The notes below the pieces were generated by a model. It ran no database searches. It saw nothing but the letters and a program-made list of their open reading frames with translations, and was not told where the DNA came from. Shown in pieces: positions 1 to 29,728 of a stretch of DNA of 29,728 bases. Positions within the stretch are counted from its first letter, which is position 1. Each line of letters opens with the position of its first letter. This DNA comes from a virus. The translations under genes were made by a program, and so were the position numbers. The DNA is taken from positions 1-29,728 of the IMG/VR virus record IMGVR_UViG_3300029268_000100; one strand, written 5' to 3'.

Positions 1-16
1 GGAGCAGGGCGTATCG

Positions 17-259
17 GTGGAGGAGAAGGAGTTCGCGGAGGCCTGGCGCTGGGAGAATGGCAAGCGCAACACGCCGCCGGCGCTCGTCTCGATCTTGGCG
101 CCGCGTGGGGGAAGGGCCATCGTCTCGCAGCGCGATGCGACGGTCGCGGCGTCGATCATCCAGTGGCTTGGCACGAACTGTGGGCGCGCGTTCATCGACG
201 CGGTGAGGTCTGGGCGCCATCGAGAGATGAGGGACGCATGCGCGAGGGCTCCATGGTGA
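17..259 (+). CDS. Conserved small phage protein of unknown function
   Basis: This 80-residue protein has no function I can name. It starts at a GTG; the frame stays open to the window edge, so the real start may lie further upstream. The middle holds a run of the type AASIIQWLGTNCGRAFI (about residues 44-60), a wording I recognise from small uncharacterised phage proteins. It has no membrane segment and no zinc pair. Its end overlaps the next gene, which fits translational coupling. Confidence 0.55.
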   Translation: MEEKEFAEAWRWENGKRNTPPALVSILAPRGGRAIVSQRDATVAASIIQWLGTNCGRAFIDAVRSGRHREMRDACARAPW

Positions 260-552
260 TGAGGACGCCCGCGCCGTTCGAAGTTGAGCGCCGAAGGTCC
301 GAGCACTCGTGCATCGGGTGTGGGAAGGTCGCTCCGTTGCGCGCCTCTCGGAAGGGCTGGCTACTGGTCTGTTTGAGCGATGGAGGGAAGGGGCGGCGAT
401 GGTACCGGAACTGCGGATGCTTGCCGCGCTCGACCTTCTTCGCCTTGCTCGATGCTCTCTACGACATGGGCCTGAACAAGCGGGGGAACATGACAATCGC
501 GGAGGTGATCGGTGCTCATGTCTCTCGGAAAGCCAGGGCCGATAGCGGCTGA
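238..552 (+). CDS. Small CxxC (zinc-ribbon-like) protein, unknown function
   Basis: About 104 residues. I chose the ATG at 238 because a GAGGG sits 5 bases upstream; ATGs at 253 and 259 are alternatives, and the one at 259 forms a TGATG junction with the previous stop. A CIGC pair near the N-terminus and a CGC further on could bind one zinc ion, with a basic Trp-rich stretch between them. No family assigned. It overlaps both neighbours slightly, as is usual in this operon. Confidence 0.55.
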   Translation: MREGSMVMRTPAPFEVERRRSEHSCIGCGKVAPLRASRKGWLLVCLSDGGKGRRWYRNCGCLPRSTFFALLDALYDMGLNKRGNMTIAEVIGAHVSRKARADSG

Positions 553-1003
553 ACTGCTTCCGCCGAGTACGGGGCCTGGCGGGCCGTGCTCGCATCCTGG
601 GTGCTTGAGCCATCGGACGCATCCATGCGAGGGATGTGGGAGAGTCGGCGGAGGTCTGGGCGACAAGTCGCTAGCCGAGTACATGGCGCCGTACTTGCGA
701 CTCCGACGGGCGGCGGACGCGATCATCGAGGCGCTTGGCGATAGACGGGCGGAGATCCGAGCGGAGATCACGAGAGATGTGGTCTTCTTGCTCCAAGCGC
801 GAAGAGGGAAGAGAAGGCCGCACAACGACAACTGGGATACTGTCGAAGTGTACGGGACAAGGGCAGAGGCGGAGAAGGTGGGGAAGGCGACCGCGTACCG
901 CTACTCGAATGGGTGGCGCGTCTACGGCGTGCCGCTTGGTGGGAAGTTGGCGGAAGCCCTCACCCCGAAGCGGTTGGATGATCTCAAGGAGCATGAGGAG
1001 TGA
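512..1003 (+). CDS. Hypothetical protein with N-terminal Cys cluster
   Basis: A 163-residue protein beginning at GTG 512, preceded by GGAGG with a 6-base spacing; ATG 518 is an alternative. The first 45 residues carry four cysteines and histidines (CSHPGC, CEGC) that could form a zinc site. A charged helix follows (about residues 60-100), then a compact domain with a VYGTRAEAEKVGKA segment. I do not recognise the family. The C-terminus is acidic and helical, and the stop overlaps a possible GTG of the next gene. Confidence 0.55.
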   Translation: MLMSLGKPGPIAAELLPPSTGPGGPCSHPGCLSHRTHPCEGCGRVGGGLGDKSLAEYMAPYLRLRRAADAIIEALGDRRAEIRAEITRDVVFLLQARRGKRRPHNDNWDTVEVYGTRAEAEKVGKATAYRYSNGWRVYGVPLGGKLAEALTPKRLDDLKEHEE

Positions 1004-1005
1004 CT

Positions 1006-1518
1006 ATGCGGGCGAGTACGTTGGTTGTCGTGGTTCTCGGTGTGGTGTTGCTGGGGTTGGGCGGTCTGACTGCGTGGCGGCACATGGAGGCGGAAGCGTT
1101 CACGTCGAACCTCCAGCTCGCTTACGATGCGAGTTTGCCTGGGGATAAGGCGAAGTACGTCCGCGAGTTCATTGGAGAGGCGGAGGACGCCGGTCTCCCG
1201 GAGTACGGATCATGGGTGGTGAAGAGAGCCAACCTCAAGACGTCGAACCAGCTCGACATTCTGCGGGGCTTGGCGGTGCGCTGCGAACAGCTGGCGGCCG
1301 TCGATCCTTCGGCGCTAGGCTACAGCCAAGGGATGATGCAGCTTACGCAGGATGAGTTCGAGTACACGCTCACCAACACGATGGAGTTCTTCAAGCGTGC
1401 GCGGCAGGTTTCGTTCGGATGGGTCCAGGTCAACGGGGTGCTCGTCGCGCTGGTGCTGTTCGTTCTTGCCGTGCTTGTGAGGATGGCGCTGTCTCCGAAG
1501 CATCGAAGGGTGCGCTGA
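1006..1518 (+). CDS. Membrane protein with two end-located TM segments
   Basis: A 170-residue protein with one hydrophobic helix at each end (about residues 5-24 and 142-163) and a soluble, mostly helical middle. The C-terminal tail is basic (KHRRVR), which suggests a cytoplasmic end, so the middle domain probably lies outside the membrane. I preferred ATG 1006 over GTG 1000 because GAGGAG sits about 5 bases before it. Two-TM phage proteins of this size can act in lysis or superinfection control, but nothing here shows which. Confidence 0.6.
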   Translation: MRASTLVVVVLGVVLLGLGGLTAWRHMEAEAFTSNLQLAYDASLPGDKAKYVREFIGEAEDAGLPEYGSWVVKRANLKTSNQLDILRGLAVRCEQLAAVDPSALGYSQGMMQLTQDEFEYTLTNTMEFFKRARQVSFGWVQVNGVLVALVLFVLAVLVRMALSPKHRRVR

Positions 1519-2129
1519 TGGCTGCTCTGCTGATTCGCGTCCCGCAGTCGCAGTGCCTGGGAGAGAAGCCAACGCTGAAGCTGCCGTACAATGCGTGGAT
1601 CGCGGGAGGGGCTGCGCGTCGCTGGTTCACGGGCGAGCCGCAGGAGAGCGACGTCGACGTGTTCTTCTCTGATGTCGATGAGCTTGACACCTTCATCGAG
1701 TTGAACGGGCTACAGCGCGAGCTGGCGGTGACGACCGACACCTACATGATGTGGGAGTCGCCTCGCCGGATTCAGGCGATCAAACATCGCTTCTTTGGGT
1801 CGCCGGGTGAGGTGGTGGACTCGTTCGACTTCTGCCTCTGCCAGTTCATTGTCGGAAGCGACGGCACACTTCTGGCGACGCTTGAGGCAATCACCTCGAC
1901 CCTACGCCGCCATCTCGCGGTGAACCGGATCGACCCGGACTTCGCCCTGGATTCGCTGCGCCGTGCCTTCAAGTATGCGAAGGCCGGCTACTGGCCGTGC
2001 ATCGGGACGCTCCGAGATCTGGCGACGGGCATCGTCGGTGATGGGGGGGAGGATCGGGTCGGCGCCCTCATGAAGCAGTCCGAGATCTCTCCGGGTGGTG
2101 GACAGCGGGTGCGCGTGCACTGGGACTGA
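1518..2129 (+). CDS. Nucleotidyltransferase-fold protein
   Basis: A 203-residue protein with the hallmark of the polymerase-beta/KNTase nucleotidyltransferase fold: AGGAARRWF (about residues 29-37), then after a short loop DVDVFF with D45 and D47 as candidate metal-binding acids. Family members move NMP groups from NTPs to RNA, proteins or small molecules; the substrate here is unknown. Its start ATG overlaps the previous stop (TGATG), which rules out the longer upstream frame. A Cys-rich FDFCLCQF segment follows the catalytic core. Similar single-domain proteins occur in phages, also without known function. The fold call is good; the activity is inferred. Confidence 0.7.
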   Translation: MAALLIRVPQSQCLGEKPTLKLPYNAWIAGGAARRWFTGEPQESDVDVFFSDVDELDTFIELNGLQRELAVTTDTYMMWESPRRIQAIKHRFFGSPGEVVDSFDFCLCQFIVGSDGTLLATLEAITSTLRRHLAVNRIDPDFALDSLRRAFKYAKAGYWPCIGTLRDLATGIVGDGGEDRVGALMKQSEISPGGGQRVRVHWD

Positions 2130-2142
2130 GAAGGGGGAGCTG

Positions 2143-2784
2143 ATGCGGGTCGACGGGCAAGGGATGCCGACGGGTGTTGGTGGGCCGCTGTCGGCGACGG
2201 AGATAATGGACGCAGAACTTGCTGGCTTGCGCAAGAAGCTCGAAGCGTTCTCAAGGGAGCTTGGCGAGCGACAGCTTCAGTTGGCGCACCTCGGCGTGCA
2301 GGGACTCACAGAGCTTGGGGAGGTGCTTGCGCGCACCGACAGCTTGGTGTCGTCGCTTCGCTACCACCATACGAAGGTGGAGGATGAGCGCGAGGAGATG
2401 GATGATGTCATCTCTTCTTTGCGGAAGTGGTCGCGGCGAGTCGTCGCGCTCCGCGATTCGATGGAGGGCAGCCCGCGTGACGCTGGGGAAGCGATCCTGC
2501 TGGAGAGACTGCCAGAGGTGTGGGAGACGCGGGACGGGCGGACGCTTCTCATCGCGGAGATGCACGACGAGCACCTGCGAAATGCGCTTGCGATCATGGA
2601 TCGACGGATCGCGGCGGAGGTGGAGGGACAGGCGTGGCGCGACCCGCGCGACCCGTTGGATGAGGGATCGCTCACCGTGCCGATGGACGCGCACCCTGCC
2701 GCTGTCTACAGGCTGCTCAGGGCGGCTCTCACGAGGGAGATCGTGCGGCGTGAGTCGCTGTCGGAAGATGGGCCTGCCGGGTGA
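2143..2784 (+). CDS. Coiled-coil hypothetical protein
   Basis: A 213-residue, highly charged helical protein. Heptad-like Leu/Glu/Lys patterns run from about residue 25 to 130, suggesting a coiled coil. The ATG at 2143 has GGGGGAG a few bases upstream and is preferred to in-frame GTGs that overlap the nucleotidyltransferase gene. I recognise no family, TM segment or metal site. It ends the first gene block; about 70 non-coding bases with a possible promoter follow. Confidence 0.55.
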   Translation: MRVDGQGMPTGVGGPLSATEIMDAELAGLRKKLEAFSRELGERQLQLAHLGVQGLTELGEVLARTDSLVSSLRYHHTKVEDEREEMDDVISSLRKWSRRVVALRDSMEGSPRDAGEAILLERLPEVWETRDGRTLLIAEMHDEHLRNALAIMDRRIAAEVEGQAWRDPRDPLDEGSLTVPMDAHPAAVYRLLRAALTREIVRRESLSEDGPAG

Positions 2785-2807
2785 AGCTACCGCGTGGCGG
2801 CGCAAAG

Positions 2808-2816
2808 TGCTAAGAT
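2808..2816 (+). promoter_or_regulatory. Candidate extended -10 promoter
   Basis: TGC followed by TAAGAT lies in the 72-base gap before the holin-like gene. This resembles an extended -10 element (TGn plus four of six -10 matches). No good -35 is present at the usual distance, so this is a weak call supported mainly by its place in a rare intergenic gap. Confidence 0.3.
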
Positions 2817-2856
2817 AGACGGCGCGCCATTCGAAGCGCGGAGAGGGAGGAAAGCT

Positions 2857-3339
2857 ATGCGCAGAGGGAGATGCTCGAAAGGGCTCTTGGCAATGCTCGT
2901 ACTTCTGGGCGTGTTGCTCGCGGCGACTGTGTCGCTGGCGGTAGCCGCGCAGACGGCGAGTGATCCAGAGGTCGGCGCTGGACTCGGCGACTGGGAGCAG
3001 CTCGCGACGACGGTCCTCGCCGGTACGCTCGGCATGACGATTGCCCAGTTCATCAAGGAGAAGCTGCCGACGAAGTGGGTGACCACGCGCACGATGACGT
3101 GGATCGCGTACCTCGCGTCGTTCGTCTCGGCGGTGCTCGCGTTCCTGGTGACGGGAGGGTACTCGCTGCTCTTTGCGAATTGGGTGGCCGCGATCAAGGG
3201 CCTCTTGCAGGCTGGCGGCTTCATGACGCTGGCCTACGCGACGATCAGCGCGAAGTTCGGCCTCAACTCGACGGCGGTCAAGGCGGCGAAGGAGGCGGCG
3301 GCGAAGTTGGCTGCGGCTGAGGCGGGTGGTCAGAAGTGA
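2857..3339 (+). CDS. Multi-TM membrane protein, holin candidate
   Basis: A 160-residue membrane protein. It begins with a basic N-terminus and a hydrophobic stretch (residues 9-32) ending in an Ala-rich site that could be a cleaved signal peptide. Further hydrophobic segments lie at about 48-66, 80-105 and 112-133, followed by a charged Ala/Lys/Glu-rich tail. Size, multiple TM segments and charged tail fit a phage holin, but no endolysin is visible beside it, so lysis is only a guess. ATG 2857 follows GAGAGGGAGGAAAG, a strong ribosome-binding site. Confidence 0.55.
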   Translation: MRRGRCSKGLLAMLVLLGVLLAATVSLAVAAQTASDPEVGAGLGDWEQLATTVLAGTLGMTIAQFIKEKLPTKWVTTRTMTWIAYLASFVSAVLAFLVTGGYSLLFANWVAAIKGLLQAGGFMTLAYATISAKFGLNSTAVKAAKEAAAKLAAAEAGGQK

Positions 3340-4115
3340 GCGGACTCGGATGGCTTCTGGTCATCGTCGTAGTCGTCGGCGCCTTCTACCTCCTCACGCG
3401 AAAACGGCGCCCGGCGGTAGTTGTTCCGCCGAAGCCGCCGGCGGAGGGTGAGGGAGAGGTCGAGACGCGAACTCCAGGCAGGTTCTGGGGGGCGTACTTC
3501 GGCGTTCCGTACATGGGTGAGGGTGGGCTCCATCGCTTCGGTACGCACCTTCGAGAGTTGGGGTGCTGGCCTCACATCACGTACACGGGCATCGAGCCGA
3601 ATGGCACCGAGCCGTACGAGGTCAACATCACGGTGACGCACCGGAAGACGGGGAAGAGAAGCGCTATCTACCTCGACGGTACGGGCCTCCGAAGCGACGA
3701 TCGGTGGACTGACGAAAATCTGTTCGCGATCTACCCGATGACGGAGCGCCCAGGCCAAGGCAAGCCGACGAGCTGCAATCCGCAGATCCAGGCGCTCTAC
3801 GATGCGGCATGGGCCGCTCAGCGTGAGGCGCAGGCGGTTCTCGATCTGCAACTCGATCCGCTGCCGCCGTCCGCGCCGATCAATACTCCGCCTCCGGGGG
3901 CTGTCGGGGCTCCGGCTGCGGCTAAGGAGAAGGCGGCGTGCGGCACTGGCGATTGCCATGTCTTGCTTGCGTCGCAGGCGGAGGTGCCAGAGGGGTGTGA
4001 GTGGCTCGACTTCGACTTCCGATTCCGGTCGCAGGCGAACCACGACATCGTGTCGCACTGGAGGCAGTCGATCGCGATGCTGCCGAAGACGTGCAACCCC
4101 GCTCCGGCGAAGTAG
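3336..4115 (+). CDS. N-terminally anchored membrane protein, unknown function
   Basis: A 259-residue protein starting at a GTG that overlaps the previous stop. Residues 4-20 form a TM anchor followed by basic residues (TRKRRP), so the N-terminus points outward or the protein is signal-anchored. A Pro-rich linker leads to a soluble domain with aromatic-rich segments (about 45-150), then a second Pro/Ala-rich linker and a C-terminal piece with CGTGDC. I recognise no catalytic motif. The gene is coupled to the holin-like gene and ends just before a strong terminator, so the two probably form one unit. Confidence 0.6.
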   Translation: MSGLGWLLVIVVVVGAFYLLTRKRRPAVVVPPKPPAEGEGEVETRTPGRFWGAYFGVPYMGEGGLHRFGTHLRELGCWPHITYTGIEPNGTEPYEVNITVTHRKTGKRSAIYLDGTGLRSDDRWTDENLFAIYPMTERPGQGKPTSCNPQIQALYDAAWAAQREAQAVLDLQLDPLPPSAPINTPPPGAVGAPAAAKEKAACGTGDCHVLLASQAEVPEGCEWLDFDFRFRSQANHDIVSHWRQSIAMLPKTCNPAPAK

Positions 4116-4136
4116 TTGCGGGCAGGCTTGTGACTT

Positions 4137-4180
4137 GGGCCACCTCGTCGAGTACGACGGCGGGGTGGTCCTCTTCTGTT
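4137..4180 (+). terminator. Intrinsic transcription terminator
   Basis: Positions 4137-4144 pair with 4164-4171 (8 bp, one G-U). Inside, 4146-4150 pairs with 4155-4159 around an AGTA loop. The hairpin is followed at once by TCTTCTGTT, a T-rich tract. This is the expected form of a Rho-independent terminator, and it closes the holin-like gene pair. Confidence 0.75.
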
Positions 4181-4196
4181 GAGCGAGGTGCGGGCG

Positions 4197-5060
4197 ATGG
4201 TTGCGGCGCGTGATGTGATCGGGCTGCTCCGAGAGAAGCACAAGGCTGATGTCTTCGTCCCTGAGTGCAAGTTCGGCCCAACGCAGATGACGAGTGAGCC
4301 TTCGGGGCGACTCGATGCGTGGGTGATGGCGAAGAGTTGGGCTCACTGGACGACGATCGGGTACGAGGTCAAGGTGAGCCGCCCAGACTTCCTTCGCGAC
4401 AATAAGTGGCGGGCGTACCTTGCACACTGTCACGAGTTCTACTTCGTGGCGCCGAAGGGTGTCATCTCGCTGGATGAGTTGGCGGGCGAGCCGGTCGGCT
4501 TACTGGAGGTGGCGTCGACTGGGACCCGCCTCTTTACCAGGCGAAAGGCGCCACACCGGGAAGAGGGGGTCGACCCGATCGCGGCCATGATCTACGTCCT
4601 CATGAGCCGGGCCAAGATCTTCGGCGAGTTCGAGCCGGAGAAGGGTGACGCCGAGTACTGGAGGGCGTGGCTGCGGACGAAGGAGGAGGAGCGGGCGCTT
4701 GGCAGGGAAGTCAGCCGGAAGATGGGGGAGGCGTTCCTCAACCGTGAAGGCTCGCTGCACTGGCGCTCGGAACAACTCAAGCGTGACACAGAGCGCCTGG
4801 AATCGCTTCTCACAACGCTCAGAGAGTGGGGGCTCGTTCCTGGGGAGACGGCGACCGAGGACGCTGTGCGCGAGATCAGAGAGCGGCTGGCGTTCGGTAC
4901 CAGGGCACAGTGGGTGGTCGACCGGGTGACGGATGCGGTCGCGGGGCTCACCGATACGTTCAAGGCATACGCCGAGCAGCAGCAGAAAACAGAGCGGGCC
5001 AGCGCGCAGGGCGCTTGTAGTCGTGGCGGGGAAGGCGTAGAATCTCTCGGAAGATCCTAA
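4197..5060 (+). CDS. MmcB-like PD-(D/E)XK nuclease-fold protein
   Basis: A 287-residue protein whose first 100 residues match the pattern of MmcB/DUF-type PD-(D/E)XK proteins: RLDAWVM with D40, then YEVKVSRPDF with E57 and K59, then DNKWRAYL and a HEFYFVAP strand. D40, E57 and K59 would be the metal-dependent nuclease residues. Family relatives are linked to DNA repair. The C-terminal two-thirds is charged and helical, with a coiled-coil look. ATG 4197 has GAGG 8 bases upstream; TTG 4179 would overlap the terminator and is less likely. The DNA substrate is unknown. Confidence 0.7.
   Translation: MVAARDVIGLLREKHKADVFVPECKFGPTQMTSEPSGRLDAWVMAKSWAHWTTIGYEVKVSRPDFLRDNKWRAYLAHCHEFYFVAPKGVISLDELAGEPVGLLEVASTGTRLFTRRKAPHREEGVDPIAAMIYVLMSRAKIFGEFEPEKGDAEYWRAWLRTKEEERALGREVSRKMGEAFLNREGSLHWRSEQLKRDTERLESLLTTLREWGLVPGETATEDAVREIRERLAFGTRAQWVVDRVTDAVAGLTDTFKAYAEQQQKTERASAQGACSRGGEGVESLGRS
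5015..5043 (+). promoter_or_regulatory. Sigma70-like promoter TTGTAG-N17-TAGAAT
   Basis: TTGTAG at 5015-5020 and TAGAAT at 5038-5043 are 17 bases apart, the ideal spacing. It lies at the 3' end of the nuclease-fold gene, about 35 bases before the next start. The same -35 hexamer and spacing recur at 23277, which supports it as a real phage or host-type promoter. Confidence 0.6.
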
Positions 5061-5077
5061 CAGAGAAGCGAGGGATA

Positions 5078-5305
5078 ATGGGAGTCAAGGAGCGGCGAGC
5101 GAAGAGGGCGCGGGCGAAGGTGATGGAGCGCAGCTACCGTTGCAAGGCGTGCGATGCGCTACGAGTCTCCGGGCGGTCGCCAAGATGTTTCCCGAAGGAT
5201 CTCAAGTGCCCGGTCTATGGTGGAGTGATGATCTGGGCCGATCCTGATGCCGAAGCGCTTCTGAAAAGAGAACGGAGCGCGCGGAGGCTGCAAGGTGTCT
5301 GCTGA
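5078..5305 (+). CDS. Small zinc-ribbon-like protein
   Basis: A 75-residue basic protein. After a Lys/Arg-rich N-terminus, YRCKAC and KCPVYGG supply cysteines that could hold a zinc ion, with another Cys at RCF. It is the first gene after the 5015 promoter, with a GAGGG-type ribosome-binding site before ATG 5078. Its size and charge would suit a nucleic-acid- or protein-binding regulator, but no specific function can be given. Confidence 0.55.
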   Translation: MGVKERRAKRARAKVMERSYRCKACDALRVSGRSPRCFPKDLKCPVYGGVMIWADPDAEALLKRERSARRLQGVC

Positions 5306-5525
5306 GAAGCGGCACGTCATGTGTTCGGAGTGCAGCCATACGGGGCCAGTGACCAGGGGCGGCGTGATGTTCCGCCACGGCTTCAGGAAGGAGCCGAAGG
5401 CAGATCCTTGTCCGGGGAGCGGGCGCCCTCCGTACTACGAGATGGCGCTTCCTTTGCATCCGATGTGCCGCTGCATTCTGGCTGAGAAGGGGGAGGGCGA
5501 TGGCACTGTCCCGGCAGCAGCGTGA
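5295..5525 (+). CDS. Small Cys-rich hypothetical protein
   Basis: A 76-residue protein starting at GTG 5295, which overlaps the previous gene by 11 bases. CSEC near the N-terminus, CPGSGRPPYY in the middle and CRC near the end suggest zinc binding. The GSGRPP wording is seen in small phage zinc-ribbon proteins. It overlaps the next gene by 26 bases, so all three are probably translated from one message. Function unknown. Confidence 0.5.
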   Translation: MSAEKRHVMCSECSHTGPVTRGGVMFRHGFRKEPKADPCPGSGRPPYYEMALPLHPMCRCILAEKGEGDGTVPAAA

Positions 5526-5787
5526 GCTGTTGGAGTGGTTCCGCAGTCCGCTGTACAAGGATCGGCGGGGGATTCCTGGCGCGGGGGTGACCGTGGAATC
5601 GCTCGACCAGGCGATGAAGGATTCGCAGCGAAGAAGGACGCTCAACGCGCTGATCCGCCTCGGGTACATCGAGCAGTCGGATGTTGCCTATGCTTATGTG
5701 CTGACGGAGAGAGGTGCGCAGGCGGTGAACTGCGGAGAGACGCGGATCGTGGGGCGGGCAACGGCTGAGGAGCCGACGCTCGTCTGA
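5500..5787 (+). CDS. Probable winged-helix small protein
   Basis: A 95-residue protein with a likely helix-turn-helix or winged-helix layout: helix QQRELLEWF, a middle helix RRRTLNALIRLGYI, then a beta hairpin VAYAYVLTERGAQAV, which resembles the wing of MarR-like or phage wHTH proteins. This would make it a small DNA-binding regulator. The call rests on pattern only. ATG 5500 follows GGGGGAGGG. Confidence 0.5.
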   Translation: MALSRQQRELLEWFRSPLYKDRRGIPGAGVTVESLDQAMKDSQRRRTLNALIRLGYIEQSDVAYAYVLTERGAQAVNCGETRIVGRATAEEPTLV

Positions 5788-5802
5788 GAAGAGGGGGGGA
5801 GC

Positions 5803-6135
5803 ATGGAGCTGAGCGGAGTCAGTGCGGGGCAGTGGTTGGCGTTCTCGGCGGTGTGGTTCGGGACCTGGATGCTCGTCACGATCATCACACGGATCGAGGT
5901 GCAGCTTGGGGTGCTTGGCGAGCCGGAGTCGGATGGCGGGCGAATGCTCTACCACGTCGCGGCGTTCGTCCTGTTGCCGTTGGCAGTCTCTGTAGTCGTT
6001 GGGGTGGCGTTGGCCTGCGCGATTGGGCGGTTCGGCGGGATGCTCGAACGGGAGGTCGACGCCGCGCTCGCACTCGCAAGGCGCCCTCATCGCCGGGTTC
6101 CTGACGAGGAGGAGAGCGGAGGCTGTGTGAGATGA
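5803..6135 (+). CDS. Small membrane protein with two TM segments
   Basis: A 110-residue protein with two hydrophobic helices (about residues 10-29 and 50-74) separated by a short polar loop, and a basic then acidic C-terminal tail. The basic residues after the second helix suggest both ends are cytoplasmic. A strong GGGGGGAG ribosome-binding site precedes ATG 5803. It overlaps the next gene by an ATGA junction. Function unknown. Confidence 0.55.
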   Translation: MELSGVSAGQWLAFSAVWFGTWMLVTIITRIEVQLGVLGEPESDGGRMLYHVAAFVLLPLAVSVVVGVALACAIGRFGGMLEREVDAALALARRPHRRVPDEEESGGCVR

Positions 6136-6869
6136 AGGAGGGGCGCCGGTTCGATCGGCCACAGCGCGTCGAGTTGACTTCGCTGACGGTGCGGTGGCCT
6201 GCGGATGTCTGGAATCTATTCTCGTGCGGCTTCTCTGATGTCTTCGTCGTACCGCGCGACGTCAAGGGCCATGTCAGTATCTTGAAGCGGGACGACGTGG
6301 CTTGGGTGACGTGCGATCTTGGCCTGAAGGTGCTCGGCTCGCTCGATTCGCGAGAGATCAAGATCACGCTGCGCAGCGTCGGGTTCCACGAGGAGTTCTC
6401 GCCGAATGGCGAGCCTAGCGACGACGTGCTGACACGGGCGGTTATTCACCTTGCACGCTCCCTCCGGTCAAAGGTTGAGGGCCGGCGGGTCGTCGTCGAA
6501 CAGGGGTCGGCGGTATGGCGGCAGTCCGCATTCCTCAACATCGCGTGGCGAAGATGGGACCGCCTCCGGTTCTTCGTCGCGGCGCTGTTTCGCATCCCAT
6601 TCGACTGCCGGCGCCTGCCGGGGACGGTGACGATTGAGGGCACCGCGTCGATCTTTGCCGGGGGCCTTCCGTGTAAGGTGTTGGCTGATGAGGCACTGCT
6701 CCAGAGGGTGACCAGCGCCAGGCGTTCGGCGTGGGAGAGGGGCCGGGATGATGCGAAGCGCGGCATCATGCCGCCCTATCTCTTCCAGTATCACACGGGT
6801 GAAGCGCGATCGGTTGCCGACTACATGCAGGGGTGGATGGCGGGAGTCGATGAGAGGGGGAAGGGTTGA
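6132..6869 (+). CDS. Hypothetical protein with RMF-like C-terminal motif
   Basis: A 245-residue protein. The first 200 residues are not recognised; a Trp/Arg-rich segment lies near residues 130-155. The end carries AWERGRDDAKRGIMPPY followed by ADYMQGWMAGV (about 200-240), which resembles the ribosome-modulation-factor-like pattern of helix, G-x-PY turn and W-x-x-GW helix found in many small phage and bacterial proteins. This suggests RNA or ribosome contact but does not prove it. A shorter protein with a related pattern lies two genes downstream. Confidence 0.5.
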   Translation: MKEGRRFDRPQRVELTSLTVRWPADVWNLFSCGFSDVFVVPRDVKGHVSILKRDDVAWVTCDLGLKVLGSLDSREIKITLRSVGFHEEFSPNGEPSDDVLTRAVIHLARSLRSKVEGRRVVVEQGSAVWRQSAFLNIAWRRWDRLRFFVAALFRIPFDCRRLPGTVTIEGTASIFAGGLPCKVLADEALLQRVTSARRSAWERGRDDAKRGIMPPYLFQYHTGEARSVADYMQGWMAGVDERGKG

Positions 6870-7261
6870 GGCTTGAGGCGGGCGGCGTTCTTGAGCGGGC
6901 GCGCGTGGCGCTTCCGTTCTTTGGCAATTCGCCGGCTGGGGCGCTGTGGGGTGCGTTCCGCTACCGGGTGAAGGGTGTCACGCTCACGATCCTCAGCTCG
7001 GGGGCGTCGGGTGGATGGGAGCATGTCAGCGTCTCTGCGTTCCGTACTCCGACGTGGGAGGAGATGTGCTTCGTCAAAGCACTCTTCTGGGAGGATGAGG
7101 AAGTCGTGATGCAGCTCCATCCTAGGGCATCGGAGTACGTGAACAACCACCCGCACTGTCTTCACCTCTGGCGGGCGATCGCTCCGACACCGCCGATCCC
7201 CGAGCCGCCTTCGATCTACGTCGGGGTGAAGGGGGTGCCGGGTGCCGTTGCGGCTGAGTGA
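6866..7261 (+). CDS. DUF7694-like conserved phage protein
   Basis: A 131-residue protein starting at TTG 6866, overlapping the previous stop. The central block WEHVSVSAFRTPTWEEM, then FVKALFWEDEEVVMQLHP, NNHPHCLHLWRA and a Pro-rich end match the conserved layout of a small domain common in phage genomes (DUF7694 as I recall it). Its biochemical role is not established. Start choice rests on the operon's overlap pattern; the region before residue 20 is uncertain. Confidence 0.65.
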   Translation: MRLEAGGVLERARVALPFFGNSPAGALWGAFRYRVKGVTLTILSSGASGGWEHVSVSAFRTPTWEEMCFVKALFWEDEEVVMQLHPRASEYVNNHPHCLHLWRAIAPTPPIPEPPSIYVGVKGVPGAVAAE

Positions 7262-7454
7262 AGATGGACGGACTCCATGGGAGCGTGGCTACGAAGCCGG
7301 GATGCGGGGTGATGCTTCCCCGGGGTGGCGGTATCCGATGCCGTGGATGACGTGGGCGGAGCGCCTCTTCATCATGGGGTTCAACTGTGGGAGTGCTGCG
7401 AGTGGCGGCGAGGGGGAGTGGCCGTGGCCGAGTTCACAATCAACATCGACCTAG
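7242..7454 (+). CDS. Small protein with RMF-like motif
   Basis: A 70-residue protein starting at GTG 7242, 20 bases inside the previous gene. PWERGYEAGMRGDASPGWRYPMPWMTWAERLFIMGF (quoted here only as key parts PWERGYEAG, RYPMP and AERLFIMGF) follows the same helix-turn-helix pattern as ribosome-modulation-factor-like phage proteins. If real it may bind ribosomal RNA, but that is family inference. The last 20 residues are low complexity. Confidence 0.5.
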   Translation: MPLRLSEDGRTPWERGYEAGMRGDASPGWRYPMPWMTWAERLFIMGFNCGSAASGGEGEWPWPSSQSTST

Positions 7455-7738
7455 ACAAGAAGTGTACGAGGTGCAAGAAGCCGGGGGCGACGACGGCGGG
7501 TGGTCTGTGCCTGGAGTGTGTGGCGAAGGGGATCAAGGAAGGGAAGTACGACCACATCATCCGGCGCCAGCGTGGGGTGCTTGGCCTCGTGGAGGATGCG
7601 GCGAATGCTGAGGTGCGCCAGTGCGCGAGGTGCCGAAACGTGTTCGTGCCGGGGGCTTCGGCTGGGAGTCTCTGCCCTCCGTGCGCTCGGGTAGTGGTTG
7701 AGGATGAGATTGCGGCCCAGGGAGGGGATCTCGAATGA
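7424..7738 (+). CDS. Zinc-ribbon protein with two CxxC pairs
   Basis: A 104-residue protein. I chose GTG 7424 because GAGGGGGAG sits about 8 bases upstream and the protein then begins AEFTINIDLDKKCTRCKKPGAT, a start I associate with small phage zinc proteins. There are four paired cysteine motifs: CTRC, CLEC, CARC and CPPC, enough for two zinc ribbons. A helical linker KEGKYDHIIRRQR joins them. Probably a structural or nucleic-acid-binding zinc protein; no specific function. Confidence 0.6.
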   Translation: MAEFTINIDLDKKCTRCKKPGATTAGGLCLECVAKGIKEGKYDHIIRRQRGVLGLVEDAANAEVRQCARCRNVFVPGASAGSLCPPCARVVVEDEIAAQGGDLE

Positions 7739-8166
7739 GCGGAGCGATTGAGAAGGCCATTCAGCATCTTGACCATGATCGTGGCAAGGAATCGCAGCTA
7801 CAACACGAAGTCATCGGGCCAGCCCGCGCCGAACTCGCCGCCATGCGCGCCAAAGCTGACTGGCACGACCGGGGCATGGACACCGTCGCGGGATGGGTCG
7901 GAAAGAGAGAAACGCACATCGTTGACCACATCTGTTGCCTTGGCTTCGAGCGGGATCGGCTGGACAAGGAATGCGCCTCCCTCCGCGAGGAGAACGCGCG
8001 GCTCAGAGAGGCCCTCTCGTTGCTTCATGTGAGGGCCGAGAATCTGTGCATCGTCGCGCGGGAGGCGGTGGCGGGTGCGGCGTCGGGGAACTTCGTAATC
8101 ACCGCGGTCTTGCAGGTCGAGTCGCTTCTACCGAAGGACGAGGTGCGAAGTGCCACGGAAGGGTGA
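7735..8166 (+). CDS. Coiled-coil hypothetical protein
   Basis: A 143-residue mostly helical protein. Residues about 80-105 (ERDRLDKECASLREENARLREAL) form a clear leucine-zipper-like coiled coil; only key parts are named here. It probably dimerises. No catalytic motif is visible. Its codons end in C rather more often than those of its neighbours, a faint sign of a separate origin. The start ATG overlaps the previous stop (ATGA). Confidence 0.55.
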   Translation: MSGAIEKAIQHLDHDRGKESQLQHEVIGPARAELAAMRAKADWHDRGMDTVAGWVGKRETHIVDHICCLGFERDRLDKECASLREENARLREALSLLHVRAENLCIVAREAVAGAASGNFVITAVLQVESLLPKDEVRSATEG

Positions 8167-8380
8167 TGAGACGATCTATGTCTCGAACGTGGCTGGCGGC
8201 TACCGCTTCTTCTGTGTGGTGTGCGGGAAGGATGAGGTCGTCGCCATCCCGCCAACCGGCATGCCGATCCCCGTCTTCGTCACCTGGTCCAAGGAGATCG
8301 AGAAGCGTCACGTCTCGTGTCGTGGGAAGACTCCAGCATTCACCCCTGACGGCGGCGCATTGCCTGGTTCTCTCCTCTGA
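8150..8380 (+). CDS. Small CxxC protein
   Basis: A 76-residue protein starting at GTG 8150 inside the end of the previous gene. CVVC at about residues 22-25, a His/Cys pair further on (RHVSC) and beta-rich spacing suggest a single zinc ribbon. Function unknown. It is the last gene before the non-coding stretch upstream of the terminase genes. Confidence 0.5.
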   Translation: MPRKGDETIYVSNVAGGYRFFCVVCGKDEVVAIPPTGMPIPVFVTWSKEIEKRHVSCRGKTPAFTPDGGALPGSLL

Positions 8381-8469
8381 TCTTTGTTCGGTGGGTGGTT
8401 GGGTTGAGGGGCCGGCGCGACAGAGGGGCTTGGCGGGGCTTCTGATGGCTGTGGTGTGCTACACCGCGG

Positions 8470-8584
8470 CACCACCGCCTACCACCGGCTCCGGCGAGTT
8501 GAGGATGGGGGTGACGTAACACCCCGGTTTCGTGTAGACTGCCGACCGGATCGCTGGTCGCGGGCAGAGGTGGTGGCAGTGGTG
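8470..8584. repeat. Long imperfect inverted repeat
   Basis: Left arm 8470-8486 and right arm 8569-8584 pair over 15 bp, with one mismatch and one single-base bulge. Between the arms lie the -35/-10 pair and a 9-bp hairpin made of 8539-8547 and 8556-8567 (three-base bulge). The nested symmetry is unlikely in coding-free DNA by chance. Confidence 0.6.
8511..8540 (+). promoter_or_regulatory. Candidate late promoter GTGACG-N18-TAGACT
   Basis: GTGACG at 8511-8516 (four of six consensus bases) and TAGACT at 8535-8540 (four of six) are 18 bases apart. The pair lies about 75 bases before the small terminase start, where a promoter for the packaging and head genes would be useful. It is weaker than the pairs at 5015 and 23277. 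Confidence 0.4.
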
Positions 8585-8614
8585 ACACCAGGGAGTGGCG
8601 CGGGGGGCGGATAG

Positions 8615-9277
8615 GTGGCAGCCGGGAAGTCGTTCACGGCGAAGGATCATCAACGCGCCTTCCAGCTCTGGCTCAGGCTTGGATCATTCCGAGCGGTGGG
8701 GAAGCAGAGAGGGATGCCGAGCCACAAGACTGTCACCATCTGGGGCGGTGACTACGACTGCCCGTACCACTGCGGGTGGCATAACTGGGCAGCACTGAAA
8801 CAGAAGCTCGCTGGCAATTCTGCGGCGGTCGGCGATGCCGTGAGGAGGCCGGGCGGTGTCGTCGAGGTGGCGGGGGCGGAGGTCCAGGCCGAGGTCGTCT
8901 CGGAGGTGGAGGAGCTTCGCAGCCTAGTCAGATCGCGGGCCGAGCGGCTGAAGGTGATCCGGGCGCTCGAAGGGCTCGGCATCGAACGTCTCAAGCAACT
9001 CCAAGAGCGGCAGGAGAAGGAGCTTGCGGGGAAGGGTGAGCCGATCAACCTGGGAGAGGTTGACAAGGTCATGGGGCTGATCTTCCGGACGTGGGATGAG
9101 GAGCGGCTCGAACTCGGGAAGCCGACGCAGATCATTGGTGCGGAGATTCATCAGACGCAGGCAATCGTGGACGTAGCAGAAGTCCTTCAGGAGATGGATG
9201 CTGAAACGCGGCGCGCCTTCATCGCAGCCTACCGTAGACGACTCGCAAGCGCACTCCCTGTCGTGGCCGGTGGGTGA
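8615..9277 (+). CDS. Probable terminase small subunit (TerS)
   Basis: A 220-residue protein directly before and overlapping the large terminase gene. The N-terminal 60 residues contain an HTH-like region (HQRAFQLWLRLGSFRAVGKQRGMPSHKTVTIWG), given here by position about 11-44, with a Cys/His-rich DYDCPYHCGWHNW just after it. The middle and C-terminus are helical and would form the oligomerisation core. TerS recognises the packaging site and passes DNA to TerL. Identification rests on position, HTH and helical layout rather than a diagnostic motif. It starts at GTG 8615 behind a GGGGGGCGG stretch. Confidence 0.7.
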   Translation: MAAGKSFTAKDHQRAFQLWLRLGSFRAVGKQRGMPSHKTVTIWGGDYDCPYHCGWHNWAALKQKLAGNSAAVGDAVRRPGGVVEVAGAEVQAEVVSEVEELRSLVRSRAERLKVIRALEGLGIERLKQLQERQEKELAGKGEPINLGEVDKVMGLIFRTWDEERLELGKPTQIIGAEIHQTQAIVDVAEVLQEMDAETRRAFIAAYRRRLASALPVVAGG

Positions 9278-10859
9278 CGTCGACCTACTCGCGTGGTCGA
9301 TGGAGTATCGGTACATCAAGAACGACAGGGGCGAGTGGGTTCCATACACGATCTTTGCGCCTGGACGCCATTACCCGTTCCTCGAACCGCTGTTCGACGA
9401 CGTGATGGAGGCGCTCGTCTATCACCGCGCATTACGGCAGGTGGTGGTGAAGCCTACGCAGGTCGGGCTCACCGAGTACGCGATCAGCCTCTTGCTGTTC
9501 TTCGTCGACAAGCTCAGGAGCAACGCGCTCTACACGCTGCCGGTCCAGAGCCAGCTCGGCGACTTCGCGCACATGCGCATCGACGAGGTCATTCAGCACT
9601 CGCCGTACCTGGCGGCGCTGTTCACTGACATCTCGAACGTCGGTCTGAAGAAGGCGCGGACGGGTGGCATCTACCTCCGCGGCTCGAACTCAGAGGCGCA
9701 GCTCGAAGAGTTGTCGGCTCGGCTCCTGATCCGTGATGAGTTGGACCGCCAGAACCAGGACAACGCGGAGCTTGCGAGGAAGAGGCTCACGGGGCAGGTC
9801 AATCCATGGCAGGTCGACATGAGCCATCCAACGGTCCGTGGCAAGGGGATCTGGAAGGAATACGAGAACTCGTCCATGGGCGTCTGGGTCTTCTCCTGTC
9901 CTCACTGCAATGAGGAGCAGCCTTTCGTGTGGGCGGATGAACGCGGGGTGCTGGTCAACGTCTCAGAGGACCTCACCGCGTTTCGTTGCGCTGCGTGTGG
10001 GAGGGCGTTGGCGAAGGAGGCGCTGCTCAGTGGGAGGTACCGCGACACGGACGTTGGGAACCCGGTGCGCGGCTATCAGTTCCCGGCGATGCTCTCGCCT
10101 GTCGGTCACCTGGAGATGTTCGCCAGGGAGTGGGTGCTCGCTCAGGGCAATCCGCTGCTCCTCCAGTTGTTCTACAACACGGCGCTCGGCCTTCCGTACT
10201 CTGCCGGCGGCATGAAGCGGTCGAAGGAGCAGATCGAGGCCCGGATGAAGGGCAACCCGGCGATGGCGAATGAAGATCCGGGGCCGACGACAATGGGTAT
10301 CGACGTTGGCGGCACTCTCCACTACTGGATTCAGCGCGGCGATCTCGTGGTGCGGGTGGGGATGGTTGGGAGCTGGAGCGAACTCGACTACTTCGCTCGG
10401 ATGTTCAACGTCAAGTGTGCGGTGATCGATGCCGACCCCGAGTTTCACAAGGCGCGCGAGATCCGTGACCACTTCCGGGATGGGTTGGGCATCGACGCTT
10501 GGGTGTGTGAGAGGGAGGGCGGTGGCAAGCCCGACCGCTGGGAGCTGTCGCACGACGAGCGGATTCTGCGCGTCAACATGACCTGGCAGTTCGATGAGTT
10601 CTTCGCAGGGCTCTCGGCGGTGCGGCTTCCTATCGACCTCCCGGAGGAGGCCATCAGTCATCTCCTGGCGCCGGAGCGGGTGGAGGTCCGCACACAGACC
10701 GGAGTCCGTGGCGGGTACAACAAGGGCGTCTGCCACTGGGCGGATGCGGGGTGCTATGCGATGGAGGGCCAGAAACTGCTGCGGGTCAGCGGCCGGTTGA
10801 CGGATGGAGTCAGTATCACTAGCATGACAAAGCAGAGCAGGTGGAAGCTGGGGTCGTAG
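9198..10859 (+). CDS. Terminase large subunit, GpA type
   Basis: A 553-residue DNA-packaging motor. The Walker A region is KPTQVGLTE from K85, the lambda gpA form with the lysine at the front of the loop. Walker B is LLIRDELD with D180 and E181. A zinc pair set (CPHC near 234 and CAAC near 264) is typical of GpA terminases. The C-terminal RNase H-like nuclease starts with TMGIDVG (D369), followed by VIDADP, and ends with HWADAG. It hydrolyses ATP to drive DNA into the prohead and cuts concatemers. ATG 9198 has AGGAG upstream but overlaps TerS by 80 bases; GTG 9270 or ATG 9300 could be the true start. Confidence 0.9.
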   Translation: MLKRGAPSSQPTVDDSQAHSLSWPVGDVDLLAWSMEYRYIKNDRGEWVPYTIFAPGRHYPFLEPLFDDVMEALVYHRALRQVVVKPTQVGLTEYAISLLLFFVDKLRSNALYTLPVQSQLGDFAHMRIDEVIQHSPYLAALFTDISNVGLKKARTGGIYLRGSNSEAQLEELSARLLIRDELDRQNQDNAELARKRLTGQVNPWQVDMSHPTVRGKGIWKEYENSSMGVWVFSCPHCNEEQPFVWADERGVLVNVSEDLTAFRCAACGRALAKEALLSGRYRDTDVGNPVRGYQFPAMLSPVGHLEMFAREWVLAQGNPLLLQLFYNTALGLPYSAGGMKRSKEQIEARMKGNPAMANEDPGPTTMGIDVGGTLHYWIQRGDLVVRVGMVGSWSELDYFARMFNVKCAVIDADPEFHKAREIRDHFRDGLGIDAWVCEREGGGKPDRWELSHDERILRVNMTWQFDEFFAGLSAVRLPIDLPEEAISHLLAPERVEVRTQTGVRGGYNKGVCHWADAGCYAMEGQKLLRVSGRLTDGVSITSMTKQSRWKLGS

Positions 10860-10880
10860 CGGGCGGGGACTGGGAGGACG

Positions 10881-12305
10881 ATGGCTGACGACAAACGCAC
10901 CACGCTGACTACGGAAGAGCAGATCCGGGTCTCGTTCGGCGAGTTGGGGACGACGGGCCTCTCTCGGTGGGGCGGGCAGGTCACGGAGGGCTTCGTCAAG
11001 GAGCTTCAGGGCGACAAGGGCCGCAAGATCTTCCGCGAGATGGCGGAGACCGATCCGATCATCGGCGCCTCGCTGCTCGTTCTCGAACTCATCATGCGCA
11101 CGGCTGTCTGGAACGTGGAGACGGACGGAGAGTCCGACAGCGACAACCTGGCTGTCGAGTTCGTCCAGAGCTGGATGGACGATATGTCGCACTCGTGGTC
11201 GTCGTTCGTCACGGAGTGTTGCACGTTCTTCGTCTTCGGGTGGAGTGCCTTCGAGCACGTCTGGAAGAAGAGGGAGGGGCCGAAGGGCGAGATCCCTTCC
11301 CAGTACGATGATGGGCTCATCGCACCGCGCAAGCTCGCGATCCGCGGCCAGACGTCCTTGGCGAAGTGGGAGTTCGACGAGGGCGGCGGGATTCGTGGGC
11401 TGTGGCAGAACAGCGCGAGCTTCCAGCAGGTCTTCGTGCCGATTGAAAAGCTGCTCCTCTTCCGCACGAGGGAGGCGAAGGGCAACCCGGAGGGTCGCAG
11501 CATCCTCTTGAATGCCTACCGACCGTACTTCTTCAAGAAGAATGTCGAGCAGATCGAGGGCGTCGGTGTCGAGCGCGACCTTGCGGGGTTGCCGGTGATG
11601 TACGTCCCGATCGAGGTCCTGACCAACCCTGCGCTCTCGTCGATCAAGGACGCCTGCGACAAGATCGTGCGGAACGTGCGCCGTGACGAGCAGGAAGGCA
11701 TCCTCATGCCGCGCGATCCGATCCACCCCGAAGCGTACGAGCTGAAGCTGTTGTCGACGGGCGGCACCCGGCAGTTCAATACGACGGAGATTGTGAACCG
11801 TCACACGGCGCACATGATGATCGCGCTGCTCACTGACTTCCTGTTGGTCGGTCACGAGCAGGCAGGGAGCTACGCGCTCATCGAGTCGAAGCAGGAGACG
11901 GCGCGCACGGCGGCGATGGGCTACCTCGTGGGGATGGCCGGCGTCTTGAGCCGCCACCTCGTCACGAAGTCGATCGACTTCAACTCGCAGGCGTTCCCTG
12001 GCTTGACCCGCTACCCAAGGCTCGAGGTGAGTCTGCCGAAGGTGCCGTCGGTTGAAGAGATCATGACGGCGATCGACTCTCTGGCGAAGGCTGGCGCTGA
12101 TCTGTTCCCGAACCTCAACCTCGTCAACCGCGTACTCCAGGAGGTGGGGCTGCCGGGGATTACTGAGGCGGAAGCGGCCGAGGCGGCGATGGGGTCGGCG
12201 GAGGAAGGGGTCGAAGGCGCGACGCTCGCGGGTCGGGCGCTGAAGTATCGTCTACCGTACAGAGAGGTGGGAGGGGTGGCGGATGGCGGAAGAGTTGAGA
12301 TCTGA
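10881..12305 (+). CDS. Portal protein, DUF935/Mu gp29-like
   Basis: A 474-residue protein in the expected place after TerL. ETDPIIGASLLVLELIMR followed by AVWNVE (about residues 57-80) is the characteristic opening of DUF935-type portals. A conserved middle (residues about 110-310) includes WSAFEHVWKK and LLLFRTREAKGNPEGRSIL. Portals form a 12-subunit ring at one capsid vertex, through which DNA enters and to which the tail attaches. Starts at ATG 10881 after GGGAGG. The last 30 residues are Ala/Glu-rich and the end overlaps the next gene by 23 bases. Confidence 0.85.
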   Translation: MADDKRTTLTTEEQIRVSFGELGTTGLSRWGGQVTEGFVKELQGDKGRKIFREMAETDPIIGASLLVLELIMRTAVWNVETDGESDSDNLAVEFVQSWMDDMSHSWSSFVTECCTFFVFGWSAFEHVWKKREGPKGEIPSQYDDGLIAPRKLAIRGQTSLAKWEFDEGGGIRGLWQNSASFQQVFVPIEKLLLFRTREAKGNPEGRSILLNAYRPYFFKKNVEQIEGVGVERDLAGLPVMYVPIEVLTNPALSSIKDACDKIVRNVRRDEQEGILMPRDPIHPEAYELKLLSTGGTRQFNTTEIVNRHTAHMMIALLTDFLLVGHEQAGSYALIESKQETARTAAMGYLVGMAGVLSRHLVTKSIDFNSQAFPGLTRYPRLEVSLPKVPSVEEIMTAIDSLAKAGADLFPNLNLVNRVLQEVGLPGITEAEAAEAAMGSAEEGVEGATLAGRALKYRLPYREVGGVADGGRVEI

Positions 12306-12759
12306 TCTCGAAGGCGGGCAAGCGCGGACGCCAGAGGTGCTTGGGAAGGGAGTAGGGGCGCCGGCTGGGGCAAGGGGGCCTGCGGTCGCGGCGACGGGGC
12401 CGACTGGGGGCACGGGTCCGACGGGTCCTAAGCTGTCGCAGGAGAAGATTCAGGCGGCGGTGGAGGGTGCTCGGCTCCAGGTGATGAAGCTCCAAGAGCT
12501 GCTGGCGCAGGGCTTCGAGAAGCTGAGCGGGGCGAAGATCCTGAACCTCAAGCCAACCGACGTCGTCGTGTTCACCGGGGAGATCACGCCGGAACTCTGG
12601 CAGGCGATCAGTGCGTCCTGGGAGCAGTTCTGGGCGACGCGCGGCATCCTGGCGCCGGCGCTCTGGCATGTTCCGCCGACGATGGATCTCCGGGCGCTGG
12701 ATGAGGGGCAGATGCGTGCGCTCGGCTGGGTGAGGTCGGGGCTCATCGTGCCGAAGTAG
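12283..12759 (+). CDS. Small head-associated protein with collagen-like stretch
   Basis: A 158-residue protein with a disordered Gly/Pro/Ala-rich N-terminal third that includes a short collagen-like GPTGGTGPTGP repeat (about residues 39-49). A helical segment follows, then a compact domain with DVVVFTGEITPELWQAI and several Trp residues. It lies between portal and MuF-like head protein, so a role in head assembly is likely but not shown. The start ATG 12283 follows GGGAGGGG and overlaps the portal end. Confidence 0.55.
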   Translation: MAEELRSDLEGGQARTPEVLGKGVGAPAGARGPAVAATGPTGGTGPTGPKLSQEKIQAAVEGARLQVMKLQELLAQGFEKLSGAKILNLKPTDVVVFTGEITPELWQAISASWEQFWATRGILAPALWHVPPTMDLRALDEGQMRALGWVRSGLIVPK

Positions 12760-12775
12760 GGGGGAGGGGAGGGGG

Positions 12776-14548
12776 ATGGGCCTCGGCTACACGCACGGCT
12801 TGTACTTCCGCTTCGGACAGCCGAAGGACTCGCAGAGAATCCTTGCCCTGCACCCGGAAGGGTCTTCGGCCGAGGTTCGCCGCTCTCTCCCAATCTCGTT
12901 GCTCGTGCGCCCAGACGTTCTCGTTCGTGGGGGTCTAGCCTACAAGAAGCTCGGGGAGCCGCAGAACCCGCCGAAGGGCGCTGCGGTCTTCTTCTGGCGA
13001 GATGGCCAGGTCGTCGAGGTCCACAAGGCCGGGCCGACGGCGGCGGATGAGGACAAGCTCACGGCGAAGGTCGCCTCGATCTTCAACGGGCAGAAGGATC
13101 TCCTCTCGAACTCGGACATCAAGACGGCGATCGAGAGTGGCACCCCGATCCTGATCGCGGATCAGGTGGAGTGGGAGCACGGTATCGCTAAGCCGTTACT
13201 CGACGACATCGAAGAGTCGCGCCTTGCTCAGTTTCGGAAGGCGGGCAACGGTGCGGTCAAGGAGTGGAGTGGCGAGGCCTTGAGCTTCAAGGTCACCAAC
13301 CCGCGCTCCCAGCACTTCATTGAGACGTACGGCGCGAAGCTCGTCACGGCGATCACCGACGAGACGAGGGATGGCCTTCGCAAGATGCTGTCGACGGCCT
13401 ACAGGGAAGGGCTGTCGGTCGACCAGACCGCGGCGCTGATCCGGGGGTCAATCGGCGTCACCGGGCGGCAGGCGATTGCTCTGCGGCGGTTCGCGGAGAA
13501 TGCCTACGGGAACCTGCCGGCGGAGATTGCGGAGCGGCGCATCGCTCGGTACAACGAGAAGCTCATCAACTACCGGGCGCGGATGATCGCGCGTACCGAA
13601 CTCATCCGGGCGTCCAATCAGGGCGAGCTTGAGGGATGGCGCCAGCTTCAGGATGAAGGGATCTTCGCGCGTACCGGCACTAAGAAGTTCTGGATGATCG
13701 CCTACGACGAGCGGACGTGCGACATCTGCATTGGCCTCGATGGGCAGGGTGTCGAGCTGAAGGAGCCGTTCGCGTCGGGTGATGATGCGCCGCCCGCTCA
13801 CCCACACTGCCGCTGTACGATCTACCTGGTGCCAGAGGACATGCCGCGCCTCCAGAGCATGATCCCGGAATCGGAGAGGAAGAAGCTCGAAGATCGTGGG
13901 CTCAAGCTCCAGCCGGCGCCGACGAAGGAAGATCTCCAGTGGTCGTGGGAGAAGCCTACGCCGGGGGCGTCGACGGTGTCGGAGGTGCTGGGCGTCGGTG
14001 GGGGGAAGGGCGGCGAGGTGGCTGCGCGTGCGTACGAAAGGGCGCTCGGCACGGCCGAGTGGGAGATCCGAACGGCTCCTATCGAGCACGTTGTCGTTGT
14101 CGACGAGCGCGGGAAGGTCCTCACGCACCTCAAGGGTGGGCGTGACTCGTGCGCGATTCCGCCTGCTGATATGGCGAAGCTGAGAGGTGCGACGCTCACG
14201 CACAACCATCCCGGCTGGCAATACAACGCTGAGTGGGATAAGTACGGCCAGTCGTTCTCGATCGATGACATAAAGCTGGCGCGCAAAGCCGGGACGAAGG
14301 AGATCCGCGCCGTCGGCAAGGACCGCACTTACGTCATGGGGTCGCAAAACCTGGGCTCGATCAAGGACTTGGAGCAGGAGATCGCGCTTGCCGAAAAGAA
14401 GGTGCAGGCGATTGACGTGCCGACCTTTGTTGGTGAGCAGAGAGCCGTGAGGATGCAAGAGGCGAATCGTTCGTACTGGCACAGAGTGTGGGAAGAGTTG
14501 GCGAAGAAGTTCAATCTCGACTACCGAGTGGAGTTCCACGAAGCGTGA
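12776..14548 (+). CDS. MuF-like minor head protein with JAMM-like C-terminal domain
   Basis: A 590-residue two-part protein. The middle (about 265-352) is a phage Mu F-like head-morphogenesis domain: IARTELIRASNQGE, KFWMIAYDERTCDIC, then the terminal PPAHPHCRCT. The N-terminal 180 residues contain a serial domain I do not recognise. The C-terminal domain (about 430-520) has THNHPG (H476, H478) and SIDD (S495, D498), the arrangement of JAB/JAMM metalloprotease motifs (HxHP then SxxD). E437 is a possible partner acid. MuF proteins enter the capsid near the portal and often carry extra enzymatic domains delivered to the host. Whether this domain is active is unknown. Confidence 0.8.
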   Translation: MGLGYTHGLYFRFGQPKDSQRILALHPEGSSAEVRRSLPISLLVRPDVLVRGGLAYKKLGEPQNPPKGAAVFFWRDGQVVEVHKAGPTAADEDKLTAKVASIFNGQKDLLSNSDIKTAIESGTPILIADQVEWEHGIAKPLLDDIEESRLAQFRKAGNGAVKEWSGEALSFKVTNPRSQHFIETYGAKLVTAITDETRDGLRKMLSTAYREGLSVDQTAALIRGSIGVTGRQAIALRRFAENAYGNLPAEIAERRIARYNEKLINYRARMIARTELIRASNQGELEGWRQLQDEGIFARTGTKKFWMIAYDERTCDICIGLDGQGVELKEPFASGDDAPPAHPHCRCTIYLVPEDMPRLQSMIPESERKKLEDRGLKLQPAPTKEDLQWSWEKPTPGASTVSEVLGVGGGKGGEVAARAYERALGTAEWEIRTAPIEHVVVVDERGKVLTHLKGGRDSCAIPPADMAKLRGATLTHNHPGWQYNAEWDKYGQSFSIDDIKLARKAGTKEIRAVGKDRTYVMGSQNLGSIKDLEQEIALAEKKVQAIDVPTFVGEQRAVRMQEANRSYWHRVWEELAKKFNLDYRVEFHEA

Positions 14549-14554
14549 TAGAAT
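14546..14554 (+). promoter_or_regulatory. Candidate extended -10 promoter
   Basis: TGA (the stop codon of the MuF gene) followed by TAGAAT forms an extended -10 element, the same -10 hexamer as at 5038. I find no good -35. It sits about 25 bases before the first gene of the accessory island, so it could drive it. Confidence 0.4.
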
Positions 14555-14578
14555 AGCCTGCGAGCCTAGGGGGCAAGC

Positions 14579-14788
14579 ATGCGCAAAATGAAGGGCGTCG
14601 GGATAGATGACAAGGAGTTGTCGCTCCCGGCGTACAGTCCGGTGTGCGGGGCGTGCCTGCATCAGCAAGGGCGAAGGCGCTGCAAGGCGTTCGTTGGACT
14701 GATCCCGGCTGCGATATGGGAAGGAAAGGACCTCCACAAGAAGAGGGTGCGTGGCGATCATGGGATCACCTTCGCGCCGAGAGAATAG
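14579..14788 (+). CDS. Small conserved CxxC phage protein
   Basis: A 69-residue protein. CGACLHQQ, then RRCKAFVGLIPAAIWEGKDLH and a GDHGITF ending form a pattern I know from small phage and bacterial proteins (Cys pair, Cys-Lys-Ala-Phe, Ile-Pro-x-x-Ile-Trp, Gly-Asp-x-Gly-Ile-x-Phe). Their function is not established. It probably binds a metal. It begins the accessory island after a 30-base gap. Confidence 0.6.
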   Translation: MRKMKGVGIDDKELSLPAYSPVCGACLHQQGRRRCKAFVGLIPAAIWEGKDLHKKRVRGDHGITFAPRE

Positions 14789-14809
14789 CGCGACTCAAGG
14801 GGTGACAAG

Positions 14810-15085
14810 ATGGCGGGCGAAGGAAACAAAGCGCGGGAGCTGGTGAAGGGTCAGACGCTCGACGTGCAGTGCGAGGTTGGTGGGGTCACGTTGCGGGTCG
14901 ACGGGGCGCTGGAGGATGGCGGGCGCGCGATCCAGTCGCTGGCGCTACTCGCAGAGGCGGCAGGCGGGCCGGCGCTGCTGGAGGTGGCTTACGTCGGGCT
15001 ACCTGACCGCGAGTGCGAGCCGAAGAAGGTGCTCTACAGGGTATCGGGGTCGTTCTCGTTGCGGGTCGATGGGGTGGAAGGGTGA
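14810..15085 (+). CDS. Hypothetical protein
   Basis: A 91-residue protein predicted to be mainly beta-stranded (TLDVQCEVGGVTLRVDG, FSLRVDG at the end) with an Ala/Leu-rich helix in the middle. No family recognised. It sits between the small CxxC protein and a methyltransferase gene whose GTG start overlaps its stop, so the two are probably co-translated. Confidence 0.5.
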   Translation: MAGEGNKARELVKGQTLDVQCEVGGVTLRVDGALEDGGRAIQSLALLAEAAGGPALLEVAYVGLPDRECEPKKVLYRVSGSFSLRVDGVEG

Positions 15086-15837
15086 ACGGCGGGCCGCTCC
15101 TGGCGCTGCCAGAAGGTGTGGAGCGCGTCTGGGCGGTGCCTGGCGACCTCTTGGGCGATACCTTCGCCTCGACGACTAGCGACATGCGCCGGTACAAGCG
15201 GCTGATCGCGGCCGAGCAGCTCGACGGGGAGACGGCTAAGGCGTTCGACATCGACTCGGACTTCATGGCGACGCGCCGCTGGGAGTACGGGTACGCGGTC
15301 GAGATGCTCTGGCAGTCGTACGGGCGAACGGGAGGTTCGCCGCTCCGGGTGCTTGACGTCGGGTGTGGTTACCGCCCATTCACCTTGTTCCTGGCCTCGC
15401 TCTCCCTTCGCCTCACGGAGTCGCGGCGCCGTCTTGTCGCGGTTGGGGAGGGGCGCACGCTGGAGGTGTGGGCGCTCGACAACGAGTCGTGGGAGACGAA
15501 GGAGCCACTCGCCGACCGTCTCGCACCGCGCGGTATCCATTTCGTGCACGGCGATATGACGGCGATGACGTTCGCCGGGGAGATGTTCGACGCGGTCTTT
15601 GCGATCTCGGTATTCGAGCACCTACTCCGCGAGGATCTGCAATCGGCGCTCTCTGAGTGCCTTCGCGTACTGCGCCCTGGGGGCATTCTCGTGGCGACGG
15701 TCGACGCCTGCCAGAAGGTCAAGGCGCTGGTGCCGGAAGGCGAACCGCCGGCGGATGTCATTCGGACTCAGGGTGGGCGCCCGGTGGCTGGTTGCCTCGT
15801 TCGGAAGGTGTGGAGGGGAGGACATGGCTCAGCGTAG
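15082..15837 (+). CDS. Class I SAM-dependent methyltransferase
   Basis: A 251-residue methyltransferase. Motif I is RVLDVGCGYRP (residues 89-98), the SAM-binding loop; WALDNESW would be the acidic end of strand 2; HGDMTAM corresponds to motif III; and FDAVFAISVFEHL with LRPGGILVATVD gives motifs IV-V of Methyltransf_11/25-type enzymes. No DNA-methylase DPPY or NPPY is present, so a small molecule, sugar or protein is the likelier target. GTG 15082 is chosen because it overlaps the previous stop and follows GGTGGAAGG. The sugar-nucleotide epimerase downstream makes a glycan role worth considering. Confidence 0.8.
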   Translation: MNGGPLLALPEGVERVWAVPGDLLGDTFASTTSDMRRYKRLIAAEQLDGETAKAFDIDSDFMATRRWEYGYAVEMLWQSYGRTGGSPLRVLDVGCGYRPFTLFLASLSLRLTESRRRLVAVGEGRTLEVWALDNESWETKEPLADRLAPRGIHFVHGDMTAMTFAGEMFDAVFAISVFEHLLREDLQSALSECLRVLRPGGILVATVDACQKVKALVPEGEPPADVIRTQGGRPVAGCLVRKVWRGGHGSA

Positions 15838-16228
15838 CAGGAAGGAGCAGCAGGCAGAGTGGCGGCGCATCGCCTACCAGGAGCAGAGGCTCAAGGAGAC
15901 GGTCGGCGCCGAGGTCTTCTTCCGCGACTACGTGTTCAAGGTGACGCGCTTGCCTTCGCCGAAGTGTGGGCTGTGCTACGGTCGCGGCCACGGGGGATGG
16001 GATGTCCAGCGGGGGAGGGTGACTCCATGCCAGTGCGTAGGCAACTGGTCGATCGTGCACCGTGGGAAGCTGGCGGTCGGCGACGTCTGGTTGGGATTCG
16101 CCGGGTCGGTGGTGCAGGTTGAGGAGCTGCTCGGGGAAGGGCCGAAGGTCGCGACGTTCGCTTTGCCTGGCGAGCAGCCGGCTCCGATTGAGGAGGGGGC
16201 GCCGTGTGCCGCTTCTACAGCTTCCTGA
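15824..16228 (+). CDS. Small protein with DnaJ-like CxxCxGxG zinc motif
   Basis: A 134-residue protein. ATG 15824 follows GGAGGAC and overlaps the methyltransferase end. A charged N-terminal helix leads to CGLCYGRGHGGW, then CQC (about residues 46-71), which resembles half of a DnaJ zinc-finger (CxxCxGxG). The C-terminal half is beta-rich. A single such motif usually binds one zinc ion with the second cysteine pair. Function unknown. Confidence 0.55.
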   Translation: MAQRSRKEQQAEWRRIAYQEQRLKETVGAEVFFRDYVFKVTRLPSPKCGLCYGRGHGGWDVQRGRVTPCQCVGNWSIVHRGKLAVGDVWLGFAGSVVQVEELLGEGPKVATFALPGEQPAPIEEGAPCAASTAS

Positions 16229-16923
16229 TCGACCTCGCGTGGCTCAGGGAGCCGGTGGAGGTCATCGGGGAAGTTCACCACCAGCGCATCGCGGCGGGGG
16301 CTGGGATCGGCGACGGGATGCTCGGCACTCGATTCCTCCAGCCTGAGCTGCTGCTGCCGTTGCGGGAAGTGGTGTTCGGCGACAAGCTGGCGATCAACCG
16401 GGTGACGATGAGCCAAGCGGTCAACCAGTCGCGGACGCCGCCGATTCTCGGGCCGACGTATGCGCCAGAACTCTTCTGGGTCGACAACCATGCGGCGCCG
16501 CTCGATAAGGTGACGCGGGGGACGAACGTCTTCTTGGCTGAGAGGTTCGGGACGGTCGAACGGTTCCTGGAGTTCGTCGAGGGCCAGTGGGAAGTGGCTT
16601 GGCTCGACGCGCTGTTCTGTCTCTCGGCACGCGGACTTGAGCTGATGGGTGTCGATCCGGTGACATCCGACGTAGTGCAGATGGTCGCTCGGCGCCAGCT
16701 TGGTCCGGTGTTGGTAGCGCCGCTCGTTCGCGGGCTCAATGCGAAGTACGGGGCGTCGCCGATTTGCGACTTCGAGACGTTTGCCTCGGCCTTCCGTGAT
16801 CACAGGAACAGGGTGGAGGAGTGGCGGGAGGATCGCCGCACCTTCTTGGTCGAGGGGGAAGAGGAAGCTCCTCTGCTGAAGGTGACGGCGCACGAACTGA
16901 CAGCGATGTGGGTGGCGAGCTGA
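16204..16923 (+). CDS. Hypothetical protein
   Basis: A 239-residue protein starting at GTG 16204, overlapping the previous gene by 24 bases. It is mixed alpha/beta, with several Trp/Phe-rich segments (APELFWVDNHAAPLDKV, FVEGQWEVAWLDALF) and an Ala/Leu-rich middle. No known motif is visible. Its stop is fused to the RusA start (TGATG), so translation is coupled to a DNA-processing gene. Confidence 0.5.
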   Translation: MCRFYSFLIDLAWLREPVEVIGEVHHQRIAAGAGIGDGMLGTRFLQPELLLPLREVVFGDKLAINRVTMSQAVNQSRTPPILGPTYAPELFWVDNHAAPLDKVTRGTNVFLAERFGTVERFLEFVEGQWEVAWLDALFCLSARGLELMGVDPVTSDVVQMVARRQLGPVLVAPLVRGLNAKYGASPICDFETFASAFRDHRNRVEEWREDRRTFLVEGEEEAPLLKVTAHELTAMWVAS

Positions 16924-17363
16924 TGGGGAGGAAGGTCCACCTTGTGATCGCGGGGCACCTGCCGCGGAAGGAGAACGAGCGGCGGATCGTTCGTGGCCGG
17001 CGCGGCAAGCCGATGTCGATCAAGTCGGAGGCGGCAATCTCCTACGTCGCTGCCGTGGCCTTCCAGGTGCCTGCGGACTTGAAGATGAGCCTCGGCTCTG
17101 AAGGGCATCCGCTGTCAGTCGTCGGCATCGTCTACTACCCGTGGCGGCTGCGCGGCGACTTGTCGGTGGAGTTGCTGCTCGATGCGCTTCAGCAGGCGCG
17201 TGTCATCTCGAACGATCACCACGTCGTCGAGAACTGCTTCGTCAAGGGCTATTCGAAGGACCGACCGCGAGTCGAGGTCACGGTCACCGAGCTGGACGAC
17301 TGGAACTGGGAGGCGCCGGATGGTGTGGCGCTGAGTGCGGTCAGGGGAGGGCTGGTGGAGTGA
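16923..17363 (+). CDS. rusA: RusA-like Holliday-junction resolvase
   Basis: A 146-residue protein with the RusA layout: LPRKENERRIV near the N-terminus, KPMSIKSEAAISYV, then WRLRGDLSVELLLDALQQARVISNDHHVVE (given by position 75-103) and a final RVEVTVTEL strand. RusA dimers cut four-way junctions using three aspartates; D79 and D98 match two of them, while the second (Asp in the usual DLD) is a Ser here (S81). Phage RusA proteins clear branched DNA before packaging. ATG 16923 overlaps the previous stop; upstream in-frame starts are less likely. Confidence 0.8.
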   Translation: MGRKVHLVIAGHLPRKENERRIVRGRRGKPMSIKSEAAISYVAAVAFQVPADLKMSLGSEGHPLSVVGIVYYPWRLRGDLSVELLLDALQQARVISNDHHVVENCFVKGYSKDRPRVEVTVTELDDWNWEAPDGVALSAVRGGLVE

Positions 17364-18622
17364 GCGTCACCATCCACACAGTCGATGTCCTTGGCTGGGC
17401 GCGAGACTATTCTGGTCCGCCGTTCCATGCTTTGCTCTGCGATCCGCCTTACGAGCTTGGCTTCATGGGCAAGAAGTGGGACGCGCAGGGAGTAAGTTTC
17501 CAACCTGAGACGTGGGCGGCGCTGTCCGAGCATCTGCTGCCTGGCGCGATGGTGTTGGCGTTCGGCGGCACGCGGACCTGGCATCGGCTGGCGTGCGCGC
17601 TGGAGGATGCGGGGCTTGAGATCCGCGACACGCTGATGTGGGTCTACGGGTCGGGCTTCCCTAAGTCGCTGGATATCTCGAAGGCGATTGACAAGGCGGC
17701 GGGGGCAGAACGAGAAGTCATCGGGCATCGGCCTATCGGTTACCCGGATTCAGACTGTTGGGGCGTTCCTTGCTCTGGGGGAAAGGCGAACAACGATGTG
17801 TCGTACAGCGGTGGCTTGGGGGCGGTCGAGCCTGGAGGTACGACAGCTATCACAGCGCCGGCAACGGTTGCCGCGCGTGCCTGGTCTGGCTATGGGACTG
17901 CTCTCAAGCCCGCCTGGGAGCCGATCATCGTAGCGATGAAGCCTCTCGACGGGACGTTTGCGGGAACCGCGCTCAAGCATGGCGTGGCGGGGATCAACGT
18001 GGATGGGTGCAGGGTTGGGCTAAGTGACGTAGTCGAGAACAATGGCCGCTGGCCTGCGAACCTGATCCACGACGGCAGCGCGGAGGTGTTGGCGTTGTTC
18101 CCGCAGAGCGTTGGACGAGCGCATGCCACACCAGTGCATGGAGGTGCCTTCGGGAAACACGCCTGCTTTGGCAGGGCGGATGGGGCGACGACGGCGCGTT
18201 ACATCGAACCTGGATCCGCCGCGCGGTTCTTCTACTGCGCTAAGGCGTCGCGTTCCGAGCGCGAGGCGGGCCTTGACGGACTTCCAATGCGTGTGCTGGC
18301 ACGCTCGAACATGGCACAGGCGAAGGACGGTCGCGGGGAAGAGATCTCTCGTGCCGAAACGTCGAACGGACTGAACACGACGAGCCGTACTCGTAATCAC
18401 CATCCTACGGTGAAGCCTCTCGCCATCACGCGCTACCTGGCGACGCTGATCCTTCCGCCGGAGTGCTCCGCGCCGAGGCGGCTGCTTGTTCCGTTCGCGG
18501 GAAGCGGGTCCGAGATGATCGGCGCGATACAGGCTGGATGGGAAGAGGTCGTCGGGATCGAGCGCGAGGCGGAGTACGTGGAGATCGCCAAGGCAAGACT
18601 TGCACAGCGCGGGGCGGAATAA
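17360..18622 (+). CDS. DNA N6-adenine/N4-cytosine methyltransferase, beta type
   Basis: A 420-residue DNA methyltransferase. The catalytic motif IV DPPYE is at residues 28-32 and the SAM-binding motif I FAGSG lies near the C-terminus (VPFAGSGSEMIGAI), so the order is the beta class. Between them are GSGFPKSLDISKAIDKAAG and HPTVKPL, both standard for this phage-borne N-4/N-6 methylase family. The large variable middle would be the target-recognition region. It methylates a specific DNA site, probably for protection against host restriction. No paired restriction enzyme is seen. GTG 17360 overlaps the RusA stop. Confidence 0.9.
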   Translation: MSVTIHTVDVLGWARDYSGPPFHALLCDPPYELGFMGKKWDAQGVSFQPETWAALSEHLLPGAMVLAFGGTRTWHRLACALEDAGLEIRDTLMWVYGSGFPKSLDISKAIDKAAGAEREVIGHRPIGYPDSDCWGVPCSGGKANNDVSYSGGLGAVEPGGTTAITAPATVAARAWSGYGTALKPAWEPIIVAMKPLDGTFAGTALKHGVAGINVDGCRVGLSDVVENNGRWPANLIHDGSAEVLALFPQSVGRAHATPVHGGAFGKHACFGRADGATTARYIEPGSAARFFYCAKASRSEREAGLDGLPMRVLARSNMAQAKDGRGEEISRAETSNGLNTTSRTRNHHPTVKPLAITRYLATLILPPECSAPRRLLVPFAGSGSEMIGAIQAGWEEVVGIEREAEYVEIAKARLAQRGAE

Positions 18623-18636
18623 GGAGGCGAGGGGAT

Positions 18637-18894
18637 GTGAACGAAGAGAAGGTAAGCGAGAAGGCGACGGAACAGGATCTGCAACACATTCGGACGACTC
18701 CCTGCGTGACGATCTCGGAGCTTGTCGGGTGCCGGAGGTGTGGGAAGACGCACCACGCGCCGACGCAATTCCTCAAGCTGAGCAATCCGGGGATGCTCGA
18801 GGTCACGCACTTCTATATCTGTGAGGAGACGGGACAGCCGGGGCTGATCGGGTGGGAGCTGAAGGACGGGGCTATCGGGGCCTCGATGCTGTAG
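18637..18894 (+). CDS. Small CxxC protein
   Basis: An 85-residue protein starting at GTG 18637 behind GGAGGCGAGGGG. A hydrophilic N-terminus precedes VGCRRCGKTHHAPTQF, which may bind zinc, and a YICEETGQPGLIGWEL segment. No function known. Upstream in-frame starts fall inside the methyltransferase gene and are less likely. Confidence 0.5.
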   Translation: MNEEKVSEKATEQDLQHIRTTPCVTISELVGCRRCGKTHHAPTQFLKLSNPGMLEVTHFYICEETGQPGLIGWELKDGAIGASML

Positions 18895-18905
18895 GGGGTG
18901 GGGCG

Positions 18906-19424
18906 GTGGAGAGAAGAGACGAGGGGTGCGTGACGTCGACGGGTGATGTACCTGGAGGCGATGTCTACCGCATCACATCGGGCGGCCTCTTCGCGAATGG
19001 TAGGTGCATCGGGCGTGTGGTGGGAGGTGTGTTGCGGATGGATACTGGGGGACTCCCGAAGACTCAGGAATCGAGGCGCCGGCGGATCGTCGAGACGACG
19101 AGGCCGGGGGAGGGCTGGCGGGCGTTCCGCCGCGCGAAGTGGTGGGAGGTCCAGCTCGTCATCTGGGCGCGGTACGCCGGGCGGTGCGCGGTGCGGTGGT
19201 GCGCCAGGCGCTCGCCGGCAATCGCAGGTCCGTGCGTCGGCTCGCGTCGCGTTCGGATTGTGTGGCCGGGTGACATCGTGCACGTCGACGGCATGCCGCA
19301 GCTCTGGCAGATCACTGGCGGCCAGACGGTGGAGGAGTGGCGAGCGGGCGGAGCGATCTGTCGGGCGGAGATGTGTCCGCGTAGCGACGCGTGTCGGCAT
19401 CGGGTAGTGGAGCAGAAGAAGTAG
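18906..19424 (+). CDS. Hypothetical Arg/Trp-rich protein
   Basis: A 172-residue basic protein. I chose GTG 18906, 11 bases after the previous stop and behind a GGGGGTGGGG stretch; GTG 18930 is possible. The middle is Arg/Trp-rich (RRAKWWEVQLVIWARYAGRCAVRW), then IVWPGDIVHVDGMPQLW and a Cys-containing end (CRAEMCPRSDACRHR). The last part could bind a metal. Another frame is open over the same DNA, but this one has better start and end placement. Confidence 0.45.
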   Translation: MERRDEGCVTSTGDVPGGDVYRITSGGLFANGRCIGRVVGGVLRMDTGGLPKTQESRRRRIVETTRPGEGWRAFRRAKWWEVQLVIWARYAGRCAVRWCARRSPAIAGPCVGSRRVRIVWPGDIVHVDGMPQLWQITGGQTVEEWRAGGAICRAEMCPRSDACRHRVVEQKK

Positions 19425-19443
19425 AGCGGAGGAGGGACGAGGG

Positions 19444-19878
19444 ATGCAAGGGATGCAAAGGGTTTGGCGGCTGGTGGGGACAGATGTTCTCGGGACTATG
19501 GAGGTCGATGGCGTTGGGCTGGTGACCTTCACTCCATGCAATGGCGCGGATCTGGAGCCGGTGCGCGTGCCGCTGGGTGATCTCACCCCGACACACTTCA
19601 AGCTGCCTGACGGTTGCGTGCCGGAGAGGAAGGGGCGCTTCGCGCTTGAGGATCTGAGCATCGGGCGGTTTGCACTTGAGGTGCCAGCCGAATCCGTGGT
19701 CGCGGTCGAAGAGCGTCCGAGCCGCGGGACGGTGCGGATTGTCTTCCGGGGGCTGGTGGCGGCGGGGTTCCCGAAGTGGATGGCGGGTGAGGAGGCGCTG
19801 ACGCGGCTCGTGCTGACGGATGAGGGGCTCTCCTCTGTCCTCATCCCGGCGGTGGAGAAGGCACCTGCGGACCGATGA
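19444..19878 (+). CDS. Hypothetical beta-rich protein
   Basis: A 144-residue protein rich in short strands (VDGVGLVTFTPC, VRVPLGDLTPTHFKLPDGC). GRFALEDLSIG and GRFALEVPAESV (about residues 63-83) look like a short internal duplication. It has no known motif. ATG 19444 and the nearby ATG 19453 both follow a GGAGGAGGGA site. The stop overlaps the next start. Confidence 0.5.
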   Translation: MQGMQRVWRLVGTDVLGTMEVDGVGLVTFTPCNGADLEPVRVPLGDLTPTHFKLPDGCVPERKGRFALEDLSIGRFALEVPAESVVAVEERPSRGTVRIVFRGLVAAGFPKWMAGEEALTRLVLTDEGLSSVLIPAVEKAPADR

Positions 19879-20150
19879 GCATCGTTGCGCACCCTCTCTT
19901 CCTCGTCGTCTTCGTGGCGTGGGTTGTCGGCTGGCGGCTGACTGCGCACCTCGTGCGATGGATGCGGGGCAAGGGGATGAAGCCGTTCGCGTGGTTCGCT
20001 GACGAGTGGTTGCTGGCGTTCTTGCTCTGGTGGGCGGTTGCCGCTTTCATACTCGCGGGTGCGCTTTCGGCTATTCTACTTCTTGTGACACGGGGCTTGT
20101 CCGGGGCAATGAATCGGCGGGCGGGGAAGAAGGAGGTCGACCACAAGTGA
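19875..20150 (+). CDS. Small membrane protein with two TM segments
   Basis: A 91-residue protein with hydrophobic helices at about residues 7-26 and 45-72 separated by a basic loop (RWMRGKGMK), so both ends may lie outside the cytoplasm or form a hairpin. The tail is basic (NRRAGKKE). Two-TM phage proteins of this size include holins, but this gene lies far from any lysis marker. ATGA overlap with the preceding gene. Confidence 0.55.
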   Translation: MSIVAHPLFLVVFVAWVVGWRLTAHLVRWMRGKGMKPFAWFADEWLLAFLLWWAVAAFILAGALSAILLLVTRGLSGAMNRRAGKKEVDHK

Positions 20151-21052
20151 CGACGGGGAAGGTAGTACTACGCGCGTTCAGTGGCGAGGGTGAGGAGTTG
20201 GCGGAGTCAGTGAAGGGGGCTCCGCGCTTTGTCGTCACGTTGGCGAATGGTGAGGAGCGGACCATCACCAACGACCTCGGTGCGGACCTGACGGCGGAAG
20301 ATGTCGCGGCGCTCTGCCAGAAGATGCAGGTCGCGCGGCTGGAGGCTCGGGGGATCGAGGGCGACGTGCGGAAGGCGGTCGAGGAGGCCGGCGTCGAGTG
20401 CGCGACAACGGCGCTGAACGAGGAGCCGATCTTCGTCAAGGGGCAGGAAGAGGGGGCGCTGCGAGCGGTGCTCGGGTCGTGGGAGGGAGGCGAGGGGCTT
20501 GTCGCGGTCGTGAAGAATGTCGCGGGTACGCGGCTTCTCGTCGACTGGATCTTCCCGAACCGGCTGCGGGTGGAGGGCGATCCGAAGGCGTACCCGTCTG
20601 ATGGGCTCATCGCCGCCTTGCAGGGGTTCGGTTGCGCCGAGTGTGTGATGGAGTGCACGGCGCTGACGAAGGAAGGGGCGACCCTTCTCACGGCCTTCGA
20701 CTTGGTGTCGGTGGATGGGCAGTCGCTCGCCGACCAGCCGTACGTTCACCGGGTCAATGCGCTGAAGGGCATCTTCCCGGCAGAACAGGCGCCAGAGGCG
20801 GCGGTGCGCTTCGCGTGCCCGGACATCACGTTCATGCGGCTGGAGTCCGCGGCGGACTTGCCGGATGCGGCGCTCGCCTTGCGGAAGGAGGTCCAGGGAG
20901 GGGCGGCGCTGGTCTTCGATGCGGCGCAGAGCTATCCGGTGTCTGATGGCGAGAGGCGGATGGCGCTCTACGCGGGGCGCGTGCAGAAGAAGACACTCCG
21001 CGAGCGTGTGGGGACGGCGTTCGAGGTCATGAGGAAGCTCGGCGGGGGGTGA
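20147..21052 (+). CDS. Protein with degenerate ATP-ligase-like motifs
   Basis: A 301-residue protein. The N-terminal 120 residues are charged and helical. Beyond that the spacing resembles an adenylating DNA ligase core: KNVAGTR in place of the KxDG motif I, and LLTAFDLVSVDGQSL followed by ADQPYVHRVNAL, closely like motif III (FDLLxLDGxxL...). Then GAALVFDAAQSYP stands where motif IV EGxVxK is expected, followed by GERRMALYAGRVQKK. Two key lysines seem missing or shifted, so it may be inactive or a distant relative. GTG 20147 overlaps the previous stop. Treat as hypothetical with ligase-like features. Confidence 0.5.
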   Translation: MTTGKVVLRAFSGEGEELAESVKGAPRFVVTLANGEERTITNDLGADLTAEDVAALCQKMQVARLEARGIEGDVRKAVEEAGVECATTALNEEPIFVKGQEEGALRAVLGSWEGGEGLVAVVKNVAGTRLLVDWIFPNRLRVEGDPKAYPSDGLIAALQGFGCAECVMECTALTKEGATLLTAFDLVSVDGQSLADQPYVHRVNALKGIFPAEQAPEAAVRFACPDITFMRLESAADLPDAALALRKEVQGGAALVFDAAQSYPVSDGERRMALYAGRVQKKTLRERVGTAFEVMRKLGGG

Positions 21053-21053
21053 C

Positions 21054-22157
21054 GTGAAGGATTTCATCGTCTCGTACGGGACGCGCCCGGAGCTTCACAA
21101 GCTGTGGCCGGTCATCCATAGACTGCGATGCGATGGGGCGAAGGTGTTCGTCTTGTGCACGGGACAGCACTCGACCCTCCTCCGCTCGTCTGAGGCGGCG
21201 ATCGGCCTCTCTCCTGACATCAACCTCTGGGCGATGGCGCCTGACCAGACCTTGCCGGAACTCGCCGGCAGGCTCATGTCGAAGGTTGCGGAGTGGGCTT
21301 TCGGCCAAGACTTCAGTGCGTCGCCTGAGTGTTGGATCGTCCAGGGCGACACGACGAGTGCGCTGATGATGGCGCTCGCCGCGCGCTACCTGAAGATCCC
21401 GGTCGCCCATGTCGAGGCTGGTCTGCGGACGTGGGATGATGACAACCCGTTCCCTGAGGAGATCAACAGGCGGCTCATCGCGCAGCTCGCGCTGTTGCAC
21501 TTCGCGCCGACCAAGCGCGCCGAAGATGCGCTGCTGTCGGAAGGAGTGGGGAGGAGCTTCATCTCGGTGGTCGGCAACACGGAGGTCGATGCGACGTTCA
21601 TGGCGATCGACCGGGTGCCTGCTCTGACCTTCCCGGCGGTGGATGAGAGACGGTACGTCGTCGTCACCGCGCACCGGCGCGAGTCGCAGGGCGCTGCGTT
21701 GAAGGAGATCGCGACGGCGCTCGGGCTGCTGGCGGAGGAGAATCCGGATACGGACTTCTACTTCATCCTCCACCCGAACCCGAAGGCGGTCGAGTCGATG
21801 CGCGAGGCGCTCAGTGCGGCGCCGCCGAACGTGATGAAGGTCCAGTCGTTGGACTTCGTGAGCATGACGCATCTCTTGGCGAAGGCTCATCTTGTGATGA
21901 CGGACTCAGGAGGGCTCCAAGAGAGTTGCGCGTCGCTCGGGGTGCCGGTTGTGATCTTGCGCGACCTCACAGAGCGCATGGAAGCTGTCGAGGCGGGCGC
22001 GGCGATCATCGGCGGGCGCACCTGGGATTCGATCAGCCTCGCGTTTGGTGCGCTGTTCTTCGACACGGAGGCGCGGACGGCGGCGATTCACGCGGTCAAT
22101 CCATTCGGTGATGGGGACGCGGCGCAGCGGATCGTGGAAGTTCTGCGGCGGTCATAG
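21054..22157 (+). CDS. UDP-N-acetylglucosamine 2-epimerase (WecB/MnaA type)
   Basis: A full-length 367-residue epimerase. Signature segments are in order: GTRPE (9-13), VQGDTTS with D99, VAHVEAGLRT with E121, PFPEEINRR with E135-E136, VTAHRRES with H207, and TDSGGLQES. These match the catalytic Asp/Glu/His set of WecB, which interconverts UDP-GlcNAc and UDP-ManNAc in the cytoplasm to feed surface polysaccharide synthesis. GTG 21054 lies 2 bases after the previous stop. A phage copy may alter host glycans or decorate a phage component; no ManNAc dehydrogenase or glycosyltransferase is seen nearby. Confidence 0.9.
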   Translation: MKDFIVSYGTRPELHKLWPVIHRLRCDGAKVFVLCTGQHSTLLRSSEAAIGLSPDINLWAMAPDQTLPELAGRLMSKVAEWAFGQDFSASPECWIVQGDTTSALMMALAARYLKIPVAHVEAGLRTWDDDNPFPEEINRRLIAQLALLHFAPTKRAEDALLSEGVGRSFISVVGNTEVDATFMAIDRVPALTFPAVDERRYVVVTAHRRESQGAALKEIATALGLLAEENPDTDFYFILHPNPKAVESMREALSAAPPNVMKVQSLDFVSMTHLLAKAHLVMTDSGGLQESCASLGVPVVILRDLTERMEAVEAGAAIIGGRTWDSISLAFGALFFDTEARTAAIHAVNPFGDGDAAQRIVEVLRRS

Positions 22158-22177
22158 CGGGCAGAGGAGGGCGTGAC

Positions 22178-23062
22178 ATGGAGTATCTGTGCAAGGATGC
22201 CGCTGGCGAGGAGTTCTCGCTGTCGGTGGCAGAGGACCTCGCGCCGGGGACGGTGTGCCTGCTGACGCACGATCAGGTCGCGGATGCGATGCGAGCGGAG
22301 GTCGTGGAAGAGGTGGCGAAGGAGTACGTCGCCAAGCCTTACCCGAACGAGCATGCGTGTCGCTTGGCTGCTCCAGGCCGCTTCCAGGCGTTCCGACGGT
22401 CGTCCAGGCAGAGTGATGGGAAGCCCTACTCGATCATCTGGGGGCAGCTCCCGGGTGGGGGGAAGTGGGAGGAACAGGCGTATCGCTACCCAGCAGGGCC
22501 GTGGGATGCGCCCCAGGCCAAGGCGCACTGTCAGGGGCATCAGGGGAAGAGTTTCGAGCCGGCGACTCGGGGTGAGGGGAAGGCGGGGAAGTCGGCGCCA
22601 GTAGCGATGTCGGCGCTCATCCAGAAGAGTCGGCGCGTCGCCGTGTTCAAGGCGCGGGATGAAGAGAAGCGGCTCGTCTACGGAGTGGCCCTGGAGCCGA
22701 TGGCGGTCGACACCTGGCTCGATTTCGAGACAGCGGAGACGATCGAGGAGACGGCGCACAACTATCTCTTGGCTCATCGCGGGGTCGGCGTCGAGCACGA
22801 GCGGGAGATCAAGTCGGCGCCGGTCGAGTCGTACATCGCGCCGGTCGACTTCTGGTTCGAGGGAACGCCGCAGAATGAGGACACGCTGGTGCGCAAGGGA
22901 TCTTGGGTGCTCGTCGTGAAGGTGCTCGACGATGACGAGTGGGCAAGGGTGAAGGATGGGACGTACACCGGCTTCAGTATCCAGGGGCAAGGGAAGCGGC
23001 GTCCGGTCGAGCTGATGGTCGAGGAAGAGGAAGAGGCCGGGACGATGGTGGCGGAGGGTTAG
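22178..23062 (+). CDS. XkdF-like prohead protease
   Basis: A 294-residue protein in two parts. The N-terminal half has the block PYPNEHACRL, FRRSSRQ, QAYRYP and AHCQGHQGKSFEPA (residues 54-129), common in phage head proteins. The C-terminal half (about 150-275) matches XkdF: LLAHRGVGVEHERE with H207, VESYIAPVDFW, KGSWVLVVKV and GTYTGFSIQG with S267. H and S would be catalytic residues of a serine protease that matures the prohead. It comes before scaffold and capsid, as expected. It ends with an acidic tail. Confidence 0.8.
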   Translation: MEYLCKDAAGEEFSLSVAEDLAPGTVCLLTHDQVADAMRAEVVEEVAKEYVAKPYPNEHACRLAAPGRFQAFRRSSRQSDGKPYSIIWGQLPGGGKWEEQAYRYPAGPWDAPQAKAHCQGHQGKSFEPATRGEGKAGKSAPVAMSALIQKSRRVAVFKARDEEKRLVYGVALEPMAVDTWLDFETAETIEETAHNYLLAHRGVGVEHEREIKSAPVESYIAPVDFWFEGTPQNEDTLVRKGSWVLVVKVLDDDEWARVKDGTYTGFSIQGQGKRRPVELMVEEEEEAGTMVAEG

Positions 23063-23066
23063 GCTT

Positions 23067-23282
23067 GTGGATCAACAATCAGGGCTGACGCTTCAGGATC
23101 GGTTCATCAGCCCAAAGGCTGTCGCGCATCAGCTCGGCCTGTCGATGGCTACGGTCTACCGGCTGCTCGAAGAGGGGGAGATCCCGTGCATCAGGGCGGG
23201 GCGCTCGTACCGCATCCCTGCGCGGCTCTACGAGGAGTGGCTCTCCAAGCGTCAGCAGGCGAAGGATGACGGGGGATTGTAG
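23067..23282 (+). CDS. Excisionase-family HTH DNA-binding protein
   Basis: A 71-residue protein with the classic HTH_17 (excisionase/MerR-like) pattern: FISPKAVAHQLGLSMATVYRLLEEGEIPCIRAGRSYRIP. Key parts are ISPKAVAHQLGLSMATVY (helix-turn-helix) and EIPCIRAGRSYRI (wing). Such proteins bind DNA as regulators or recombination directionality factors. No integrase is present, so regulation is likelier. It starts at GTG 23067 after the protease stop. Its stop codon TAG is part of the -35 element of the next promoter, so it could regulate the adjacent RNA unit. Confidence 0.75.
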   Translation: MDQQSGLTLQDRFISPKAVAHQLGLSMATVYRLLEEGEIPCIRAGRSYRIPARLYEEWLSKRQQAKDDGGL

Positions 23283-23305
23283 GCGCCTCGGGTTCGCAGT
23301 ATGAT
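23277..23305 (+). promoter_or_regulatory. Sigma70-like promoter TTGTAG-N17-TATGAT
   Basis: TTGTAG at 23277-23282 and TATGAT at 23300-23305 (five of six -10 consensus bases) are separated by exactly 17 bases. The same -35 hexamer and spacing occur at 5015. The predicted transcript would begin near 23312 and end at the intrinsic terminator at 23591-23626. Confidence 0.65.
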
Positions 23306-23327
23306 GCGCGGGTGTGGTGGTACCGGG

Positions 23328-23454
23328 TGAGCGTTGGAGGCGGAAGGATGACGACGAGCCCAACGATCTTGTCTGTGAGCGGACGATCCCCCGCTAGCCG
23401 GATGAGGACCGATGTCACTCCGCTCTTTCACCAACCTTCCGCTTCGAACGCTCA
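23328..23454. repeat. Long inverted repeat, 20-base arms
   Basis: Arms at 23328-23347 and 23435-23454 are complementary at 18 of 20 positions by Watson-Crick rules; one of the others is a G-U pair and one a G-G mismatch. The 87-base interior can form a further 7-bp stem. The left arm includes the purine-rich ribosome-binding site of the small frame at 23348, so folding would hide it. Confidence 0.7.
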
Positions 23455-23482
23455 ACTCGGCGCTTCACCTTACGCGCTCTGA
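23348..23482 (+). CDS. Possible 44-residue small ORF
   Basis: ATG 23348 lies 7 bases after GGAGG and opens a 44-codon frame ending at TGA 23480-23482, just before the long hairpin at 23483. The product is Ser/Thr/Pro-rich with no membrane segment or motif. The good ribosome-binding site argues for translation, but that site is inside the 20-base stem, and the composition looks unlike the other genes. It could be a leader peptide or chance. Confidence 0.25.
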   Translation: MTTSPTILSVSGRSPASRMRTDVTPLFHQPSASNAQLGASPYAL

Positions 23483-23532
23483 CCTCCACGCCCTCTCTGT
23501 GCTGGGTCCTCTACCGCAGGGAGGGTGGGAGG
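23483..23532 (+). other. Long RNA hairpin
   Basis: Positions 23491-23501 pair with 23515-23525 (11 bp including two G-U pairs) around a 13-base loop. After a small internal loop, 23483-23487 pairs with 23528-23532 (CCTCC with GGAGG). It is not followed by a T-run, so it is not a terminator; it fits a structural part of the candidate RNA. Confidence 0.6.
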
Positions 23533-23590
23533 CGGAGTAATCTTGCAGCTTCGGTCCTCGGTTTCCTCCTTGGGCCATGTGGAGAGACAG

Positions 23591-23626
23591 GCGGCGCTCG
23601 CATGGGGGCGCCGCTTGTTCTTCTCC
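23591..23626 (+). terminator. Strong intrinsic terminator
   Basis: GCGGCGCTC at 23591-23599 pairs with GGGCGCCGC at 23606-23614 (9 bp, one G-U) around a 6-base loop and is followed at once by TTGTTCTTCTCC. This is a textbook Rho-independent terminator, lying about 80 bases before the scaffold gene. Confidence 0.85.
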
Positions 23627-23673
23627 TGGCGCATCCATCTCTAATCTTTCCTCACGCGCCTGATCCTGTTGCT

Positions 23674-23702
23674 TATGATAATGCAGTCAGGGTCGGTATT
23701 CT
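23674..23702 (+). promoter_or_regulatory. Possible promoter for scaffold/capsid genes
   Basis: After the terminator the scaffold and capsid genes need a new start of transcription. The 80-base gap is AT-richer than its surroundings and offers two -10-like sites: TATGAT at 23674-23679 and TATTCT at 23697-23702. Neither has a good -35. The second lies 6 bases before the ATG and would give a leaderless message. Confidence 0.3.
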
Positions 23703-23708
23703 GCTACC

Positions 23709-24815
23709 ATGCCCATCATGCTTACCGAAGATGGCGGCGTCCAACTGACGGAGTTGTTCGCACTCGACACGGAATCTGTCCACCTGGTCCGGCGTCCGGC
23801 CATCGGGCGTCGGTTCCTCTTGACGAAGAGCGAGAACAAGGAGGCTGGGCCAATGCTTACGCTGGAGAAGGACATCGCAGAAGTCGTCGCGAAGTTCGAC
23901 GGGTCGAAGGATGAGGCGGAGCGCGTTGCGTTGCGGAAGACGGCGACGCAGCTGTTCAAGGATCTCGGGGCCGCGGTGACGGCGAAGAAGGTCGCCGACG
24001 ACGTGGCACAGGGGCTCGTGGAGAAGGGCCAGGCCCTCTTCAAGGGCGAGGAAGCGACGATCTCGAAGTCCGATGTCGAGGCATGGCTCGGCGAGGTGGG
24101 TGCCGTCCTCAAGACGGCGAAGGAAGAGAAGCCCGCTCCGACGACGCCAGCCGAAGATCCGGCGCAGGCGGTCATCAAGGCGGCGCTCGCCAACCTGGAG
24201 AAGCTCGGCGACAAGGTTCCGCAGTCGGTCGTCGACGTGCTCAAGGCCGAGGCCGCGAAGTTCGATCCCGTGGTCGAGGTGCCGGAGGATGTCCGCAAGT
24301 CCCTCGCGGCGCTCCCGGCGAACCTCCGCGACTCGCTGACGGGGCTCCTCGCCGATCGGGCGCGGGCCGTCCAGAAGGCGGCGGCGGACCGCGAGGCCGC
24401 GCTGCTCGCTCGCATCGAGAAGGCGGAGAAGAGCCAGCAGACGCTCGCGGAGCAGCTCGAAGCGATCCACGTCGAGAAGCACATCGGCGAACTCACCTCG
24501 CAGCTCGGCTTCAAGCACGTCTCGGGCGATGCGCGCGAGTTGGCGCAGATCATCGCGGCGGTCGAGAAGTCCGACCCGAAGAAGGCCGCGAAGCTCATCG
24601 AGGTCCTGAAGTCGGCGGATGAGGCCGTCGCCAAGTCCGGCATCTTCAACGAGCGCGGGATCACGGGCGCAGTTGAGGGTTCGACCGAGGCCAAGGTCGA
24701 GGCCATCGCCAAGTCGATGATGGCAGCGGACAAGGCTCTGACCATCGAGGCGGCTCGCGCGAAGGCGTGGAAGGATCACCCGGAACTGTTGAGGGAGCGG
24801 CGCGAGAATCGCTAG
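23709..24815 (+). CDS. Head scaffolding protein
   Basis: A 368-residue, highly charged and Ala/Lys/Glu-rich helical protein just before the decoration and capsid genes, as scaffolds usually are. The N-terminus (ALDTESVHLVRRPAIGRRFLLTKSE, about 18-42) resembles the opening of phage head proteins with VHLV/RPA/GRRF wording. Residues 195-270 form a coiled coil. Scaffolds guide capsid assembly and are then removed by the protease. The first ATG has no clear ribosome-binding site, while an in-frame ATG at 23853 (residue 49) follows AAGGAGG by 8 bases, so a shorter 320-residue form is likely also or instead made. Confidence 0.75.
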   Translation: MPIMLTEDGGVQLTELFALDTESVHLVRRPAIGRRFLLTKSENKEAGPMLTLEKDIAEVVAKFDGSKDEAERVALRKTATQLFKDLGAAVTAKKVADDVAQGLVEKGQALFKGEEATISKSDVEAWLGEVGAVLKTAKEEKPAPTTPAEDPAQAVIKAALANLEKLGDKVPQSVVDVLKAEAAKFDPVVEVPEDVRKSLAALPANLRDSLTGLLADRARAVQKAAADREAALLARIEKAEKSQQTLAEQLEAIHVEKHIGELTSQLGFKHVSGDARELAQIIAAVEKSDPKKAAKLIEVLKSADEAVAKSGIFNERGITGAVEGSTEAKVEAIAKSMMAADKALTIEAARAKAWKDHPELLRERRENR

Positions 24816-24873
24816 GCCGTTCCGTTTCCAGATACACAGCAAGCAGGTAGCCTGAAGAAGGAGGCAGAAGGCG

Positions 24874-25263
24874 ATGGCATATCAAGTGCTCGGCCAGGTC
24901 ATGCCGTTCCTGAACACGACCGATCTCTCGGCCAAGCAGTACCACCTTATGCTCGTGTCGGCGGCGAACACCGTCGATACGTGCGGGGCTGCGGGGATCG
25001 CGATCGGCATTCTCCAGAACGATCCGACGGCGAACCAGGGGGCTTCGGTCCTCACGGCTCGCGGCGTCATCACGCAGCTCGAGATCGGTGGCAACGTCTC
25101 CGCTGCGAACACGCTCGAATCGGATTCGGCGGGGAAGGGTGTCGCGTTCACGATCGACGGTGCTGGGGCCACGGAAACGTGGTGCGTGGCAGTCGCGCTC
25201 GAAGGCGGAGTCTCCGGGGACATCATCTCGGTCCTGACCGTCTTCGCACCGGCGAGCAAGTAG
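24874..25263 (+). CDS. Head decoration protein (DUF2190-like)
   Basis: A 129-residue beta-rich protein between scaffold and major capsid. The pattern TDLSAKQYHLMLVSAANTVD near the start, GIAIGILQNDPTANQGASV in the middle and a Gly-rich VSAANTLESDSAGKGVAF is that of small capsid decoration proteins often filed under DUF2190 or similar. They bind the outer capsid surface and stabilise it after expansion. ATG 24874 follows AAGGAGGCAGAAGG. The first residues after it are ordered, with no signal peptide. Confidence 0.7.
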   Translation: MAYQVLGQVMPFLNTTDLSAKQYHLMLVSAANTVDTCGAAGIAIGILQNDPTANQGASVLTARGVITQLEIGGNVSAANTLESDSAGKGVAFTIDGAGATETWCVAVALEGGVSGDIISVLTVFAPASK

Positions 25264-25307
25264 GCGCGGCTCTCGGGCTGCGACAGATGGAGGAGGTGCT
25301 TTCGTAG

Positions 25308-26294
25308 ATGAATCCGACTCTCGGTCAAGCGCATGTCGATACGGCGCTCACCCAGATCTCGATCGCTTACAAGCTCGCCGCGACGCAGTTCATCGCTGGC
25401 GTGGCGTTTCCGCGCGTGCCGGTCAAGAAGCAGAGCGACAAGATTCTCGAATTCGATCGCTCGGACTGGCTGCGGAACGATGCCGGGATCAGAACGCCTG
25501 GCAGCGAGTCGCGCGGCGGTGGGTTCCGCATCAGCGCGACGAAGACGTACTTCGCGGATGTCCATGCGCGGCACATCGACGTGCCGTACTCGCTCGTCGC
25601 GAACTCGGACATCGAGAACATCGAAGTCCAGATGACGGAGTTCGTCACGCAGAAGCTCTTGCTCGAACGCGAGCTGGGGTGGGTCACCAGGTTCTTCGCC
25701 GTGAACAAGTGGGCGGACCAGGGGACCCCGAACGACGCGACGGGCAGCGGTGCCTCGAACACGTGGCCGTACTTCCGCTACTGGGACGACCACGCGAACG
25801 GCAACCCGCGCGGAGCGATCCGAACGGGGCGCCAGAAGGTCAAGCAGACGACGGGGTTCAACCCGAACCTCATGGTCGTCGGTGAAGAGGTGCACGACGA
25901 GCTGGCGATGCACCCGGACGTGATGGAAGTCATCAAGTACACGCAGATCGGAATCGCCGACACGGCGCTGTTGGCGCGGCTGTTCCGCGTCGATCGGTAC
26001 TTGATCGGCGAGGCCGTCTACGATGCTGGGCTCGAAGGTGGAACCGCGAGCTACAGCTTCGCGTTCGGGAAGCACGTTCTGCTCACCTACGTGCCGCCGA
26101 CGGCGGGTCTGCTCATGCCGAGCGCCGGCTACATCTTTGAGTGGACCGGCTTCAACAACATGGGCTACGACGCCCAGATCAAGACGATCGACGCTCCGCT
26201 GCTTTCGGCAGAGCGCATCGAGGGCGAGATGGCCTACGATGCTCGGCAGGTCTGCTCGGAACTCGGCGTCTTCTTCAATGGAGCCATCTCCTAG
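25308..26294 (+). CDS. Major capsid protein
   Basis: A 328-residue protein placed right after protease, scaffold and decoration genes and before connector genes. The sequence is typical of capsid proteins of the HK97 fold: an N-terminal IAYKLAATQFIAGVAFPRVPV segment, many aromatic beta-rich stretches, a spine-like helix (QMTEFVTQKLLLERELGWVTRFF) and late P-domain-like regions (FNPNLMVVGEEVHDELAMHPDV, VPPTAGLLMPSAGYIFEW). There is no cleavage signal I can place with confidence. ATG 25308 follows GGAGGAGGTGC. It forms the icosahedral shell. Confidence 0.85.
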   Translation: MNPTLGQAHVDTALTQISIAYKLAATQFIAGVAFPRVPVKKQSDKILEFDRSDWLRNDAGIRTPGSESRGGGFRISATKTYFADVHARHIDVPYSLVANSDIENIEVQMTEFVTQKLLLERELGWVTRFFAVNKWADQGTPNDATGSGASNTWPYFRYWDDHANGNPRGAIRTGRQKVKQTTGFNPNLMVVGEEVHDELAMHPDVMEVIKYTQIGIADTALLARLFRVDRYLIGEAVYDAGLEGGTASYSFAFGKHVLLTYVPPTAGLLMPSAGYIFEWTGFNNMGYDAQIKTIDAPLLSAERIEGEMAYDARQVCSELGVFFNGAIS

Positions 26295-26336
26295 CGCGGG
26301 CAGAGTGAGCCTGGGAGAATAGACAAGGGGTGAGTG

Positions 26337-27026
26337 ATGGTTGCGCCAAGCGTGACAAAGGAAAGAACGGAGTACACGGTCATGCGGCCGTTCGGATTCC
26401 GCAAGCGCACTCTCCGCCGCGGTGACGTGGTGGGGCCGGCGATTGAGAAGACGACGAACTTCCATGCGCTGCTCAGATCGGGGTTCATCCGAGCCCTGCG
26501 GAGCGCAGAAGGAGAGACGCTCGTCCCTCGCTGCTACATCACGATTCGCCGATTCATGGCTGGCGGGAAGGAGATCGAGCCGGGGACGTTGGTCGATCTT
26601 CGGGGAACGGAAGGATGGCGCAACGAAAGCTCGCTCCTCGAAACCGGGTTCATTCGCCTGGCGACGGTTGGTGAGGTGGAGAAGCTATCTGCTGCTGATG
26701 GGGAGGGGGCCGATGCCAATGCTGCACCGGCGGCTGCGGCCTCCTCTCCTGCTGGTTCTGGGGAGGGAGGGGAGGGAGTGAAGCCGGCGACGGGACACGT
26801 TCCCGGCCAGCAACTCCCTGCTGACGATCCAGGGCCGGCGGGCCAGGAAGGGCCTCCGGGGCCTCCTCTGCACAAAGACGCTGCGTGGCTCAGGGAGCAA
26901 TACTGGGACCTGGGCCGCACGACGACTCAGATGGCGGAGGCTGCTGGAGTGCCACCGGGCACCATCAGCAAACAGATGGAGAAGCTCAAAATCCCTCGGC
27001 GTCCGCGGGGGCGCCGGAAGCAGTGA
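26337..27026 (+). CDS. Head-tail region protein with repeat, collagen-like linker and C-terminal HTH
   Basis: A 229-residue protein following the capsid gene. The first 120 residues hold two copies of a similar unit, each ending in GFIR (RRGDVVGPAIEKTTNFHALLRSGFIRAL and PGTLVDLRG...LLETGFIRLA; positions about 30-58 and 83-108). A Gly/Pro/Ala linker with PAGQEGPPGPP follows. The C-terminal 40 residues look like a helix-turn-helix (QMAEAAGVPPGTISKQMEKLKI) with a very basic end (RRPRGRRKQ). GTG 26334 or ATG 26337 can start it. Possibly a DNA-contacting head-completion protein; role unproven. Confidence 0.55.
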   Translation: MVAPSVTKERTEYTVMRPFGFRKRTLRRGDVVGPAIEKTTNFHALLRSGFIRALRSAEGETLVPRCYITIRRFMAGGKEIEPGTLVDLRGTEGWRNESSLLETGFIRLATVGEVEKLSAADGEGADANAAPAAAASSPAGSGEGGEGVKPATGHVPGQQLPADDPGPAGQEGPPGPPLHKDAAWLREQYWDLGRTTTQMAEAAGVPPGTISKQMEKLKIPRRPRGRRKQ

Positions 27027-27054
27027 GCGCGGCACCTGAAGGAGGGCCGAACCA

Positions 27055-27357
27055 ATGGCAGGTACACGGGTCTTTCGTGGCAACACGATCATCGAGAACC
27101 TCCAGCTGACGAATGGGTTGGCGACTGCGTACATCGCGGACAGCGCGGTGACGGTTGCGAAGATGGCTCGCGTCAGGAAGACGGGGACGGTGGCGGTAGC
27201 GGGGACGGCGGTCAACGTTGCTCACGCAATCGGCGCGGCTCCGGCATTCGCTGTGGTGAGCCTCGGCGACGCGTACATCACGGGCTGGGATGCGACGAAC
27301 GTCACGGTCAACTCGGTGCACAGCGCCGTCGACTTCTACCTCGACATCTTCTCGTAG
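27055..27357 (+). CDS. Small beta-rich structural protein
   Basis: A 100-residue protein made of short strands: TAYIADSAVTVAKM, TGTVAVAGTAVNVAHAIG, AFAVVSLGDAYITGWD. It resembles small head-fibre or decoration proteins but I recognise no family. A very good AAGGAGGG site precedes ATG 27055. Its place between capsid and connector genes supports a virion role. Confidence 0.5.
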   Translation: MAGTRVFRGNTIIENLQLTNGLATAYIADSAVTVAKMARVRKTGTVAVAGTAVNVAHAIGAAPAFAVVSLGDAYITGWDATNVTVNSVHSAVDFYLDIFS

Positions 27358-27397
27358 GCTCACGGCGCTGCTGTGAGATGAGGGAGGAGGTCGGGGC

Positions 27398-27835
27398 ATG
27401 ACCTGGACATACGGAGGCAACCCGGCGGCGAATACGCGGGACCAGATTCGGTTCAAGGTTGGCGATACGGCGACCGCCGACCAGCTGGTGTCGGATGAAG
27501 AGATCGCATACGCGGTCACGGAGTCCGGCTCGAACGTCGCGAAGGCGTGCGCGTTGGTCTGTGACGCGATCGCGGCGAAGCTCGCGCGGTTCGTCGATCT
27601 GAGGGATGGAGGGCTCGCCGTCTCCTTGTCCCAGCGGGTCGCGCACTACCGCGACCTGGCGTCGGCGTTTCGCGAGCAGGCGCTGGGCTACGCGGCGCCG
27701 TTCGCTGGCGCTATCAGCGTTGCCTACAAGTCGTCGATGGAAGAGGATTCGGACCGCGTGACTCCGGCCTTCGAGACGAAGGCAGGGGCTGGGCCGTCGG
27801 ATGAGATGACGGAGGACTGGAGGGGGCTCAAATAG
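27398..27835 (+). CDS. Head-tail connector (HK97 gp6-like)
   Basis: A 145-residue helical protein with the opening WTYGGNPAANTRDQIRFKVGDTATADQLVSDEEI (about 3-36), the usual start of gp6-like/adaptor proteins. Two more helices (AKACALVCDAIAAKLARF and SQRVAHYRDLASAFREQAL) complete the fold. It forms a ring under the portal that links head to tail. ATG 27398 follows GGGAGGAGG. The last 30 residues are loose. Confidence 0.75.
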   Translation: MTWTYGGNPAANTRDQIRFKVGDTATADQLVSDEEIAYAVTESGSNVAKACALVCDAIAAKLARFVDLRDGGLAVSLSQRVAHYRDLASAFREQALGYAAPFAGAISVAYKSSMEEDSDRVTPAFETKAGAGPSDEMTEDWRGLK

Positions 27836-27864
27836 GCAACGTCGGGGCCATCGTCGATGAGGCT

Positions 27865-28251
27865 GTGCGAACGGTGAGGACCACGCCGGGGCTCGGCAAT
27901 TCCTTCACCTACCGCCGCGCTCGGTCGGAGGGCGTGTTCGACAAGACGACGGGGAAGTACACCGCGACGTTCTGGGAGTCACCAACGGTCAGCGGCTTGG
28001 TGATGATGGCGACGGTCAAGGATGTGGAGGCGTCGAAGGGGAGGCTCCAGATTGATGATCGGGCCTTCGTCTTTTCTTCGTCTGCTTTCACCTCTCAGGG
28101 GGCGCAGGATCTCTCTCCTGCGGCGACGGCGGCTGACGAGATCGTGTACGGTGGGCAGACGTTCTTGGTGGACCTCGGCGGAGGTGTGGCCGTGATCCAT
28201 CTCGATGAGTCCGAGCGCATGTGGACGGTCTGGGGACGACGGCGGAGGTGA
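27865..28251 (+). CDS. Head-tail stopper/closure protein
   Basis: A 128-residue beta-rich protein after the connector. GNSFTYRRA, TATFWESPTVSGLVMMATVKDV and DDRAFVFSSSAF match the pattern of head-completion stopper proteins that close the portal channel. The only standard start is GTG 27865, but the frame stays open upstream with a helical stretch and a non-standard ATA codon at 27832, 5 bases after GGAGGGGGCTC; the true N-terminus may lie there. The last residues are Arg-rich. Confidence 0.6.
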   Translation: MRTVRTTPGLGNSFTYRRARSEGVFDKTTGKYTATFWESPTVSGLVMMATVKDVEASKGRLQIDDRAFVFSSSAFTSQGAQDLSPAATAADEIVYGGQTFLVDLGGGVAVIHLDESERMWTVWGRRRR

Positions 28252-28258
28252 GGAAGAG

Positions 28259-28573
28259 GTGGCAGTCGTAGTGGCGTGGAATCCGGCGAAGCTCCGGAAG
28301 CTCTCGCACACGGATGGGCTCCGCTTTCTTCACCGCGCTGGCGTGCGGCTGACGGGGTCGGCGAAGCAGAAGTGTCCGGTCGACACGGGGCGGTTGCGCG
28401 CCTCGATCACGTACACGGTGGATGCCTTGAACCTGAGTCTGCGCTACGGGTCAAACGTCCACTACGCGATTCACCAGGAAGTCGGAACGTCGAGGATGGC
28501 GGGGAAGCACTACCTTGAGAATGCCCTGCGCGAGCAGAAGCCGCTGCTCATGAAGGAGTGGACGGCGACATGA
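28259..28573 (+). CDS. HK97 gp10-like tail component
   Basis: A 104-residue protein with the hallmark KQKCPVDTGRLRASI, then LRYGSNVHYAIHQEVGTSRMAGKHYLENAL of the HK97 gp10/putative tail-component family (parts given only by position about 39-98). Members act at the head-tail joint or tail completion. I chose GTG 28259 after GAGGAAGAG; GTG 28271 is also possible. Its stop overlaps the next ATG. Confidence 0.8.
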   Translation: MAVVVAWNPAKLRKLSHTDGLRFLHRAGVRLTGSAKQKCPVDTGRLRASITYTVDALNLSLRYGSNVHYAIHQEVGTSRMAGKHYLENALREQKPLLMKEWTAT

Positions 28574-28851
28574 GGTTGAGGCTTACGGAGATCGTGACGG
28601 AGCAACCCAGGGCCTTCGGGGAGCGGCAGACGATGGGGCCACGTGAGGGAACGTCTACGACGCCTTCTGTGCCGTCTGCTTCGCGGCGCCCTGTGGCGGT
28701 CCGGGATGAGTTGGTCGACGTCGTGCGGGCGCTGGAGGATGGCGGCTCGCTGCTGTTGCTGGCGAATGGTATGACGATGCACGTCGCGGAGACGGTGGAG
28801 GAGATCGAGGCTCAGGTGAGGCGGCTGCTCACTGAAGGATTGGGCGGCTGA
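28570..28851 (+). CDS. Hypothetical protein
   Basis: A 93-residue protein starting at ATG 28570, overlapping the gp10-like stop (ATGA). The N-terminal half is Pro/Ser/Thr-rich. The C-terminal half is helix-strand-helix (RDELVDVVRALEDGGSLLLLANGMTMHVAETVEEIEAQVRRL). Function unknown; operon placement suggests a small virion or assembly role. Confidence 0.5.
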   Translation: MRLRLTEIVTEQPRAFGERQTMGPREGTSTTPSVPSASRRPVAVRDELVDVVRALEDGGSLLLLANGMTMHVAETVEEIEAQVRRLLTEGLGG

Positions 28852-28864
28852 AGGAGGGGAGGAC

Positions 28865-29221
28865 ATGGCGCGAGCGGTTCCGGGCTTGGTGACGATTCTC
28901 ACGTGGACGCACACGGGGACGGCGAATGGCGTCGCTGACGATGCGGCGACCGTTCTCCCGGTGCCGGCTGGCGCGAAGACGATCCTCTGCCAGGTCCACA
29001 GTACGAAGGCGGGCAACACGGCATCTGACTTCGACGTGAAGGCGTTCGCGTCGCTGGATGGGGAGAACGTCGACAACTACGCGTTCCACACGGAAGAGAA
29101 CTTCGGTGATGGCTACGTCAAGACGTTCTCGCTGCCCGTTGGGCCTGCCGCGTATCAGTTCAAGCTGGATGTCGCGGCGGGGGATGGCTACGTCGACATG
29201 TACGTTCAGGCGGTGCTCTAG
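28865..29221 (+). CDS. Small beta-rich virion protein
   Basis: A 118-residue protein with regular beta-strand spacing (GLVTILTWTHTGTANG, KTILCQVHSTKAG, YQFKLDVAAGDGYVDMYVQAVL). It could be a decoration or tail-associated protein. A GAAGGAGGGG site precedes ATG 28865. No family recognised. Confidence 0.5.
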   Translation: MARAVPGLVTILTWTHTGTANGVADDAATVLPVPAGAKTILCQVHSTKAGNTASDFDVKAFASLDGENVDNYAFHTEENFGDGYVKTFSLPVGPAAYQFKLDVAAGDGYVDMYVQAVL

Positions 29222-29224
29222 GGT

Positions 29225-29644
29225 ATGGCCAGTCTCGAAGTCGCTCTCATGCAGGCAGTGGTGACGCTGGCACAGGCGAACACGACCCTGTGGACCACGC
29301 AGCTTGCTGGGCGCTTCGGGTACATGGTGCCGCCGCCGAGTGGGACCAAGCCCTTCGTGATGTTCGACTTCGGGGAATTGGTGCACTCGGCGGCGTTCAA
29401 GAGCGCATCGCCGGTAGCGACAGAGGTCGCGCTCTACATCAAGGTGGTCAGCGAATCAAGCGGGCCGATCGAAGCAGGCGACATCGTGGCGCAAGTCCAT
29501 ACGGTGTTCGATGGAAAGCAGCTCACGGTGTCAGGGTACCGTGCGATCACCCTTCGGCCACAAAGCGATCGGCCGGTCTGGGATGACGCCGACAAGGTAT
29601 GGCTTCCCGTGGTGCAATTCCGCGGGTACGCCACCCCGAACTAG
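29225..29644 (+). CDS. Probable tail terminator / tail-completion protein
   Basis: A 139-residue protein between the gp10-like gene and the putative tail-tube gene, where tail terminators lie. VALYIKVVSESSGPIEAGDIVAQVHTVFDGKQLTVSGY (about 80-118) has the strand-helix spacing of DUF3168/gpU-like terminators, which cap the finished tail tube. The ribosome-binding site before ATG 29225 is weak, which is unusual here; it may depend on translation of the gene 3 bases upstream. Confidence 0.65.
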   Translation: MASLEVALMQAVVTLAQANTTLWTTQLAGRFGYMVPPPSGTKPFVMFDFGELVHSAAFKSASPVATEVALYIKVVSESSGPIEAGDIVAQVHTVFDGKQLTVSGYRAITLRPQSDRPVWDDADKVWLPVVQFRGYATPN

Positions 29645-29661
29645 AGGAGGAGGGAAGAGGA

Positions 29662-29728
29662 ATGACGACCTACTGCGGAGTAGACGGGTACTTCAAGGCG
29701 GGGGCCCTCGGCGCGGCGGCCGTTGTGG
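29662..29728 (+). CDS. Start of probable major tail (tube) protein, truncated by window end
   Basis: ATG 29662 follows AGGAGGAGGGAAGAGG. Only the first 22 codons are in view: MTTYCGVDGYFKAGALGAAA and onward. The place right after the tail-terminator gene is where major tail proteins are usually found. The short sequence cannot confirm this. Confidence 0.45.
   Translation, partial: MTTYCGVDGYFKAGALGAAAVV

Follow-up and report, generated by a model that had tools for sequence, protein, structure and literature searches.

A conserved structured RNA in the head gene cluster of an uncultured phage, possibly an autonomous noncoding transcription unit

Few structured RNAs have been described in phage genomes, and several of the known ones are still without a function. 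ROOL and GOLLD are stand-alone structured noncoding RNAs of phages, the function of which is unknown (PMC12286853). In phage HK022, a transcript begins with the structured put RNA (PMC9378689). In Pseudomonas, AlpA binds between the -35 and -10 elements, and the polymerase then bypasses a terminator located just upstream of the target gene (PMC7969949). A conserved unit of about 310 nt that belongs to no Rfam family and lies between two capsid genes would add a phage RNA family to those described, as well as an example of an 'RNA moron'.

The window analysed in this paper is the whole of the IMG/VR phage contig IMGVR_UViG_3300029268_000100, 29,728 nt (29.7 kb) from an uncultured phage, with a GC content of 64% and tight gene packing. 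The recognisable genes are all located on the + strand: terminase, portal, head morphogenesis, XkdF-like protease, HTH, scaffold-position protein, small head protein and major capsid protein (MCP). Between the stop of the HTH gene (23282) and the start of the scaffold-position gene (23718) lies a gap of 435 nt without a conserved gene (23283-23717), judged from the list of open reading frames to be the longest on the contig. An earlier note on this DNA had placed a candidate structured RNA gene here, flanked by an excisionase-like HTH gene upstream and the scaffold gene downstream; the upstream gene matches PF12728 and TIGR01764. Two relatives were found by way of the capsid protein, namely 3300029286_000209, which is identical over the RNA, and the divergent IMG/VR record 3300032053_000152 (G002/L003, hereafter L003), so that the independent RNA sequences number two. 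Compared to the window, the L003 proteins are 87% (MCP), 65% (protease), 68% (HTH) and 57% (scaffold-position protein) identical, and an RNA homolog occupies the same slot at L003 3804-4122. The features of the locus are as follows.

23067-23282, + strand: small HTH_17/excisionase-family gene (PF12728, 41 bits; TIGR01764, 46 bits), 68% identical in L003
23277-23305, + strand: promoter-like element TTGTAG-N17-TATGAT, hexamers and spacing identical in L003, spacer diverged; consensus match 8/12
23312-23625, + strand: structured RNA, its 5' end placed from the -10 position and its 3' end from the hairpin; z -7.4, extreme of 385 windows, homolog in L003
23312-23475, + strand: 5' domain with closing stem P1 (23312-23319 with 23466-23475) and long rod P2/P3 (23329-23347 with 23435-23453); 35 shared pairs, 0 broken
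23348-23366, + strand: conserved segment AUGAN..AGCCCANCGA, unpaired in the consensus, candidate binding site; 13/19 positions identical in L003
23348-23482, + strand: 44-codon ORF, judged to be no gene; conserved blocks in different frames in the two phages, with unrelated peptides
23375-23418, + strand: inner conserved element GUG..CGG / CCG-AUGU-CAC with AUCC/GGAU, pairing proposed; invariant in both phages
23476-23538, + strand: central hairpin P4, z -6.0 (z -4.0 in L003); outer arms beat shuffles in both
23581-23626, + strand: 3' terminator-like hairpin with GGAGAGAC arm and interrupted U-tract; L045 has a terminator at the same position
23697-23720, + strand: conserved TATTCTGCTACCATG just ahead of the scaffold start, identical in L003, likely a promoter in its own right, giving a capsid transcript almost without a leader
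23718-24815, + strand: gene at the scaffold position, next downstream, 57% identical to the L003 protein

For the segment 23312-23622 the folding energy is -163 kcal/mol (z -7.4), and 0 of 100 shuffled sequences folded equally well, which is the comparison proposed in the earlier note. When 310-nt windows over the contig were scored on both strands (281 + 104 = 385), the RNA window was the most extreme of all with z -7.1, the next non-overlapping one reaching -4.5. Chance is therefore excluded as the source of the fold. The opposite strand of the RNA region gives a z of only -1.9, and the fold signal is therefore that of a + strand RNA. In L003, the whole RNA folds with z -4.2 and the 5' domain by itself with z -1.5 only. 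The second-strongest independent fold in the window, at 26661-26970 (+, z -4.5), lies within gene 26334-27026; the protein of this gene has a collagen-like PGPAGQEGPPGPP stretch, and repeat composition may account for that fold.

Most of the stems described earlier can be recognised. The 20-base inverted repeat pairs 23328-23347 with 23435-23454 through 18 Watson-Crick pairs, 1 G-U pair and 1 mismatch, and the 11+5 bp hairpin is the central hairpin P4. The exact 7-bp nested stem was not identified; the inner stems differ between the energy model and the comparison. For both RNAs, the energy models give a long rod around GCGGAAGG/CCUUCCGC, the central hairpin and the 3' hairpin, with disagreement inside the rod loop. 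The inner stems GUG-CGG/CCG-AUGU-CAC and AUCC/GGAU, which do not vary between the two phages, are putative. Pairing of AGCCCA with a 3' GGGC works in the window and fails in the homolog, and was rejected. Also rejected was a boxA-like CGCTCTTTCACC at 23421-23432, which is unconserved in the homolog.

The conserved blocks appear in L003 in the order hexamers, GGCGGAAGGAUGA..AGCCCA.CGA, CCGGAUGAG..CCGAUGUCAC, CCUUCCGC, GCCCUCUC hairpin, GUGGAGAGAC and 3' hairpin. Since the RNA was misaligned by MAFFT, a structure-aware and then a manual alignment was used, which was chosen to fit. In this hand-made structural alignment of the two phages, the 35 shared pairs of the 5' domain include 5 two-sided and 2 one-sided changes, with none broken and with one G-G mismatch of the window rod left unpaired. 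As a control, the 3' partners were shifted by 1-3 columns, and the pairing then fell to 40-53%. A further 2 two-sided and 2 one-sided changes are found in the 3' hairpin, again without a broken pair. Over both regions, the hand alignment of the 2 sequences thus shows a total of 7 two-sided pair-keeping changes and 0 broken pairs. Apart from the invariant cores, which were kept fixed, the diverged flanking parts of the rod pair better than shuffles in the homolog (p 0.034), and the outer arms of the central hairpin do so in both phages (p 0.001 in the homolog, p 0.0035 in the window). A structured model built from the window alone scored 19.9 bits on the homolog, compared to 24.6 bits for a sequence-only model, and structure gave no gain; a single-sequence model handles length changes of the rod badly. 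L003 also carries about 265 extra bases between the RNA and the scaffold promoter. This stretch contains a 10-bp inverted repeat (GTGGGTTCTG/CAGAACCCAC, L003 4150-4225) and as a whole folds in an ordinary manner (z -0.7).

The predicted TTGTAG-N17-TATGAT element is present exactly, with TTGTAG at 23277-23282, 17 nt of spacer and TATGAT at 23300-23305. L003 repeats both hexamers and the spacing, and 8/17 positions of the spacer itself are identical. The conservation of the -35 hexamer is confounded, because TTGTAG doubles as the final Leu and stop codons of the HTH gene. The element was not listed by a consensus scanner, since the hexamers match the sigma-70 consensus at only 3/6 and 5/6 positions. 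At the other end of the RNA, what had been called a textbook terminator is indeed a strong hairpin of 11-13 bp (about 23588-23618); its U-tract is interrupted (TTGTTCTTCT) and weaker in L003, and the window hairpin was not flagged by the scanner either. Further downstream, a -10-like element is found 6-15 nt ahead of the scaffold-position start in 3/3 phages (window 23697-23720, L003 4390-4412, L045 5546-5564). No Shine-Dalgarno sequence was seen before this start in the window, L003 or L045, and the transcript is probably near-leaderless. Transcription of the capsid genes need not rely on the RNA promoter, since a conserved -10-like element of their own precedes them.

Searches for known families and further copies returned nothing beyond these phages. 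In Rfam 15, 0 matches were obtained in the window at the gathering cut-off, and a lax search with both homologs gave only implausible microRNA, snoRNA and sRNA scores far under the cut-offs; the Rfam check recommended in the earlier note thus left the RNA without a family. DNA similarity searches in phage and plasmid records yielded nothing credible. Motif patterns run over IMG/VR and GTDB contigs recovered only the two known lineages and chance-looking matches. Among the 69 stretches that matched the 3' motif pattern, the 5'-domain model detected no convincing copy (best E 0.027). That weak match, at L176 3058-3160 (+, 17.7 bits) in an otherwise unrelated viral contig, is probably due to chance. 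No third homolog emerged when the RNA model was run over 97 loci and 28 whole records.

In more distant relatives, the slot is either closed or differently filled. The protease- and scaffold-position genes are 1-5 nt apart in Roseobacter phage RDJL Phi 1 and Pseudomonas phage KPP23 and close together in L049, L053 and L084, and the RNA is absent from all of these. In L045, L048 and L111, whose MCP identity is 57-62%, the HTH gene is present (31% identical). Behind it come a gene for an HNH endonuclease, a strong terminator with AGAGAC in front of it, and TGGACA-N17-TATAAT, which lies 10 nt ahead of the scaffold-position ATG. The HNH gene occupies the RNA slot in L045 (4689-5345); as it is one of five HNH matches in that record, it is read as ordinary homing-endonuclease traffic. 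Because distant relatives have either abutting protease and scaffold genes or an HNH gene in the slot, the RNA is taken to be a lineage-specific insertion. Compared across these gene orders, the HTH gene is an insertion in this lineage and the RNA an optional occupant of the slot, and the terminator/promoter boundary is shared. Within the late gene cluster of the window there is also a UDP-N-acetylglucosamine 2-epimerase gene (21054-22157; PF02350, 283 bits), which is present in L003 too, and an ORF related to it is located upstream in L045.

These findings can be brought together in the proposal, held with about even confidence, that the RNA is an autonomous noncoding-RNA transcription unit acting in trans, an 'RNA moron' between the protease/HTH and scaffold genes. 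The host RNA polymerase would start near 23312 from a promoter overlapping the end of the HTH gene, and transcription would stop at the hairpin near 23620, producing a stable RNA of about 310 nt. This product would have three parts, a long 5' rod in which conserved segments stay unpaired, the long central hairpin and the 3' hairpin, and it would act in trans, most likely by presenting its conserved internal segments to a protein or target RNA. Structure and sequence are conserved in two phages, the promoter-like element is conserved too, the region is noncoding, and the presence of the RNA is lineage-specific. The candidate RNA gene is supported by its strand-specific fold, its syntenic homolog with compensatory changes, its promoter-like element at constant spacing and its conserved 3' hairpin. 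Nothing supports the packaging or assembly role suggested for it earlier: the large terminase of this phage is an ordinary one (phrog_675 match, 189 bits), relatives that share the order of capsid genes lack the RNA, and no likeness to phi29 pRNA was seen. Counting against an autonomous unit are the structured-model score of 19.9 against 24.6 bits, the z of -1.5 for the 5' domain of the homolog, the hexamer match of 8/12 and the weak U-tract of the homolog. More tentatively, the RNA may belong to an undescribed class of phage noncoding RNA, an accessory unit of the head gene cluster beside a small excisionase-type HTH gene; it would act in trans by way of its conserved internal segments, perhaps as a decoy for a protein or as an RNA that counters host defence. 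The element is defined by its ends, stems and conserved loops, which makes it directly testable.

The chief alternative is that the RNA is the terminated leader of the capsid operon. Transcription from its promoter would normally end at the hairpin, as it does at lambda PR' to give 6S RNA, until a phage factor, perhaps the HTH protein (like AlpA or lambda Q), or the RNA itself (like HK022 put) permits read-through into the scaffold and capsid genes. Such a terminated cis leader would have much the same anatomy as an autonomous unit, and the order of HTH gene, promoter, structured RNA, terminator and late genes suits it. The adjoining HTH gene also recalls AlpA, a small phage-type HTH regulator (PMC7969949), and its protein has a weak similarity to PF05930; this similarity, however, reaches 17.4 bits, below the 21-bit cut-off, and is missing from the matches of the homolog, HTH_17/TIGR01764 fitting instead. 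Moreover, the two phages agree at only 8/17 positions of the spacer between -35 and -10, the stretch to which AlpA binds, Q-type systems require no conserved leader fold, and the scaffold gene is preceded by a conserved -10-like element and in L045 by a strong promoter. Antitermination of a leader is regarded as rather unlikely. Improbable, too, is a mere transcription-unit boundary, with a strong terminator or insulator closing an upstream operon whose 3' untranslated region is structured, and with no job for the RNA itself. L045 does have a terminator here with a shared AGAGAC arm, but a terminator needs about 40 nt, whereas conservation and two-sided changes span the 5' domain and central hairpin, and the promoter-like element is conserved as well.

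The HNH homing-endonuclease gene in the L045 slot suggests another reading, in which the slot is an insertion hotspot and the RNA was left behind or carried along by a mobile element, being HNH-associated, intron-like or retron-like. This is quite improbable: neither RNA-bearing phage has a reverse transcriptase or HNH gene, no Rfam match to intron, HEARO or retron families was obtained, the RNA interrupts no gene, and the slot HNH is ordinary in a record with five HNH matches. RVT_1, which assignment to the retrons requires, was absent from the window, the near-identical contig, the homolog and the L045 record, contigs that may be incomplete. Least credible of all is a small protein gene of 44 codons from ATG 23348. 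Although a frame of 48 codons opens at the same GGAAGGATGA in the homolog, the two peptides are unrelated past the first residues, and the would-be Shine-Dalgarno sequence of the ORF lies within the P3 stem in both phages. Counted from the ATG, CCGATGTCAC is in frame 1 in the window and frame 2 in the homolog, and CCTTCCGC in frames 0 and 2. The conserved blocks are in different frames in the two phages, and the 44-codon ORF is therefore not conserved. Conservation follows the RNA and not the peptide. Selection on this frame had been set beforehand as the result that would refute an RNA gene, and the outcome favours RNA; the claim that the region holds no conserved protein gene also holds, the 44-codon frame being unconserved between the two phages.

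Set beside known systems, the proposed autonomous RNA unit is similar to ROOL and GOLLD, large ornate RNAs of phages and prophages, in being a stand-alone, structured and noncoding phage RNA. Those RNAs are about 600 and over 800 nt in length and often lie near tRNA islands, whereas this one is about 310 nt and lies in a head gene cluster; in contrast to ROOL/GOLLD neighbourhoods, no tRNA genes accompany it. Neither the Rfam match nor the size of 600-800+ nt that would place it in these families was found. With the lambda PR' leader (6S RNA) and AlpA-controlled leaders it has in common a promoter, a short transcript, an intrinsic terminator before late genes and a small regulator nearby; it departs from those leaders in its conserved fold, in the divergence of the spacer that would bind the factor, and in the separate promoter-like element of the downstream gene. 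The put RNA of HK022 has two stem-loops and fewer than 80 nt, whereas this RNA is over 300 nt, ends in its own terminator and has no Rfam match. Like phi29 pRNA, it is a structured phage-encoded RNA that could be linked to head assembly, but pRNA works with the phi29 packaging ATPase while this phage has an ordinary large terminase (phrog_675), and no Rfam match to the pRNA family was obtained. The likeness to prophage morons lies in a promoter-like element and terminator of its own and in insertion between genes that are adjacent in relatives. Morons usually encode proteins, whereas this unit encodes an RNA.
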